Assembly (NCBI RefSeq): GCF_018617485.1
Contig: NZ_JACSKH010000001.1
Location: 186,001 to 250,000, forward strand
From: Exiguobacterium sp. s124
Lineage (GTDB): Bacteria; Bacillota; Bacilli; Exiguobacteriales; Exiguobacteriaceae
Reading direction: 5' to 3'
DNA length: 64,000 nucleotides
Positions within the stretch are counted from its first letter, which is position 1, and every line of letters starts with the position of its first letter. Made by a program: the position numbers and the translations under genes. The notes under the pieces were generated by a model, which saw only the letters and a program-made list of their open reading frames with translations, was not told the DNA's origin and ran no database searches. Of this stretch, positions 1 through 64,000 are shown piece by piece.

Positions 1-33
1 CTTTTTCTATACGTTTTGTGAGGAGGGAAATAG

Positions 34-1083
34 ATGAGAGGGATTTCCGTTTACTTAAGTGAGGAATTGACGCCTGCGTCCATTGATTGGATTGAACGCA
101 TGCGAGAGAGCGGATTTACGAGCATCTTCACGTCGCTTCATATTCCGGAAGACGATTCGACGTTATATACAGAACGGCTCCAGCAGTTAGGAGCGTTGGC
201 AAAACGGCTTGAGATGGAACTCGTGGCAGATATCGCCCCGTCGTCTCTACAGGCGCTCGGGAAAGATTGGGATGATGCCCATACATTGTTAGAGTGGGGA
301 GTTACGGGATTACGTGTCGATTATGGAGTCACACCGAAACAAGTGGCAGACTTGTCACGACATATGATGGTCGCACTCAATGCCAGTACGCTCACGGAAG
401 TAGAACTTGATCAGATGTTGCAACATGGATTACTACGTGAGAATGTTGAAGCGTGGCATAATTTTTACCCGCGACCTGAGACGGGGCTCGACCGTCTTTG
501 GTTTGACGAGAGAAATGCGTGGTTACATGCGCAAGGAATCAAGGTACAAGCGTTCATCCCTGGAGATGAACAATTACGCGGTCCCCTCCATGAGACGCTG
601 CCGACACTTGAGGCTCACCGCCATCAGTCCCCCCTTTCGTGTTATATCGATTTAAAAGCCACGGTTGACCGGATTTTGATTGGCGACCCGTGCGTGTCAG
701 AGCAGACGATGCGACAGTTTCAGGCGTATGAGGAAGGGGTAATCGTCCTGCGCGCCACTTCCGAGCATCGTGTCAAATCACTCCCGACACTCCATACGAA
801 TCGGATGGACCCGGCCCGGGACGTCCTCCGTTCGGTCGAATCGAGAGCATACGGACGACCGGGAGATCAACTGATTCAACCGCAAAAAACAGAAGGAAGA
901 CCGTTTGGAAGCATTACAATCGACAACGATCGTTACGGGCGTTATGCAGGGGAACTGCAAGTGACGAAGCGAGATTTGCCCGCGGATGAACGGGTCAATG
1001 TCATCGGTCGGGTCATCGAAATGGACCGTCCGCTCGTTCAATACATCGGACCAGGTGGACGATTCCAAATTGACTGGACGTGA
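34..1083 (+). CDS. mupG: MupG-family 6-phospho-N-acetylmuramidase (DUF871)
   Basis: 349 aa, probably a cytosolic glycosidase that splits MurNAc-6-phosphate-GlcNAc during cell-wall sugar recycling. This role is known for the family in Staphylococcus and is inferred here. Residues 1 to about 235 look like the TIM-barrel part; the last 100 or so residues (from 'RPFGSITIDND') match the cyclophilin-like C-terminal domain of DUF871 proteins. Full length for the family. The ATG follows a strong AGGAGGG Shine-Dalgarno at 20-26. Only 33 bases precede it, so the promoter or an upstream operon partner may lie outside the window. The next gene starts 55 bases downstream and may be co-transcribed. Confidence 0.8.
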   Translation: MRGISVYLSEELTPASIDWIERMRESGFTSIFTSLHIPEDDSTLYTERLQQLGALAKRLEMELVADIAPSSLQALGKDWDDAHTLLEWGVTGLRVDYGVTPKQVADLSRHMMVALNASTLTEVELDQMLQHGLLRENVEAWHNFYPRPETGLDRLWFDERNAWLHAQGIKVQAFIPGDEQLRGPLHETLPTLEAHRHQSPLSCYIDLKATVDRILIGDPCVSEQTMRQFQAYEEGVIVLRATSEHRVKSLPTLHTNRMDPARDVLRSVESRAYGRPGDQLIQPQKTEGRPFGSITIDNDRYGRYAGELQVTKRDLPADERVNVIGRVIEMDRPLVQYIGPGGRFQIDWT

Positions 1084-1138
1084 CTCAGGATTGCCACCAT
1101 CCTATATCATTGTGTACAGTAGAGAGGGAGGGTGGAAC

Positions 1139-1642
1139 ATGAAAGACATTAATTTTAATATCATTTCAGACGATGCGACGGACGGACACGGCGGTTTTGG
1201 TGTCGGTTCGCTTAGCTTAAATAACATGTCCCCGGTCATCATTGACGTCGAGGCAGGCACAGCGACGATTGATATGGGCGCCATGCACGCCAAGTCAGCC
1301 ATTGAGAAGCGCATCAAGTTTTTGACGGACCAAGAGGCGGTACCGAACGGGAAACCATACTGGATCGTGTGGGTGACGGTCGGTCGGAAACCGGAAGGCT
1401 TTTACTATGGTGGCGTCGCGGCATGTGACATGTTGGTAGATGTCGAAGCGAGACGAGGCTATAAACTATTGCCTTATCACGTCAATCAAATGGACAAATC
1501 GTTGAAGGGTCGGATTTTAATCGACATGATGGACGCTCCGTCCCGCAGCGTATTGGCGAATTTCTTACAAGAATATCGTCCAGAAATTTGGACGAACTCG
1601 ACTGAACTTCATGCAGAGCTCGAGCGCTTAGGTGCCGAGTAA
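1139..1642 (+). CDS. ywhD: YwhD family protein
   Basis: 167 aa. Matches the conserved Bacillales YwhD family, whose biochemical role is unknown to me. Recognisable stretches are 'DGHGGFGVGSLSLNNMSP' near the N-terminus, 'IDMGAMHA' and 'PNGKPYWIVWVTVG' in the middle. The reading frame is open further upstream, but ATG 1139 follows GAGAGGGAGGG at the right distance, gives the family's usual length and avoids overlap with the preceding gene. No signal peptide or membrane segment. In B. subtilis the gene lies near speE-speB, as here. An intrinsic terminator follows immediately. Confidence 0.85.
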   Translation: MKDINFNIISDDATDGHGGFGVGSLSLNNMSPVIIDVEAGTATIDMGAMHAKSAIEKRIKFLTDQEAVPNGKPYWIVWVTVGRKPEGFYYGGVAACDMLVDVEARRGYKLLPYHVNQMDKSLKGRILIDMMDAPSRSVLANFLQEYRPEIWTNSTELHAELERLGAE

Positions 1643-1679
1643 AAAGATTGGACGATTTTTTCGTCTCCAATCTTTTTTG
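1643..1679 (+). terminator. Intrinsic terminator after ywhD
   Basis: GATTGGACGA pairs with TCGTCTCCAATC (two-base bulge), followed by a T6 run. Starts right at the ywhD stop. Confidence 0.85.
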
Positions 1680-1736
1680 TTTCGCATTTTTGGGAGTAAC
1701 AGGAAATTATGTAACTGAAGAGATATTCATTTGTAA

Positions 1737-1766
1737 TTGTATGAAAATTCAGTATTATGATATACT
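1737..1766 (+). promoter_or_regulatory. Sigma-A promoter for the symporter gene
   Basis: TTGTAT (-35) and TATACT (-10) separated by 18 bases, about 34 bases before the start codon. It lies after the upstream terminator, consistent with independent transcription. Confidence 0.6.
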
Positions 1767-1799
1767 GACTACATTGTGAAAAAAAGAAAGGGTGATACG

Positions 1800-3077
1800 A
1801 TGAGCGAAACGAAAAAAATCTTAATCGGTCTCGCGCTAGGTGTTGTAGTTGGTCTCGGATTGGCGGGATTGCCGGATTCAATTTATGAGATTGTGAATCC
1901 GTATATTTTATCTCCGGTAGGAACGGTCTTTTTGAATCTGATTAAAATGTTAGTCGTGCCGATTGTCTTCTTCTCGATTATTTTAGGCGTCATGGGTCTC
2001 GGGGACCCGAAAGAGCTAGGTCGAGTCGGGACGAAGTCGATTTTGTTCTTCTTAGCGACGACAGCACTCGCGATTATGTTAGCGATGGGCGTCGCATCTG
2101 TTTTACAACCAGGGGAGCGTGGGGACTTCCAAACAACAGGTCTTGAATTTGAATCAACAGCGACTGAGGAATCGTCAAATATCGTACAGACATTCGTCAA
2201 TATGATTCCGACGAACCCGATTACGGCACTCGCTGAAGGAAATATGCTTCAAATCATCGTCTTTGCGGCATTGATTGGATTCGCATTGATTGCCCTTGGG
2301 GACAAAGCGAAGACATGGCGTCAATTCGTCAAACAAGGCGACCGCATCATGATGTACTTGATTCATCTCGTCATGAAGCTCGCTCCATACGGCGCGTTCG
2401 CATTGATTGCTTCGGCAATCGGAGGCATCGGTCTCGATGCGGTCGTCGCGATGGCATGGTATATGATTGCCGTCGTTTTGACACTCTTCTTACACGCCAC
2501 GATTGTATACGGAGCAGCCGTTTACTTCATCGGGAAGATGAGTCCGGTGTTCTTCTTCAAGAACTTCTATGAAGCGATGACGTTTGCGTTCTCGACATCT
2601 TCGTCGAATGCGACGCTTCCGGTATCGATGGAAGTCGCACAGAAGAAACTCGGTGTACCACGTTCGATTTCGTCGTTCGTGCAACCACTCGGGGCAACGG
2701 TCAATATGGACGGGACAGCGATCATGCAAGGTGTCGCAACCATCTTCATCGCGCAAGTGTTCGCCTCTGACTTAACAATGACTCAATTGTTGACGGTCGT
2801 CATTACGGCGGTCCTCGCTTCGATCGGGACAGCGGGTGTACCAGGAGTCGGGCTTGTCATGCTTGCCCTCGTCCTTCAGTCAGTCAACTTGCCAGTAGAA
2901 GGAATCGCCCTCATCATTGGGGTCGACCGTATTCTTGATATGCTTCGCACATCTGTCAACATCACGGGGGATGCGGCATGTGCGGTTGTCGTTTCAAAAT
3001 TAGAAGAAAAACATCTACCACCAGTCGACGAAGACTCGTGGGATGAAGCAGGTGCAACCTCTTCATCATCGCTATGA
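1800..3077 (+). CDS. Dicarboxylate/amino acid:cation symporter (DAACS family)
   Basis: 425 aa integral membrane protein of the GltP/GltT/DctP group, which import glutamate, aspartate or C4-dicarboxylates with H+ or Na+. Eight TM segments and two re-entrant loops are expected. The serine-rich hairpin motif 'TFAFSTSSSNATLPVSM' is present, as is the 'NMDGTAIMQG' substrate/cation motif, followed by 'DRILDMLRTSVNITGDA' near the C-terminus, so the transport core looks intact. The acidic C-terminal tail is cytoplasmic. ATG 1800 is preceded by AAAGGGTG. Substrate cannot be decided from sequence. Flanked by its own promoter and terminator, so monocistronic. Confidence 0.88.
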   Translation: MSETKKILIGLALGVVVGLGLAGLPDSIYEIVNPYILSPVGTVFLNLIKMLVVPIVFFSIILGVMGLGDPKELGRVGTKSILFFLATTALAIMLAMGVASVLQPGERGDFQTTGLEFESTATEESSNIVQTFVNMIPTNPITALAEGNMLQIIVFAALIGFALIALGDKAKTWRQFVKQGDRIMMYLIHLVMKLAPYGAFALIASAIGGIGLDAVVAMAWYMIAVVLTLFLHATIVYGAAVYFIGKMSPVFFFKNFYEAMTFAFSTSSSNATLPVSMEVAQKKLGVPRSISSFVQPLGATVNMDGTAIMQGVATIFIAQVFASDLTMTQLLTVVITAVLASIGTAGVPGVGLVMLALVLQSVNLPVEGIALIIGVDRILDMLRTSVNITGDAACAVVVSKLEEKHLPPVDEDSWDEAGATSSSSL

Positions 3078-3084
3078 TATAGTA

Positions 3085-3119
3085 AAGGACCATGACAACG
3101 CGTCATGGTCCTTATTTTG
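3085..3119 (+). terminator. Intrinsic terminator after the symporter
   Basis: 12-bp perfect stem AAGGACCATGAC / GTCATGGTCCTT, loop AACGC, then a T-rich tail. Confidence 0.85.
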
Positions 3120-3140
3120 TAGATAGAAAGAGTGATGGTT

Positions 3141-3674
3141 ATGGAATGGGAACTGATCCCGCTCCCTTTATTTTTAATAATGAGTATTTTACTCAATAGT
3201 GTGATTGCAGTAGCCGGAGTTTTACCGAGTGCCTTTTTAACGGCAATCAACGTGAGTGTCCTCGGTCTCGTACCTGGTATTCTCGTCTCGATTGTCGGTG
3301 AGGCGGTAGGCGCCATCGTCAGTTTCATTCTTTACCGAAAAGCGCTGCATCGTTATACGTCCCCGGACGGCGGCCGGTTTCAGCGTCTCCGAGAGGCAAC
3401 AGGGGCCGAGGCATGGTTTCTCGTCCTGGGCATGCGTCTCATGCCGTTCGTGCCGTCTGGTCTCGTCACGTTATCGGCAGCGTTCAGTCGTATGACTCTC
3501 GCTTCATTCGCGGTCGCAAGTACGATTGGGAAAGTGCCTGCCCTCATCATGGAAGGATTTGCGGTGACGGCAGCGATGCAATTGACGATCGGGTGGCAGC
3601 TGTTCTTGGTCGGTCTCGTCGGGATTGCTTACCTCGTCTGGCGAATGCGTCAGAGAAGGGGCGAAAAGATATGA
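3141..3674 (+). CDS. VTT/TVP38-family membrane protein
   Basis: 177 aa multi-pass membrane protein of the VTT (SNARE-associated/DedA-like) superfamily, linked in related families to lipid scrambling or membrane homeostasis. Four or five hydrophobic segments; the family-like 'GVLPSAFLTAIN', 'GEAVGAIVSFILYR' and 'GLVTLSAAFSRM' are visible. Three in-frame starts lie close together (GTG 3132, ATG 3135, ATG 3141). AGAAAGAG at 3125-3132 is best spaced for 3141. The 3' end overlaps the convergent cardiolipin synthase gene by 25 bases. Its lipid-related neighbour is suggestive but not proof of function. A second VTT protein lies at 32272. Confidence 0.75.
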   Translation: MEWELIPLPLFLIMSILLNSVIAVAGVLPSAFLTAINVSVLGLVPGILVSIVGEAVGAIVSFILYRKALHRYTSPDGGRFQRLREATGAEAWFLVLGMRLMPFVPSGLVTLSAAFSRMTLASFAVASTIGKVPALIMEGFAVTAAMQLTIGWQLFLVGLVGIAYLVWRMRQRRGEKI

Positions 3675-5173
3675 CAAAACGCCTCGACAAATCGTTTACC
3701 GGTCGTTTTTTTCCGCAACACGGCCCAGTCAATTAAAATGGACTCCTCAAAATCTTTTAAAAAGGCTTCGTGAAGTTGCTGAATCGACGTCGTATTGAAT
3801 TGAGCGATCATCATCTCGTGATTGAGAAACATGCTCCGAAAGTCGAAGTTGGCTGACCCGACAAGGGCGACTTTCCCATCAATCAAGAGTGTTTTCGCAT
3901 GGATGAAATGGCGATTGTATTTATAAATTTTGATGTTCCGTTTCAGCAACTGTTCAAAATAATACTCACTCGCATGGAAGCTGAACCATTCGTCTCCTTT
4001 TCCTGGGACGACGATTCGTACATCGATTCCACTTCGCCCTGCGACTTCGAGAATCGCCAACAGTTCAGGCGGAGGTACAAGGTATGGGGTGGTGAGCCAA
4101 ATCGACTCTTTTGCCTCCATGAGTAGACGCATCAATCCATCGCGGATGGTCACATCTTTTCCCGGTGACGTGACCCAAAGTTGCGTCGCTCCGTTTTGCC
4201 CTTTCGGTTCATTTACAAAGTATTGAGAGAGATGCTCTTCGTCTGCGAAGAGATCCCATGTCTCATCAATGGTCCCTTGACCTGCATATAGCCAGTTCTC
4301 GACAAAGAGCTGCTGAAGTTCTCGGACGAGCGGACCTTCGAGGCGTAGGTGGGTGTCACGCCAGAAACCGAGTTTCTCATTTTTCCCAAGATACTCATCC
4401 CCGACGTTCAACCCGCCTGTGAGCGCGATTCGTCCATCCACGACAATCAATTTTTGGTGGTTGCGGAAATTGGCATTGAAGACGAGATAAGGGTGTAGGA
4501 CCGGGTCGAACGCTTGGACGTGGACACGGGACTCCCGTAACGGTTGAATAAAATCTTCCCCGATTTCTTGGCTACCGAGTCCGTCATATAAAAAGCGAAC
4601 GATGACGTTCTCATTCGATTTTTGGATGAGTGCATCTCGTACCTTTAAGGAAATCTCGTCGGTTCTAAATAAATAGTATTGAATGTGGATATGGTCGGTC
4701 GCGCTGTTGATGGCGTCTAACAACGCCTCGAATTTTTCTTCGCCGTTGACGAGGAGAGTCGTCGACGTGTGAGCGTCCGCACCGCTTGCTCCTAATTTTT
4801 CGAGTGTACGTGTCAGCGGATAAGTAGATACGAGATCGGGAGAAGTCTCGATTTTTTCACTTTCAATCGCTTGCCTTAGCATCCGGATTTCTGACGAGGT
4901 TCGTTTAAAGCGTCGATGGCGACGCGGCGTACGACCGAACATGACCCATGCCAACACACCGATGAACGGTATAAAGAATACGGTCAATAACCAGGCGAGC
5001 TTCCCTTGGGGCTGTACTTGGTCAAATAATATCTGCCAACCGACGACGAGCGGTGCGACGATTGCGATTCCGATTAATACGGGAATGAGGACATCGAGCC
5101 AAAACAAGAGACCGACGAGCAAGATGACGCTGATGATCATGATGATGAGTTGAATGACGCGACGTTTCAAAGG
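3650..5173 (-). CDS. cls: Cardiolipin synthase
   Basis: About 507 aa, membrane-bound. Makes cardiolipin from two phosphatidylglycerol molecules. Two or three N-terminal TM segments are followed by two phospholipase D HKD motifs, 'NHQKLIVVDGRIALTGG' and 'HAKTLLIDGKVALVGSAN', and the protein ends in the family-typical '...FSPLL'. A GTG at 5182 is possible but abuts the Shine-Dalgarno (GAAAGGTGG). TTG 5173, giving MKRRV..., is better spaced. The 3' end overlaps the convergent VTT gene by 25 bases and no separate terminator is visible there. The upstream gene on the same strand is cut off by a hairpin at 5199-5226. Confidence 0.9.
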   Translation of the reverse strand, partial: PLKRRVIQLIIMIISVILLVGLLFWLDVLIPVLIGIAIVAPLVVGWQILFDQVQPQGKLAWLLTVFFIPFIGVLAWVMFGRTPRRHRRFKRTSSEIRMLRQAIESEKIETSPDLVSTYPLTRTLEKLGASGADAHTSTTLLVNGEEKFEALLDAINSATDHIHIQYYLFRTDEISLKVRDALIQKSNENVIVRFLYDGLGSQEIGEDFIQPLRESRVHVQAFDPVLHPYLVFNANFRNHQKLIVVDGRIALTGGLNVGDEYLGKNEKLGFWRDTHLRLEGPLVRELQQLFVENWLYAGQGTIDETWDLFADEEHLSQYFVNEPKGQNGATQLWVTSPGKDVTIRDGLMRLLMEAKESIWLTTPYLVPPPELLAILEVAGRSGIDVRIVVPGKGDEWFSFHASEYYFEQLLKRNIKIYKYNRHFIHAKTLLIDGKVALVGSANFDFRSMFLNHEMMIAQFNTTSIQQLHEAFLKDFEESILIDWAVLRKKTTGKRFVEAFCHIFSPLL

Positions 5174-5198
5174 AAACACCACCTTTCTATAAATGATG

Positions 5199-5226
5199 AA
5201 AACGAGGGGGAATTCCCCTCGTTTTT
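5199..5226 (-). terminator. Terminator between the small membrane protein gene and cls
   Basis: AACGAGGGG / CCCCTCGTT palindrome directly after the stop of the gene ending at 5226. Minus-strand tail is TTTTC; the plus direction has T6, so it could act both ways. Confidence 0.7.
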
Positions 5227-5576
5227 TAGTATACGCTGTTCAAGACAGCGTTGATTTCGTCCGCGTAACGAACGAAGAAGTATACATTCACTGCGAGAGA
5301 GAACAAGACGAGGAAGAGACCGAACTGTGCTTTAACCCGATTCCGATTCCAATAGTAGAAGACGGACAAGAGCACCGCCAGTCCTACGAATAGAGCGATG
5401 ACTTCAACGATTCCCCAGACGATATCCTTGGATAAAAACATGTCGACGATTGTCATGACGACGTAGATGAAGACGACAATCCCCATAATCACGACTAAAA
5501 TAGCTAAAATGATGCTAATCCAATCCGAACTAACTGCGTCAATTAGGTTTTCAATGGCCATTTCGTATTCGCTCAC
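5226..5576 (-). CDS. Small membrane protein, unknown function
   Basis: 116 aa. I do not recognise the family. Three hydrophobic segments are visible (about residues 20-45, 55-73 and 83-103), separated by short acidic or polar loops. The protein begins with GTG (MSEYEMA...), which sits seven bases after a perfect AGGAGG. No signal peptidase site, no cysteines. It lies between the ClC-type channel gene and cls on the same strand with its own terminator. Confidence 0.7.
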   Translation of the reverse strand: MSEYEMAIENLIDAVSSDWISIILAILVVIMGIVVFIYVVMTIVDMFLSKDIVWGIVEVIALFVGLAVLLSVFYYWNRNRVKAQFGLFLVLFSLAVNVYFFVRYADEINAVLNSVY

Positions 5577-5641
5577 AACCGTTCCTCCTTTCGACAGATT
5601 GCATAACTATACATTCATTACCCTTTTTTTCATTTCTAAAA

Positions 5642-6826
5642 TCAGGCTTTCACTGGCGAATGGATGAATGAGGGAAGTGGAATTTTAGAAACAATTGCCA
5701 CGACCGCAAATACATAGAGCCAACTGTTCGGCGGGAAGAAGAGAACGAGTAGCACGATGATGGCTAGCGGTTGTCGCATCGCCGTCGCAAGCAAGGCGCT
5801 CGACGTCAGAACGACCGAAAATGTCATATCGATTTCAAATAAGAGGCTGAAAAAATAGCCAAGCGTGAACGAAGAAAAGAGAAGCGGATAAATATGTCCA
5901 CCACGCCAACCGGTCGCGAGACAGAAGGCCGTAAAGAGAAGTTTCAAAACGCTGTAGAGAAGAAGGGTGTACAGCGGGATGAGTTGCCAGTCTTCTGCAT
6001 ATTCGAGAATCGTTTCTTCTCCAGAGAAGAGGAGATCAGGATATAGGAGAGCCATTCCCCCAATCCCGATACCACCGAGTGTGGTGAGCAATAAGATTGG
6101 GATGTTTGAAAAGAGTCGCATCAATGCGTGTTCACTGATTAAATAAAGCCAACCGAGAAGCATGCCGCCAAGAACCATCAGTAACATCGTCCAATCGAGT
6201 TGGACACTTTCAATCGCGGGAAATTTAATGATGAACGGTGGACGTTCGTCAAGTTGGTTGAGTAAATAAAACGTCCCGATTCCAGCAAGTGTCGCAAGCA
6301 GGTTCAGCATTGGTTGTTTCTTCTGCTCGGTCTCCTCTGCCGCGATTGCTCCAAAGAGCGGCGCATTGAAGACAATCCCGAGAACGACCGCGTGTCCGAC
6401 TTCTTGCAATTCCGCTAATTCTTGACGGACATGACGAATGCGCTCCGAGAACCACGTTGTGAGCCCGCCGACGATCCCGACGAGCGCTGCCTCAGGACCG
6501 AGGCTTGCACCTCCGATGAGCACGAGAAGGGCGGTCAACGTCGTGAAGCCTATTAAACGATAGTCAATCCGGCCAGTTCCTTTTCGTTCTTCTAACACTT
6601 CGGGCATGAGACGTGGCATTCGACCGTACCGGCGCTGCAATAGACCGATGCATATACCGGCGATGACCGGGACAAGAAACACATAAAAAGGAAAATCAAA
6701 TTGTTCGGGTACCGTATGCCATACAACATGAATCCCTTTATACACGACAGATAAGAAAATCCAACTGATTAAACCAATCAAGACCCCAAGTACGATGGCA
6801 TAACCACTGACAATCCATGATTTCAT
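5642..6826 (-). CDS. ClC-family chloride channel/antiporter-like protein
   Basis: 394 aa, about ten hydrophobic segments, matching the prokaryotic ClC fold. The conserved N-terminal half contains 'IGGASLGPEAALVG', aligning with the second anion-selectivity motif. In canonical ClC exchangers this motif reads G(K/R)EGP with the gating glutamate; here the Glu follows Gly-Pro instead. 'FNAPLFGAIAAEE' corresponds to the family's 'N.P..G..FA.E' region. No C-terminal CBS domains. An open frame extends upstream to TTG 6856, but GAGGTGGAG at 6833-6841 places ATG 6826 (MKSW...) as the best start. Whether it is channel, exchanger or fluoride carrier cannot be decided. Confidence 0.75.
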   Translation of the reverse strand: MKSWIVSGYAIVLGVLIGLISWIFLSVVYKGIHVVWHTVPEQFDFPFYVFLVPVIAGICIGLLQRRYGRMPRLMPEVLEERKGTGRIDYRLIGFTTLTALLVLIGGASLGPEAALVGIVGGLTTWFSERIRHVRQELAELQEVGHAVVLGIVFNAPLFGAIAAEETEQKKQPMLNLLATLAGIGTFYLLNQLDERPPFIIKFPAIESVQLDWTMLLMVLGGMLLGWLYLISEHALMRLFSNIPILLLTTLGGIGIGGMALLYPDLLFSGEETILEYAEDWQLIPLYTLLLYSVLKLLFTAFCLATGWRGGHIYPLLFSSFTLGYFFSLLFEIDMTFSVVLTSSALLATAMRQPLAIIVLLVLFFPPNSWLYVFAVVAIVSKIPLPSFIHSPVKA

Positions 6827-6955
6827 GTACATCTCCACCTCTTTCGTTCGCATCAATCTTCTATAATATGCTATCTCCTGAACACCTATGACCGAAACCT
6901 AAAAATCAATGAAATCCGACAGAAGTGGGGAATAGGTTCTGTTCACCATGGAAAG

Positions 6956-6996
6956 TAAAAAAGTGCAGGCTTCCGACGAAGTCGATGCCCACACTT
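6956..6996 (-). terminator. Intrinsic terminator of the EAL gene
   Basis: On the minus strand AAGTGTGGGC pairs with GCCTGCACTT (two G-T wobbles) around a loop holding a second small hairpin CGAC/GTCG, followed by T6. Confidence 0.75.
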
Positions 6997-7013
6997 GGAA
7001 TAAAGAAACGGGT

Positions 7014-7952
7014 TCATGCTGTTTTGATGGCGTGCTCTTTCGCAGGAGCTGGTTTTCCGAAGAAATAACCTTGCGCCAAATCGAATCCGAGCTCACGGCA
7101 CACATCGGCTTCTTCGATGCGCTCGACACCTTCGGCGAGGAGCGTGATGCCCATCGTGTTTGTCAAAGCACGTACTTTTTTGAGGAACTCCCGCTTCTCA
7201 GCATCCTCGTCACAAAATGAAACATACGAACGGTCAATTTTGACATAGTCGGGCTCGAGTCGTTTCAACATATCAATGGTCGAGAAGCCTGCACCGACAT
7301 CGTCTAATGCAACTTGCATCCCCCGTTTTTTATATGTAGAAAATACGTGCTGTAAATGATCGACGTCATGTACCTTCTCCGTCTCCACGACTTCAAAGAT
7401 GAAGCGGTCCGGACTTAGTTCATATCGGTCGATGATGTCGAACGTATGCTGGAGGCAATAGTCCGGGTTGTAAATCGTTGAGGGTAAGAAGTTGATGAAT
7501 GTCTTTTGGTGAGGGGCAACGACTTCGTATGTCGCTTTAATCGCCTCAGCACGAGCCCGCTGATCGAGCTTCGAATGAAGACCGAAACGGTTTGCCGTCC
7601 GGAATAAATCATAAGGCGAGATGTTGGCACCGCTACGGAGAAGTGCTTCGTATCCGAACGTTTCCGTAGAATCGAGGAAGATGATGGGCTGGAGATGACT
7701 CTCAAACGTGCCGTGCTGAATCTGTTCAATGATATGCCGATTGGCAAGCTGATCCTTTAACACTTCGACCTCAAGCGGCGGGGTCTGACGGTTCGATGCA
7801 GGATCAACACAGTAGACCATTCCGTTTGCTTGTGTGAGAAGTGCATCTAGTTCTTCAAACGATGTATACGGGTATTCCTGGAATGTCGTGACGAGTGTCC
7901 CTTGAGCAATTAAAGGAATTGTTGTATTACAAGAAGCGCAGGGTGACCACAT
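7014..7952 (-). CDS. EAL-domain cyclic di-GMP phosphodiesterase
   Basis: 312 aa, soluble. Hydrolyses the second messenger c-di-GMP. The EAL domain fills the C-terminal 230 residues. Key motifs are kept: 'YEALLR', 'INFLPS', 'FEVVETE', 'LDDVGAG', 'VKIDRSY', 'LLAEGVE' and 'AQGYFFGKP', so metal-binding Glu, Asn, Asp-Asp, Lys and Gln positions all appear present and activity is likely. No GGDEF or TM segment. The short N-terminal region starts MWSPCASC with a CxxC pair, possibly metal or redox sensing (inference). ATG 7952 follows AAAGGTGG; an ATG six codons upstream overlaps that Shine-Dalgarno. A sigma-D-like -10 lies upstream at 7991-7998. Confidence 0.88.
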
Positions 7953-7990
7953 ACTATTCCACCTTTCCATTTAAAATTGGTTCATTCAGT

Positions 7991-7998
7991 ATATCGGT
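7991..7998 (-). promoter_or_regulatory. Possible sigma-D -10 element for the EAL gene
   Basis: Minus-strand ACCGATAT is seven of eight bases of the sigma-D -10 consensus GCCGATAT, about 40 bases before the start codon. No good TAAA -35 is visible, so support is partial. Confidence 0.35.
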
Positions 7999-8153
7999 CA
8001 CGTCTCACAAAAAACTCACATTCGGGAATCATTCTTCAAAAAAATCGTGCAAAATGGGTACAGGTTTTGTATACTTCCTATCGTATGATTAAGAAGCGCC
8101 TCAAAACGCCACTCGCATACGAACAACTTTTTGAACAGAAAGGGGTTCTATCG

Positions 8154-8993
8154 ATGGACCAAAAATTAAAATTATGGTTTACGGAGCACCAAACAGAAGA
8201 TTACGGGATTACGTTCCGTGTAAACCACGTTTATGAGAGCGAACAAACGGAGTTTCAACGACTAGAAATGGTCGAAACGGACGAGTTCGGAACGATGTTG
8301 TTACTTGACGGGATGGTCATGACGACGGATAAGGACGAATTCGTCTATCACGAGATGGTCGCACACGTCCCACTTTTCACACACCCGAATCCTAAGCATG
8401 TGCTAGTAGTCGGTGGGGGAGACGGCGGTGTCATCCGTGAAATCATGAAACACCCATCAGTTGAAAAAGCGGTTCTCGTTGATATCGACGGGAAAGTCAT
8501 TGAATATTCGAAGAAATACTTGCCGAACATTGCCGGTGAACTTGATAACCCACGTGTTGAAGTCATCGTCGGTGACGGTTTCATGCATATCGCCAAGTCA
8601 GAGAACGAGTACGACGTCATCATGGTCGACTCGACAGAACCGGTCGGACCAGCAGCGAACCTCTTCACAAAAGGATTCTATGCAGGCATTTCGAAAGCGC
8701 TCAAAGAAGATGGCATCTTTGTCGCACAAACGGACAACCCATGGTTCACGCCAGAACTCATCCAAACGGTTCAACGTGACGTGAAGGAAATCTTCCCAAT
8801 CACGAAACTATACACGGCGAACGTACCGACTTACCCGAGCGGCATGTGGACGTTCACGATCGGTTCGAAGAAGTACGATCCGGAACAAGTATCGGCTGAG
8901 CGTTTCCATGACATCGAAACAAAATACTACACGCCGAAGCTTCATAACGCGGCATTCGTCCTTCCGAAATTCGTGGAGGATTTGACAAAATGA
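8154..8993 (+). CDS. speE: Spermidine synthase
   Basis: 279 aa cytosolic aminopropyltransferase that makes spermidine from putrescine and decarboxylated S-adenosylmethionine. The nucleotide-binding '[16 protein letters not shown]' and the catalytic-loop '[10 protein letters not shown]' motifs are intact, and the N-terminal beta-strand domain is present. The frame is open upstream, but ATG 8154 follows AAAGGGG and gives the usual length ([12 protein letters not shown]...). The stop overlaps the speB start by four bases (ATGA), so the two are translationally coupled. Together they make the agmatine-to-putrescine-to-spermidine route, as in B. subtilis. Confidence 0.96.
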
Positions 8994-9871
8994 TCAAACG
9001 CTTTGATGAAGCATACTCAGGTAAAGTATTTATCGCCAGTCTCCCAGAGGTGACAGAGGCGAAGACGGTTCTTTATGGGATGCCGATGGACTGGACGGTC
9101 AGTTTCCGTCCGGGCTCGCGTTTCGGTCCGAACCGGATTCGTGAAGTATCAATCGGACTTGAGGAATACAGCCCGTATTTAGACGGTGATTTGGCAGATG
9201 CAGCGGTGTACGATGCGGGAGATATTCCACTTCCGTTCGGGAACGCACCAAAGTCGCTCGACATGATCGAGGCGTTCGTCAAAGATATCGTCAAAGCAGG
9301 CAAGTTCCCACTCGGAATGGGTGGCGAGCACCTCGTCACATGGCCGATCATCAAGGCGATGCATGACGTGTACGGTGACGACTTCGTCATCATCCACTTA
9401 GATGCACATACCGACCTTCGGGATGAGTATGAAGGCGAGCCTCTCTCACACTCGACTCCGCTTAAAAAAGCGGCGAACTTGATTGGACCATCGAACTGTT
9501 ACTCGTTCGGAATCCGTTCAGGGATGAAAGAAGAGTTTGAGTGGGCGCGTGAAGTTGGTTACAACATGCATCAATTTGAGGTCATCGAGCCACTCAAACG
9601 CGTCTTACCGACGCTCGCAGGGAAAAAAGTATATGTCACGATCGATATCGACGTCCTCGACCCGTCAGCAGCACCAGGGACAGGCACACAAGAAATCGGT
9701 GGCATCTCGACGAAAGAATTGCTAGAAGCGGTACACGCGATCGCGAATGCAGACCTCGACATCATCGGTGCAGACCTTGTCGAAGTATCACCGGCGTACG
9801 ATCAGTCGGATATGACAGCCATCGCGGCAGCAAAAATTCTTCGTGAGATGATGATTGGATTCGTGAAATAA
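8990..9871 (+). CDS. speB: Agmatinase
   Basis: 293 aa, manganese-dependent ureohydrolase that splits agmatine to putrescine and urea, feeding speE just upstream. Binuclear metal-site motifs are visible: 'GMGGEHLV', '[10 protein letters not shown]' and '[10 protein letters not shown]'. The 'SHSTPL' substrate-region motif matches Bacillus SpeB. ATG overlaps the speE stop. The following gene starts at the base directly after the speB stop, so all three may share one transcript. Confidence 0.96.
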
Positions 9872-10231
9872 ATGCGGAAAAAAGGTCAGCTGGAAATGGA
9901 ACTGAGCGCCCGGATCACCCAATGGGAGAAAGAATACTTGGGTCGCGGGTCATTGACGTGTAAGGCAGACCTGCTTCGGGACCTGGCCATCGTCACGCTC
10001 CAAGGGGTGTTGACGCCGGCTGAGTATGACTTGGCCACCAAGTCGGCAGGTCGCGAGCAACTGAAAAAGTACCGCAACAATCTCGTCGAATCGGGGCGCA
10101 GTCAACTTGAAACGATCGTCGGGCAAGTGCTCGGTCGTTCCATTGTCTCGCTCCACACGGACATCAGTACGAAAACGGGGGAGCGTCTCATCGTCTTTCG
10201 CTTAGATGCACCTTGGGATCAAACCGATTGA
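9872..10231 (+). CDS. DUF2294 / MpsC-like protein
   Basis: 119 aa soluble protein matching DUF2294 (PF10057, named MpsC after the staphylococcal membrane-potential-generating locus). Features are an N-terminal 'LSARITQWEKEYLGRG' helix, the 'LTPAEYDLA' segment and C-terminal 'RLIVFRLD'. Biochemical role is not established; in Staphylococcus the linked MpsAB proteins import dissolved inorganic carbon. ATG 9872 abuts the speB stop with no spacer; ATG 9896 after AAAAAAGG is an alternative start. The sbtA-like promoter at 10228 overlaps the end of this gene. The next gene is an SbtA-type bicarbonate permease, a suggestive pairing. Confidence 0.72.
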   Translation: MRKKGQLEMELSARITQWEKEYLGRGSLTCKADLLRDLAIVTLQGVLTPAEYDLATKSAGREQLKKYRNNLVESGRSQLETIVGQVLGRSIVSLHTDISTKTGERLIVFRLDAPWDQTD

Positions 10232-10256
10232 CAACGAATCGTCGACTTTTTAAAAT
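10228..10256 (+). promoter_or_regulatory. Strong sigma-A promoter for the SbtA-like gene
   Basis: TTGACA at 10228-10233 and TAAAAT at 10251-10256, spacer 17, overlapping the stop codon of the preceding gene. Transcription would begin near 10262. Confidence 0.75.
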
Positions 10257-10261
10257 AAAAG

Positions 10262-10428
10262 GCAGAGACGTGAGCGGAGCGAATGGACGAGTCACTATGA
10301 AGCGTGCTTTCGAGATCTTCTTACGGAGCTACTGACTAATTTAATTAACCGACAGTTGTCGGCTAGACGGAGCGATTATTCGAGCCGTCGGCATACAGCG
10401 CACGCCTTCTTTAGGTGTGCGCTTTTTT
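10262..10428 (+). promoter_or_regulatory. Structured leader ending in attenuator; candidate riboswitch
   Basis: About 165 bases between a strong promoter and an intrinsic terminator just upstream of the Shine-Dalgarno. Visible elements: hairpin CCGAC-AGTT-GTCGG at 10349-10362; hairpin 10366-10389 with GACGG/CCGTC, an AG/AG internal loop (tandem G-A) and CGA-TTAT-TCG. CCGAC (10349-10353) can also pair with GTCGG at 10387-10391, so two folds compete. GCGTGC (10302-10307) is an exact complement of GCACGC (10400-10405) in the terminator 5' arm, giving a possible antiterminator. It does not match the riboswitch consensus sequences I know (SAM, lysine, T-box, TPP, FMN, c-di-AMP, glycine, fluoride, THF). 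Confidence 0.6.
10398..10428 (+). terminator. Attenuator terminator in the SbtA-like leader
   Basis: GCGCACGCC / GGTGTGCGC stem (one G-T), 7-base loop and T6, ending seven bases before the AAGGAGG of the downstream gene. Confidence 0.82.
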
Positions 10429-10448
10429 GTCGCCAAGGAGGAAAACAT

Positions 10449-11405
10449 ATGGAATTGTTTGTATTTCTATTGACGAGCGCTCCCGTCCTTCTATTTGTGA
10501 CGGGTGTAATCGCCGCAGTCGGGAAATCGAATTTGAAGATTCCTGACTCGCTGAGCACGACGCTCAACATTTACTTACTACTCGCCATTGGATTAAAAGG
10601 GGGGATGGGACTCGCCTCGGTATCGCTAGAAGACATCGCCTTACCACTGACCGTCACACTGTTGATTGGCATATTGTTACCGCTCCTCGCGTTTCTTGCA
10701 GGAGGTCTCCTGAAGTTCACTTTCCATGAACGAATCGCCATGGCTGCGACGTTCGGATCCGTCTCGCTCGTAACTTATGTGGCCGCATCGACGCAACTCG
10801 AGCGACTCGGGATTGGGTATGAACCGTTCATGACGACATTGGTCGTCGTGCTCGAAATCCCAGGATTGATTGTGGCGTTACTGTTGTATAACCAAACACA
10901 GGTGATGGGGATCACGGCCACGTCGGGCAAGACGAACTCACTGTCTGTCCTTCGGGATAGCTTATTTTCAAAGAGCATCCTGCTCATGCTTGCAGGTCTT
11001 GTTGTCGGACTCGTAACACCAGACGCGACGCCGCTCAAACCATTCTTTGTCGACTTGTTCCCGGGCGTATTGCTCCTCTTTTTACTCGGTTTAGGGGTAA
11101 AAGTGGGACAACAATTGAAGACGGTACCGTCATATGGACTGAAATTCGTCGCCATGGGAATGCTGTTCCCATTGATTGGGGCATTGGTTGGCTTTTTAGC
11201 GGCGGGTGTCGCTGGTCTTTCGGAAGGAGGAACAATTCTCCTCATGACACTAGCAGCGAGCGGTTCATACATCGCAGCTCCTGCGATGCTACAAGCATCG
11301 GTCCCGGAAGCAAAACCGTCCTTTTATTTGACCCTTTCCCTTGCGGTCACGTTCCCGTTCAACTTATTGATTGGTATCCCACTGTATATCGCAATCGTTA
11401 CATGA
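10449..11405 (+). CDS. SbtA-family sodium-dependent bicarbonate permease (DUF897)
   Basis: 318 aa membrane protein with about ten TM helices. The N-terminus matches DUF897/SbtA: 'APVLLFVTGVIAAV', then 'KIPDSLSTTLNIYLLLAIG' and 'LKGGMGLA'. The second half repeats the fold ('LGLGVKVG', 'AASGSYIAAPAMLQASVPEA'), as expected for an inverted-repeat transporter. The family imports bicarbonate with Na+ in cyanobacteria; the substrate in Firmicutes is less certain. No sbtB-like PII gene is nearby. ATG 10449 follows AAGGAGG. Expression is probably set by the attenuator leader just upstream. A perfect 15-bp terminator stem follows. Confidence 0.82.
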   Translation: MELFVFLLTSAPVLLFVTGVIAAVGKSNLKIPDSLSTTLNIYLLLAIGLKGGMGLASVSLEDIALPLTVTLLIGILLPLLAFLAGGLLKFTFHERIAMAATFGSVSLVTYVAASTQLERLGIGYEPFMTTLVVVLEIPGLIVALLLYNQTQVMGITATSGKTNSLSVLRDSLFSKSILLMLAGLVVGLVTPDATPLKPFFVDLFPGVLLLFLLGLGVKVGQQLKTVPSYGLKFVAMGMLFPLIGALVGFLAAGVAGLSEGGTILLMTLAASGSYIAAPAMLQASVPEAKPSFYLTLSLAVTFPFNLLIGIPLYIAIVT

Positions 11406-11441
11406 ATAAGCGCCGACTCAAAAGAGTCGGCGCTTATTTTG
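11405..11441. terminator. Bidirectional terminator between convergent genes
   Basis: 15-bp perfect stem AATAAGCGCCGACTC / GAGTCGGCGCTTATT with AAAA loop; serves the permease (+) and the repeat-protein gene ending at 11455 (-). Confidence 0.9.
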
Positions 11442-11454
11442 CGTTCGTTTTACA

Positions 11455-12207
11455 TCATTGCGTCACTTTTTGCGATTCCATGCATTTGAGAGCGGCCGTC
11501 CAGCTTCCAAAGAGGACGTTGATGGTCGATGTACTCGGTACGTTTCGACCTTCCGCCCATTTTCGATAATGAAGGATGCTGAAGTGGGGCAATTCTTTTT
11601 TCGCAAGCCGGAGGGCTTCAATCACATCTTCCTCATCCCATTTTCGTTTTGGAGGAGCGATATCTAACACGAAAAGAGCATAGCTCCAAGAACCATACTT
11701 TCGAGCGATAGTCGCCACGGTCGGATAGCCGCGTTCTTGCGCCCAAACAGCATAATGTTGGGACGTGAGGCGTTCGAGTTCTTCCGAAGCTTCGATCAAT
11801 GCTTGGATGATACGTTCCTCACTATTTTTAGCAGCGGTTGTTTGAAGTTTGGCTTCGCGGAGTGCATTCGACCATGAACCAAAACGACTGCTGATGAGTG
11901 TGAGAGATGGCGAACGTGTCACTTTTGACCATTCTCGGTACGTTTGACTCGTGAATAGCGTGAGTTCTTCTGCAGCTTTGTTTAACGCACGTAGAATATC
12001 TTCGTCTGAATAATAATGAAACGAAAGCTTGATTTGTGCTGCAACAAGGGCTTCGCGCCACGAACCAAATTGGTGAATGACGGTGGAAAGGGAAGGGACA
12101 TTTTTGTCATGAGACCAAACACTGTATTGTTTGGAGTCAAGTTCTGCGTATTCTTGGGCAGCCAATTGCAAAGCTTGTACGATTTGAGGTCGTGTCCATT
12201 TTTTCAT
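11455..12207 (-). CDS. Protein of four homing-endonuclease-associated repeats
   Basis: 250 aa made almost entirely of four tandem units of about 52-60 residues. Each reads roughly I-x-x-A-L-x-x-A...Y-x-x-W-(S/A)...P-(S/T)...I...(F/Y)GSW-x-x-A-L. Examples are 'PSLSTVIHQFGSWREAL' and 'PSTSTINVLFGSWTAAL'. This is the homing-endonuclease-associated (HNH) repeat, thought to be a helical DNA-binding unit, but no HNH or GIY-YIG nuclease domain is attached. Function unknown; a DNA-binding regulator is an inference. ATG 12207 follows AAGGAG. A three-repeat relative lies at 16534-17112, at the other side of the sugar genes. Confidence 0.72.
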   Translation of the reverse strand: MKKWTRPQIVQALQLAAQEYAELDSKQYSVWSHDKNVPSLSTVIHQFGSWREALVAAQIKLSFHYYSDEDILRALNKAAEELTLFTSQTYREWSKVTRSPSLTLISSRFGSWSNALREAKLQTTAAKNSEERIIQALIEASEELERLTSQHYAVWAQERGYPTVATIARKYGSWSYALFVLDIAPPKRKWDEEDVIEALRLAKKELPHFSILHYRKWAEGRNVPSTSTINVLFGSWTAALKCMESQKVTQ

Positions 12208-12604
12208 CTTGGTGTCTCTCCTTTTGTGTGAACGCTCACGGGCGTCTCAGAAGGTCTCTTGGTGTGAATGAACATGTATGTTGTCAGATTGGTCGTACAG
12301 AAGTGAAGCAGCGATGCGTGACGGGTACCTCCTTTTTGATCAAAAACATAGTTGTCAACAACATCCAATTTTATTTGGTATGTTCTTTCCATTCCCGCTC
12401 GGGCGAAAATTATTCATTATGTGAAAGAAAAGATGAGAATAACTTTGTGAACTTAGTTGTTACAGCGATTTCATTAATAACAAAAAGCTCGCATTATCCT
12501 TAAATTTGTTACAACGACTCGGGTAGTTTACTAGCATCAACGCTTTCTTCGCACACCACACCCAACACGATCAATCAACTAGACATTTGGAGGTGCAATA
12601 CACG
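12208..12604. promoter_or_regulatory. Divergent intergenic region with repeats
   Basis: 397 bases between the divergent repeat-protein gene and the dehydratase gene. Contains the palindrome GTTGTCAACAAC near 12352-12362 and a 12-base direct repeat TTGTTACARCGA at 12457-12468 and 12506-12517 (49 bases apart). AT-rich with possible -35/-10 elements but none convincing. No gene seen. Confidence 0.5.
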
Positions 12605-14521
12605 ATGGCTACACTCGTCAACGTATATCGAAGAAATCGCAGAAACTTATTATTTTTCTGCGTCGATATCGCAATCGTCTCAATCGTCTTATATATGACG
12701 TTTGACATTTTATTTTCGAAAGTGATGCCGTATACCGCAACAACATATGATCTGTTGCTGATGGTATCGATTAAGATGATTAGCTTTATGCTCGTCGGAG
12801 CACTTTTGAAAATTCATCGAATCGATTGGCGTTACGCTTCAATCCATGAAATGAAACAAGTAACCATTGCGTTGATCAGTAGCGACCTGATTCTATTCGC
12901 CTACAATCAGTTTCAATTCGGACGTGGACTTGGCGTCATGATTGCGGTGCAAGGACTGCTAGCATTTAACCTGATTTTATTCACGCGTTTTTTGGCCCGA
13001 CATCACGTCCTGTATACGTTCAAACCACATGCTGCTCCCCAAGGACGGAAAACACTGATTATCGGAGCCGGGAACTCCGGACAGCTCATCGTTCGCGAGT
13101 TAAAAGAATATCGGACGAACGTACTTCATGTAGTTGGGATTCTCGACGACGATCCGATGCTCGCCTCTTTATATGTACACGGTGTTCCGATTCTCGGAAC
13201 GACAGAAGATTTAGAACGAATTATTGAGGAGCAAGGAATCGAGGTCGTGATTTTCTCTATCCCGAGCTTGGCGCACGCGAGACGAATCGAGTTGTTGAAG
13301 CGGATTGAAAAGACCGGGGTGGAATCACACGCACTGCCGATGTTATCTGAACTGGCGACCGGAAATGTTTCGATCAATGAAATTCGCGAAGTAAAGATCG
13401 AGGATTTGTTGGGACGAGAACCTGTACAACTTGATATTTCAGGCATCTCGAAACACGTGGAAGGGGCCACAGTCCTCGTGACAGGAGCGGGAGGTTCGAT
13501 CGGTTCGGAACTGTGTCGTCAATTGATTAAGTTCAAACCGGCTGAGATGATTCTTCTCGGACATGGTGAAAACAGCATTTATTTAATCGAAAAAGAATTG
13601 AACGGATTGGGGCTTGAGACGAAACTGCATCCAGTCATCGGAGATGTGCAAGACCTAGAACGACTCGAACACGTCTTTCAAACGTATCGCCCAGAAATCG
13701 TCTACCACGCGGCAGCTCATAAACACGTTCCATTAATGCAAGACAACCCACTCGAAGCAGTCAAAAATAACATTTATGGCACGAAGAATATGGTCGATGT
13801 GGCCTCGAAATATCGGGTCGACCGATTCGTGATGGTCTCGACCGATAAAGCGGTCAATCCGACGAACGTCATGGGGTCAACGAAGCGAATCGCAGAGATG
13901 ATCGTCCAAGAAAAAGCGCGTTCAAGCGATACGATCTTCGCAGTCGTTCGATTCGGAAACGTTCTCGGCAGTCGTGGTTCGGTCGTCCCTCTCTTCAAGG
14001 AACAGATTGCCCAAGGAGGACCGGTCACCGTAACAGATTCGGAGATGACACGTTATTTCATGACGATTCCAGAAGCGAGTCGACTCGTCATTCAAGCGAG
14101 TGTATTATCCCGAGGCGGGGAAATCTTTGTCCTCGATATGGGAGAACCGGTCAAAATCATCGACTTAGCGAAGAAGATGATTGAACTCAGTGGCTTTACG
14201 ATTGAGCAAATCCCAATCGAAGTGACGGGAATCCGACCGGGGGAGAAATTATACGAAGAATTGTTAGCCACAAATGAATTAGATCCAGATGCCAACATCT
14301 TCCCGAAAATTTTTGTTGGTTGTACGCGTCCTTTCACATCGGTCGCTCCGATTTTACGGTTAATCGAACACTTTCGACCGAACGGTCCAGCATTGACGGA
14401 CGCTTTACTGTTCGTTGCGAACAGTGACGACATTGATCGCGATCTGCAACGAATTTTTGCAAGTGGATTTGAATTTATCCCGGCTCGGCAAGTGCATATC
14501 CGTGTCGCCGATGGAAATTAA
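12605..14521 (+). CDS. Membrane nucleotide-sugar 4,6-dehydratase (CapD/PglF/EpsC type)
   Basis: 638 aa. Four N-terminal TM helices (first ~140 residues), then a CoA-binding-like Rossmann domain ('IIGAGNSGQLIVREL'), then the dehydratase domain with 'VTGAGGSIGSELCRQL' and 'VSTDKAVNPTNVMGSTKR'. In the latter, Met replaces the usual Tyr of the SDR triad, as in the WbpM/PglF group. It likely converts UDP-GlcNAc to the 4-keto-6-deoxy sugar at the inner membrane face. Length is normal and motifs are intact. ATG 12605 follows GGAGGTG. First gene of a run of five same-strand genes (12605-17791) with spacings of 12-20 bases or overlap, probably one operon. Confidence 0.9.
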   Translation: MATLVNVYRRNRRNLLFFCVDIAIVSIVLYMTFDILFSKVMPYTATTYDLLLMVSIKMISFMLVGALLKIHRIDWRYASIHEMKQVTIALISSDLILFAYNQFQFGRGLGVMIAVQGLLAFNLILFTRFLARHHVLYTFKPHAAPQGRKTLIIGAGNSGQLIVRELKEYRTNVLHVVGILDDDPMLASLYVHGVPILGTTEDLERIIEEQGIEVVIFSIPSLAHARRIELLKRIEKTGVESHALPMLSELATGNVSINEIREVKIEDLLGREPVQLDISGISKHVEGATVLVTGAGGSIGSELCRQLIKFKPAEMILLGHGENSIYLIEKELNGLGLETKLHPVIGDVQDLERLEHVFQTYRPEIVYHAAAHKHVPLMQDNPLEAVKNNIYGTKNMVDVASKYRVDRFVMVSTDKAVNPTNVMGSTKRIAEMIVQEKARSSDTIFAVVRFGNVLGSRGSVVPLFKEQIAQGGPVTVTDSEMTRYFMTIPEASRLVIQASVLSRGGEIFVLDMGEPVKIIDLAKKMIELSGFTIEQIPIEVTGIRPGEKLYEELLATNELDPDANIFPKIFVGCTRPFTSVAPILRLIEHFRPNGPALTDALLFVANSDDIDRDLQRIFASGFEFIPARQVHIRVADGN

Positions 14522-14533
14522 GGGGGGAGTGCA

Positions 14534-15382
14534 ATGGATCGTGTCATGGTGATCGGTGTGTCCACGTTCAAGGGATTTCATCTTGCTCGACGACTATTAA
14601 AAGAAGGATACGAAGTGATTGGCATTGATGACGAAGGAGAAGCGAAAACGCAACTCGCGAGACAGCGGCTATACGTCTTGTCTCACCCATTGTTCCACCT
14701 CATTCGAACAGATGTCTTCCATAAACCACATATGCGCCAAATTGCAACGATGTATGAACCGAATCATATCATTCTATGCAGTGGGTCTTCTAGCACAAAT
14801 CAGGAGCGAAAAATCGAACGTTACGAGCAAGTGAAGCAACTCGTCATGAATCAAAAAAGTCGAGTACCGATTCAATCATTCATTACGTTCGACCTTCCTG
14901 TTGAACAGACTCGTCACTCATCATCAGCTCTTCACCTCATTACAGAGGATGTCTACGGACCTTGGGATGATCCGACGACACTTTTTTCAAAAGCGGTACT
15001 CGCTGTCGATCAAGGTCATCGTATGGTCGGATACTATGCAACAGATATTGTAAAAGCTTCTTATATCGATGATGTGGTTGAAACCGTCGTTCGAGTCATC
15101 AAATTGATTCAGTCGGGATTGTCGCTTGTTGGACAGTTCCGAATTGACGCCTCCGATTATGTACATGTCCAGACACTATTAGCTGAAATTGGGCATCAGC
15201 TACATCGACCCGTCCATATATCTCTTCCGATGCGTGAATATGTCTTCCAAGAAACCGATTTACCTACGCTAGAAGCGATGATTGGATTTCGACCTCTAAC
15301 CCCACTGCACGAAGGATTGCGACAGACCATTCAATGGTATGACGCCTATCAAACCATGATGAAGGAGGACATGAGCACATGA
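14534..15382 (+). CDS. Degenerate NAD-dependent epimerase/dehydratase-like protein
   Basis: 282 aa, SDR-extended fold related to UDP-sugar epimerases. The N-terminus reads 'GVSTFKGFHLARRLLKEGYE', where the normal GxxGxxG has its middle glycine replaced by Thr. The Tyr-x3-Lys catalytic pair is missing: 'SSALHLITEDVYGPWDDP' runs straight into the later 'VYGPW' motif, as if about 30 residues were lost. C-terminal 'FRPLTPLHEGLRQTIQWYD' is family-typical. Probably not an active oxidoreductase; could be a scaffold or sugar-binding remnant (inference). The frame is intact, with a GGGGGGAG Shine-Dalgarno, and the gene overlaps the aminotransferase by four bases, so it is maintained and translated. 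Confidence 0.7.
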   Translation: MDRVMVIGVSTFKGFHLARRLLKEGYEVIGIDDEGEAKTQLARQRLYVLSHPLFHLIRTDVFHKPHMRQIATMYEPNHIILCSGSSSTNQERKIERYEQVKQLVMNQKSRVPIQSFITFDLPVEQTRHSSSALHLITEDVYGPWDDPTTLFSKAVLAVDQGHRMVGYYATDIVKASYIDDVVETVVRVIKLIQSGLSLVGQFRIDASDYVHVQTLLAEIGHQLHRPVHISLPMREYVFQETDLPTLEAMIGFRPLTPLHEGLRQTIQWYDAYQTMMKEDMST

Positions 15383-16521
15383 ATATTTTATTATCGAAAC
15401 CGCACATGTCCGGACGAGAGATGGCATATGTGGAAGAAGCGTTCTCAAGTAATTGGATTGCGCCACTCGGTCCGAACGTCAACGCTTTTGAAGAAGAACT
15501 TGGAAAATATGTCGATCATCCGTATACACTCGCGACGAGTTCTGGCACAGCGGCACTCCACCTCGCTCTATTGACGATAGGAATCGAAAGAGGGGACGTC
15601 ATCTTTTGTCAATCGCTCACATTCGTCGCTTCGGTCAATCCGATTCTGTATGTTGGGGCGACCCCGGTATTCATCGATTCAGAACAAGAGACGTGGAACA
15701 TGTCACCGGAAGCATTGCGAAAAGCACTTGTCCAAGCCGCTACAAAAGGGAAGTTGCCGAAAGCAGTCATCGTCGTCCATCTATACGGGGTGGTCGCGAA
15801 AATTGGCGAGATTCGTCACATTTGCCAAGAGTTTGGGGTGCCCTTGATTGAAGACGCTGCGGAATCACTCGGAGCGACTTGGCAAGGCCAGATGACCGGT
15901 ACAATCGGTGACATCGGATTCTATTCGTTCAATGGGAACAAAATCATCACGACGTCAGGCGGAGGGATGCTTTTGCTCAGCTCTGACAGTCAACGCCAAT
16001 ATGCGTTGAAACTGGCAACGCAGGCAAGGGAAAACGTCTTACATTATGAGCATGAAGAAGTTGGTTACAACTATCGCTTGAGCAACGTGTCGGCGGGAAT
16101 TGGCCGAGGGCAGCTTGAGGTCATCGAACAACGAGTCCGGGCACGGCGCAACGTCTTTCGTCGGTATGAACAAATGTTTTCAACGATCGATGTCACGTAT
16201 CAACAAGAAATTCCATTCTCTCGTGCGAATCGTTGGTTGACCGCCATGCAAATCGGACGAGACATCGCCAGCCGTGATCAGTTGATTCAACGGTTAGGCG
16301 ATGCAGGGATTGAATCACGGCCAGTCTGGAAGCCGATGCATCTACAGCCCCTCTATCGAGATGCAGAATACGTCACGGTGGACAAAGAAGACGTGAGTCG
16401 TCATTTATTTGAAAATGGTATTTGCTTGCCGTCGAGTTCGAGCTTGACGATTGGTGAACAACAGAAAGTGATTCAAGCCGTGCTAGATACACGCCATTTC
16501 GTGAAAGAAAAAAGCGTGTAA
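15379..16521 (+). CDS. DegT/DnrJ/EryC1 sugar aminotransferase
   Basis: 380 aa PLP-dependent enzyme. Adds an amino group to a keto sugar nucleotide, most likely the 4-keto product of the upstream dehydratase (PglE/EpsN-like). Visible: N-terminal 'SNWIAPLGPNVNAFEEEL', 'ATSSGTAALHLAL' for phosphate binding, 'EDAAESLGA', and the PLP-lysine region 'FNGNKIITTSGGGML', all intact. The C-terminal 'ESRPVWKPMHLQP' is typical. ATG 15379 sits in the stop region of the preceding gene with AAGGAGG ten bases upstream. Together with the dehydratase it should suffice for a UDP-4-amino-4,6-dideoxy sugar. Confidence 0.9.
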   Translation: MNILLSKPHMSGREMAYVEEAFSSNWIAPLGPNVNAFEEELGKYVDHPYTLATSSGTAALHLALLTIGIERGDVIFCQSLTFVASVNPILYVGATPVFIDSEQETWNMSPEALRKALVQAATKGKLPKAVIVVHLYGVVAKIGEIRHICQEFGVPLIEDAAESLGATWQGQMTGTIGDIGFYSFNGNKIITTSGGGMLLLSSDSQRQYALKLATQARENVLHYEHEEVGYNYRLSNVSAGIGRGQLEVIEQRVRARRNVFRRYEQMFSTIDVTYQQEIPFSRANRWLTAMQIGRDIASRDQLIQRLGDAGIESRPVWKPMHLQPLYRDAEYVTVDKEDVSRHLFENGICLPSSSSLTIGEQQKVIQAVLDTRHFVKEKSV

Positions 16522-16533
16522 GGAGGATATGAA

Positions 16534-17112
16534 ATGAAAACGGAAGCAGAGATCATTCAAGCGCTTCAAACCGCAGCATCTCTGACTCCATCTCTCACGG
16601 TGACACAATATCAACGATGGAGCCAAGGACAAAATGCTCCCACGTTTCTTGACATTTTATCTGTATATGGGACATGGACGAATGCCCTGAAGGCATCGGG
16701 ATTGTTAGAAATAAGACGTTATGAATCCCAGGATATGATTCAGGCACTTCGGCTTGCATCGGTAGAAGAAGGAAGGCTAACGAGTGCTCAATATCGGCGA
16801 TGGGCATCCGGAAGAAGCGTTCCTTCATTAGGCGATATTATTAACCATTTCGGGTCGTGGAGTCTCGCCGTTAAAGCGGTCGAGCGTTTAGAAGAGGAAC
16901 ATTTCACCGTACAACCCTCAAAAGACAAGGCGGAGATTGTACAAGCGTTATATGAAGCCTACCGAGTATTAACACCTTTCAATGCGATTACGTATCAAAA
17001 GTGGGCTAAACGTTTTAATAAACCGAGCGTTGCAAAAGTATCGAGACGATTTGGTTCTTGGAAACGAGCGTTATGCGAACTAGGGATTCATGAAATGACG
17101 GATCAAAAGTGA
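16534..17112 (+). CDS. Protein of three homing-endonuclease-associated repeats
   Basis: 192 aa built from three units like those in the protein at 11455-12207: 'PTFLDILSVYGTWTNAL', 'PSLGDIINHFGSWSLAV' and 'PSVAKVSRRFGSWKRAL', each preceded by Y-x-x-W. No nuclease domain, signal peptide or membrane segment. Starts with ATG after AAGGAGG, 12 bases after the aminotransferase stop, so it is co-transcribed with sugar genes. A regulatory DNA-binding role is inference; the repeat arrangement is seen directly. Confidence 0.72.
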   Translation: MKTEAEIIQALQTAASLTPSLTVTQYQRWSQGQNAPTFLDILSVYGTWTNALKASGLLEIRRYESQDMIQALRLASVEEGRLTSAQYRRWASGRSVPSLGDIINHFGSWSLAVKAVERLEEEHFTVQPSKDKAEIVQALYEAYRVLTPFNAITYQKWAKRFNKPSVAKVSRRFGSWKRALCELGIHEMTDQK

Positions 17113-17131
17113 TCAATGGAGGGATCGAGAG

Positions 17132-17791
17132 ATGACTAGACCGATTGTACTCATGATTAGTGACCATCATACATCCACTTTCGTCTATCACGCTATCCGC
17201 GATTTAGGCGTGACACATGTCATACAAGAAGACGGTCCCATCGAACTTCGACCGCAGTCGCTCAAACAATGGATGACTCATCTATATATTCGATGGGCGA
17301 CACCGCTTATGAAATGGACGAGTCAAGCGCGTATTCGAGAAGTGAGAGAGCGTTATCCATTACAGGATTCTCCGATTCCTCCTCATCACCTCATCCATGT
17401 CTCATCCTTGAACGATGACAAAACGCTCATGTGGCTCGAACGACTTGCACCGAAGCTGCTGGTAATTCATGAGACCGGACCAATTGAGCCAAGTCGATTG
17501 AATCAATGGACATGTCCAATCGTCACAATCCGTCCATCAACGGCGGAAGGGCAGCTACAAGCCTACTGGGCGATTCAATCCCAACCTTCGTTCTGTGAGG
17601 CGACGCTCGAACAGTGGACAGCACAAGGATGGAGTATCCTCGATCGCGCGGTCATCTATAAAGGTGGGACCGACAATTTTGCCACCTATCCTTATCTACA
17701 ACTCACTACGGTCTTACCAATGTTGCGCCGATACATTCAAACGATGAACAGATCATTACCCGATCGTCGACAAATAAAAGTCCAAGCTTGA
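17132..17791 (+). CDS. Degenerate formyltransferase-like protein
   Basis: 219 aa resembling the folate-dependent formyltransferase fold (methionyl-tRNA or sugar N-formyltransferases). 'RPIVLMISDHHTSTFVYHAI' begins the fold, and 'LAPKLLVIHETGPIEPSRL' matches the strand before the active site. 'DNFATYPYLQLTT' matches a C-terminal segment of stand-alone family members. Where the catalytic Asn-x-His ('N.H.G..P.YRG') should be, this protein has 'IVTIRPSTAEGQLQAYWAI', so Asn and His are absent. Probably lacks transferase activity or uses different chemistry. Last gene of the sugar operon; its stop lies inside a hairpin shared with the convergent merR gene. Confidence 0.6.
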   Translation: MTRPIVLMISDHHTSTFVYHAIRDLGVTHVIQEDGPIELRPQSLKQWMTHLYIRWATPLMKWTSQARIREVRERYPLQDSPIPPHHLIHVSSLNDDKTLMWLERLAPKLLVIHETGPIEPSRLNQWTCPIVTIRPSTAEGQLQAYWAIQSQPSFCEATLEQWTAQGWSILDRAVIYKGGTDNFATYPYLQLTTVLPMLRRYIQTMNRSLPDRRQIKVQA

Positions 17792-17802
17792 GGCTTGGAC
17801 TT
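17770..17802 (-). terminator. Terminator shared by convergent gene ends
   Basis: AAGTCCAAGC / GCTTGGACTT stem. The loop contains the TGA of the plus-strand gene and the right arm touches the minus-strand stop codon. The T-rich tail is on the minus side. Confidence 0.72.
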
Positions 17803-18565
17803 AACTGTTGGCGATACAATAATATTGGATGGCATCGTTATAATACGATGCAAGACCTGGTTCGAAGCGGTCATAATAGGCGGTGAATCGCTCATCCGCT
17901 ACATACATCTGTCCGAGTCCGCTGAACATGTCGAGCGAGCAATCATAAAAGTGAGTGTGGATGAACAGATGATTGTCTCTGACGACCGATTGAACGCGGT
18001 CATCTTCAATTGCGACTTGTGAACGAAACAAATCGACGAGTGGTGCAATCAAATCGAGTTGCATCTGATTCATACGTTCCCAGTCTGCTTTCGAGCGCTT
18101 CGCAGCTCGTTCTTGCGCAGTTTCGTAAGCGGAACTGTCTCCCCAACGCTCAATTACCTCGTCTTGATGTTTTGACTCATGTGCTTGAATCTCTTCATAA
18201 GATAATCCCTCGAATAATGACATGTCTTCCATTGGAATCCCTCCTTTGAGTGAGGTGAGGGTCGTTTTCGCCGTCTCCGCGAGCTGGGCGAAGTAGGCTG
18301 CTTTTTGTTGCAACGCCTCGACATGTTCGTTCAATACTTCGACTCGATCAAACGCCGATGCATCGAGCAACTGTCCGATTTGATCGAGCGGAACGTCTAG
18401 TGTTCGATACAGTAAGATAAGCTGTAGACGCTCGGCATCACGTGACGTATAACGGCGGTAGCCATTGTCGTCACGCATGGGGACGAGCAATCCAATCGAG
18501 TCGTAATGGCGAAGCGTCCGTGTTGTCGTTCCGGCGAGTGACGCAAGTTGTTGAATCGTATACAT
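17801..18565 (-). CDS. MerR-family regulator with TipAS ligand domain
   Basis: 254 aa transcription activator. Residues 1-70 are a MerR winged helix ('YTIQQLASLAGTTTRTLRHY', 'GYRRYTSRDAERL'), then a long dimerisation coiled coil, then a TipAS-like drug-binding domain (residues ~125-254) with 'FIHTHFYDCSLDMFSGLGQM' and 'YVADERFTAYYD'. Similar in layout to B. subtilis Mta, which activates multidrug efflux. No transporter is adjacent, so its target is unknown. Start MYTIQQL follows a GGAGGTG-type site. Confidence 0.88.
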   Translation of the reverse strand: MYTIQQLASLAGTTTRTLRHYDSIGLLVPMRDDNGYRRYTSRDAERLQLILLYRTLDVPLDQIGQLLDASAFDRVEVLNEHVEALQQKAAYFAQLAETAKTTLTSLKGGIPMEDMSLFEGLSYEEIQAHESKHQDEVIERWGDSSAYETAQERAAKRSKADWERMNQMQLDLIAPLVDLFRSQVAIEDDRVQSVVRDNHLFIHTHFYDCSLDMFSGLGQMYVADERFTAYYDRFEPGLASYYNDAIQYYCIANS

Positions 18566-18612
18566 CCCTTCACCTCCTTAGAACAAGCGTAAAGGTTGAC
18601 GTCACGTCAAAG

Positions 18613-19077
18613 TCAAGCCTGTTTTTCAAACAATGAAAATCCGTTCCGTTCTCCGATATAGCGGAAGCCGAATTGAGGATAGTACCCATTCAAGAACGTG
18701 TTGTCTGCGACGCAATCCAATCGAACGGTCGAAGCAGTGTGGGAGAGTGCATATTCCATCAAACGCTCTCCAATCCGTTCTCCTTTGATGCTCGAGTCCG
18801 TGACGAGTCGGTGCAAATAGACGGCACCGTCCGCGTCATTCCATAGATTATGATCCCAATCGGTCGGTGGAATCAGACTGACCGCACCGACGACTTGGTG
18901 GTCACGTTCATACACAAACACAGTCCCTTTCGTTAAATCGTGTCGCACATAATCCGAGCGACTCGGCTCTAAATATTTGACCCATTGCGACTTCCCGGCT
19001 GCCTGAAACTCTTTCGCTTTCCTTACAATCAATTGGTCGATGGCAGAAAAATCATCAAGTGTAGCGAATCGAAACAT
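18613..19077 (-). CDS. GNAT-family N-acetyltransferase
   Basis: 154 aa acetyl-CoA-dependent acetyltransferase of unknown substrate. 'VVGAVSLIPP' and 'AVYLHRLVTDSSIKGERIGERLMEYAL' form the core strand and acetyl-CoA loop (R/Q-x-x-G-x-G/A pattern as KGERIG), followed by 'LDCVADNTFLNGYYPQFGF'. ATG 19077 (MFRFATLDD) is best spaced from GAGGTG; the open frame upstream is likely untranslated. Confidence 0.85.
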   Translation of the reverse strand: MFRFATLDDFSAIDQLIVRKAKEFQAAGKSQWVKYLEPSRSDYVRHDLTKGTVFVYERDHQVVGAVSLIPPTDWDHNLWNDADGAVYLHRLVTDSSIKGERIGERLMEYALSHTASTVRLDCVADNTFLNGYYPQFGFRYIGERNGFSLFEKQA

Positions 19078-19193
19078 GATGAAGCACCTCGCTTTCATTT
19101 CTTTTCAAAATCGTGTAGGGTACACGTTGAGTATGCTGATGAAACATCTTTGTATCATCGAATGTTTTTTGGTAAGATAAATTTATTGCATCG

Positions 19194-19207
19194 TGCAAAC
19201 GATTGCG
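19194..19207 (+). promoter_or_regulatory. CcpA cre-like box before the alpha-glucosidase
   Basis: TGCAAACGATTGCG, an imperfect match to TGWAANCGNTNWCA. It overlaps the likely promoter (TATAAA near 19215-19220). Its 18-base context differs at only two positions from that of the box before fba. Confidence 0.5.
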
Positions 19208-19290
19208 CTAATGATATAAAGTTCACAGCACGAATAAGATGATTATATATGATGAGCAGTGAGTTTTGGGATAAGGAGTATCTAGATCAC

Positions 19291-20994
19291 ATGCAACTTT
19301 TACAACGAGAACAACAAACACAAACGCTTAAACGCAACTGGTGGAAAGAAGCCGTCGCCTATCAAATTTACCCGCGTAGCTTTTATGACGCGAACGGAGA
19401 CGGAATCGGAGACATTCAAGGAATCATTGATAAGCTCGACTATTTGAAAGACCTTGGCATTGACGTCATCTGGATTTGCCCGATGTACAAATCGCCAAAC
19501 GATGATAACGGTTATGACATTAGTGACTATCAAGACATCATGGACGAATTCGGTACGATGGAAGACTTCGACCGTTTATTGGACGAGGTGCATCAGCGCG
19601 GTATGAAACTGTTGCTCGACCTCGTCGTCAACCATACGTCGGATGAGCACCCTTGGTTCATTGAATCGAAGAGCTCTAAAGACAATCCGAAACGGGACTG
19701 GTACATCTGGCGTGACGGCAAACCGGACGGATCGAAGCCGAACAACTGGGAGTCAATCTTTGGCGGCTCGGCTTGGGAATTCGATGAAGCGACGGAGCAA
19801 TACTACTTGCACGTCTTCTCGAAGAAACAACCGGACCTCAACTGGGAAAATCCTGAGATGCGCACAGCTGTGTACGACATGATCAACTGGTGGCTTGAAA
19901 AAGGAATCGACGGGTTCCGCGTGGATGCGATCAGCCATATTCGGAAAAACCCGACGTTCGCCGACTTACCGAACCCGAACGACCTCGATTTCGTACCTTC
20001 GTTCGAGATGCACATGAACGTAGATGGGATTCACGATTATTTAGAAGAACTTCGTGACGAGACGTTCAATAAACATGACATCATGACAGTCGGTGAAGCG
20101 AACGGTGTATCACCTGACGATGCACACCTTTGGGTCGGTGAAAAAGAAGGGAAGATGAACATGGTCTTCCAATTCGAACACATGGACCTTTGGAGTGAAG
20201 ATGCTGATTCGAAACTTGATGTCGTCCACTTGAAAAACGTGTTGACGAAATGGCAAAAGGGTCTCGAAGCCGACGGATGGAACGCACTTTACGTTGAAAA
20301 CCATGACCAGACACGTACTGTCTCGAAATGGGGAGACGACGAGCGTTACTGGAAAGAGAGCGCGAAATCGATTGCGATGATGTACTTCCTCATGCAAGGA
20401 ACGCCGTTCATCTATCAAGGTCAAGAAATCGGGATGACGAACGTCAAGTTCGATTCAATCGACCAATATGACGACATCGCGACACGCAATCGCTACTATA
20501 TCGGTGTCGAGCAAGGGAAGAGTCATGACGAGATGATGCGCATCACGTGGAACTCATCACGCGATAACACCCGCACACCGATGCAATGGAGTGATGCTCC
20601 GAATGCCGGTTTCACGTTCGCAGAGAAACCTTGGGTCGGCATCAACCCGAACTATACGGACATTAACGTCGAATCACAGCTTGAAGATGAGGACTCCATC
20701 TTTAACTTCTATAAAGAGATGATTCAACTTCGTAAAGACGATGAGACGTTTGTATACGGGGCGTATGATGTCGTCTTACCGGATCACCCGGAAGTCTATG
20801 CGTATACGCGTACGCTCGGTGACACGCAGTACCTTGTCGTCACGAACTTGACGGCGAAAGAGACGATGTTTGATATGGACCAGACACTTCGTGCAAAAGA
20901 TGTCGTCTTGAGCAACATGCCGATTGAAGGCGATGTTGAATCGACGCTCCTTCACTTGAAGCCGTTCGAAGGTCGCGTATATAAAATGAGCTAA
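19291..20994 (+). CDS. GH13 alpha-glucosidase (oligo-1,6-glucosidase type)
   Basis: 567 aa cytosolic glycoside hydrolase family 13 enzyme. Hydrolyses terminal alpha-1,6 (and perhaps alpha-1,4) glucosyl bonds of short isomalto/malto-oligosaccharides. Conserved regions: 'WWKEAVAYQIYPRSF', 'DLVVNHTSDEH', 'GFRVDAISHI' (nucleophile Asp), 'TVGEANGV' (acid/base Glu) and 'VENHDQTR'. The C-terminal beta domain is complete. No signal peptide. The frame is open to ATG 19249, but AAGGAG at 19273-19278 supports ATG 19291. An upstream cre-like box suggests catabolite repression. No sugar transporter gene is adjacent. MalL-like; exact linkage preference is not determinable. Confidence 0.92.
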   Translation: MQLLQREQQTQTLKRNWWKEAVAYQIYPRSFYDANGDGIGDIQGIIDKLDYLKDLGIDVIWICPMYKSPNDDNGYDISDYQDIMDEFGTMEDFDRLLDEVHQRGMKLLLDLVVNHTSDEHPWFIESKSSKDNPKRDWYIWRDGKPDGSKPNNWESIFGGSAWEFDEATEQYYLHVFSKKQPDLNWENPEMRTAVYDMINWWLEKGIDGFRVDAISHIRKNPTFADLPNPNDLDFVPSFEMHMNVDGIHDYLEELRDETFNKHDIMTVGEANGVSPDDAHLWVGEKEGKMNMVFQFEHMDLWSEDADSKLDVVHLKNVLTKWQKGLEADGWNALYVENHDQTRTVSKWGDDERYWKESAKSIAMMYFLMQGTPFIYQGQEIGMTNVKFDSIDQYDDIATRNRYYIGVEQGKSHDEMMRITWNSSRDNTRTPMQWSDAPNAGFTFAEKPWVGINPNYTDINVESQLEDEDSIFNFYKEMIQLRKDDETFVYGAYDVVLPDHPEVYAYTRTLGDTQYLVVTNLTAKETMFDMDQTLRAKDVVLSNMPIEGDVESTLLHLKPFEGRVYKMS

Positions 20995-21009
20995 TTTTTC
21001 AGGACTCCA

Positions 21010-21043
21010 AGGCCGTGGGCGAAAATTCGTCTACGGTCTTTTT
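21010..21043 (+). terminator. Terminator after alpha-glucosidase
   Basis: 13-bp stem AGGCCGTGGGCGA / TCGTCTACGGTCT with G-T wobbles, then a T run. Confidence 0.8.
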
Positions 21044-21113
21044 GTGCGAATAAAGGAGATGACAAGGAAGGATGAGAATGCTTTAAAGGGATTCACGGAG
21101 AGGGAAAATCAAA

Positions 21114-21776
21114 ATGAAACTATTGCTGACTTCCGCAGGCATCAAAAATGAAAGCATCAAGCAGGCACTTTTGGAGTTATTGGACAAGCCAATTGAAGAG
21201 TGTACGGCACTTTGTATCCCGACAGCCATCTATGCGTTGAACGGGGGAACGCAGCACGCATGGAACTTTTTCAAGGGGGATTTCTCGACACCAATGTGTG
21301 AGTTGGGTTGGAAGTCGATCGGGGTGCTCGAACTGAGCGCGCTCCCGAGCATCGATGAATCGGTATGGAGACCGACATTTGAACGGGCGGACGTGTTATT
21401 GGTGAATGGTGGCGATCCGCTGTTTTTACATCACTGGATGAAACAGTCCGGGGTGGAGGCATTACTCCCATCTTGGGAAGGTGTCTATGTTGGATTGAGC
21501 GCAGGTAGCATGGTGATGACGCCACGAATCGGAGAAGCATTTGTCGGATGGCGTTCATCTGATGAGCAGAGCGATGAGACGTTAGGGTTTGTTGACTTCT
21601 CGATTTTTCCACACCTCGACCACGAGATGTTACCGGAGAATACGTCACGAGATGCGGCAGAATGGGCGGAAGCGTTACAGGCACCCGCTTATGCGATCGA
21701 CGACGAGACCGCGATTCGTGTAAATGAAGGGAAGGTCGATGTGATTTCGGAAGGAAAATGGAAGAAGTTTTTCTGA
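21114..21776 (+). CDS. Peptidase S51 (dipeptidase E-like)
   Basis: 220 aa cytosolic serine peptidase of the type-1 glutamine-amidotransferase-like fold. The nucleophile elbow 'VGLSAGSMVM' is present, preceded by 'VLLVNGGDPLFLHHW', and 'IFPHLDHEM' supplies the likely His. Family members cleave Asp-X dipeptides or cyanophycin-type bonds; the precise substrate here is unknown. ATG follows GGAGAGGG. Confidence 0.85.
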   Translation: MKLLLTSAGIKNESIKQALLELLDKPIEECTALCIPTAIYALNGGTQHAWNFFKGDFSTPMCELGWKSIGVLELSALPSIDESVWRPTFERADVLLVNGGDPLFLHHWMKQSGVEALLPSWEGVYVGLSAGSMVMTPRIGEAFVGWRSSDEQSDETLGFVDFSIFPHLDHEMLPENTSRDAAEWAEALQAPAYAIDDETAIRVNEGKVDVISEGKWKKFF

Positions 21777-21810
21777 CTGTATAAAAGCAATAGGAGGGAG
21801 GTATGAGAGG

Positions 21811-22371
21811 TTGAACCGATTTACTCATCAACGAAACACAAGTCGAATCATCGTACGACCGTTAGAGAAGCAGGATTATGCCGCATGGTTAAGTGGCTTC
21901 ACAAATCGTCTTGTTTCGCAACATGAGTATGATCCTGGGAAATTAAACATGAGCGACTGTACGTCCGTTTGGTTTGACCAGCTAGTCGACAATCATCAGT
22001 CACTTGCGCTTGAAGACCAGGCACATGTCTTCGCCGTTTTCCGACTCGACGATGGGACACACCTTGGTATGGTAGATTTTTCTACTCTTGCGCGAGATGC
22101 GTTTCAATGGGGAAGGGTCGGGTATACGATTCATAATCAGCATTGGGGTCAGGGGTATGGCACCGAAGCAGTCGACCTAGCGATGCGCATCGCTTTTGAC
22201 GACTTGAACTTTCAACGGATCGAGGCACATATCAATCTCGACAATGAGGCGTCTGTTCGTCTCGCGGAACGTGTCGGCATGTCTTACGAGTGCACGAGAG
22301 AAGGATTCATCTATGAGAATGATGAGTGGGTAGACCATCTCGTCTATGTCAAAACGAAGCACCGTCGATAG
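21811..22371 (+). CDS. GNAT acetyltransferase, RimJ/RimL-like
   Basis: 186 aa. Core 'VGYTIHNQHWGQGYGTEAVDL' is the acetyl-CoA loop of RimJ/RimL-type enzymes, followed by 'FQRIEAHINLDNEASVRLAERVGM'. Substrate unknown; ribosomal protein or small-molecule amines are the usual targets. It starts with TTG 21811, nine bases after AGGAGGGAGG; the nearby ATG at 21803 hits a stop after three codons, so TTG is the only workable start. Confidence 0.85.
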   Translation: MNRFTHQRNTSRIIVRPLEKQDYAAWLSGFTNRLVSQHEYDPGKLNMSDCTSVWFDQLVDNHQSLALEDQAHVFAVFRLDDGTHLGMVDFSTLARDAFQWGRVGYTIHNQHWGQGYGTEAVDLAMRIAFDDLNFQRIEAHINLDNEASVRLAERVGMSYECTREGFIYENDEWVDHLVYVKTKHRR

Positions 22372-22422
22372 AACGACTCCTACTAGATATGGTACGATGA
22401 GTTGACGGAAAGGGGGATGAGC

Positions 22423-22842
22423 ATGGCGATTGAACCACTTCGCGTGCGTGTCCAGCAAACAACACGGATGAGTGACATCCCGGAGCCAATCGAACTATCG
22501 GCTGACGGCATATACTATCCATTGAAGACTGGCTTTATTTTAATGTTTGACCAACAACAAGAGGACGGACCAGTCCCGACGACAATCAAGTACACCCCGG
22601 AACGATTGGCGCTCATCTGTAAAGGACCGATTGAGATGAACCATTCCTTCATCGAAGGTCGCTTCACGCAAAGCTTATATAAGAATGCCTATATGTCGAT
22701 GACGATGGCGACGACGACATCACGCCTCGATGTGTCAGAAGAATCGTGTACGTTCGTATACGAATTGTCCATGAATGAAGAAGATGTAGGTATATACGAA
22801 GTACATGTCACATGGACATTTGAAGGAGGAGAGGGCGCATGA
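22423..22842 (+). CDS. ywiB: DUF1934 protein YwiB
   Basis: 139 aa. Small beta-barrel-like protein of DUF1934, usually next to argS in Bacillales, function unknown. 'YYPLKTGFILMFDQQ', 'TTIKYTPERLALICKGPIEM' and the final 'YEVHVTWT' strand fit the family. ATG 22423 is well spaced from AAAGGGGG; earlier TTG and ATG starts overlap that site. The stop overlaps the next start (ATGA). argS is not the next gene here. Confidence 0.78.
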   Translation: MAIEPLRVRVQQTTRMSDIPEPIELSADGIYYPLKTGFILMFDQQQEDGPVPTTIKYTPERLALICKGPIEMNHSFIEGRFTQSLYKNAYMSMTMATTTSRLDVSEESCTFVYELSMNEEDVGIYEVHVTWTFEGGEGA

Positions 22843-23267
22843 ACTTTACAGAACGCGTAAACAAGATTGAAGAGATGTTGAATGAAGACTGGTTTGAGAT
22901 GCTTGAAACGAACGAAGAAGAGTATGAAGAGTGGCGAGGTCGCCTCGAAGATCATGCCGAACAAGTCATCACACATTATGACCAGGAGAACGGTGTCGAT
23001 GTCAATTCAGTCGATAAACTGCTTCAATTGAACGATGAGTTCCCGCTCCTATACGGAGAGGACACCGTTCGCCTGTATATCGCACTCATTGAGGCACGCC
23101 CAGAAGACAAAGCGGTCTACGATCGGTACGTCGATTACTTGGCAGCCATCAGCGATGCATCGCACGAACAGTTTTTACATTTCCACACGCTCGTCGAAGC
23201 AGGACGGTTGGAGGAAGCGAGACAACTCGCTCCACACATGCCACAACGTCTCGGACTCGAAGAGTAA
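22839..23267 (+). CDS. Hypothetical acidic helical protein
   Basis: 142 aa. I do not recognise the family. Strongly acidic and all-helical in appearance, with a TPR-like C-terminal half ('FHTLVEAGRLEEARQLAPHM'). No membrane segment, signal or cysteine. Translationally coupled to ywiB by a four-base overlap and followed by a strong terminator, so it is a real gene that occupies the place argS holds in many relatives. Confidence 0.7.
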   Translation: MNFTERVNKIEEMLNEDWFEMLETNEEEYEEWRGRLEDHAEQVITHYDQENGVDVNSVDKLLQLNDEFPLLYGEDTVRLYIALIEARPEDKAVYDRYVDYLAAISDASHEQFLHFHTLVEAGRLEEARQLAPHMPQRLGLEE

Positions 23268-23274
23268 GTATATC

Positions 23275-23308
23275 AAAAGTGTCATCTGAACAGGATGGCA
23301 CTTTTTTT
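23275..23308 (+). terminator. Terminator after the ywiB pair
   Basis: AAAAGTGTCATC / GATGGCACTTTT stem, 7-base loop, T7 tail. Confidence 0.88.
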
Positions 23309-23435
23309 CATGCCTGAAAGGGGGACAAGATTCGAACAGGACGTCCATTTTTATTCGATGATCTGTTCTCTAAGATGAAGGAACAAGGAAATCAATCAGA
23401 GAACGCGAATGGAAATGGGTAAAGGGGGAATTGTG

Positions 23436-23954
23436 GTGTTAAGACTAATCAAAACATCTGTCGAACAAAAAGAACAGATTCTTTCATTTTTACAGGAATG
23501 GTACGAACGAGATGAGCGAATCGTTCCGACCTCAGTCGACCGTGAAACGACGGACTTCGAGGCATACGTCAACACGTTACGTCAGAAAGAGTTACGTGAG
23601 AATATAGAGGAAGGCTGGGTCCCGAGTACGACGTATTGGCTCACGGACGGCGAAGAGCTTTTAGGCGCGGCGAACATTCGTCACGAGTTGAACGAATCAC
23701 TCTTAAAAATCGGTGGCCATGTCGGATACGGGGTGAAACCGAGCGCGCGTGGGCGAGGACTCGCCACACTTCAACTAAAACTTGCGCTTGAGAAAGTGAA
23801 AGAGCTTGGAATCGAGCGTGCACTCATTACGTGTAATCGGACAAACGTCGCTTCCCGTCAAGTCATTTTAAACAACGGGGGTGTCGCGGACACACCATAT
23901 ACGGAAGAAGATGGGACGATCGTCGAACGGTTTTGGATTGACTTGAGAGGATGA
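23436..23954 (+). CDS. GNAT-family N-acetyltransferase
   Basis: 172 aa. 'HVGYGVKPSARGRGLATLQL' is a clear acetyl-CoA binding loop (R-G-x-G-L-A), followed by 'ALITCNRTNVASRQVILNNGG'. Substrate unknown. The GTG at 23436 is seven bases after AAAGGGGG; GTG 23433 and ATGs further upstream overlap or precede that site. The next gene starts seven bases after the stop. Confidence 0.85.
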   Translation: MLRLIKTSVEQKEQILSFLQEWYERDERIVPTSVDRETTDFEAYVNTLRQKELRENIEEGWVPSTTYWLTDGEELLGAANIRHELNESLLKIGGHVGYGVKPSARGRGLATLQLKLALEKVKELGIERALITCNRTNVASRQVILNNGGVADTPYTEEDGTIVERFWIDLRG

Positions 23955-23961
23955 AGATGAG

Positions 23962-24678
23962 ATGGCGAACTGGATCATCATCTATTTGGCGTTGATTAAT
24001 TTCTTCGGCATTTATTTGTTTCGGGAAGAGACCGTGCCCTCTAAGAAATGGTTCTCATTCTCGAGCGGAATCGCCATCACGTATTTCTTCATGTATCTTT
24101 TGCCCTCCCTGAATAAACGCCAGGACACGCTTCGTGTCGATTGGTTGAACCTGGCCTTGCCGTCAGAGATTTACATCGTCAGTCTCATTGGGTTCACGCT
24201 GTTCTACGGTACGATGCGGTTCGTTCGAACCCCTCACTTCCAAGATGAGGCGGTCGATCGGGCCGTTTCGTATTGGCTCCAGGTGACGCTTCTCACGGCG
24301 TACATGACATTTTCAGCGTATGTGGTGACAGCCGACTCGGTGACGTTCGTCTCGAGAAGCTTCTATGCGACGGCACTCGGTGTGCACTTCTTGGCGCTCG
24401 GGCATGACTTGAACCGCCACTATGGCGAACGCTATATGCGACAGGGACGATATTTGTTGAGCGGCGGGATTTTATTCGGAGGTTTCGTTTCGCGTTGGAT
24501 TGACTTGGCCCCACACGTCGAAGCACTCTGTTTTGCGTTCGTAGCCGGGGCGATGATTCTCAATATCGTGAAGTTTGAACTGCCGTCCGACCGAAATCTA
24601 CACTTTCGAACATTCGTTTTGGCCGTGTGCAGTTATGGTGGATTATTGCTCATCTTGAAACATCTTCTAAACTTCTGA
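23962..24678 (+). CDS. Polytopic membrane protein, unknown
   Basis: 238 aa with about seven hydrophobic segments. The last part, 'EALCFAFVAGAMILNIVKFELP', resembles a motif in some ZIP-transporter-like proteins, but no histidine-rich metal path is evident. A metal transporter role would be speculation. Seven-base spacing from the preceding acetyltransferase implies co-transcription. It ends just before the FadR-type operator of fadF. Confidence 0.65.
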   Translation: MANWIIIYLALINFFGIYLFREETVPSKKWFSFSSGIAITYFFMYLLPSLNKRQDTLRVDWLNLALPSEIYIVSLIGFTLFYGTMRFVRTPHFQDEAVDRAVSYWLQVTLLTAYMTFSAYVVTADSVTFVSRSFYATALGVHFLALGHDLNRHYGERYMRQGRYLLSGGILFGGFVSRWIDLAPHVEALCFAFVAGAMILNIVKFELPSDRNLHFRTFVLAVCSYGGLLLILKHLLNF

Positions 24679-24695
24679 CGAGAACTTCACAAAAA

Positions 24696-24713
24696 TGAAT
24701 GACTGTTCATTCA
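24696..24713 (+). promoter_or_regulatory. FadR-type operator upstream of fadF
   Basis: TGAATGACTGTTCATTCA has 7-bp perfect inverted arms and matches the B. subtilis FadR site TGAATGAMTANTCATTCA at all but one position. It overlaps the -35 region of a promoter whose TATACT -10 lies at 24722-24727, the right place for repression relieved by long-chain acyl-CoA. Confidence 0.75.
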
Positions 24714-24770
24714 TCATTTGATATACTGAATTCAAGATTGAATCCGTTTTCATAAGGGGGAGTTTTGGGG

Positions 24771-26897
24771 ATGTCTACATTTTTAATCGTCAACTGGATT
24801 CTATTCTTGCTCGTCCTCGGCTATGGTGTGTATTTATTCGCTACGCTGGTTCATCAGCGCTATACATTCATCAAGCTCGGGAAGAAGGCAGAATGGAGCC
24901 AAACGAACAAAGAACGACTCGAACAGGTCATGATCAACGTGTTCGGTCAAAAAAAATTGTTGAAGGATAAGAAGAGTGGCGCAATTCACGTCATGATGTT
25001 TTATGGCTTCATCCTCGTCCAATTCGGGGCGATTGATTTTATTTGGAAAGGACTAGCGGTCGGAACACGTTTCCCGCACATCCCGCTCGGTCCGCTCTAT
25101 CCAATCTTCACGTTCATGCAAGAAATCGTCATGCTCATGATTCTCGTCGCGGTCGTTTGGGGATTCTACCGTCGTTACGTCGAGAAGCTCGTGCGCTTAA
25201 AACGAAACTTTTTAGCTGGTCTTGCCCTCATCTTCATCGGCGGGTTGATGGTTTCCGTCTTGTTCGGGAACGGGTTTTACCTCGTCTATAAAGAAGAGCT
25301 TCCGATGTGGGGTGAGCCGGTCGCAACACTCATCGGTTCAGCGTTTGCTTGGGTACCTGGGTCGGTCGCTTTCGCATTGTTCGTCGTCTTTTGGTGGATG
25401 CACCTCTTGTTCTTGCTCAGTTTCATGGTCTACATCCCACAAGGAAAGCACGCGCACTTGATTGCTGGAACACTCAACGTCTGGCTCGGGCGCACGCACA
25501 AAGTCGGTCGCTTGGCACCTGTTGATTTTTCGGCGATGGAAGAAGCGGAAGAGTCAGATGAAGAGATTGTGTTTGGGGTCAACAAGATTGAAGACTTTAA
25601 CCAGAAGCAGCTCGTCGACTTGTACGCTTGTGTTGAGTGTGGACGTTGTACGAATGTGTGTCCGGCAACCGGTACGGGTAAGATGTTGTCGCCGATGGAC
25701 TTGATCGTCAAACTACGCGACCATATGAATATGAAAGGTGCGGCGGTCACAAGAAAATCACCTTGGGCACCAGCGCTTATGTTCCAAAACACGCAAGGCG
25801 CCGAGATTGCAGCTGCGGCGCAAGAAGGTCACATGCTCGTCGCAGACGAGTTGATCGGGAACGTCATCACGGAAGAAGAAATCTGGGCGTGTACGACTTG
25901 CCGCAACTGTGAAGACCAATGTCCGGTCATGAACGAACACGTCGATAAAATCATCGATCTTCGTCGTTACCTCGTCATGATGGAAGGGAAGATGGACCCT
26001 GAGGCACAGCGCACGGTCGCAAACATCGAGCGTCAAGGAAACCCGTGGGGAATGAACCGGAAAGAACGCGAGAACTGGCGTAAGGATACAGAACTCATCA
26101 TCCCGACAGCGAAAGAGAAGAAAAAAGCAGGCGAAGAATTCGAATATCTCTTCTGGGTCGGTGCGATGGGTTCATACGACAGCCGTAGCCAAAAAGTCGC
26201 GCAAAGCTTTGCGAGCGTGTTGAACAAGGCGGGCGTCTCATTCGCTATTCTCGGCAATGAAGAGAAAAACTCAGGAGACACACCACGTCGAATCGGGAAC
26301 GAGTTGCTCTTCCAAGAACTCGCCGAAGCAAACATCAAATTGTTTGAGAAGTATGGGGTGACGAAAATCGTCACAGTCGACCCACACGCATACAACACAT
26401 TTAAAAATGAGTATCCAGACTTTGGACTCGATGGTGTGAAAGTGTATCACCATACGGAGTTGCTCGCCGAGTTGCTCGACACAGGTCGCATCCAACCGGA
26501 TCTTCAAGTGAATGAGCGTGTCGTTTACCACGATTCTTGCTACCTCGGTCGTTACAATGGCATTTATGACGCACCGCGATTCGTCCTCGAACGCATACCG
26601 GGTGTCGAACTCGTCGAAGCGACACGTAACCGTGAAAACGGTATGTGCTGTGGAGCGGGTGGAGGTCTCATGTGGCAGGAAGAAAAAGTCGGGACACGTG
26701 TCAACGTGGCTCGGACGGAACAACTGCTTGAGACGAAACCGACCGTCATCGGTTCGGCGTGTCCGTACTGCTTGACGATGTTGTCTGATGGAACGAAGGC
26801 GAAAGAAGTCGATGAGACGGTCGGCACGTTTGACGTCGTCGAATTGCTCGATCGCTCGCTGAAAGCCATCGAGATACCAGAACCGGTTGTACAATAA
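24771..26897 (+). CDS. fadF: FadF (YwjF) iron-sulfur oxidoreductase
   Basis: 708 aa. Membrane-anchored electron carrier thought to pass electrons from acyl-CoA dehydrogenases to the quinone pool in fatty-acid beta-oxidation (FadR regulon in B. subtilis). N-terminal ~230 residues hold about six TM helices. Two 4Fe-4S motifs follow, 'CVECGRCTNVCPATG' and 'CTTCRNCEDQCPVMN'. The C-terminal half carries CCG-type domains with 'HDSCYLGRYNGIYDAPR' and 'GMCCGAGGGLMW'. ATG 24771 is seven bases after AAGGGGGAG. The acdA gene normally following it is absent here; a terminator comes next. Confidence 0.9.
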   Translation: MSTFLIVNWILFLLVLGYGVYLFATLVHQRYTFIKLGKKAEWSQTNKERLEQVMINVFGQKKLLKDKKSGAIHVMMFYGFILVQFGAIDFIWKGLAVGTRFPHIPLGPLYPIFTFMQEIVMLMILVAVVWGFYRRYVEKLVRLKRNFLAGLALIFIGGLMVSVLFGNGFYLVYKEELPMWGEPVATLIGSAFAWVPGSVAFALFVVFWWMHLLFLLSFMVYIPQGKHAHLIAGTLNVWLGRTHKVGRLAPVDFSAMEEAEESDEEIVFGVNKIEDFNQKQLVDLYACVECGRCTNVCPATGTGKMLSPMDLIVKLRDHMNMKGAAVTRKSPWAPALMFQNTQGAEIAAAAQEGHMLVADELIGNVITEEEIWACTTCRNCEDQCPVMNEHVDKIIDLRRYLVMMEGKMDPEAQRTVANIERQGNPWGMNRKERENWRKDTELIIPTAKEKKKAGEEFEYLFWVGAMGSYDSRSQKVAQSFASVLNKAGVSFAILGNEEKNSGDTPRRIGNELLFQELAEANIKLFEKYGVTKIVTVDPHAYNTFKNEYPDFGLDGVKVYHHTELLAELLDTGRIQPDLQVNERVVYHDSCYLGRYNGIYDAPRFVLERIPGVELVEATRNRENGMCCGAGGGLMWQEEKVGTRVNVARTEQLLETKPTVIGSACPYCLTMLSDGTKAKEVDETVGTFDVVELLDRSLKAIEIPEPVVQ

Positions 26898-26903
26898 TAC
26901 AGA

Positions 26904-26938
26904 AAGGCACGGTCCGCGGACCGTGCCTTGTTTGTTTA
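26904..26938. terminator. Bidirectional terminator fadF / hemAT
   Basis: 12-bp perfect stem AAGGCACGGTCC / GGACCGTGCCTT with a two-base loop centre and T-rich flank; lies between convergent genes. Confidence 0.8.
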
Positions 26939-28234
26939 CTGCATCTCAGAGGTCGATAGTAGGGAAGAGGTCAAGTGAGATAACCCTTGTGTCGTCTCGT
27001 TGATCGATGAAATGGTCTCAACCATCTGACTGAGGTCTTGTTTATTTCGTTCGAAGGAAAGGACGTATTGACCCATCTCTTCTTGAACGGTCGAAAAACC
27101 AGATTTGACGGCATTCAGTTGACGCATCGCTTCATCATTCGTTTGATGCATTTGTCCCATTTGATCGAGGAGTGCTGCAATATTCGTCTCGTTTTCATGA
27201 ATGAGTACATTGATTTGACTGCTCAGTTGTTTCGCGTTTTCCGCCAGTGTGCGTACTTCGGTGGCGACGACGGCGAATCCTTTGCCGTGTTCTCCTGCAC
27301 GAGCTGCTTCAATCGAGGCGTTCAAGGCGAGCAAGTTCGTTTGGTTGGCGATTTGTTCGATGCTCTTAGTCATGCTGACGATTTCTTGAGAACCATTTTT
27401 TAGAGCGGTGATGCGATCGAGCGAAGTGTCGACGTAGGTGGCCGACTGTTTGAATTCGACTTCCATCTGTTCGATTTGTTCGCCGTTCGTGTGCGTCAAC
27501 GTCATCAAATGACGGCTCATCTTTTCCGTTTGCTCGGTTTCCGCAAGAACTTGGTGCGCGCGATCACTCGTTTCAGACATCGCTTGTCCCGTTTGCTCCA
27601 TCGTGGTGGCGACTTCTGAACTGACGCGTGAGACATCGCTTAAAAGCGCGGCACGGGATTGGTTCGCAGACTCGAGTTCGTCGAGACGGGCATTGACGTA
27701 TTGTTCGGTGACGATTTGCGCATCTAAGTTCATCGCGTGCGATAACGCCAAAAGAGATTCTGTCAAAGTAGCCGGGTCATGTTGATACGTCTCGACGACT
27801 TTCGGCACGAGGAGTGTGTTAAAAGCAGAATATGTCGCGAGGAACCAGACGACAGGGACCGCGAAGTGGTGGTGCGTTTGCCCCATCCGTTTCCGCATCG
27901 CTAAAAATTTGTCATCGATGTTCCCGGTCAATAAACTACGGAAATAATCGGCGAATACGTTTTTCAAACGCTCTCTCGTTGATGAGGCGTTTGCGATTCG
28001 AACCATTTCGGGTTGAAGCATCAAGTGGTCGAGTACGTTTTCTAGTACATCGTCAAGTACTGACTCGACGAGTGGAGCCATATCTTGCAGTCGTTTTACT
28101 TGAGAGGCCGTATACCCCATATAGTGAGCACGTCCGCTCAAACTCGAGTCAGCTGGTTTAGCGATTGTTTGGATTTCAGGAAAACCGGTAGTTGCGACGA
28201 AGTGATTGGATGTTGTCTTGCGAAAAAGTGCCAT
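26936..28234 (-). CDS. hemAT: HemAT-like globin-coupled aerotaxis transducer
   Basis: 432 aa soluble chemoreceptor. Residues ~40-180 are a sensor globin: '[20 protein letters not shown]' and '[14 protein letters not shown]', whose His121 aligns with the proximal haem His of B. subtilis HemAT. After a coiled coil comes the methyl-accepting signalling tip '[18 protein letters not shown]' with '[20 protein letters not shown]'. No TM segment or HAMP domain. It should bind O2 through haem and signal to CheA for aerotaxis. The gene has a perfect sigma-D -10 upstream at 28280-28287. Start ATG follows AAGGAGAA. It sits where acdA lies in relatives. Confidence 0.87.
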
Positions 28235-28279
28235 GTATTGTTCTCCTTCTCTTTTATATCTAAATTAATGTTCTCTTCT

Positions 28280-28287
28280 ATATCGGC
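28280..28287 (-). promoter_or_regulatory. Sigma-D -10 element for hemAT
   Basis: Minus-strand GCCGATAT exactly matches the sigma-D -10 consensus, 45 bases before the start codon. The -35 (TAAA expected, TCAG seen at 15 bases) is poor. Confidence 0.6.
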
Positions 28288-28403
28288 AAAAGATTGAAGA
28301 AACTGAGAAGTTAATGTGTTGTGAAAAAGGTTCATAGACGAATGGAACTGGGAAAGGATGATTGAGGACAGAATATCCAATCTCAATGTAAGGAGTGTGT
28401 CCC

Positions 28404-29729
28404 ATGAAAAACATGGTTGTCCTATTGACGATTGTCAGTGCCCTGAGTAGCCAAATTCTTCCGCAAATCTTGTTTTTGTCCATTATGGCAGTCGAAGAAG
28501 GAGTCGGACGATTGATTCCATTCCTCATCTTTTACGTATCGAGCATGTCAGGTCTTTTATTGTGGGTGTATGTTATCGGACGACGGGGTTCAAAGGATAC
28601 ATTTCTCATTGCCTTGTCTGTGCTCGTCGTCGGTCTCGTTTGCTTTGTGCTTCCCTTTGACAGCGCCATTGAATGGAGCGCATTCTTGGTCGGCGTTGGC
28701 TCGATTGGGGTCGGTACAATCATGACGACCATTCTCTCGCAATTGAACGAGCTGAAGCCTGCAGAAGATTCGGAGTCAAAAGAAGAGGGTGGCAGTTCGT
28801 GGCCGTTGGTTCTTATGTTAGTCGGTTGGATTGCGGTGTTCTCGTATGCGTTGACGCAGTCGTACAATCTTGCCATTGCCCTGTTCCTAGTGAGTCTCAT
28901 TTTGCCGTGGCTGTTCGTACGAAAGTTACCGCTCCAAAAATCTGCGACATGGCAGTTTGATACGCGTTCCTTTCTCCTTGCATTTATCGCGGTCACCGTC
29001 TTTACATTGATTAGTCGCCTGCTTAGTCTCTTAGAAGGGGCGCGTGGCTATATCGAAGTGTTTGGCTTAATGATCATTTTGCTCGTCTATGTCGGTTGGT
29101 TACTGTTGCAAAAGCGGGTTCGTGATTTTATCGGCGCAAGTCGTACCCGGCAGGTTCAATTATTATCGTTTGTGATTGGGTTGTTCGGTGGCTGGACGTT
29201 AATCGGAGCCGTCTTTGTCAGTCTTGCTCTATATTCGTTCCAAGTTCTCATCTTTTATGTGTTCGTTCCATTTTTAGCCGGTGTCATCGGTTGGATTTTA
29301 TTTAGTCGCATCTTTGATTTTGCGCGCCATCCGTACATCGTCTTGTTCCTATCCTCGCTCTTCTTTTTCGTTGGCTTTATCGAGCCACTTGCTTTCATAC
29401 CGGTATTGTTTGTCAGTGGTTATACGCAGACGATGTATTCGAGTGTCAGTCATACGTATTTGTTTGACCAGTATGGGGAAAACCAAGAGTTCGCGTCGTT
29501 ACTGCTACAGCTGTGGAAACGATTTGGCATGGTCGTGGCATATTCATTCTTAATGATTGGGTTGCTCGGTTATGGTTTGTACGTCGGTCAAACGGTCAAC
29601 GAAGAATTGTCGTTCCAGATTCCACGCGCGTGGATGTTTGGTGTCTTAGGGATGACATGGGTGTTTAATATCGGATTGATCAGTCTGTACTGGTTCCGCA
29701 CTAAAACCGAGACATCACATGAATCATAA
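28404..29729 (+). CDS. MFS-like 12-TM membrane protein
   Basis: 441 aa, about twelve hydrophobic segments, with an acidic cytoplasmic loop near residues 115-130 ('ELKPAEDSESKEEGG'). General shape fits the major facilitator superfamily, but no clear family motif (for example RxGRR) is found. Substrate unknown. ATG 28404 after AAGGAG. Divergent from hemAT, separated by about 170 bases, and upstream of rpoE. Confidence 0.65.
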   Translation: MKNMVVLLTIVSALSSQILPQILFLSIMAVEEGVGRLIPFLIFYVSSMSGLLLWVYVIGRRGSKDTFLIALSVLVVGLVCFVLPFDSAIEWSAFLVGVGSIGVGTIMTTILSQLNELKPAEDSESKEEGGSSWPLVLMLVGWIAVFSYALTQSYNLAIALFLVSLILPWLFVRKLPLQKSATWQFDTRSFLLAFIAVTVFTLISRLLSLLEGARGYIEVFGLMIILLVYVGWLLLQKRVRDFIGASRTRQVQLLSFVIGLFGGWTLIGAVFVSLALYSFQVLIFYVFVPFLAGVIGWILFSRIFDFARHPYIVLFLSSLFFFVGFIEPLAFIPVLFVSGYTQTMYSSVSHTYLFDQYGENQEFASLLLQLWKRFGMVVAYSFLMIGLLGYGLYVGQTVNEELSFQIPRAWMFGVLGMTWVFNIGLISLYWFRTKTETSHES

Positions 29730-29809
29730 TTTCCTCTAGCTTTTTTACATCGCTTTTGTTTATAATGAGGAGTGATGTTTAACTAGTGACGGAAAAGGAG
29801 TGTCCTTTA

Positions 29810-30289
29810 ATGAATAAATCGTTGATTGATTTCGTTTATGAACTTCTCCAAGAAACTGGCGAGCAGCCTGTTTCTTTTGATGAGATTCGCGAAAAAATCA
29901 AGCAAAACTATACGTTTGCGAGTGAAGACGAAGAACTCGAGAAAATCGCACAACTTTACACCGATTTGAACATCGACGGGTTGTTCGTCAATTTGGGAGC
30001 AAACCGTTGGGCGCTTCGCGTATGGTACCCATTCGACAAGTCGGATGAAGATCTCGTCATCGAAGCACGTCAACGTGGTGAGCTTGACGAGTTCGAAGAA
30101 GAGTTTGAAGAAGCAGACGAAGGCATCGTCGATATCGAAGATGACTTGGATGTATTCGCAAAAGTAGAAGATTACGATTCATCTGAATTTGACGATGAGG
30201 ACGAAGAAGAAAAAGTAGAAGGCCTTGACGACTTCAAGGACGATGACTTGGACGACGACCTCGATCTCGAAGACGAGGATGATTTATAA
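29810..30289 (+). CDS. rpoE: RNA polymerase delta subunit
   Basis: 159 aa. Binds RNA polymerase in Gram-positive bacteria, speeds recycling and reduces non-specific initiation. The folded N-terminal domain ('SLIDFVYELLQETGEQPVSF', 'GLFVNLGANRWALRVWYP') is followed by a disordered, very acidic tail of Asp/Glu runs, the family hallmark. ATG 29810 follows AAAAGGAG. It is followed by pyrG as in B. subtilis, but a two-tier terminator and separate promoter separate them. Confidence 0.96.
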   Translation: MNKSLIDFVYELLQETGEQPVSFDEIREKIKQNYTFASEDEELEKIAQLYTDLNIDGLFVNLGANRWALRVWYPFDKSDEDLVIEARQRGELDEFEEEFEEADEGIVDIEDDLDVFAKVEDYDSSEFDDEDEEEKVEGLDDFKDDDLDDDLDLEDEDDL

Positions 30290-30346
30290 GAGACCGCAAA
30301 AAGCCGGGCATCGCGCCCGGCTAGGCGTGTCTCTTTTTCTTTTTTA
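30290..30346 (+). terminator. Two-tier terminator after rpoE
   Basis: Inner 8-bp stem AGCCGGGC/GCCCGGCT inside an outer stem GAGAC-CGC / GCG-T-GTCTC, then a T-rich tract. Confidence 0.8.
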
Positions 30347-30385
30347 GTCGTTTTCATCGACTTGAAAAAAAGAAAAAATAATATC

Positions 30386-30415
30386 TTGACGACTGTATCG
30401 TCTCTGGCGTAAATT
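30386..30415 (+). promoter_or_regulatory. pyrG promoter
   Basis: TTGACG (-35) and TAAATT (-10), 18-base spacer. The predicted start is the GGG of GGGCT at 30422, seven bases past the -10, the arrangement needed for CTP-sensitive reiterative G addition. Confidence 0.8.
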
Positions 30416-30421
30416 AGTCAT

Positions 30422-32132
<1,711 letters not shown>

Positions 32133-32139
32133 TGAATTG

Positions 32140-32173
32140 AAAGCCACGACCCATTACGGGTTGTGGCTTTTTT
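32140..32173 (+). terminator. Terminator after pyrG
   Basis: AAAGCCACGACCC / GGGTTGTGGCTTT stem, ATTAC loop, T6. Confidence 0.88.
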
Positions 32174-32271
32174 CTACGCCAAAAGCATGAGAGGGAAGGT
32201 GCCTTTGGCATGATACATCACCTTCACTTTGTGGGTACACTAGAAGTAGAACGGGGAGAGGGCGATGGCTT

Positions 32272-33114
32272 ATGAAAGAACGACATTCGATTTATCTAGG
32301 GTATGGGCTGGGGCTTATCGCGCTCAGTCTGTTGCCGTTCGTCGTCTTGCCTTCCCTCTTATTGCCGTACCAACTTGGATGGACAGGCGTTGTCTTACTC
32401 GCGCTCTCAGTCGGGCTCCTTCGGTCGATTCGCGACGGCTCCAACATGATCTTGAAGCAGATGTGGAAAATCACGTTCTCTCTCTTCTTGATCTTCGTTC
32501 TCGTCTATTATGTCTCGTTTGGACTCGTTCTTTATGACACATATGGGTTGGATCGCCTATTAGAACAGTATGAACGGCAAGCGGTATGGGTATTCGCAGC
32601 ATTCAGTTTTTTACAACCGATTGCGTTACCCGTCCCGGAAGCGGTCAGTGTGCCGATCGGGAGCGTCGCTCTCGGACCGTTTCGTGCCGCTTTAGTCGGG
32701 AGTGTGTCGACCACGCTTGGCATCTTTGTCATGTATGGTCTGGCCCGATTCGGCCGTGAGCGAATCATTCGTTGGGTCGATGAGGAGAAGTTAAAGACAT
32801 ATGACCGATATGTCGAAAAGTATGGTCTTGGCATCTTGCTCGTCTTGTTCATTATTCCGATTTTACCGGATGAGGTCATCTGTCTGGCCGCAGGGTTTAG
32901 TCGCGTTCCGTTCCCGCGCTTTGCGGGGATTGCGTTCGGCGCAAAAATCGTCACATCGTTCGGACTCGCTTATTCTGTCTCGATTGGGCAATTGTTTATG
33001 ACGGGCTCGAGTCCGATTGCCATCGTCTCAGTCATGGCAAGTTTGATCGTGTTGATTCTCGCGTTCATTTGGCGCAAACGGAAAAAAGGAGATTCAAACG
33101 GTACGCAAGAATAA
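32272..33114 (+). CDS. VTT-domain (TVP38/DedA-like) membrane protein
   Basis: 280 aa with six to seven hydrophobic segments. The VTT core is 'QPIALPVPEAVSVPIGSVAL', 'GSVSTTLGIFVMYGLARFG', 'RYVEKYGLGILLVLFIIPIL' and 'AAGFSRVPFPRFAGIAFGAK'. Probably involved in membrane lipid or envelope homeostasis (family inference). GAGAGGG precedes ATG 32272 by about ten bases; an overlapping frame from ATG 32265 is a shadow. The basic C-terminal tail is cytoplasmic. Longer than its cousin at 3141. Confidence 0.78.
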   Translation: MKERHSIYLGYGLGLIALSLLPFVVLPSLLLPYQLGWTGVVLLALSVGLLRSIRDGSNMILKQMWKITFSLFLIFVLVYYVSFGLVLYDTYGLDRLLEQYERQAVWVFAAFSFLQPIALPVPEAVSVPIGSVALGPFRAALVGSVSTTLGIFVMYGLARFGRERIIRWVDEEKLKTYDRYVEKYGLGILLVLFIIPILPDEVICLAAGFSRVPFPRFAGIAFGAKIVTSFGLAYSVSIGQLFMTGSSPIAIVSVMASLIVLILAFIWRKRKKGDSNGTQE

Positions 33115-33145
33115 GGTAAGGACGCTATATAGAAAGGAAGACAAG

Positions 33146-33691
33146 ATGAGACAAGATCAAGAAGTGGTCATTCGACCGATTGAAGAGCAAGACTTATCAC
33201 GACTATGGGAATTGATTTATCGAGAGGCGACACCGGAATGGAAACAATGGGATGCGCCTTACTTTGAACATAAGGCGATGTCTTATGAGGAATTTCAGCA
33301 AATCGAACGGTCGTTTATCCAGAAGGAAGACATGTGGGTCATTGAAGTGAATGGAACGGTATATGGGACCGTTTCTTACTATTTTGAAGATGCCGGACGA
33401 GAGTGGCTCGAGATAGGCATCATCTTGCATCAGCCAGACCGCTGGAATCGAGGAGTCGGGACGCGTGCCCTTCGCTTATGGAGCGAGCATTTATTTGAGA
33501 CGTTACCTGTCGTCCGTGTCGGCTTGACGACGTGGTCCGGGAATGAGCGAATGATGCGAGTCGCTGAAAAAGTGGGAATGCAGCTCGAAGGTCGAATCCG
33601 TCAAGTGCGTGTCGTGAACGGGAAGCGCTATGATTCGATTCGGATGGGCATGTTACGAGAAGAGTGGAACGAAAAAACGTTGAGGATCTGA
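33146..33691 (+). CDS. GNAT acetyltransferase, SpeG/RimJ-like
   Basis: 181 aa. 'LEIGIILHQPDRWNRGVGTR' is the acetyl-CoA loop, followed by 'VGLTTWSGNERMMRVAEKVGM' and 'RQVRVVNGKRYDSIRMGM', typical of enzymes acting on small amines or ribosomal proteins. Substrate not known. ATG after GAAAGGAAG. The stop codon lies in the loop of a terminator shared with the convergent AraC gene. Confidence 0.85.
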   Translation: MRQDQEVVIRPIEEQDLSRLWELIYREATPEWKQWDAPYFEHKAMSYEEFQQIERSFIQKEDMWVIEVNGTVYGTVSYYFEDAGREWLEIGIILHQPDRWNRGVGTRALRLWSEHLFETLPVVRVGLTTWSGNERMMRVAEKVGMQLEGRIRQVRVVNGKRYDSIRMGMLREEWNEKTLRI

Positions 33692-33707
33692 ACCTCAACG
33701 TTTTTTC
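33671..33707. terminator. Bidirectional terminator holding two stop codons
   Basis: Symmetric stem GAAAAAACGTTGAGG / CCTCAACGTTTTTTC with both genes' TGA codons inside it. A6 and T6 flanks serve either direction. Confidence 0.88.
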
Positions 33708-34459
33708 TTATGGTGTGATTGACGATACTGTAGGGGAGTCATGTCTTTATATGCTTTAAATGTACTGATAAACGTTGTACATGAAGAGAAACAATACGAT
33801 TTCGCTATGGAACAAATGGGCGATGAGGTCGCGATTAAATCGTTCATCGAAGCCTCAATCCGACGTCTACGAATGCGTTCTGCAATTGTTTCACCCGTCT
33901 CTTGCTTGAACAAAGAAGATAAATAATTGTTAGACAACCCAACTCCAATCGCTACACTTGATAGAGATAAAGAAGAGTCGGTCAAGTGTTCTTCAATCAG
34001 TTGAATGGCAGACAAGACGCGATGATCGGAAGAAACTTGTGGTGAAATAAATGACATCATCTTAGCCAATGACTCAGTAATGACAGGGATCGCATAGACG
34101 AAATCGAGTGGTGTGTGCAATTCATCGACCAGTTTCAGCAATGCACTCGTGTATGAAAGTGATGTCTGAACATTTAAATTGGAAGCAGGAACAAGGCGAC
34201 TTACATGATAGGTGAGTCCTCGAAAGTAAAGTCGAATTCCGTGATACTCATCAATCATAGGATGCTTTAACAAATCAAGTGTCAATGTCTCTAACAGTGT
34301 ATTGGCTAAACGGAGTTGATTACTTTGAAGAGCTCGTATAATTTGCTCATCCAGTTCGTAAAAATTGTCTATATAGCTTTGGTCTGTGAAATGTCTCATC
34401 TCTCTCGAGAGATGAGTTAAAAACTGTTGTCGGATTCGATTTTCCATATAACGGTTCAC
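33695..34459 (-). CDS. AraC-family transcriptional regulator
   Basis: 254 aa. C-terminal ~100 residues form the double helix-turn-helix: 'LSSVAIGVGLSNNYLSSLFKQ', 'GETIAERIRRRRIEAS' and 'FISTFKAYKDMTPLQYRQS'. The N-terminal ~150 residues are helical with no cupin or other known sensor domain that I can name, so the inducer is unknown. It starts with GTG 34459 (MNRYMEN), five bases after AAGGA. It follows a small Gln-rich protein gene by 34 bases on the same strand and may be co-expressed. Confidence 0.85.
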   Translation of the reverse strand: MNRYMENRIRQQFLTHLSREMRHFTDQSYIDNFYELDEQIIRALQSNQLRLANTLLETLTLDLLKHPMIDEYHGIRLYFRGLTYHVSRLVPASNLNVQTSLSYTSALLKLVDELHTPLDFVYAIPVITESLAKMMSFISPQVSSDHRVLSAIQLIEEHLTDSSLSLSSVAIGVGLSNNYLSSLFKQETGETIAERIRRRRIEASMNDLIATSSPICSIAKSYCFSSCTTFISTFKAYKDMTPLQYRQSHHKKKR

Positions 34460-34493
34460 TTCTTTCCTTGCGGGTAGAAGCGATCAAGAATGC

Positions 34494-34700
34494 TTATTTA
34501 GAAGCATGTCGTTTCGTTAGCTGTTTTAGCTCCGCGATTTCTTTAGCAAGTGCTCGTTCATGTGATTCAGAAGAAGTTTGCATCTGTTGCTGAATGGCCT
34601 GTTTTTGTTGTCGAAATGCATCTGTTCTTTGCTTAGAATGTTTTTGGTACTGACGGTGTTGTTCATGGTGTAAATTAAAATCTACTGGTTGATCGGCCAT
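34494..34700 (-). CDS. Small charged Gln/Lys-rich coiled-coil protein
   Basis: 68 aa (MADQPVDFN...). Hydrophilic, rich in Gln, His, Lys and Glu, likely a single long coiled coil ('RALAKEIAELKQLTKRHASK' at the end). No similarity recognised. The start is chosen at ATG 34700, 11 bases after AAAGGGG; the longer open frame upstream has hydrophobic low-complexity composition and no ribosome site. Sits just upstream of the AraC gene. Confidence 0.55.
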   Translation of the reverse strand: MADQPVDFNLHHEQHRQYQKHSKQRTDAFRQQKQAIQQQMQTSSESHERALAKEIAELKQLTKRHASK

Positions 34701-34867
34701 AAGATAGAATGCCCCTTTCAACAAAAAATCAAACAGACTGACCCAACGCATCGTCAATACTAGATTAAAATTGTGTGATAAATGTGAAAAGTGGAATACA
34801 TAAAAATTAGAAGGAAAAACAAATAAAAATGTGGCGAATATGTGTCCAAAATGTGTCCGTGGAAATG

Positions 34868-34898
34868 AAAAAACGACAGACATAAAAAGTGTCTGTCG
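34868..34898 (-). terminator. Terminator of the OYE-family gene
   Basis: CGACAGACA / TGTCTGTCG stem; minus-strand T6 follows. Confidence 0.82.
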
Positions 34899-34910
34899 TA
34901 CAACGAAGCA

Positions 34911-36026
34911 TTATTTTACTTTTTGATCTTTAATCGGGAACCAACCGGCACGAGTCGTGATTGCATTCCAGAGTGGGGCTGGCACGGCGAGTTCGGCTTG
35001 TTTATCCAAGTCGAGTTCTGTCTCGATTTCGTCTTCGCGGTCTGTTTTCACCTTCTCGAGCCATTCTGGGTCGATGATGAGTTCGCGACCGAGCGCGGCG
35101 AGGTCGACAACGTCGAGTGCATCTTCCACTTGCCCAGGACGTTGGAGCTGTCCGACCCCGATGAGTGGGATAGCGCCGTTGATCCGTTTGGCAATCCGAT
35201 CGATGGAACGCTCTGTGACGTTTTCGTCACGCATCGAAGCTGTGTTGAAGTTCCAAAGAGAAGCGTGAATATAATCGACGCCTTCTTCTAAAATCATATC
35301 AAGCAGGACATCTGTGTCATCAAGTGTGATTCCTGGCTCTTCAATCTCTTCTGGTGAGAAGCGATAACCGATTAAGAAGTCTTCTGCATCTGCTGCGGCT
35401 TCTTTGACACGGCGAATGACTTCGCGTGGGAACGTCAAACGACCATGGACATCACCGCCGAAGCGATCTTCACGGCGATTCGAGTGTGGTGAGAAGAATT
35501 GTTGAATCAAGTATGTGTTCGCTCCGTGAATCTCGACTCCGTCAAACCCGGCTTCGATAGCGCGACGAGTCGCTTCACCGAACGCATCGATGATGGCTTC
35601 GACTTCTGACGTCTCGAGCGCACGTGGTGTGACGGCGCCTTCACGAACAGGTGCGACCGCACTTGCGCTCACTGGTTGTTCGTTCGGGACGAGTTCAGGT
35701 GGCGACATACGTCCTGCGTGGAAAATTTGAAGAATGGCTTTTGCGCCTTCTGCTTTTAAACTTTCCGCCAATTGACGAAGACCTGTGATGAATTTGTCAT
35801 CATTGACCCCGAATGCGTTCGGGAATCCTTTCCCGTCTTCTGTCACGTACGCGCAAGCCGTTATGGCGAGCCCGACGTTTTGTGCACGTTTCCGATAATA
35901 TGCGAGCTCGTGCTCAGATACTTCGCCCGTTGGTTCTGATGAGTAGTGCGTCATCGGCGCCAATACAAGGCGGTTCGGTACTTCAACGCCATTTTTAAAC
36001 TGAAAAGGTTGTAACATACGTTTCAT
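34911..36026 (-). CDS. NADH-dependent flavin oxidoreductase (Old Yellow Enzyme family)
   Basis: 371 aa TIM-barrel FMN enzyme similar to B. subtilis YqiG. 'VPNRLVLAPMTHYSSEPTG' at the N-terminus binds FMN; 'GFDGVEIHGANTYLIQQFFS' carries the His-Asn pair that grips substrate carbonyls; 'GVGQLQRPGQVEDAL' and 'LAALGRELIIDPEW' bind the FMN phosphate. Probably reduces activated C=C bonds; physiological substrate unknown. Start ATG after AGGAGG. Divergent from glpD. Confidence 0.9.
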   Translation of the reverse strand: MKRMLQPFQFKNGVEVPNRLVLAPMTHYSSEPTGEVSEHELAYYRKRAQNVGLAITACAYVTEDGKGFPNAFGVNDDKFITGLRQLAESLKAEGAKAILQIFHAGRMSPPELVPNEQPVSASAVAPVREGAVTPRALETSEVEAIIDAFGEATRRAIEAGFDGVEIHGANTYLIQQFFSPHSNRREDRFGGDVHGRLTFPREVIRRVKEAAADAEDFLIGYRFSPEEIEEPGITLDDTDVLLDMILEEGVDYIHASLWNFNTASMRDENVTERSIDRIAKRINGAIPLIGVGQLQRPGQVEDALDVVDLAALGRELIIDPEWLEKVKTDREDEIETELDLDKQAELAVPAPLWNAITTRAGWFPIKDQKVK

Positions 36027-36134
36027 CTGAAATCCTCCTTCAACATGATACCTTGAAGTCTAAGCTTCTCGATTGCAAAATGCGAGTCGGATGCTTGTGA
36101 AACGACACATTGCAGATTGATCAAGCGTAAGAGA

Positions 36135-36163
36135 TGATTGAACTCAAAAGAATAGGGTATAAT
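36135..36163 (+). promoter_or_regulatory. Promoter of glpD
   Basis: TATAAT at 36158-36163 with a weak TGATTG -35 17 bases upstream; start near 36170. Confidence 0.55.
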
Positions 36164-36199
36164 ACAGGAGAAAAGTTGATATTCGGTTCGAGACAATAG

Positions 36200-36249
36200 A
36201 GAGACCACAACAGAAGGGGGAAGCCTTATTTTTGTTGTGGTCTCTTTTT
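36200..36249 (+). terminator. glpD leader terminator (GlpP-type antitermination)
   Basis: 13-bp stem AGAGACCACAACA / TGTTGTGGTCTCT with a 20-base loop and T5, between the promoter and the glpD ribosome site. In B. subtilis GlpP with glycerol-3-phosphate binds such a leader and lets polymerase read through. The glpP gene is not in this window. Confidence 0.75.
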
Positions 36250-36287
36250 CTATTCATTGAACCGTACTTACTATAGGAGGGAATAAG

Positions 36288-37946
36288 ATGGAGATCAGAA
36301 ATTTCTCAGCAAAAGAACGAGCGAAACGATATGAACAACTGACAAGTGAACGTCATGACGTTCTTGTTGTCGGTGGAGGGATTACCGGAGCGGGGATTGC
36401 GCTTGATGCGTCGTCGCGTGGGATGAAGACAGCCGTTCTTGAGATGCAAGACTTTGCAGCAGGGACGTCAAGCCGTTCGACGAAACTTGTTCACGGGGGA
36501 CTCCGCTATTTGAAACAATTCGAAGTGGCGCTCGTCGCAGAAGTCGGGAAAGAGCGGGCCATCGTATATGAGAATGGTCCACACGTCACGACGCCGGAGC
36601 AAATGCTCTTACCGATGCACAAGGGAGGCACGTTCGGTCCATTCTCGACATCAATCGGACTCATGGTGTATGACTTCCTCGCAGGTGTAAAACGTGCAGA
36701 GCGTCGCATGATGCTCAAACCAGATGAAGTCATCAAAAAGGCACCACTCGTGAAAAAAGACGACTTGGTCGGAGGCGGCTATTACGTCGAGTACCGGACA
36801 GATGATGCACGATTGACGATTGAAGTGGCGAAAGAAGCAGCGAATCATGGTGCGCTTCTAATGAACTATGCGAAAGTGACAGGATTGATTTACGAAAACG
36901 GCAAAGTGGCCGGTGTACACGTCGAAGATCAGATTGACGGGTCGACGTATGACGTATATGCGAAGAAAATCATCAATGCGACCGGTCCATGGGTCGACGA
37001 GTTACGAGAAGAAGATAACTCGAAAAAAGGGAAGCAGCTTCGTCTAACAAAAGGGATTCACTTGGTCATCGACCAGTCGAAATTCCCACTCAAACAAGCG
37101 ATCTATTTCGATACACCAGACGGACGCATGGTCTTTGCGATTCCACGCGGCAATAAAGCATACGTCGGAACGACGGATACGTTCTTCGATAAAAACAAAG
37201 CGCATCCACGCATGACGACGGAAGACCGCGATTATATTTTAGAAGCCATTCACTATATGTTCCCAGACGTCAATGTCACAGCGGATGACGTAGAGTCGAG
37301 CTGGGCAGGTATTCGTCCGTTGATTTATGAAGAAGGAAAAGACCCTTCTGAAATTTCACGTAAAGACGAAATCTGGCAGTCGGACAGCGGCTTGATCACG
37401 ATTGCCGGTGGTAAATTGACCGGGTATCGGAAGATGTCAGAAACGGTCGTCGACCTCGTCGCAAAACTGTTGAAAGAAGAAGACGGTGTCGTCTACTTGG
37501 CAAGCCGGACGAAGCATATGCCGATGTCTGGTGGTCATGTCGGTGGATCGAAAGGCTTCAAAGATTTCCTTGAGAAGAAAACGAAAGAACTTCAAAATCA
37601 TGGTCTAGACGCAAATCATGCAGAAGAACTCGTCCGTTTATACGGATCGAATATCGACCGCGTCATCGAACGGATGGACGCGAACGCATATGACCTTCCT
37701 GAAATCGTCTATGCGCAGTTGGTGTACGGCATCGAGGAAGAATCGGTCGTTCGTGCCATCGACTTCTTGATTCGTCGCACGGGAGCGATGTTCTTTGACA
37801 TCGACTTCGTCCGTCAATACAAAGACGGCGTCCTTCGCTGCATGGCCGATGTCTTCAAATGGTCAGATGAGCGTTTGAAAGAGGAACGTGAAGAAGTCGA
37901 GAAAGAAATTGAAATCGCAGTTGTTCCAGTGACTGTCGAATCATAA
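36288..37946 (+). CDS. glpD: Aerobic glycerol-3-phosphate dehydrogenase
   Basis: 552 aa FAD-dependent, membrane-associated enzyme oxidising glycerol-3-phosphate to DHAP and passing electrons to quinone. '[20 protein letters not shown]' is the FAD Rossmann motif; '[17 protein letters not shown]' and '[12 protein letters not shown]' are signature regions. The C-terminal DAO domain is present. ATG after AGGAGGG. Controlled by the leader terminator upstream; glpF and glpK are not adjacent. Confidence 0.96.
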
Positions 37947-37964
37947 AATACAATGCGTCATACG

Positions 37965-37998
37965 AGAGGTTCATTCTGAACAGGATGAACCTCTTTTT
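37965..37998 (+). terminator. Terminator after glpD
   Basis: AGAGGTTCAT / ATGAACCTCT stem, T5 tail. Confidence 0.85.
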
Positions 37999-38073
37999 GT
38001 GGAATGGTTTCATGACTTCGGAATAACGGTATATCTCATAAGTAGTGATTCTTATGTTGAAGGAGAACTGTTT

Positions 38074-38433
38074 ATGAAGAGAAATTTTATCGCCGTCTTG
38101 TTGATCGGCGTTCTAATAGTAGTAGGCTGGCGCTATGTCGACGTGGATCGCCTGTTAACGGATGTGTATTATGTAAAAGTCCCGAATGCGGAAGTGGCGA
38201 CACAGACGTCGAACGGGTATCGATATGACCTCATCGGCTACGATGAAGACGGGAAGAAGCGACCGTTAGCCATTTCTACCCCATCATTGTTAGCAGAAGG
38301 AGACTTTTTAAAAGTATTTGTGAAAGAAGAATCTCCCGAAGTGACCGATTATGAACGAGTGAATGCACTGGAAGTACCTAAGCAGTTAAAAGAAGAGCAA
38401 GAAGAGAGCAAATCCGAGTCATCGTTCCCTTGA
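38074..38433 (+). CDS. YxeA-like small exported/membrane protein (DUF1093)
   Basis: 119 aa. N-terminal hydrophobic helix ('FIAVLLIGVLIVVGWRYVDV') acts as signal or anchor, followed by a small beta domain. 'YYVKVPNAEV', 'YRYDLIGYDEDGKKRPLAI' and 'FLKVFVKEE' resemble DUF1093/YxeA oligonucleotide-binding-like folds. Function unknown. ATG 38074 after AAGGAGAA; the longer open frame upstream is unlikely to be translated. Glu/Lys/Ser-rich tail. Confidence 0.75.
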   Translation: MKRNFIAVLLIGVLIVVGWRYVDVDRLLTDVYYVKVPNAEVATQTSNGYRYDLIGYDEDGKKRPLAISTPSLLAEGDFLKVFVKEESPEVTDYERVNALEVPKQLKEEQEESKSESSFP

Positions 38434-38524
38434 TTTCAAAAGATAGGCGTCGCGAAAAAGAGACGAGTTTGGTATGGTTAAATTGTTTGATTATGGAAAA
38501 TGATGAATGAAAGAAGGGACATGC

Positions 38525-38884
38525 ATGTCACGGATGTTGATTGCAGACGACCAGGATGGAATTCGTACGATGCTCGCACAAGTGTTCACGAACATGGGTG
38601 TTGACGTGGACACGGCGCAAGACGGCATCAAAGCCTGGGAGTTTTTAGAGAGAGAACGATACGACTTAGTACTTCTCGATATGAACATGCCGCGTATGTT
38701 CGGTCATGAAGTATTGCGTCGGATGAGAGAACACGAACTAGAGACACCTGTCATGATCATGACGGCGTTCGGGGAAGAAACGGTGATTGACGAGGTGCGT
38801 CGTCTCGGAATTGCTGCGCAATTTGAAAAGCCATTTGATATATACGGAATGATTGAAAAAGTGAAGGAAGTCTTGGAAATTTGA
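38525..38884 (+). CDS. spo0F: Spo0F-like stand-alone response regulator
   Basis: 119 aa receiver domain without output domain. 'MLIADDQDGIRTMLAQVF' carries the acidic pair, 'LVLLDMNMPRMFG' the phosphoacceptor Asp near residue 53, 'VMIMTAFGEE' the Thr, and 'EKPFDI' the Lys, all intact. The sequence and position before fba match B. subtilis Spo0F, the phosphorelay intermediate for sporulation. Exiguobacterium is regarded as non-sporulating, so the partner here is unclear. ATG 38525 follows AGAAGGG; an ATG six codons upstream overlaps that site. Confidence 0.85.
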   Translation: MSRMLIADDQDGIRTMLAQVFTNMGVDVDTAQDGIKAWEFLERERYDLVLLDMNMPRMFGHEVLRRMREHELETPVMIMTAFGEETVIDEVRRLGIAAQFEKPFDIYGMIEKVKEVLEI

Positions 38885-38907
38885 CGTTTCGTCACCAAGA
38901 TGACATA

Positions 38908-38921
38908 TGTAAACGCTTGCG
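38908..38921 (+). promoter_or_regulatory. CcpA cre-like box upstream of fba
   Basis: TGTAAACGCTTGCG, 12 of 14 positions of TGWAANCGNTNWCA, about 55 bases before a TGnTATAAT extended -10 near 38971-38976. The downstream CTAA is shared with the box at 19194. Confidence 0.5.
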
Positions 38922-39045
38922 CTAAGCCATTTCTATGCCCGAATAGCATAGGCACATGTTTTACGGTGTGTTATAATGGGAACGAATTGCACGGGGGAAC
39001 TTTTCCCAAACGTGTATAATAGCGAACAGACAGGAGGATGTCATT

Positions 39046-39900
39046 ATGCCATTAGTATCAATGACAGAAATGCTTAACAAAGCATTCGAAGGCAAGTATG
39101 CAGTAGGCCAATTCAACATCAACAACCTCGAGTGGACGCAAGCGATTCTTCGCGCTGCGGAAGACGAGAAATCACCAGTAATCCTCGGTGTATCAGAAGG
39201 TGCAGCGAAGTACATGGGTGGCTTCACAACAGTTGTCAAAATGGTTGAAGGTCTCATGCACGACTACAACATCACTGTTCCAGTTGCAATCCACCTTGAC
39301 CACGGTTCTTCATTCGACAAGTGTAAAGCAGCGATCGACGCTGGATTCACATCAGTCATGATCGACGGTTCACACCACCCGATCGACGAAAACGTTGAAA
39401 TGACGAAACAAGTTGTCGAGTACGCGCACGCTAAAGGCGCTTCTGTTGAGGCAGAAGTCGGTACAGTTGGCGGCGAAGAAGACGGCGTCATCGGTGGTGT
39501 ACAATACGCTGACCTCGAAGAGTGTGTACGTGTTGTTAAAGAAGCGAAAGTGGATGCACTCGCTGCAGCACTCGGTTCTGTACACGGACCATACCAAGGT
39601 GAGCCGAAGCTTGGCTTCAAAGAGATGGAAGAAATCGCGAAAGCGACACAAACTCCACTCGTTCTTCACGGCGGATCAGGTATTCCTGAGCACCAAGTTA
39701 AAAAAGCAATCGAGCTCGGACACAGCAAAATCAACGTCAACACAGAGTGCCAACAAGAGTGGACTCGTGCGGTACGTGAGAAGCTTGACGCTGACTCGAA
39801 AGTATATGACCCACGTAAAGTTATCGGACCTGGGATCGAAGCGATCTACAACGTCGTAACTGGCAAAATGCGTGAGTTTGGTTCTAGCAACCAAGCATAA
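39046..39900 (+). CDS. fba: Class II fructose-bisphosphate aldolase
   Basis: 284 aa zinc-dependent aldolase of glycolysis/gluconeogenesis. '[20 protein letters not shown]' supplies the zinc His and catalytic Asp, '[16 protein letters not shown]' the metal Glu, and '[18 protein letters not shown]' the phosphate-binding loop. ATG after AGGAGG. Codon use and strong signals fit high expression. Ahead of it lie two -10 candidates (38971 and 39015) and a cre-like box. Followed by a terminator and tal. Confidence 0.97.
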
Positions 39901-39912
39901 TCCTGTTTGATC

Positions 39913-39942
39913 AAGTCGGTTCTCTATGAGGACCGACTTTTT
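39913..39942 (+). terminator. Terminator after fba
   Basis: AAGTCGGTTCTC / GAGGACCGACTT, three-base loop, T run. Confidence 0.87.
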
Positions 39943-40020
39943 GTATATTTCGGCTTTCCTCAGGCTCGGAATCTGACAAAGGGTGTAGTAATTCACCTGT
40001 TCTTTCCTCATAATAGAGAT

Positions 40021-40034
40021 TGTAAGCGATCACA
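40021..40034 (+). promoter_or_regulatory. Perfect CcpA cre box before tal
   Basis: TGTAAGCGATCACA fits TGWAANCGNTNWCA at every position. It sits between a possible CATAAT -10 (40006-40011) and the ribosome site, where bound CcpA would block elongation. Confidence 0.72.
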
Positions 40035-40053
40035 AATGAAGGAGGAGACACAT

Positions 40054-40704
40054 ATGCGTTTTTTCATTGACACAGCAAATGTGCAAGACATTAAACAAGC
40101 TCACCAAATGGGCGTCATCGGAGGCGTGACGACGAATCCATCGCTCGTCGCCAAAGAAGGTGTCGACTTCCATACAAGACTTCGTGAAATCTGTGAGATC
40201 GTCGGGGATCTCTCGGTCAGCGCGGAAGTTATTGCACTGGATGCAGAGGGAATGGTGGAAGAAGGAAAGGAACTTGCTGCCATCGCGCCGAATATTACGG
40301 TAAAGGTACCGATGACACCAGCGGGGATGGAAGCGGTGAAACAGTTCAAAGAGCTCGGGATCAAAACGAACGTGACGCTCATCTTTAACGCGAACCAAGC
40401 GTTACTTGCGGCACGTGCCGGCGCTTCGTATGTTTCTCCATTCATCGGACGTTTGGATGACATCGGTCAAGATGGACTCGATCTCATCGAGACGATTGCC
40501 AACATTTTTGCGATTCATGGCATCGAGACAGAAATCATTGCGGCATCTGTACGTCACCCGGTTCATGCGACGAAAGCCGCACTCCTTGGGGCTGATATTG
40601 CGACAGTCCCTTACAAAGTCATCGAACAGATGATGAAACATCCGCTCACAGACAAAGGCATTGAGCAGTTCTTAGCGGATTGGAACAACGCTCAATCCAA
40701 ATAA
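40054..40704 (+). CDS. tal: Transaldolase (fructose-6-phosphate aldolase-like)
   Basis: 216 aa, short-type transaldolase (YwjH family). '[20 protein letters not shown]' and '[13 protein letters not shown]' begin the barrel, '[18 protein letters not shown]' holds the Schiff-base Lys, and '[16 protein letters not shown]' and '[19 protein letters not shown]' complete it. Moves a three-carbon unit between pentose and hexose phosphates. ATG 40054 after AAGGAGGAG. A perfect cre box lies just upstream. Confidence 0.95.
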
Positions 40705-40731
40705 GTCCGTCGTAGAAAGGTTTTGATCAGC

Positions 40732-41988
40732 GTGGAAATTCTCCATATCGTTGGGCAGCAACAATTAGAAGGAACCGTCGAAATTAGCGGAGCGAAACAA
40801 AGCGCCCTCCCTTGCCTTGTGGCTGCACTTCTCACAGAAGAGTCGGTGACCATTGAAAATGTCCCGATGATTGAAGATGTAGAAGTGATGGTCAACCTGT
40901 TAAGAGAGCTAGGAGTTCGAGTGGAGCGTGAGGGAGAACGGACGACCATTCATTCGAATGAAGCCGTCGCCATGCCTCTTCTTGGTTCCGAGACGCGGAA
41001 AGTTCGTGCCGCTGTCTATTTACTCGGTGTCTTCGCCGCTCGATTCGGAAAAGGAGCGGTCGGGCTACCTGGGGGATATGCGATTGGTCCACGACCGATT
41101 GACTTACATTTGAAAGCGTTAGAACGTCTCGGGATTCATGTCGAGAATGAATCCGGTCTCTATCATGTCCGGGTCGAAGAACTCGTCGGGAATCGAATTT
41201 ACTTGGACTTGCGGTCGTTCGGGGCAACCGTGAGTGCGATGCTCGCGGCGGTTTTAGCGAAAGGGACGACGGTCATCGAGAATGCGGCCTGTGACCCTGA
41301 AGTCGTCGACGTGGCAACGATGCTCACATCGATGGGAGCACACGTGAGTGGAGCGGGTACCGATGAGATTCGCATCAAAGGCGTCGAACGTTTGCACGGA
41401 TGTACACACACATTGATTCCTGATCGCCTCGAGGCCGGCACGTTCATGATGTTCGGAGCGGTATCGGGTAGCGTGACCGTACAACCGGTCATTCCGACAC
41501 ACCTTGAAGGTGTCATTCAAAAACTGTTGGATTTTGGTGCGGAGGTAGAGGTCGGTGAGGAGTCGGTCACTGTGACTGCTAAGAAATTCGTGCCGACAGA
41601 CATTCGTGTGTTCCATTACTCGGGATATCCGAGTGATTTGCAGCCAATCATGTCAGCGGCTTTATTGAAGGCGGACGGGACGAGCATTGTCACAGACAAA
41701 TTGTACTCCCAACGATTCCGACATATCGCCGAGATGCGTCGGATGAACGCACAGATTACGCTAGAAGATGCTTCGGCGGTCATTCGCGGAGGGAATCAAC
41801 TCGCAAACGCAGAGATGGAATGTACAGACGCAAGAAGTGCAGCGGCGCTTGTTTTATCGGCACTTCAGGCGTCTGGAGAATCGACGTTACTTCATGCAGA
41901 ACGATTGAATGATTCATATGTCGACTTTGTCGGCAAATTAAAACAGCTCGGTGCGCTCGTTTGGGTGGAAGATCACGCCGAGGTATAA
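40732..41988 (+). CDS. murZ: MurZ-like UDP-GlcNAc enolpyruvyl transferase paralogue lacking catalytic Cys
   Basis: 418 aa, EPSP-synthase-like two-domain fold at the normal murZ place between tal and glpX. Lys22 is kept ('GAKQSAL') but the next residue, normally Asn23, is Gln. The catalytic loop reads '[16 protein letters not shown]': the Cys that binds phosphoenolpyruvate (and fosfomycin) is Tyr116, codon TAT at 41077-41079. At the C-terminus the 'IDRGY' Arg is replaced in 'LNDSYVDF' (Asp394). Arg and Asp at other sites remain. Cys-to-Asp is known in natural fosfomycin-resistant MurA; Tyr with the other changes suggests loss of transferase activity. GTG 40732 is preferred over TTG 40723, which abuts GAAAGG. 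A functional murA elsewhere is expected. Confidence 0.85.
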
Positions 41989-42002
41989 AGGGGAGATTTC
42001 GG

Positions 42003-42974
42003 GTGGAACGAAGTTTATCGATGGAACTGGTCCGGGTCACAGAAGCGGCGGCACTTGCTTCAGCCCGTTGGATGGGTCGCGGTTTAAAGGTCGAGGCAGA
42101 TGATGCAGCGACTACGGCGATGCGAGATGTCTTTGATACGATTCCGATGAAGGGGATTGTTGTCATCGGGGAAGGTGAAATGGACGAGGCCCCGATGCTC
42201 TATATCGGGGAGAAGGTCGGGAACGGCTATGGCTCGCGTCTTGATGTCGCGGTCGACCCGTTAGAAGGAACGAACATCGTAGCGACGGGGACGTGGGGAG
42301 CGCTCGCCGTTCTCGCTGTCGCCGATGCGGGAGACCTTCTTCACGCACCGGATATGTACATGGAAAAAATTGCGGTCGGACCGGAAGCTGCGGGTCTCGT
42401 CAGTCTCGACAACTCGATTGAAGAGAATATCGAAATCGTGGCGAAAGCCAAGAAGAAAAACGTGGAAGACGTCGTCGTGACTATTTTACATCGGGACCGA
42501 CATGAGGAAATCATTCAGCGGGTCCGGGCGACTGGAGCTCGAATCAAGTTGATTCCAGACGGGGATGTCGCGGCAGCCATTAACACGGCCTTCCCAAAAA
42601 CGGGTGTCGACTTACTACTCGGTTCAGGTGGGGCACCGGAAGGCGTCATCGCCGCGGTCGCAATGAAGTGTCTAGGGGGAGACTTCCAAGGACGCTTGCT
42701 CCCGGAAGACGAGGCACAAAAACAGCGTTGCCATGACATGGGGATCGAAGACACGGATCGAATCCTTTTACTCAATGACTTGGTGAAAGGTGAAGATTGT
42801 ATCTTTGCGGCGACAGGTGTCACGGACGGTGAATTGTTACGTGGTGTCCAATTCACGTCGCAAGGTGGGCAGACGCATTCCGTTGTCATGCGTGCCAAAT
42901 CTGGTACCGTACGCTTCGTAGAAGGGAACCACTCCCTTACGAAAAAACCGAAAATGGTCATGAAACCTGAATAA
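42003..42974 (+). CDS. glpX: Class II fructose-1,6-bisphosphatase
   Basis: 323 aa. Dephosphorylates fructose-1,6-bisphosphate in gluconeogenesis. The N-terminus '[20 protein letters not shown]' is near identical to Bacillus YwjI/GlpX; metal sites in '[11 protein letters not shown]' and '[12 protein letters not shown]', and '[16 protein letters not shown]' is intact. GTG 42003 follows GGGGAG; 14 bases after murZ, probably co-transcribed. Followed by a terminator. Confidence 0.96.
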
Positions 42975-42979
42975 CATGG

Positions 42980-43012
42980 AGTCGCGGATGTGTAAACGTC
43001 CGCGGCTTTTTT
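42980..43012 (+). terminator. Terminator after glpX
   Basis: 11-bp stem AGTCGCGGATG / CGTCCGCGGCT, TGTAAA loop, T6. Confidence 0.87.
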
Positions 43013-43061
43013 GTGATGAAAGATTGAGAAAACGGGAATGGATAGTCAGGAGGTGGGTGTG

Positions 43062-43988
43062 ATGATTGAAGTGGAAGGACTCGTGAAGACCTTTAAAGAT
43101 GTTCCGGCGGTGAACGATGTTTCTTTCTCCGTGAAAGAAGGGGAAATCTTTGCGTTTTTAGGACCGAACGGTGCCGGTAAATCGACGACGGTGCAAATGT
43201 TGACGACGCTCGTCCGTCCGACGTCTGGGGTGGCGCGGGTCAACGGATTCGATGTCGTCAAACAAGAAAAAGACGTCCGTCTGTCCATCGGGGTCGCACT
43301 ACAGGAAACCGGGATCGATAAAGTGCTGACGGGTCGTGAACTGCTCGTCTTACAAGGACGTTTATTTAAGATGTCGAACGAGGAGGCGCGTCGTCGTGCA
43401 GATGAATTGTTAGAAGTCGTCTCTCTGACGGATGCCGCGGATCGACGGAGTGGTACGTATTCAGGAGGGATGCGGCGACGTCTCGATTTGGCCCTCACGC
43501 TCGTCCATCGTCCAACCGTATTGTTTTTAGATGAGCCGACGACGGGTCTCGACCCGGCGAGTCGGATTGAGATATGGAATGAAGTACGGCGACTGAATCA
43601 AGAGTTTGGGACAACGATCTTTTTGACGACCCAGTACTTAGAAGAGGCGGATGAATTAGCTGACCGAATCGCCATCATCCATCATGGGAAAATCGTCAGT
43701 GAGGGAACGGCTGAGGAACTGAAACAACTAGTCGGCGGTGAGACGATTGCGATGGACTTTTCAAATGAAGCGGATGCGATGACCGCGGCCACACTCTTCC
43801 AGACGACGGCGAACGGGAATCATGTCTCGTTCGAACTACGCGATGTGACGTTGACAGAAATTGTTCGAGCGTTAGATGAACGGGGACTACAACCCGAACG
43901 ATTGACCGTGAAACAACCGTCGCTTGATGACGTCTTCTTACAAGTGACAGGTGAATCTTATGAAGGGGGCGAGATTCGTGTGGACTGA
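43062..43988 (+). CDS. ABC exporter ATP-binding protein (DrrA-like)
   Basis: 308 aa. Walker A 'GPNGAGKSTT', Q-loop 'GVALQETGIDKVL', signature 'YSGGMRRRLDLAL', Walker B 'VLFLDEPTTGLDP' and H-loop 'LTTQYLEEADELAD' are all intact. The ~90-residue C-terminal extension is typical of daunorubicin/drug-type exporters. ATG 43062 follows AGGAGGTGG. It overlaps its permease gene by 11 bases. Inserted between glpX and rho relative to B. subtilis. Substrate unknown. Confidence 0.92.
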   Translation: MIEVEGLVKTFKDVPAVNDVSFSVKEGEIFAFLGPNGAGKSTTVQMLTTLVRPTSGVARVNGFDVVKQEKDVRLSIGVALQETGIDKVLTGRELLVLQGRLFKMSNEEARRRADELLEVVSLTDAADRRSGTYSGGMRRRLDLALTLVHRPTVLFLDEPTTGLDPASRIEIWNEVRRLNQEFGTTIFLTTQYLEEADELADRIAIIHHGKIVSEGTAEELKQLVGGETIAMDFSNEADAMTAATLFQTTANGNHVSFELRDVTLTEIVRALDERGLQPERLTVKQPSLDDVFLQVTGESYEGGEIRVD

Positions 43989-44748
43989 GACATGGTTATT
44001 TACGAAACGGAGCTTAGTGACGACGATCCGAAATCCATTTTCGTTTATCCCGAACTTGATCATCTCTGTATTCTTTTTACTCGTGTACACGAGCGGTCTA
44101 TCCAGTGTGGCCTCGCTTCCTCAATTTGAAGGGAGCGACTACTTGAACTTCATCTTGCCGGTATCGATTGTCTCAGGTGCCGTCGGCGGGGCAGGAGGAA
44201 CAGGACAAGCCCTTGTTCGCGATATCGAGAGTGGTTATTTCGCAAGATTATTATTGACTCCGGCGACCCGGACTGCGATTGTGCTCGGACCGATGATTGC
44301 GGGGATGTTGCAGCTACTTGTCCAAACCTTGCTCATCTTTGCGGTCGCATTTCTACTCGGTCTCACCATTCCTGTCGGGGCGGTTGGTTTCTTCTTCACG
44401 GTATTACTTGCTATTGGATTCGGTCTTGGTTTTGCGGGTTATTCGGTAGGTGTTGCATTGAAGACTCGGAATGCGCAAGCAGCGCAGGCGGGTACGCTTT
44501 TGTTCTTCCCACTCATTTTCTTATCGACAACGTTCGTTCCGAAAGAATTGATTGAGGCGGAGTGGTTGAAAGTAGCAGCGACGTTCAATCCGACGACGTA
44601 TATTTTTGAAGGGATGCGGGCGGTTCTGACGCAACCAGAGATTGACTGGGGTGCTCTATCGGCTGGACTCGCAGTGGCAGGAACGATGAGTGTACTCATG
44701 ATTGTCTTCGCGGCGACGAATGCGAGAGGTGCGCTCAAGCAAAAATAA
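43978..44748 (+). CDS. ABC-2 type permease
   Basis: 256 aa, six TM helices, partner of the ATPase just upstream. 'SFIPNLIISVFFLLVYTSGL' starts the membrane domain; 'SGAVGGAGGTGQALVRDIESG' and 'AATFNPTTYIFEGMRAVL' are typical ABC-2 motifs. GTG 43978 lies after AGGGGGCGAG and inside the end of the ATPase gene, giving translational coupling; a GTG 27 bases further upstream is less well placed. Confidence 0.88.
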   Translation: MWTETWLFTKRSLVTTIRNPFSFIPNLIISVFFLLVYTSGLSSVASLPQFEGSDYLNFILPVSIVSGAVGGAGGTGQALVRDIESGYFARLLLTPATRTAIVLGPMIAGMLQLLVQTLLIFAVAFLLGLTIPVGAVGFFFTVLLAIGFGLGFAGYSVGVALKTRNAQAAQAGTLLFFPLIFLSTTFVPKELIEAEWLKVAATFNPTTYIFEGMRAVLTQPEIDWGALSAGLAVAGTMSVLMIVFAATNARGALKQK

Positions 44749-44778
44749 AAAACGACTCGGTTCCGATGAACCGAGTCG
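44746..44778 (-). terminator. Terminator of the P60 gene (also between convergent genes)
   Basis: 11-bp perfect stem CGACTCGGTTC / GAACCGAGTCG, CGAT loop; T-rich only on the minus side. Confidence 0.82.
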
Positions 44779-44791
44779 CATTGATGTTGTA

Positions 44792-45721
44792 TTAAAGGTA
44801 TGATCCAGCGCCAACGTAACGTGGTGCCCAGTATCCAGAAGTGAAGCTCGCGTATTTTACGCCGCCTGTTTCTGAGTTGATCATTTGTGTTTTGCTAAGG
44901 GCCATTCCAACGTGGTGAATCGTTCCGCCTGAATGTGAGAAGAAGACGAGGTCTCCTGCTTGAATCGATGACTTCGAGATTTTCTTCGCACTTGCGTATT
45001 GCTGACGTGAAGAACGTGGGAGCGTTTTGCCGATTGCTTTTTTGTAAACATGTCCAGTGTAACCTGAGCAGTCAAATCCAGCAGTCGTTGTTCCGCCATA
45101 GCGGTAAGGTGTACCGAGATACTTTTTCGACTCAGCGACGAGTTTCGATCTCGCATCAGTTGGTGCTTTGGAAGTAGTAGCTTTCGTAGTTGAAGTCGAG
45201 CTACTTAAAGTTGTGTATTTAGAAGAAGCGGAAACGTATCGCGTCTTCCCTTTATAATCAATTTTATAGAAAGAGCCAGACTTTCCAAGATACTTATATG
45301 ACTGACCGCTATTCATTTTTCCGACGACTGAAGACTTTAATGAAGCACTTGATCGGATGTTTAACGAATTCACTTTTGATTTTACTGTGTTGTATTTATT
45401 AGAAGAGGTTTTACTGACTGTTGTATTTTTGCTCTTCGTGTATGTATATTTTGAAGAGGCCGAAACATAACGGGTGCTACCTTTGTAATTGATTTTGTAG
45501 AAAGAACCGGATTTTCCAAGATATTGATAAGATTGTCCTCTGTTCATTTTGCCAACAACTTTAGAAGAAGTAAGTGATGCAGCAGTACGGATGTTTAAAG
45601 AATTCACCTTTGAGTAAACCGATGTATTCGAAGCGGCTTCTGCTTGTTCACCTGTTGAGAACATAAGACCCGAGAAAGCGACAGTAGCAGCGACAACGAT
45701 AGATGCGATACGCTTTAACAT
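44792..45721 (-). CDS. Secreted SH3b-NlpC/P60 peptidoglycan hydrolase
   Basis: 309 aa. Signal peptide with AxA-like site near residues 28-30 ('EQAEAAS'), two bacterial SH3 domains (around 38-95 and 112-170) nearly identical to each other, a Ser/Thr linker, then a C40 D,L-endopeptidase domain. The catalytic Cys is in 'TAGFDCSGYTGHVYK' and His in 'TIHHVGMALS'. Likely cuts the peptide stems of peptidoglycan during growth. ATG follows GGAGGG. A hairpin-rich leader lies upstream on the same strand. Confidence 0.9.
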   Translation of the reverse strand: MLKRIASIVVAATVAFSGLMFSTGEQAEAASNTSVYSKVNSLNIRTAASLTSSKVVGKMNRGQSYQYLGKSGSFYKINYKGSTRYVSASSKYTYTKSKNTTVSKTSSNKYNTVKSKVNSLNIRSSASLKSSVVGKMNSGQSYKYLGKSGSFYKIDYKGKTRYVSASSKYTTLSSSTSTTKATTSKAPTDARSKLVAESKKYLGTPYRYGGTTTAGFDCSGYTGHVYKKAIGKTLPRSSRQQYASAKKISKSSIQAGDLVFFSHSGGTIHHVGMALSKTQMINSETGGVKYASFTSGYWAPRYVGAGSYL

Positions 45722-46105
45722 TGTGTAAATCCCTCCGTTTTTAAAATGAGTACATTTCTATAGGACAAAATCGAGTAGTGTTTTATCGTAAAGCACAAGT
45801 GGCGGATGATACCCGGTTTCCTGTGCAAATAAACTATATCATGCGCAAGACCGATAGCATTTTTCAATAAAAAGTCAAAAAAGCGTTTTCTTGTAACGAA
45901 AATGAAACAATATGTGGATATAGCACTTATTTTGTTACAAAATCATCTTTTACTGTGTAAGGATTTGTACAAGAGGGAAACGATTGAGCGAAAGGTGATT
46001 TTTGCACGGTGACGACACGACCAAAATGTGGTTAGATGATGGCAGAACAAAAATAACAAAGTTGAATACTTCTTGTAATGAAATGTAGAAAGATAGGTGA
46101 CTTGA
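45722..46105. promoter_or_regulatory. Intergenic region between the P60 gene and rho
   Basis: 384 bases, divergent. On the minus strand a hairpin (45793-45826) pairs GCACAGG with CTTGTGC around an inner CGGGT-ATC-ATCCG stem, about 72 bases before the P60 start. No clear rho leader structure or autoregulatory signal is seen. No gene. Confidence 0.45.
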
Positions 46106-47443
46106 ATGAGTCAACAGACAGAACCGACAAAAAATTACACGCTTCGCGAACTCGAAACGAAGACGTTAAAAGAACTATATGAGATCGCCAAAGAAGTCAA
46201 AGTTCCAAACTTCCGAGAAGCGCGGAAACGTGAGCTGATGTTTCGGATTTTGAAATCACAGGCCGAATCAAAAGATTTGTACTTCCTCGAAGGTATTCTA
46301 GAAATCATTCCACCGAATCCTCAGTCACAAAATGACGGCGGGTTTGGCTTCCTCCGACCAATCAACTACTCTCAATCTTCCGAAGACATCTACATCGCTG
46401 CTTCACAAATTCGCCGTTTCAACCTTCGAAACGGAGACCTCGTGACGGGGAAAGTCCGCAAACCGAAAGAGAACGAGCGGTTCCAAGGGTTGTTGAGTGT
46501 GGAAGCAGTCAACGGTGAGTCGACAGACTCGACGCGTTCACGTGATTACTTCCCAGCACTCACACCGATCTATCCGGAACAACAGATGGTGCTCGAAACC
46601 GAACCGAAACACCTCTCGGTACGCGTCATGGACATGGTTGCACCTGTCGGGTTCGGTCAACGTGGATTGATTGTCGCACCACCGAAAGCAGGGAAAACGT
46701 CACTCTTGAAAGAAATTGCGAACTCGATCACGACGAACCATCCGAACATCGAACTGATTATTCTGTTGATTGATGAACGGCCAGAGGAAGTGACCGACAT
46801 CCAGCGTTCTGTACCAGATGCGGATGTGGCATTCTCGACGTTTGATGAGACACCTGAGAACCATGCGCGTATCTCAGAACTCGTCCTCGAACGAGCGATG
46901 CGTCTCGTCGAACATAAGAAAGACGTGGTCATCTTACTCGACTCCATCACACGATTGACGCGTGCGTATAACCTATCTGTCCCACCGAGCGGGCGGACGC
47001 TCTCTGGGGGGATCGACCCGGCAGCGTTCCACAAACCGAAAAAATTCTTCGGGGCGGCGCGCAATATCGAAGACGGGGGTAGCTTGACGATTCTTGCGAC
47101 CGCACTCGTCGATACGGGTTCACGGATGGACGACGTTATTTATGAGGAATTCAAAGGGACGGGTAACATGGAACTTCATCTTGACCGGAAGCTGGCAGAA
47201 CGTCGCATCTTCCCGGCGATTGATATCCGCCGTTCGGGTACGCGGAAAGAGGAGCTCTTACTCGGCAAGGATGAACTCGATTCGCTATGGACGATTCGTC
47301 GTACGATGAACGAGTCTCCAGACTTCGTCGAACACTTCTTACGCCGTGTTCGTGAGACGAAAACGAACCTCGACTTTTTCGCTGCGCTCGAGGCAGATAA
47401 GAAAAAAAGACGACCAGTGAAAAAAACGAAAACAGACTTGTAA
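46106..47443 (+). CDS. rho: Transcription termination factor Rho
   Basis: 445 aa hexameric RNA helicase. RNA-binding cold-shock-like domain in the first third ('DIYIAASQIRRFNLRNGDLV'), then ATPase with Walker A 'APPKAGKTSLLKEIAN', 'ELIILLIDERPEEVTD' and 'PPSGRTLSGGIDP' Q-loop; the C-terminal tail is basic. ATG 46106 with AGGTGA upstream. Order rho-rpmE matches B. subtilis. Confidence 0.97.
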   Translation: MSQQTEPTKNYTLRELETKTLKELYEIAKEVKVPNFREARKRELMFRILKSQAESKDLYFLEGILEIIPPNPQSQNDGGFGFLRPINYSQSSEDIYIAASQIRRFNLRNGDLVTGKVRKPKENERFQGLLSVEAVNGESTDSTRSRDYFPALTPIYPEQQMVLETEPKHLSVRVMDMVAPVGFGQRGLIVAPPKAGKTSLLKEIANSITTNHPNIELIILLIDERPEEVTDIQRSVPDADVAFSTFDETPENHARISELVLERAMRLVEHKKDVVILLDSITRLTRAYNLSVPPSGRTLSGGIDPAAFHKPKKFFGAARNIEDGGSLTILATALVDTGSRMDDVIYEEFKGTGNMELHLDRKLAERRIFPAIDIRRSGTRKEELLLGKDELDSLWTIRRTMNESPDFVEHFLRRVRETKTNLDFFAALEADKKKRRPVKKTKTDL

Positions 47444-47525
47444 ATCCTATAGTAGGGTGATATTATATTCTAGTGAACTTTCTCTAGGTTGAAAGAATAC
47501 TTAGGGCCGAAGGAGTTGAAAAGCA

Positions 47526-47768
47526 ATGAAACAAGGAATCCACCCAGAATACCGTAAAGTCGTATTCATGGACTCGACGACAGAATTCAAATTCATCACT
47601 GGTTCAACTCGTTACTCTAACGAGACAATCACGATGGAAGATGGAAACGAGTACCCACTCATCCGTGTCGATGTATCTTCTGATTCGCACCCGTTCTACA
47701 CAGGTCGCCAGAAATTCGCATCTGCAGATGGTCGTATCGAGCGCTTCAACAAGAAATACCAACGTTAA
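47526..47768 (+). CDS. rpmE2: Ribosomal protein L31, type B (zinc-free)
   Basis: 80 aa. Lacks the CxxC...CxxC zinc motif of type A L31; '[18 protein letters not shown]' and '[13 protein letters not shown]' mark the B (C-minus) form. In B. subtilis the gene after rho encodes the zinc form and the C-minus paralogue is elsewhere under Zur. No Zur box is evident here. ATG after AAGGAG. Confidence 0.94.
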
Positions 47769-47786
47769 TCGTAAAGTTGTATGCTC

Positions 47787-47817
47787 ACCGCCTAGGGATT
47801 GCCCTTGGCGGTTTTTT
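47787..47817 (+). terminator. Terminator after rpmE2
   Basis: ACCGCC-ta-GGG / CCC-tt-GGCGGT stem with a two-base internal loop, ATTG loop, T6. Confidence 0.82.
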
Positions 47818-47867
47818 GTTACATCGACGCGGGTAAAGAGACAAAAGACTGTCGTTAGGGGGCCGTT

Positions 47868-49091
47868 ATGGAACTTATACTCATCAGTATCAGCTTGTTG
47901 ATTGGGGTCGGCATCATGTCACAATGGCTGGCATGGCGTTATCAAATTCCGGCAATCATCATTATGACACTCGCCGGGGTGTTGGCGGGTCCAATCCTCG
48001 GGCTGTTTGACCCGCGTGAATTATTAGGGGACTTATATAGTCCGATCATCTCGTTTGCGGTCGCCATTATCTTATTTGAAGGAAGTCTCGGACTTCACTT
48101 CAGCGAAATAAATCAGTTCAGACGGTCAATCGTCCGAATCGTCACGGTCGGAGTCGCGCTGTCATTTGTCGGGATGTCGCTACTCATCCAATACGTCGGT
48201 GGGTTGCATTGGGTCGTCGCATGGACAATGGGAGCACTCTTCGTCGTGACTGGGCCGACCGTCGTCATCCCATTATTACGACAGGCACACTTGAAAGATC
48301 GTGTCGGGGCAATTTTGAAATGGGAAGGAATCATCGTCGATCCGGTAGGGGCGTTGCTCGGACTCTTCGTCGTACGACTCGGCTATATCGTATATGAAGG
48401 AATGGATTTATGGATGCAACTCCTGTTTGCGGGTGCCTGTATCATCGGGATCGGTCTCGGATATTTGTTTGGGCATCTCCTCATGGGATGGTTTGTCGCA
48501 GAGAAAGTGCCCCGTTACCTTCGAGCTTCGGTCACGTTGACGGCCGTCCTCATCTTGTTCTCACTCAGTGAGCTCATGATGCATGAAGTCGGCCTTCTCG
48601 CTGTGACAGCGATGGGGATGACGATGGCCAATACGAAACACCGAGATGAAGAGATTATCGAAGAGTTGCAATCCTTTAAAGAAGATATTTCAATCTTGCT
48701 CATTTCGTCTGTCTTCATTTTATTGACGGCATCGCTTTCTCGAGCAGAGCTCTTGAATATCTTCCAATGGCCGCTCCTCTTGACGATTGCGGGTATTTTG
48801 TTCTTGGTTCGCCCAGTGGCGATTTACTTGTCGACTATCGGTGGAGGATTGCCGTTAGCGGAACGAGGGTTCATCGGGTGGATTGCGCCGCGTGGGATCG
48901 TCGCGATGACGGTCGCCGGATTCTTTGCTGAAGAAGTGGCGCATCTCGGGATTGACGATGCGAAGCAAATGTTACCGCTCACGCTCGGTCTCGTCTTCAT
49001 TTCCGTGACATTGCACGGTCTCACAATCCGACCGCTCGCACGTAAATTGAAATTAATTGATGTGCAAAAAGAGGCGAAAGCCGACGAGTAA
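47868..49091 (+). CDS. CPA1-type cation/proton antiporter
   Basis: 407 aa, ten to twelve TM helices, Na+(K+)/H+ antiporter of the NhaP class. 'FAVAIILFEGSLGLHFSEI' (TM with Glu), 'VVTGPTVVIPLLRQAHLKDR' and 'WEGIIVDPVGALLGLF' are the ion-binding segments. No C-terminal RCK/TrkA domain. Supports pH or salt homeostasis; cation not assignable. ATG after AGGGGG. Inserted between rpmE2 and tdk. Confidence 0.86.
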   Translation: MELILISISLLIGVGIMSQWLAWRYQIPAIIIMTLAGVLAGPILGLFDPRELLGDLYSPIISFAVAIILFEGSLGLHFSEINQFRRSIVRIVTVGVALSFVGMSLLIQYVGGLHWVVAWTMGALFVVTGPTVVIPLLRQAHLKDRVGAILKWEGIIVDPVGALLGLFVVRLGYIVYEGMDLWMQLLFAGACIIGIGLGYLFGHLLMGWFVAEKVPRYLRASVTLTAVLILFSLSELMMHEVGLLAVTAMGMTMANTKHRDEEIIEELQSFKEDISILLISSVFILLTASLSRAELLNIFQWPLLLTIAGILFLVRPVAIYLSTIGGGLPLAERGFIGWIAPRGIVAMTVAGFFAEEVAHLGIDDAKQMLPLTLGLVFISVTLHGLTIRPLARKLKLIDVQKEAKADE

Positions 49092-49197
49092 AGGTCGGAT
49101 TCACTTCTAACAGAAATTGAGAGAAGTCAACCCTTTTCCTCAACTCGAAAGATAGGTATAATCGGAAAGCGATTATCGATGGAGAGGGCGAAGAATA

Positions 49198-49809
49198 ATG
49201 ATGCATGTGACGAACCGATATGGTTGGATTGAAGTGATTTGTGGGAGTATGTTTTCAGGGAAGTCGGAGGAATTGATTCGTCGTGTCCGCCGTGCTCACT
49301 ATGGAAAGATTCCGGTCCAAGTGTTCAAACCAGCAATCGACGACCGGTATCATGAGGAGAACGTCGTCTCACATACGGGCAACTCGGTTGTGGCGGTACC
49401 CATCGCATCGAGCCAAGACTTATACGATGCGGTACGTGAAGAAACGCAGGTCATCGCAATCGATGAGGTGCAATTCTTTGACGAAGGAATCGTCGATGTC
49501 ATTGAGCAGCTCGCAAACGAGGATAAACGCGTCATCTGCGCCGGGCTCGATATGGACTTCCGTGGCGAACCGTTCACGATGATGCCTGAGCTGTTGTCGC
49601 GTGCGGAGTTCGTGACGAAACTTCAGGCGATTTGCTTGTCTTGTGGCGCACCTGCTTCACGGACGCAGCGTTTGATTGATGGGCAACCGGCTCGTTATGA
49701 AGATCCGGTCATCTTGGTCGGGGCTTCAGAGTCGTACGAACCGCGGTGCCGTCATTGCCATGATGTACCGAATAAACCACATCCGGTCCGCCATACGGTG
49801 GCAGACTGA
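49198..49809 (+). CDS. tdk: Thymidine kinase
   Basis: 203 aa type II thymidine kinase. '[20 protein letters not shown]' is the P-loop, '[12 protein letters not shown]' the catalytic Glu region, and two CxxC-type zinc pairs are seen ('ICLSCGAP' and 'RCRHCHDV'). Salvages thymidine to dTMP. Two tandem ATGs (49198, 49201) after GAGAGGG; either may serve. Terminator follows. Confidence 0.96.
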
Positions 49810-49817
49810 TGAATCGA

Positions 49818-49845
49818 CGGACCGCCCTCGGCGGTCCGTTTTTTT
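49818..49845 (+). terminator. Terminator after tdk
   Basis: CGGACCGCC / GGCGGTCCG stem, CTC loop, T7. Confidence 0.9.
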
Positions 49846-49891
49846 GCTATAATAGATAGAGTTTGATTTGACGGAGAAAGGACGGATCATC

Positions 49892-50962
49892 ATGTTTGAC
49901 CGTTTAAGTGTATTAGAAGATCGTTATATGCAATTGAATGAAATGCTCGCCGATCCTGAGGTGCTCAGTGATTCGACGAAGTTACGACAATATTCAAAAG
50001 AACAGGCACAGTTAGAAGAGACGGTACAGATGTATCGTCAATATAAAGAAACGAGCGAGGCGTTCAAAGAGGCGAAGGCGATGCTCGAGGACCGGACGCT
50101 CGACGCCGAGATGCGTGAACTTGCCAAAGAAGAGATGAATCTCTTGGAGCCGGAAGTGAAAGAGCTAGAAGCGAAGTTACGAATCTTATTACTTCCGAAA
50201 GACCCGAACGATGACAAGAACGTCATCGTCGAAGTCCGAGGCGCGGCAGGTGGAGACGAGGCAGCCCTTTTCGCGGGTGACCTGTATAAGATGTACACGC
50301 GATTCGCCGAGCGTCAAAACTGGAAAGTCGAGCTGATTGACGCGAACTATACCGAGCTCGGTGGGTTCAAGGAAGTCACGTTTATGATCAACGGGGCAGG
50401 CGCTTATTCCAAACTCAAGTTTGAGAATGGCGCGCATCGTGTGCAACGCGTCCCGTCAACCGAATCGGGTGGTCGGATTCATACGTCTACGGCAACGGTC
50501 GCCGTCTTGCCTGAAGCAGAAGATGTCGAGGTTCATATCGATATGAAAGATGTTCGCGTCGATACGTTCACCTCGTCAGGTCCAGGCGGGCAGTCCGTCA
50601 ACACGACACAGTCCGCTGTACGTTTGACGCACATCCCGTCCGGTCTCGTTGTCTCTTGTCAGGATGAGAAGTCACAGCACAAAAACAAAGACAAGGCGAT
50701 GAAGGTCCTTCGGGCACGCCTGTATGACAAAATGCAAAGCGAGCATATGGAAGAACTGTCGGCACAGCGGAAATCCGCTGTTGGAACGGGGGACCGCTCA
50801 GAGCGGATTCGCACATATAATTTCCCTCAAAGTCGCGTCACCGATCACCGTATCGGATTGACACTTCAAAAATTGGATCGTGTGCTAGCGGGCGAACTTG
50901 AAGACATCATCGATGCCCTCATCATGGACGAACAGGCACGTCTTATGGAGGACGCGGAGTGA
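49892..50962 (+). CDS. prfA: Peptide chain release factor 1
   Basis: 356 aa. Recognises UAG/UAA stops. The GGQ loop '[20 protein letters not shown]' is intact, with '[16 protein letters not shown]' following. ATG 49892 after AGAAAGGA. The stop overlaps the prmC start (TGATG). Confidence 0.97.
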
Positions 50963-51819
50963 TGCGTGTCGCGGCTTTGCTCAAACAGACAGAAGAACGA
51001 CTTCAAGCAGCCGGGCGCGACCGTGCGGCTGTCGAATGGTGGCTCATGCACGTGCTTCAAGTCGACCGGACGGGTCTCCTCGTTCGCCTCTCCGATGAAC
51101 TATCTGAAGAGGAAGCGAAGCGATTCGAGGACGGAATTGAGCGCTTGTTGACGGGGGAACCGGTACAACACGTGATTGGGCAGGCACCGTTCTATGGTCG
51201 CTCGTTCGAAGTGAATCGGGACGTCTTAATCCCGAGACCGGAAACAGAAGAGTTGATTGACTGGCTTCTCGGGCAAATTCATCATGTAGCGAACGATGAA
51301 ATCGTCGATGTCGGAACAGGGAGCGGCGCGATTGCCATCACGCTCAGTTTAGAGCTCGGTGTCCGTGTGCAGACCGTCGATATTTCCCCGGAAGCGATTG
51401 CGGTCGCGAAACGAAATGCGGAATCGCTCGGTGCGGATGTTCGTTTTTATGAAGGAGATGGGCTCGCCCCGATTGCCGACCGATCGATTCGAATCCTCGT
51501 CTCGAATCCACCGTATATTGAGGCAGATGTTCTATTAGATGAGACGGTCGTCGGCTACGAACCGCATCTAGCCCTCTTTGGAGGAGCGGACGGGCTCGAT
51601 ATGTATCGGCAATTGATTTCAGAATCAGTGCGCGTCTTACGTGCCGATTGGCAATTGATTGTGTTTGAAATCGGGTATAACCAAGGACAAGATGTGAAAT
51701 CATTACTGTCTGAACGTTATCCTGAAGCAGAAACGGGTATTTTAAAAGATATAAACGGCAAGGACCGTATCGTCTATGCCGTAAGGGAAGGGATTGCGTA
51801 TGGAAACGAAATGGATTAA
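50962..51819 (+). CDS. prmC: Release-factor glutamine methyltransferase
   Basis: 285 aa SAM-dependent enzyme that methylates the GGQ glutamine of release factors, directly coupled to prfA. SAM motif 'IVDVGTGSGAIAITL', substrate motif 'VSNPPYIEADVLLDE', and 'GGADGLDMYRQLI' are present. ATG 50962 overlaps prfA's TGA, with GGAGG upstream. Confidence 0.95.
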   Translation: MRVAALLKQTEERLQAAGRDRAAVEWWLMHVLQVDRTGLLVRLSDELSEEEAKRFEDGIERLLTGEPVQHVIGQAPFYGRSFEVNRDVLIPRPETEELIDWLLGQIHHVANDEIVDVGTGSGAIAITLSLELGVRVQTVDISPEAIAVAKRNAESLGADVRFYEGDGLAPIADRSIRILVSNPPYIEADVLLDETVVGYEPHLALFGGADGLDMYRQLISESVRVLRADWQLIVFEIGYNQGQDVKSLLSERYPEAETGILKDINGKDRIVYAVREGIAYGNEMD

Positions 51820-52810
51820 ATCGAATGAGATTGAAGAGGGGGTACGTCTTCTTCAAGCGGGTGAAATCATCGCCATGCCGACAGAAACCGTCTATGGTCT
51901 CGCTGGTGACGCCATGAATGATGTGGCGATTCGCAAGATTTTTGAGGCGAAAGGACGTCCGTCGGATAACCCACTCATCGTCCATATCGCTTCAATCGAA
52001 CAAACGAGCATGTTTGTCGATTCGATTCCTCCCGTCGCCAAACGCTTGATGGATGCGTTTTGGCCAGGCGCTTTGACGATCATCTTGCCTTCAAACGGCC
52101 GAGCCTCTTCGCTCGTGACCGCAGGTTTGGATTCTATCGGACTACGGATGCCGAATCATTCGGCGGCACTTGAGTTGATTCGCAAGTCAGGCTTAGGGCT
52201 TGCGGCCCCAAGTGCGAACCGTTCCGGACGTCCGTCGCCGACGACCGCTCAACATGTGGCTGATGATTTGGCCGGGCGGATTGCCGGAATTGTTGACGGA
52301 GGTCCAACTGGAATCGGCGTCGAGTCAACCGTCATCGATTGTACGGGTGACACGGTAACGATTTTACGACCTGGTGGAGTGACGCGAGAAGAAATCGAAG
52401 CTGTCATCGGACCGGTCGCACTAGACGCCAATTTGAGTGACGACAAAGCCGCACCACGATCACCGGGAATGAAATATACGCATTACGCCCCAACGGCGCC
52501 CGTCTTTTTAGTCGATGGCACACGTGAAGAGTTACAGCGTGTCATCGAGGAGCGTCAGCAAGCGGGATTGCGTATCGGTGCACTCGTATTCGACGAAGAG
52601 CCAACATTGGCTGACGTCACCTATTCCCTCGGTACTTCGATGGAAATGGCGGCGCAACGTTTATACGATGCCCTTCGTCGATTTGATGAAACGGACGTCG
52701 ATGAGATTTATGTGAACAAGATTGAACCGGTCGGGGTCGCCTTAGCCGTCTATAACCGTTTGTATAAAGCGGCGGGCGGAAGGATCGTACACCCGACGAA
52801 AGATGCCTAA
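51800..52810 (+). CDS. ywlC: Threonylcarbamoyl-AMP synthase (Sua5/YwlC)
   Basis: 336 aa. First step of tRNA t6A37 modification (Thr + bicarbonate + ATP). N-terminal YrdC domain with 'MPTETVYGLAGDA', 'KGRPSDNPLIVHIA' and 'PSANRSGRPSPT'; C-terminal Sua5 domain from about residue 210 ('SPGMKYTHYAPTAP'). ATG 51800 overlaps the prmC end; GGAAGGGA upstream. Confidence 0.94.
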   Translation: METKWIKSNEIEEGVRLLQAGEIIAMPTETVYGLAGDAMNDVAIRKIFEAKGRPSDNPLIVHIASIEQTSMFVDSIPPVAKRLMDAFWPGALTIILPSNGRASSLVTAGLDSIGLRMPNHSAALELIRKSGLGLAAPSANRSGRPSPTTAQHVADDLAGRIAGIVDGGPTGIGVESTVIDCTGDTVTILRPGGVTREEIEAVIGPVALDANLSDDKAAPRSPGMKYTHYAPTAPVFLVDGTREELQRVIEERQQAGLRIGALVFDEEPTLADVTYSLGTSMEMAAQRLYDALRRFDETDVDEIYVNKIEPVGVALAVYNRLYKAAGGRIVHPTKDA

Positions 52811-52831
52811 AGACATAGAGGAGGACACGCG

Positions 52832-53332
52832 ATGTCAATGAAACGCGTATTATTCATATGTAGTGGCAACACGTGCCGAAGCCCGATGGCGATGGCCTTG
52901 CTCCGTTCGAAAATGACAGGGGACGAGTTCGATATTCGCTCAGCCGGTCTACGAACGATGCAAGGATTCGATGCTTCTGAAAATGCACTGCAAGTTCTCA
53001 GAGAACGTGGGATTGAGCTCGATCATGTCACCCAGACGTTCGATGAGGTGTTGGGAAACTGGGCGGACATCATCTTGACGATGACACGTGCGCACCGCGA
53101 ACAAATTCGGGATACATACCCGGATTTGGCAGAGCGGACGTACACGCTCTACGAATTCGTGACAGGGCTTGAGCGAGACATCAACGACCCGTTCGGCGGT
53201 TCGATGAATGTGTATCGCCAAGTGCGAAACGAACTCGAGCCACTCGTGAATAGACTTGTGTTAAAATTAACGAATGATGGGTCAAAGGTGACGAAACCAC
53301 CGAGACGCCTACCAAAGAAGACGGGGGAATGA
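52832..53332 (+). CDS. ywlE: Protein-arginine phosphatase YwlE
   Basis: 166 aa low-molecular-weight phosphatase. P-loop 'CSGNTCRSPMAMAL' has Thr in the position that confers arginine specificity in B. subtilis YwlE, which opposes the McsB kinase; 'DINDPFGGS' gives the general-acid Asp. ATG after GAGGAG. mcsB/ctsR are not in the window. Confidence 0.93.
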   Translation: MSMKRVLFICSGNTCRSPMAMALLRSKMTGDEFDIRSAGLRTMQGFDASENALQVLRERGIELDHVTQTFDEVLGNWADIILTMTRAHREQIRDTYPDLAERTYTLYEFVTGLERDINDPFGGSMNVYRQVRNELEPLVNRLVLKLTNDGSKVTKPPRRLPKKTGE

Positions 53333-53336
53333 ACGA

Positions 53337-53777
53337 ATGAAAATTGCAATCGGCGCCGACCATGGCGGCTTCAACTTAAAGAGAGACATCGTAGCATTGC
53401 TTGAGCAACTCGGACATGAGTATAAAGACTTTGGTACACACTCTGCCGACTCGATTGACTATCCAGACGTAGCCATTCCAGTCGCAGAAGCAGTCGCAGC
53501 TGGCGAATTCGATCGTGGAATCTTGATTTGTGGGACAGGGATCGGAATCGGCATCGCAGCGAACAAAGTCAAAGGGATTCGTGCGGCACTCGTTCACGAC
53601 TCGTTCAGTGCGAAAGCGACACGTCAGCATAACGACTCGAACATCATGACGATGGGCGAGCGTGTCATCGGACCTGGCCTTGCAGTCGATTTGGTGGCGA
53701 CGTGGCTCGATACAGACTTTGAAGGCGGACGCCATTCAAACCGTGTCGACAAGATGAGCGCTTACGAATCGAAGTGA
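53337..53777 (+). CDS. rpiB: Ribose-5-phosphate isomerase B
   Basis: 146 aa. 'KIAIGADHGGFNLKRDIV' and 'DRGILICGTGIGIGIAANK' contain the catalytic Cys and substrate loop. Interconverts ribose-5-P and ribulose-5-P. Five bases after ywlE. Confidence 0.96.
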   Translation: MKIAIGADHGGFNLKRDIVALLEQLGHEYKDFGTHSADSIDYPDVAIPVAEAVAAGEFDRGILICGTGIGIGIAANKVKGIRAALVHDSFSAKATRQHNDSNIMTMGERVIGPGLAVDLVATWLDTDFEGGRHSNRVDKMSAYESK

Positions 53778-53782
53778 GCTCA

Positions 53783-54316
53783 ATGAAGACGGAACTTCTC
53801 GGATTATTAACGGAGCTTCACGAACGCTTCCCGTTACATGATGAGCGTATTCTCGTCATCGGATGCTCTACGAGTGAAGTGCTTGGGAAAACGATTGGAA
53901 AGGCTGGGTCCATCGACGTCGCAGAAGAGTTGATGGAGGCCTTCCTTGAATTCAAAAAGAAAACAGGTGTCCATTTGGCGTTTCAAGGGTGTGAACACAT
54001 CAACCGTGCGCTCACCGTGGAACGCCGGACGCTCAAGCAATTTGGTCTATCAGAAGTGACGGTCGTTCCTGTCCGCTCGGCGGGTGGGGCGATGTCAGAG
54101 AAGGCATATGCGAACTTCGAGGAACCATGTGTCGTCGAATCGATTCAAGCGGATGCGGGGATTGATATCGGCTCGACGTTGATCGGGATGCATTTGAAAC
54201 CAGTGGCCATCCCGGTCCGATTATCGTCGAAACATCTCGGAGAAGCGTACGTCACCTTCGCTATCACGAGACCAAAACTGATCGGTGGACCGCGAGCTCA
54301 ATACCCGAACAAATGA
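53783..54316 (+). CDS. ywlG: YwlG / UPF0340 family protein
   Basis: 177 aa. Conserved but uncharacterised protein of the TIGR01440 family: 'ILVIGCSTSEVLGKTIGKAG', 'LAFQGCEHINRALTVERRTL' and 'DIGSTLIGMHLKPVAIPVR' are typical. Start ATG 53783 after AAGTGAG; the GTG at 53774 overlaps the rpiB end. A strong bidirectional terminator follows. Confidence 0.9.
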   Translation: MKTELLGLLTELHERFPLHDERILVIGCSTSEVLGKTIGKAGSIDVAEELMEAFLEFKKKTGVHLAFQGCEHINRALTVERRTLKQFGLSEVTVVPVRSAGGAMSEKAYANFEEPCVVESIQADAGIDIGSTLIGMHLKPVAIPVRLSSKHLGEAYVTFAITRPKLIGGPRAQYPNK

Positions 54317-54365
54317 AAAAAAGCATCGCATTCAGGTTTTTCGACCGAATGCGATGCTTTTTTTG
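54316..54365. terminator. Bidirectional terminator ywlG / esterase
   Basis: 18-bp stem AAAAAAAGCATCGCATTC / GAATGCGATGCTTTTTTT, 13-base loop. Confidence 0.92.
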
Positions 54366-54368
54366 TGA

Positions 54369-55154
54369 TTATAGTTCTTCGCCAAACAAATACGACACGA
54401 CCATCGGGAAGCGCTCGCGCCAGGCGAGCTCATTGTGAACGCCCTCCTCGATCACTTCGAAGCGGATGTGCTCGACCTTGTCTTTTAACAAGTTGTACAC
54501 GCGTTCGCTCGACTCACGATACATCTCGTTCGTCGGTCCGTCCTCCATCGGTTCCTCGACTTCTTTGGCACCGACGTCTAAATAGAGACGTTCGACACCT
54601 TTCAGTTCACTCGCCTCAATCAATTGCTCCAGCTCAGTTTGATTGAACCAGAAGGCAGATGATAAGGAAGCAACGCGCTTAAAGATTTCAGGATACACAC
54701 ACGCTGCGTAGATTGAGATGAGTCCACCCATCGAGCTCCCCATCATCGCTGTTTCGTCGGGAAGAGTCCGATAGTCGGCATCGATCATCGGCTTTAATTC
54801 TTGGGCGATATATTCGATATATGCCGATCCTTCTCCACCGAGGACGATGTCGCGTCCGAGCAGGCTATCCCCGATATACGGATTTTCCCACGGTCCATAC
54901 TCATCGAGTCGTTTTTCCCCAGGTGCGCTATCGATGGCGACGACGATCAAGTCGCGTTTCGAGGCGTCTAAGTATTCACTGACGCGCCAACTCATATTGT
55001 AGCTCGCTTCCTCGTCTGCGAAACAGTTTTGCCCGTCATGCATATAGAGGACGGGATAACGTTTCTCAGATGTCTCGTAATCTGCTGGTGTGTAGATTCG
55101 GACCGTTCGGCTACGTTCAAACGGGGTAATTGTAATGTCTTTTGTCTCAATCAT
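54369..55154 (-). CDS. Alpha/beta-hydrolase, enterochelin esterase-like
   Basis: 261 aa, no signal peptide. 'KRYPVLYMHDGQNCFADEE' and the nucleophile elbow 'TAMMGSSMGGLISIYAA' are typical of the esterase-D/Fes-like group; a C-terminal His is in 'EEGVHNELAWRERFP'. Probably a carboxylesterase, substrate unknown. ATG after GAGGAGG. Lies on the opposite strand, inserted between ywlG and glyA. Confidence 0.85.
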   Translation of the reverse strand: MIETKDITITPFERSRTVRIYTPADYETSEKRYPVLYMHDGQNCFADEEASYNMSWRVSEYLDASKRDLIVVAIDSAPGEKRLDEYGPWENPYIGDSLLGRDIVLGGEGSAYIEYIAQELKPMIDADYRTLPDETAMMGSSMGGLISIYAACVYPEIFKRVASLSSAFWFNQTELEQLIEASELKGVERLYLDVGAKEVEEPMEDGPTNEMYRESSERVYNLLKDKVEHIRFEVIEEGVHNELAWRERFPMVVSYLFGEEL

Positions 55155-55286
55155 GAAGTGACCTCCTCACAGTTACATTCTTTCTAATGATACCCATCTT
55201 TTCACCTGATTATAGCGATACCCAAAAAAAGATGCGTGTGGTACGATGGGGGTGTTGATTTTTAGACATTTAGAGGGGGTCTTCAC

Positions 55287-56540
55287 ATGGTAAACACGAC
55301 GAAGTTAAAAGTGCAGGATGCGGAATTGTTTGAGGCAATGCAACACGAGCTCGGTCGTCAACGCGACAACATCGAACTCATCGCTTCAGAAAACTTTGTT
55401 TCAGAAGCGGTCATGGAAGCGCAAGGAGGCGTATTGACGAACAAATATGCCGAAGGATATCCGGGACGCCGTTACTATGGCGGCTGTGAGTTTGTCGACG
55501 TCGCTGAAAACTTGGCGCGCGACCGTGCGAAAGCATTGTTCGGTGCAGAACATGCGAACGTACAACCACACTCAGGTGCACAAGCAAACATGGCGGTCTA
55601 TTTCACAGTGCTTGAAGCAGGAGACACGGTGCTCGGGATGAACCTTTCACACGGTGGTCACTTGACGCACGGTAGCCCGGTCAACTTCTCTGGTGTGCAA
55701 TATAACTTCGTCGAATACGGTGTAGACAAAGAGACAGAACACATCGACTATGACGTCGTCGCAGCACTCGCAAAAGAACATAAACCAAAATTGATTGTCG
55801 CAGGAGCTTCGGCTTACCCGCGCACAATTGACTTCGCGAAGTTCCGTGAAATCGCGGACAGTGTCGATGCATATCTCATGGTCGATATGGCACACATTGC
55901 TGGACTCGTGGCAGCAGGTCTTCACCCGAACCCGGTCGAGCATGCGGATTTCGTCACGACGACGACGCACAAGACACTCCGTGGACCGCGTGGCGGTATG
56001 ATTCTCTGTAAAGAAGAGTTTGCGAAAGCGATCGACAAGTCGATCTTCCCAGGAATTCAAGGTGGTCCCCTCATGCACGTCATCGCAGCAAAAGCGGTCG
56101 CGTTCGGAGAGGCGCTCCAACCGGAATTCAAAGAGTATCAGCGTCAAGTCATCGCAAATGCGCAAGCACTTGCGGCTGGTCTTGAAGAAGAAGGGCTCCG
56201 AATCGTATCGGGCGGAACGGATAACCATCTCTTGCTCGTCGACCTTCAAGGAATTGACATCACAGGGAAAGCGGCGGAGCACGCACTCGATGCTGCAGGG
56301 ATCACGGTCAATAAAAACACGATTCCATTCGACCCGGCATCTCCGTTCGTCACAAGCGGGATCCGTCTCGGGACAGCTGCCATGACGACACGTGGATTCA
56401 AAGAAGACGATATGCAAGAAGTGGCACGCCTAATCGGTCGTGTGCTCAAACATCATGAAGACGAGTCGGTACTCGCAGAAGCACTCCAAGACGTGCGAAC
56501 GTTAACTGCGAAGTTCCCACTTTACCCAGAACGAGGCTGA
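55287..56540 (+). CDS. glyA: Serine hydroxymethyltransferase
   Basis: 417 aa PLP enzyme moving a one-carbon unit from Ser to tetrahydrofolate. '[19 protein letters not shown]' at the N-terminus and PLP-lysine motif '[17 protein letters not shown]' are intact. ATG after AGAGGGGG. The next gene begins four bases after the stop. Confidence 0.97.
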
Positions 56541-56544
56541 GTCA

Positions 56545-57489
56545 ATGGACATCCGGACACTAGCAGAACGAGAGCTCTCCGAACTCCCATTGATCGATAT
56601 GACGGAATGGTTGGCTCGTAAAGGGGAACACGATCCGTCTTTCCGTCTTGTCGCCAGCGAGTTCGGGGTCATTACGACGCTCCTCGACCACGGCTATTAC
56701 GAAGAAGCGAGCGAACGGATCGTACCGCTCCTCGGGATGAAAGTGCCCGCAGCGTTCCATCGACTAGGTCTTGCGCTAGAAGTGAAAGCGAACGGGAAAA
56801 AAGCGGCCAAGCGCCGCTTTCGTTCGTTCTCATCGGCCGTCATCCAGCATTCGGATTTAGCCGAGTGGCGACAGGCGTTCAAGTTTGATAAGAAATGGTT
56901 AGGTCTTCCGCTCGTCGTCGGGCTTGCTGCCGCCGCGCTCATCTTTTGGCCAGATGCTGAACCTCCGATTGTCCCGCCGAGCGAGACGGACCAAGTCGTC
57001 GTCGAGACGGTGACGGAGGAAGAGGCGATGGCGGAGCGTCTGAAGGAACTCGAAGCAGAAGTCGCCCGACTCGAGAAGGAAAATGAGCAGCTACAAGATC
57101 AAGAAGAAGCGCCAAGTGATGTGAAGGAAGAAAAGTCGACTCCAGCGCCGGACGTCGTTCCGTTAGCGGAGGTCGAAGCGCTTGTACAAGACAAACAGTA
57201 CGAGCAAGCTGAACAGTTGCTTGATGGGAAAGCGAAAGCCGGTCAAGAGCAGGCGGTCGGATTTTATCGCCTCCTTGTCGACAACAAGTTAGGTGAGGCG
57301 ACAATCGCTGACTATGCGGCTTATCTCGAATCCTATCCAGAGTCTGGGTACAAGGCGGACGTCCTATGGATGAAAGGGATCGCCGAGAAAAAAGCGGACG
57401 ATCCCGCTTATCGGGATACGCTGACGACCGTGTCAGAGATGGAAGGAACGTATTGGGCGCCGATTGCAAAATCTGTGCTCGACGAGTAA
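56545..57489 (+). CDS. Single-TM coiled-coil/TPR-like protein downstream of glyA
   Basis: 314 aa, family not recognised. The N-terminal ~110 residues are cytoplasmic and helical, then one TM helix ('LPLVVGLAAAALIFWPDAEP'). A Glu-rich coiled coil (about 160-195) and TPR-like helices ('QYEQAEQLLDGKAKAGQEQ' and on) complete it. The geometry suggests an envelope scaffold. Co-transcribed with glyA (4-base gap, ribosome site within the glyA end). Confidence 0.65.
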   Translation: MDIRTLAERELSELPLIDMTEWLARKGEHDPSFRLVASEFGVITTLLDHGYYEEASERIVPLLGMKVPAAFHRLGLALEVKANGKKAAKRRFRSFSSAVIQHSDLAEWRQAFKFDKKWLGLPLVVGLAAAALIFWPDAEPPIVPPSETDQVVVETVTEEEAMAERLKELEAEVARLEKENEQLQDQEEAPSDVKEEKSTPAPDVVPLAEVEALVQDKQYEQAEQLLDGKAKAGQEQAVGFYRLLVDNKLGEATIADYAAYLESYPESGYKADVLWMKGIAEKKADDPAYRDTLTTVSEMEGTYWAPIAKSVLDE

Positions 57490-57514
57490 GGTGTTGCGCG
57501 AGCAACGCCTTTTC
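57488..57514 (+). terminator. Terminator after the glyA-linked gene
   Basis: AAGGTGTTGC / GCAACGCCTT, GCGA tetraloop, TTTTC tail (short). Confidence 0.6.
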
Positions 57515-57588
57515 TCATGAAATTCTAATGAAGATCACCACGACTTCTCGTTTTCGCATCGTATGATGCGAATAGGAGGGATGCGTGA

Positions 57589-57837
57589 ATGAAACGTTTA
57601 CTAAAAACAATTGGGACTAGCCTGTTAGCGATTGGTCTGATGGCCATCGGGCTTGCCGGTTTTCTATTCTTTACGTCGCCGGGGCAATCGAGCCTGACAC
57701 AGCTGTCGCTCGCGGCGATTGATATCGAGCAACGGATTGAACAAGTCGATGCAACGTGGGATCAATGGGAAGACCGTCTCGAAAGACAAGTAGAATCAAC
57801 AATCCCAGAAGACGTCCGTCTGTTTTTTGCGGATTGA
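57589..57837 (+). CDS. Small single-TM protein
   Basis: 82 aa. N-terminal TM ('LLAIGLMAIGLAGFLFFTSP') then an acidic, helical extracellular-like tail ('DATWDQWEDRLERQVESTIP'). Not recognised. ATG follows AGGAGGG; has its own terminator and precedes a two-component system. Confidence 0.6.
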   Translation: MKRLLKTIGTSLLAIGLMAIGLAGFLFFTSPGQSSLTQLSLAAIDIEQRIEQVDATWDQWEDRLERQVESTIPEDVRLFFAD

Positions 57838-57859
57838 TTTCGGGAAATGAATCATAATG

Positions 57860-57886
57860 CGTCGAGCGGTCCGCTCGGCGTTTTTT
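57860..57886 (+). terminator. Terminator after the small TM protein gene
   Basis: CGTCGAGC / GCTCGGCG, GGTCC loop, T6. Confidence 0.8.
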
Positions 57887-57902
57887 CAAAGGGGTGAACA
57901 GG

Positions 57903-58580
57903 ATGCAGACGATTCTGGTCGTAGAAGATGATTCAAAAATCGCACGGTTACTGGAGTTGGAGTTGAAGCATGCAGGGTATGAAGTCGTCGTGGCGACAGA
58001 TGGGCGTAGCGGTTTAGAACGGGCCGTCGCCGACGACATCGACCTCGTCTTGCTCGATATCATGCTGCCTCAAATGAGCGGACTCGAGGTGGTCCGTCGA
58101 TTGAAGGAAGAGAGACCACTGTTGCCCGTTCTCATGGTGACGGCGCGAGGGGACCGCTATGACAAAGTGAGTGGGCTTGACCTAGGTGCTGATGACTACA
58201 TCACGAAACCGTTCGAAATAGAAGAAGTGCTCGCTCGAATCCGGGCGTTTTTACGCATGCGCCAGCTTGTTCGACAGGACCATTCCGAACATGTCCTGAC
58301 CTATGAGACACTCAAAGTCGATGTGAATCGGCATGAGGTGTATTGCGAGGGAAATAAAGTTGATTTGACACGGCGTGAGTTTGATTTGTTGGTCTTCTTT
58401 TTAGAGCACCCTGAGCGTGTGTTGACACGAGATCAACTCGTCGAACACGTATGGGGATTTGATTACTTCGGTGATACGAACGTCGTGGACGTGTATGTTC
58501 GTTACGTCCGAAAGAAACTGACCGGTTCTTGGATTCAAACCGTCCGAGGCGTCGGCTATATGTTAAAGCGTGGTGAGTGA
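57903..58580 (+). CDS. OmpR/PhoB-family response regulator
   Basis: 225 aa. Receiver domain ('TILVVEDDSKIARLLELEL', phospho-Asp in 'LVLLDIMLPQMSG', Lys in 'YITKPFEIEE') and a winged-helix DNA-binding domain ('VDLTRREFDLLVFFLEHP', 'GFDYFGDTNVVDVYVRYVRK'). ATG 57903 after AAAGGGGTG. Overlaps its histidine kinase. Resembles ArlR-type regulators; regulon unknown. Confidence 0.92.
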   Translation: MQTILVVEDDSKIARLLELELKHAGYEVVVATDGRSGLERAVADDIDLVLLDIMLPQMSGLEVVRRLKEERPLLPVLMVTARGDRYDKVSGLDLGADDYITKPFEIEEVLARIRAFLRMRQLVRQDHSEHVLTYETLKVDVNRHEVYCEGNKVDLTRREFDLLVFFLEHPERVLTRDQLVEHVWGFDYFGDTNVVDVYVRYVRKKLTGSWIQTVRGVGYMLKRGE

Positions 58581-58582
58581 GC

Positions 58583-59818
58583 ATGTTACGGACAAAAATC
58601 GCTTGGGCGATGACGGGCTTCATGTTGTTGCTCCTTCTCATCTCGTTTGGCACGACATGGTTCGTCGCTAGGCAGGAGATTGTCGATTCACGTTTTGACG
58701 TGTTACAACAAGCGTTAAACCTATTGGAAGAAGACGTTCGAAACAGTGATGCGGTACTGTCCCTTCACGAAGATAGTGTCGTCTTAGAGCGTCAAGAAAA
58801 CGGAGAGTGGGGCATCATTGGCGGAGGGGTGCCAGACGGAACGACGTTTCCGATCAATTACGGCGAACCTGCACTCATTGATGACTGGTTTGTCGTCGCC
58901 ACGACAGATGGATTGGCGTTCGGATTTCAAGACCGGGCGGTGAGTGACACGATTCAAGCATTGGCGACGATTTTTCTTGTCATGTTTTTCCTTGCGGTCC
59001 TTTTGACGTTCCTCGGAACATGGTGGATTTTACGCCAAGGGTTGTTACCGTTACGTCGATTGACGGAGACGATGGAGCGCATTACGGAATCGGGCAAGTT
59101 AGAAACGATTGCCGTCGATGATGGAAAGGACGAGGTGACGACCTTATCACATGGATTCAATCATATGATTGAACGAGTCGAGGGAACGATGGAACAACAG
59201 CGACGTTTCGTCGCCGATGTTTCACATGAACTAAAAACACCGCTGACCGTTATCGAAGGATATGCGAAATTATTGCAACGTTGGGGACAAGAAGATGAGA
59301 GTGTACGCGCTGAGGCCATCGATCATATTTTGACCGAGTCGCGACAAATGCGAAACGACTTGATTGAACCGATGTTGGAATTAAATCGCTTCGCCTCACT
59401 TGAACAGGTCGACCAGGAAGACATCGACTTAGCCGAACTTGGGGAAGTGTTGACGGAAAGATTCTTACGCTCGCATGGTGTGCACGTTCCAATCAAAGCG
59501 GACGGCAGTTGGTACGGGCATCGTGAATCGCTACAACGTATTCTTGTCATCTTGATGGATAATAGTTTGAAATATGCAGAAGAGACGAGCCTCCACCTGA
59601 CAAGCAATCGTGTCGAAGTGCGCGACAGGGGACCCATTCTAACAGAAGAGATAAGAGCTCGTCTGTTCGACCGATTTTATCGATTGGATGAAGCCAGAGA
59701 TCGAAGCGGGAGTGGACTTGGGTTGGCGATTGCCAAAGAAGTCGCAGATTTGAATGGGTGGACAATCGGAAGCAAACCGAATGACCCTGACGGCAGTGTC
59801 TTTTTCCTCACTCGATGA
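58583..59818 (+). CDS. Sensor histidine kinase
   Basis: 411 aa. Two TM helices around a ~105-residue extracellular sensor region, HAMP, HisKA with 'ADVSHELKTPLTVIEGYAKL', then HATPase with N-box 'RILVILMDNSLKYAE' and 'SGSGLGLAIAKEVADLNGW'. Partner of the overlapping response regulator. ATG 58583 is preferred; GTG 58577 overlaps the regulator's stop. ArlS-like. Signal unknown. The C-terminal half is normal, so kinase activity is expected. Confidence 0.92.
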   Translation: MLRTKIAWAMTGFMLLLLLISFGTTWFVARQEIVDSRFDVLQQALNLLEEDVRNSDAVLSLHEDSVVLERQENGEWGIIGGGVPDGTTFPINYGEPALIDDWFVVATTDGLAFGFQDRAVSDTIQALATIFLVMFFLAVLLTFLGTWWILRQGLLPLRRLTETMERITESGKLETIAVDDGKDEVTTLSHGFNHMIERVEGTMEQQRRFVADVSHELKTPLTVIEGYAKLLQRWGQEDESVRAEAIDHILTESRQMRNDLIEPMLELNRFASLEQVDQEDIDLAELGEVLTERFLRSHGVHVPIKADGSWYGHRESLQRILVILMDNSLKYAEETSLHLTSNRVEVRDRGPILTEEIRARLFDRFYRLDEARDRSGSGLGLAIAKEVADLNGWTIGSKPNDPDGSVFFLTR

Positions 59819-59926
59819 TGAATATTTCGTATTTTCTCATCAACTTCTAATGAAGCCTTAAATGCGTTCTCACGTACGAGGCTTATGATGAAAATAAGAA
59901 GAACATATCACGAGGAGGAAATGAAC

Positions 59927-60613
59927 ATGAAACGCATCGGCTGGATCATCGGAGCTTTACTTGGCGTCATGGCAATTGTAGGAATCGGATTTTATGTGAG
60001 TGGGAATCAGACGGACACAGTCATCGTCCCGCAAGCCATCAATCAAGCAAGTGACGACGCGTCACCCTCAGAAGATTCAAACGTCAACGCATCAGACGAT
60101 TCATCATCTTCACGAGTAGAAGATGACTATGAACTATACGGCACACTTGTGAGTTTAACAAAAGAGGACGTCACAATCAGCTTCAATGGGAAAGAATCGA
60201 CGTATCGCTTGGCACAAACGCATGAAATCGACGACGATACACCGCAAGTCGGTGACCGCGTGAAACTCGAATTGAATCGAAGCGATGAAGTGAAAGAAGT
60301 GGACCGTGAGAGCGGAGATGACGATGCATACATTACTGGAACGCTCGTCCAACTCACAGATCAAGAAGTCACGATTAACATCGATGGAACAGACGAAACG
60401 TATCCACTCGCTTCACGCTCTGAAATTGACGACGACACACCACGGGTCGGAGATCGCGTCAAACTTGAATTGAATCGAGATCAAGAAGTCATCGAAGTGG
60501 ACAATGAATCTGAGGACGACCAATATGAGCAAGACGATTCCTCACAAGACGATTCCTCACAAGACGACTCATCTCAAGATGATTCTAGTGAAGATGAGCG
60601 CGAAAACGATTAA
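59927..60613 (+). CDS. Membrane-anchored protein with two tandem repeats and DDSSQ tail
   Basis: 228 aa. N-terminal TM/signal segment, a Ser/Asp-rich linker, then two ~65-residue repeats. Each runs 'Y-x-GTLV-x-L', 'VTI', 'TY-x-LA', 'EIDDDTP-x-VGDRVKLELNR' and ends in E-V-x-E-V-D. The C-terminus is four DDSSQ-type units encoded by a 15-base DNA repeat (about 60532-60592). Repeats resemble small beta-barrel (DUF5666/OB-like) folds; strongly acidic and possibly cation-binding. ATG 59927 after GAGGAGGA. Directly downstream of the two-component pair and may be its target (inference). Confidence 0.7.
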   Translation: MKRIGWIIGALLGVMAIVGIGFYVSGNQTDTVIVPQAINQASDDASPSEDSNVNASDDSSSSRVEDDYELYGTLVSLTKEDVTISFNGKESTYRLAQTHEIDDDTPQVGDRVKLELNRSDEVKEVDRESGDDDAYITGTLVQLTDQEVTINIDGTDETYPLASRSEIDDDTPRVGDRVKLELNRDQEVIEVDNESEDDQYEQDDSSQDDSSQDDSSQDDSSEDEREND

Positions 60614-60627
60614 TCAAGTGACGAAGA

Positions 60628-60658
60628 AGAACTAATCTTAACTGATTGGTTCTTTTTT
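60628..60658 (+). terminator. Terminator after the repeat protein
   Basis: AGAACTAATC / GATTGGTTCT stem, T6. Confidence 0.85.
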
Positions 60659-60803
60659 ATATGGAAATGCGTTTACGCAAAAGCCTATAAAGAATCGCTG
60701 GAAACGTAATAATTCTGAAATCATCACAAAAATAGGTTATATGTTATGATGTACAAGAAAAATTTAGGTGGTTTTCACCGAATTGGGAATGAGGGGAACA
60801 TCA

Positions 60804-62012
60804 ATGCGGACGTACTGGGGAATCTTACTCAGTTGTATCTTGTTGAGTGGATGTGGGGCCGAGACGTTAAACGCGATTGAATTACGTCCTCTGTCATCTT
60901 ATCGAGTCGAACAAGACCCTGAGGTGACATTAACCGAACAAACAAAAGAGAAACTTCTTACATACTGTGAGCAACGACCGACCGACGTCTTACCGAAACG
61001 TAGGGCGAAGGTGGCGGAAGTGACATTTCGTCATCCTCTTTACGAAGCCCTTGGTTATAAAAATGTGAAATACTTTGCCGCGGGGGAAGAACGATATCTC
61101 ACTTGTGCAAACAGCAACCAATTGATGGAGCGAACGTTTGCGATTGAACCGATTCAAGAATTCGAAGCACTCGACAAAGAACGGTTCATCGAGTCAGAGG
61201 TTGTCTCGACGATTGAATTCGATCGCGTCGAGGACATGAAAGAAATTACGAGCGCTTTTAAGATGAACGATACTCATGAAGCGGTGATTGCGGATTCGGC
61301 ATTCCGCTACACGACCCCGGATACGGGTGCGCTTTACGTGACATTCGAGACAATTCGGAACGGACGAACGCTCGATCCGATTGTCGAACCGAGACTGTTC
61401 CCGTTTCAAAGTGGAGAAAATGAGGGCTATGTCTTTTTGACGAAACGGGCCGACAACCGAATCGCTCTTCAAATCGGGAAGGAACCATCGCTTAAACAAC
61501 TTGTTCTTCCGAGTATGTACGAAGCACCGTATATGAAAGTCGATGCAAAAGAAGAGGAACTCTCTCTAGAAGGAAATCATCGAGAACTAATGAAGCGGAT
61601 CATCCTATCCGAGCAACCGATTGAAGAAGATGTTTCTGAACAGACTTCACTTGCGCTATCTAAAACATATGGGACTGTTCTTGAGATTTGGGGACACGTT
61701 CGTCGACCTGTCCCGAACAAGATGTCGTCCCGACCAATCGATGACGAGATGCAACTCGCCGTCTTCGAATCAAAGCGTGATACAGTCTGGCTAGACGGAC
61801 CAAAAACCCAAGAACTATTTGATGAATTGTCTCACGTTCCAATGCGCGAGAAGCCGACTGACGCGGTCAACGTTGGACAGTTACATTTGTACCAAGAATT
61901 AACCAAACAGTCGTTTGATGTATGGAAAACGGAAACCGAGCTCTACTTGATCGACCAAAAGACGTCACGGTCTTACGAACTTCCTGTGAACGACTATTTC
62001 CAAGCCAATTAA
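60804..62012 (+). CDS. Predicted lipoprotein, unknown function
   Basis: 402 aa. Lipobox 'LLSGC' near residues 13-17 after a short signal, so lipid-anchored outside the membrane. The remaining ~385 residues are mixed alpha/beta with no domain I recognise. ATG 60804 after GAGGGG; upstream in-frame starts would bury the signal. Lies between the acidic repeat protein and upp. Confidence 0.7.
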   Translation: MRTYWGILLSCILLSGCGAETLNAIELRPLSSYRVEQDPEVTLTEQTKEKLLTYCEQRPTDVLPKRRAKVAEVTFRHPLYEALGYKNVKYFAAGEERYLTCANSNQLMERTFAIEPIQEFEALDKERFIESEVVSTIEFDRVEDMKEITSAFKMNDTHEAVIADSAFRYTTPDTGALYVTFETIRNGRTLDPIVEPRLFPFQSGENEGYVFLTKRADNRIALQIGKEPSLKQLVLPSMYEAPYMKVDAKEEELSLEGNHRELMKRIILSEQPIEEDVSEQTSLALSKTYGTVLEIWGHVRRPVPNKMSSRPIDDEMQLAVFESKRDTVWLDGPKTQELFDELSHVPMREKPTDAVNVGQLHLYQELTKQSFDVWKTETELYLIDQKTSRSYELPVNDYFQAN

Positions 62013-62115
62013 CGTTCATGGCGTCTGACCTCTGAGAAAATAGAAGTTGGCTCTACCCATCTCAACAGAGTTAGGGTACAATGCTCGAGAGAGAATGAGA
62101 GAGGAGTGAAGCAAG

Positions 62116-62745
62116 ATGGGAAAAGTACATGTTTATGACCATCCTTTGATTCAGCACAAAATGACGATTATGCGAAAAGTAGAGACGGGGACGAAGCAGT
62201 TCCGTGAACTCGTCGACGAAGTTTCTTCACTTATGGCATACGAAATCACGCGCAGCCTACCCCTAACAGACGTAGAAATTGAGACACCGGTCTCTGTTTC
62301 CACTCAAAAGATGATTGCCGGCAAGAAATTGGGAATCGTCCCTATTTTACGTGCAGGACTTGGTATGGTGGATGGGTTCCTCAAAATGATGCCGAACGTA
62401 AAAGTCGGCCATATCGGTCTCTATCGTGATCCGGAAACACTCGAGCCACACGAATACTACTTGAAGCTCCCAACAGACGTAACGGAACGCGACTTTATCG
62501 TCGTCGATCCGATGCTCGCTACGGGTGGTTCAGCCGCTGATGCCATCGCTGCTCTTAAAAAACACGGAGCGAAGTCAATTAAGTTGGCTTGTCTTTGCGC
62601 AGCACCAGAAGGCGTAGAACGTGTACAAGCAGAACATCCAGATGTAGAAATTTATCTTGCAGCACTCGATGAAAAATTAAATGATCACGGTTATATCGTT
62701 CCTGGACTTGGGGATGCGGGTGACCGTTTGTTTGGTACGAAGTAA
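62116..62745 (+). CDS. upp: Uracil phosphoribosyltransferase
   Basis: 209 aa. Converts uracil and PRPP to UMP. '[20 protein letters not shown]' at the N-terminus, '[17 protein letters not shown]', PRPP loop '[19 protein letters not shown]' and '[12 protein letters not shown]' at the end match the family closely. ATG after GAGAGGAG. In relatives it also precedes the atp operon. Confidence 0.97.
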
Positions 62746-62750
62746 GATTG

Positions 62751-62786
62751 AAGCGAGAATCGTCTATGCGATTTTCGCTTTTTTTT
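62751..62786 (+). terminator. Terminator after upp
   Basis: AAGCGAGAATCG / CGATTTTCGCTT stem, TCTATG loop, T-rich tail. Confidence 0.9.
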
Positions 62787-63032
62787 CATGATGTATCTCG
62801 AATAATATTTGTCATTTGAAGATGTCACAAAATAGACACAAAAGTGAACGGCAGAGAATCGATATGTGAGACGAATAAATGCTTTTCCTTCTTATTTAAA
62901 TGGAATCGCGCAATTTTCCGTTTAGACGTGGCGTGAAAATGCGTCCAAAAAGAGCTTTGAGATTCCTCACAAAAAAATGGGCAAAATCGCTCGACATGGC
63001 AAAAACATCCTCGGTATACTGAAACAGGACGT

Positions 63033-63046
63033 TGAAAACGATTTCA
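63033..63046 (+). promoter_or_regulatory. Perfect CcpA cre box
   Basis: TGAAAACGATTTCA matches TGWAANCGNTNWCA at all positions, starting about six bases after the predicted transcription start; placement suits repression. Confidence 0.72.
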
Positions 63047-63083
63047 AAATGAAGTCAACGACCGTTTCGTAACTCTTTGTGAA

Positions 63084-63097
63084 CGTAAACGTTTACG
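63084..63097 (+). promoter_or_regulatory. Second, palindromic cre box
   Basis: CGTAAACGTTTACG, a perfect palindrome with 12 of 14 consensus positions, 51 bases (about five helical turns) after the first. Confidence 0.6.
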
Positions 63098-63408
63098 GAT
63101 TGAAATTTCCAAAACGTGGGGGTATAACTGAACTATTCTTCATCTGATTCCGTTTGTGAAATGTTATAAAGTCAACATTTTTATTTCAACGTTTCTTCAC
63201 ACTTTCTTTAAAAAGTGCATCGATCGTTTACTTTATGAAGTGCGTAAAACTATTGATACGACTTGATTTAAAGCGCTTTTATAATTGTGAAATTCATTGA
63301 CTTCTTATGCCATTTCTATTACTCTGAACTTGTGTGACTTTTGATGGTCACGCGAGTGTGAATCTGTGAAGAACTGAGAAGCACACCATGTGTGAAAGGG
63401 GGACCAGG

Positions 63409-63636
63409 ATGGCGAAAAAAGACAATCGTTACCTATCCTACGCCTCGCTCGCTTCACAAATTTCGACAGCACTTGCTGGACCGATCGTCATCGGTTATCT
63501 CGTCGGACAATACGGCGAAAGACGTGAATTTTGGGGCACGTTCGGTTGGAATGTGTCGATCATCCTCGGGCTCGTGCTCGGGATTACGGCGCTAGTTCTC
63601 ACCCTTCGGAGTTTATTGACAGGAGAGGACGAATGA
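63409..63636 (+). CDS. atpZ: AtpZ/AtpI-like small membrane protein
   Basis: 75 aa, two TM helices ('QISTALAGPIVIGYLVGQYG' and 'VSIILGLVLGITALVLTLRS'), matching AtpZ, a small protein found ahead of atpI that is linked to Mg2+/Ca2+ uptake or assembly of the F1Fo synthase. ATG 63409 after AAAGGGGGA. Overlaps atpI by four bases (ATGA). Confidence 0.82.
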   Translation: MAKKDNRYLSYASLASQISTALAGPIVIGYLVGQYGERREFWGTFGWNVSIILGLVLGITALVLTLRSLLTGEDE

Positions 63637-64000
63637 ATACGATTCAAGCAGACAGAAAAGCACAGAAAGAACTGATGAAGCGTTATACGAAATGGTTTAC
63701 CGTCTGGTTTGCGATTTTGCTAGTCGGCGCATTCATCATCCCGATGTATAAAGCCGTATTTCTCGGGTTGTTCATCGGCGGGGTCGGAAGTCTCATCATT
63801 CTACATATGCAGAATCGAAGCGTCATTCGCATGTATGACGTCATCGAGCATGGACGACGACCAAAGTCGCACGGGACCGTTTCAAGAATGGCGGTCGGTG
63901 CTTTAGCAGTGATAGTCGGTCTTCTCTATGAGGATCGGGTGTCCGTCATCGCGGTGGTAACTGGTCTAATCGCCGGCCACATCATACAATTTGGCGAGTT
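63633..64000 (+). CDS. atpI: ATP synthase subunit I (AtpI), cut by the window edge
   Basis: At least 122 codons, running off the right end. Four TM helices are visible ('WFAILLVGAFIIPMYKAVF', 'LGLFIGGVGSLIILHMQNR', 'AVGALAVIVGLLYE' and 'VIAVVTGLIAGHIIQF'), as in Bacillus AtpI, which helps assemble the c-ring. ATG 63633 overlaps the atpZ stop and follows AGGAGAGG. The main subunit genes (atpB onward) should follow outside the window. Confidence 0.8.
   Translation, partial: MNTIQADRKAQKELMKRYTKWFTVWFAILLVGAFIIPMYKAVFLGLFIGGVGSLIILHMQNRSVIRMYDVIEHGRRPKSHGTVSRMAVGALAVIVGLLYEDRVSVIAVVTGLIAGHIIQFGE

Follow-up and report, generated by a model that had tools for sequence, protein, structure and literature searches.

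Results

Organization of the mpsC-sbtA gap in Exiguobacterium sp. s124

The window analysed here is a 64 kb stretch (64,000 nucleotides) of the Exiguobacterium sp. s124 genome. It contains an mpsC gene and an sbtA-type gene on the same strand, and the gap between them is occupied by an RNA leader. The following features were assigned, in window coordinates:

9872-10231, + strand: mpsC (PF10057, Pfam E 1.7e-34), directly upstream of the leader
10228-10256, + strand: promoter TTGACA-17-TAAAAT, 11/12 consensus matches, overlapping the mpsC stop and conserved in 18 genomes
10263-10335, + strand: 5' hairpin A with a purine-rich AGA/GAG internal loop; its helices show two-sided changes between clades
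10349-10362, + strand: hairpin B (CCGAC/GTCGG), a proposed anti-antiterminator; it pairs in 18/18 sequences and hardly varies
10355-10399, + strand: proposed antiterminator containing hairpin C, assigned from conserved pairing, base-pair probabilities, energies and free folding
10397-10428, + strand: intrinsic terminator, an 11-bp stem followed by T6; it pairs in 18/18 sequences
10436-10441, + strand: Shine-Dalgarno sequence AGGAGG of sbtA, read from the sequence and invariant in 18
10449-11405, + strand: sbtA-type gene (Sbt_1) of the Na+-dependent bicarbonate transporter superfamily (PF05982, Pfam E 2.3e-89)

The proposed antiterminator would consist of a basal helix (10355-10359:10395-10399), a CG/AU loop, GCU:GGC, a bulged A10365, GACGG:CCGUC, an AG/AG loop and CGA:UCG. 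A strong promoter, a leader of about 165 nt and a terminator seven bases before the Shine-Dalgarno sequence had been recorded in a preliminary description of this DNA. All three were confirmed, the promoter being kept in all 18 relatives and the terminator being separated from AGGAGG by 10429-10435. The tandem G-A internal loop mentioned there is the AG/AG loop of hairpin C. The folding energy of the leader lay 4.2 standard deviations below that of shuffled sequences.

Comparison with Rfam 15 returned no match at the gathering cut-off in the whole window and nothing relevant for the leader at E values up to 10, so that no family fits and the leader is still rightly called unclassified. PyrR, TRAP, ANTAR and T-box elements were also considered, and none gave an Rfam match in the leader. 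The gene directly downstream of sbtA, convergent with it (11455-12207, - strand), carries three HNH_repeat (homing-endonuclease-associated) stretches.

Conservation of the leader in Exiguobacterium

Sbt_1 was found in 18 of the 19 genomes of the genus, and the leader was present in all 18 of these, with the promoter, three hairpins and terminator retained in every one. Conserved structure in related SbtA leaders, on which the earlier proposal depended, was thus observed: in the alignment of the 18 relatives, 97% of cells were paired in the proposed fold (hairpins A, B and C and the terminator), with 46 covarying cells versus 16 in shuffles (0/500 shuffles). Compensatory changes in the 5' hairpin distinguish two clades; from CCGACAGTTGTCGG on to the terminator, hardly any position varies. 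Across the Exiguobacteriaceae, MpsC, Sbt_1 and the leader were jointly present in 18 genomes and jointly absent from 20. The leader in Exiguobacterium is therefore a real conserved element.

Covariance models R1 and R2 recovered with confidence only Exiguobacterium leader loci. The weak matches outside the leader that were inspected (L112, L122, L141 and L142) look coding and were rejected. A pattern scan over 84,980 species gave 22 matches, 14 of them in Exiguobacterium (including E. aestuarii, E. profundum and E. aurantiacum); the other eight, scattered over unrelated genomes, were taken as chance. A search for DabA in the Exiguobacteriaceae found none save one sub-threshold match, and the family therefore seems to be without the mpsAB form. 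That DabA-like match (19.5 bits, G000:C9:779-1288, L218) lies in the same genome as the window, on a different contig.

Alternative pairings within the leader

The preliminary description had regarded the leader as a switch-like, ligand- or ion-responsive RNA controlling an SbtA-type permease. The existence of a conserved, unclassified attenuator is supported; the exact switching pairs it named are not, and another alternative pairing proved to be the conserved one. It had paired CCGAC (10349-10353) with either of two GTCGG copies (10358-10362 and 10388-10392). These letters are present, but pairing with the second copy is unsupported, because in G013 (L007), which retains CCGAC and hairpin C, GTCGG at 10388-10392 is replaced by GCCAG. 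It had also pointed to GCGTGC (10302-10307) as an exact complement of the 5' arm of the terminator. The complementarity to GCACGC in that arm is real; an antiterminator role is unsupported, since GCGTGC is missing from 12/12 leaders of the other clade and is changed in L004 and L007.

The conserved alternative was found from base-pair probabilities of transcripts ending inside the 5' arm of the terminator. Here 10355-10359 pairs with 10395-10399, followed by 10362-10364 with 10390-10392, leading into hairpin C, at an average pairing probability of about 0.46 versus 0.39 for hairpin B. In the 18 genomes this antiterminator was paired in 99.7% of cells, whereas slid partners reached no more than 49%. 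One of its pairs changes on both sides and three change on one side, so that the basal helix, GUUGU:ACAGC, which is nearly invariant and shows little covariation, rests more on invariance than on covariation. The antiterminator and hairpin B are mutually exclusive, and A10397-C10399 is common to the antiterminator and the terminator. Before completion of the terminator, the antiterminator (-22.6 kcal/mol) is favoured over hairpins B and C (-20.7 kcal/mol); with the terminator, B and C reach -40.9 kcal/mol. Counting against a switch, the antiterminator takes away just three terminator base pairs.

A leader motif across Bacilli

Elsewhere in Bacilli, mpsC precedes sbtA at 19 of about 26 loci examined, and the gap usually contains a leader of the form GG(KWG)-8 bp-AA-4 bp-loop-4 bp-AG-8 bp-(ARA)CC, with a terminator immediately after it. 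A first alignment of 17 such leaders showed two-sided changes in 10/14 pairs. A covariance model built from Bacilli leaders, R3, was searched against 399 sampled Bacilli genomes and gave convincing sites in 43 of them (44 sites, with the L091 locus of G217 included at E 0.001). The downstream gene, assigned by tblastn and confirmed for a subset by Pfam and NCBIfam, was sbtA at 18 sites, mpsA/dabB (NADH dehydrogenase subunit 5, NF006373) at 24 and another gene at two; DabA comes after mpsA at the tested locus L205. MpsAB/DAB is a transporter unrelated to SbtA. Weak R3 matches at L209 and L210, which have no inorganic-carbon gene downstream, were excluded from this tally. In an alignment of 45 distinct sites fitted to R3, all 12 P1/P2 pairs showed two-sided changes, with 87 covarying cells versus 18 shuffled.

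The scanned Bacilli loci gave no Rfam match at the gathering threshold; a permissive scan of two leaders gave bglG-cis-reg as the top match below threshold, arising mostly from the terminator. At two loci with the order mpsA-mpsC (L215 and L216), a GG..AAGCC leader with a terminator precedes mpsA without an R3 score; the leader folded better than its own shuffles at L216 and not at L215.

Several further observations were made at these loci. The leader hairpin occurs as tandem pairs between mpsC and mpsA at L178, L179 and L195 (the second L195 copy being weak). At L191:1501-1549 the first gene after the motif and its terminator belongs to DUF6671 and the next ORF is IlvD-like; this may represent a further target. 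The motif at L196:2064-2109 (- strand) follows mpsC and precedes an unidentified gene that may be broken; an Lgt-like ORF lies downstream of that gene. Two ORFs close to the RNA, each preceding mpsA (L173:830-1474 and L183:914-1441), share a similar LxxGMEExLEQ stretch and matched nothing in Pfam or NCBIfam. A cobalamin riboswitch lies downstream of an sbtA gene at L074:3269-3453.

Relationship of the Exiguobacterium leader to the Bacilli motif

A search of the window with R3, filters off, gave a best score of 5.9 bits in the wrong place, and the window leader is not a member of the motif as the model defines it. Primary sequences differ: the invariant GG:CC basal pairs of R3 and the A-rich 3' side of its basal loop are absent, the window having GUUGU:ACAGC and CG/AU. 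When folded freely, the window leader, L202 and L165 nevertheless gave almost the same dot-bracket strings, as in the first two of these:

Window: (((((..(((.(((((..(((....)))..))))))))..)))))
L202: ..(((..(((..((((..((((....))))..)))).)))..)))..

The window leader shares the hairpin plan, as captured by a post hoc descriptor (a short basal helix and a small internal loop, then about 8 bp with a bulge, a 2x2 purine loop AR/AG, 3-4 bp and the loop), and the place of the motif: it adjoins mpsC, precedes an inorganic-carbon transporter gene and overlaps the terminator arm. The Exiguobacterium relative L018 has an AA/AG loop exactly as in the Bacilli motif. The shape descriptor, drawn up after the hairpin had been seen, gave a single match in 64 kb, at the leader. 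Shuffling gave 0.25 matches per window, and 4/2000 shuffled leaders matched. A slightly looser version matched 9 of the 45 Bacilli sites without mismatch and 24 with one allowed. As plan and place fit, the covariance model fails and the descriptor is post hoc, the window leader is called only an architectural relative of the motif; common descent is plausible, and homology is unproven.

Association with mpsC

mpsC is present in every one of the 43 motif genomes, versus 225/399 of the sampled Bacilli overall; the 43 are related, so this co-occurrence does not represent 43 independent events, and many genomes have mpsC without the motif. By tblastn, mpsC lies directly upstream of the motif at 26/44 sites. 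Another 12 genomes have mpsC on the strand of the motif, 4.4-5.6 kb downstream, as would fit an order mpsA-mpsB-mpsC. In G203, and for the listed match in G351, mpsC is on a different contig from the motif. Among the 43 genomes, mpsC is usually in the same operon as the motif. By contrast, co-location of mpsC with mpsAB has been stated to be confined to staphylococci (PMC6689103); in many of the sampled Bacilli the genes do lie together. An mpsC deletion is reported to leave the growth of S. aureus unaffected, and MpsC was found dispensable for transport (PMC6689103).

MpsC-family genes reach 11 copies per genome in the 399 genomes, most apparently without the RNA, and the family therefore probably has further roles. 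The AlphaFold model of MpsC (pLDDT 90.6) matched no fold in the PDB with E below 0.001, which neither supports nor opposes RNA binding.

Discussion

We consider it probable, though with considerable doubt, that the leader attenuates transcription of inorganic-carbon uptake genes in the manner of a ribonucleic antiterminator (RAT), with MpsC most likely the factor, and that the Exiguobacterium form has diverged. This reading draws directly on conservation, structures and their covariation in the alignments, mutually exclusive pairings, gene context and co-occurrence. When OFF, the leader would fold into hairpin B (10349-10362) and the short hairpin C, and the terminator would halt transcription before sbtA. 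When ON, the 45-nt antiterminator (10355-10399) would disrupt hairpin B and capture the three bases with which the terminator stem begins, so that transcription would enter sbtA. Low CO2/bicarbonate would favour the antiterminator. The leading candidate for the trans-acting factor is MpsC, which is encoded in the same operons. Weighing against a part for MpsC are the many genomes that have the gene without the motif, the normal growth of the S. aureus deletion mutant and a fold search that returned no relative pointing to binding of RNA. That switching occurs in cells, that inorganic carbon is the signal, that MpsC takes part and that the Exiguobacterium hairpin and the Bacilli motif share a common origin are what we infer. 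The wider context, with the mpsC slot and the same hairpin plan before two unrelated transporters, makes inorganic carbon the likely theme, and speaks for protein-controlled antitermination at least as well as for a riboswitch. In three S. aureus strains, the mpsA transcript is reported to be 1.7-2.5 fold lower in 5% CO2, significantly so in one (PMC6689103). This fits antitermination governed by inorganic carbon, and we met no mechanism for the change in the literature consulted.

The Exiguobacterium leader might instead be an unrelated attenuator in the same slot, resembling the Bacilli hairpin by convergence or chance. Its own promoter, hairpins A and B without a Bacilli counterpart, the absence of sequence likeness and the failure of R3 to detect it all fit such an origin. 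We nevertheless regard it as possible but rather unlikely, given the shared slot beside mpsC, the similar free-folding plan, the AA/AG variant in L018, the terminator overlap and the rarity of chance matches among shuffled leaders, as judged with a post hoc descriptor. A riboswitch, in which bicarbonate, Na+ or a related metabolite would bind directly to the RNA with no protein involved, is in our view unlikely. It would account for a compact hairpin with conserved purine internal loops, for targets that transport one substrate group and for the lack of a fitting Rfam family, but the hairpin is simple, and a single stem with two small loops is more typical of protein-bound antiterminators. The constant association with mpsC also suggests a protein partner.

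It is quite improbable that there is no regulation at all and that partial constitutive read-through of a conserved terminator sets the level of sbtA. This reading gains from a strong terminator in which no more than three base pairs are competed for; against this, the upstream structure is strongly conserved and covarying, the dedicated promoter is conserved, and the same arrangement precedes two unrelated transporters. Leader-peptide attenuation, with a ribosome stalling on a small ORF to control the terminator, draws on small overlapping ORFs in hairpin A of the window (MDESL and MKRAFEIFLRSY). Their start codons and frames vary among relatives, and this mechanism was rejected as very improbable.

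Because the shape of the proposed "on" hairpin recurs before two unrelated inorganic-carbon systems, the data suggest that Bacilli use RNA to tune their supply of CO2/bicarbonate. A bolder reading, which we put forward tentatively as possible rather than probable, is an uncatalogued Bacilli-wide RNA regulon, in which a RAT-like leader controls both uptake systems, MpsC is a new RNA-binding antiterminator responsive to CO2/bicarbonate, and the Exiguobacterium leader is the most diverged known form. A conserved attenuator before both sbtA and mpsAB makes it directly testable how heterotrophic Bacilli sense and regulate their CO2/bicarbonate supply. The leader also offers a possible first function for MpsC.

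The genes behind the leaders belong to the MpsAB/DAB and SbtA inorganic-carbon uptake systems. The known biology of these systems is that of the proteins, and we met no report of an RNA leader in the literature searched. The Na+-I riboswitch (DUF1646 motif) and the nhaA Li+ riboswitches are likewise leader RNAs ahead of ion-linked transporter genes (PMC9337991, PMC9646797); none of these families matched the window leader in Rfam at E values up to 10. A close parallel is the RAT of LicT/SacY/BglG (RF03530, bglG-cis-reg), also an imperfect hairpin interrupted by two small internal loops; it precedes a transporter gene, and its 3' end runs into the 5' arm of an intrinsic terminator. RF03530 was the best sub-threshold match of one Bacilli leader (37.7 bits, E 1.4e-5), a score that comes largely from the terminator hairpin and is far below the gathering score of 80. 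It gave no match in the window leader, which thus falls outside the RAT covariance model but shares the RAT overlap of antiterminator and terminator 5' arm, through A10397-C10399. Known RAT targets are sugar PTS genes, whereas the targets here are inorganic-carbon genes, with mpsC as the companion gene.
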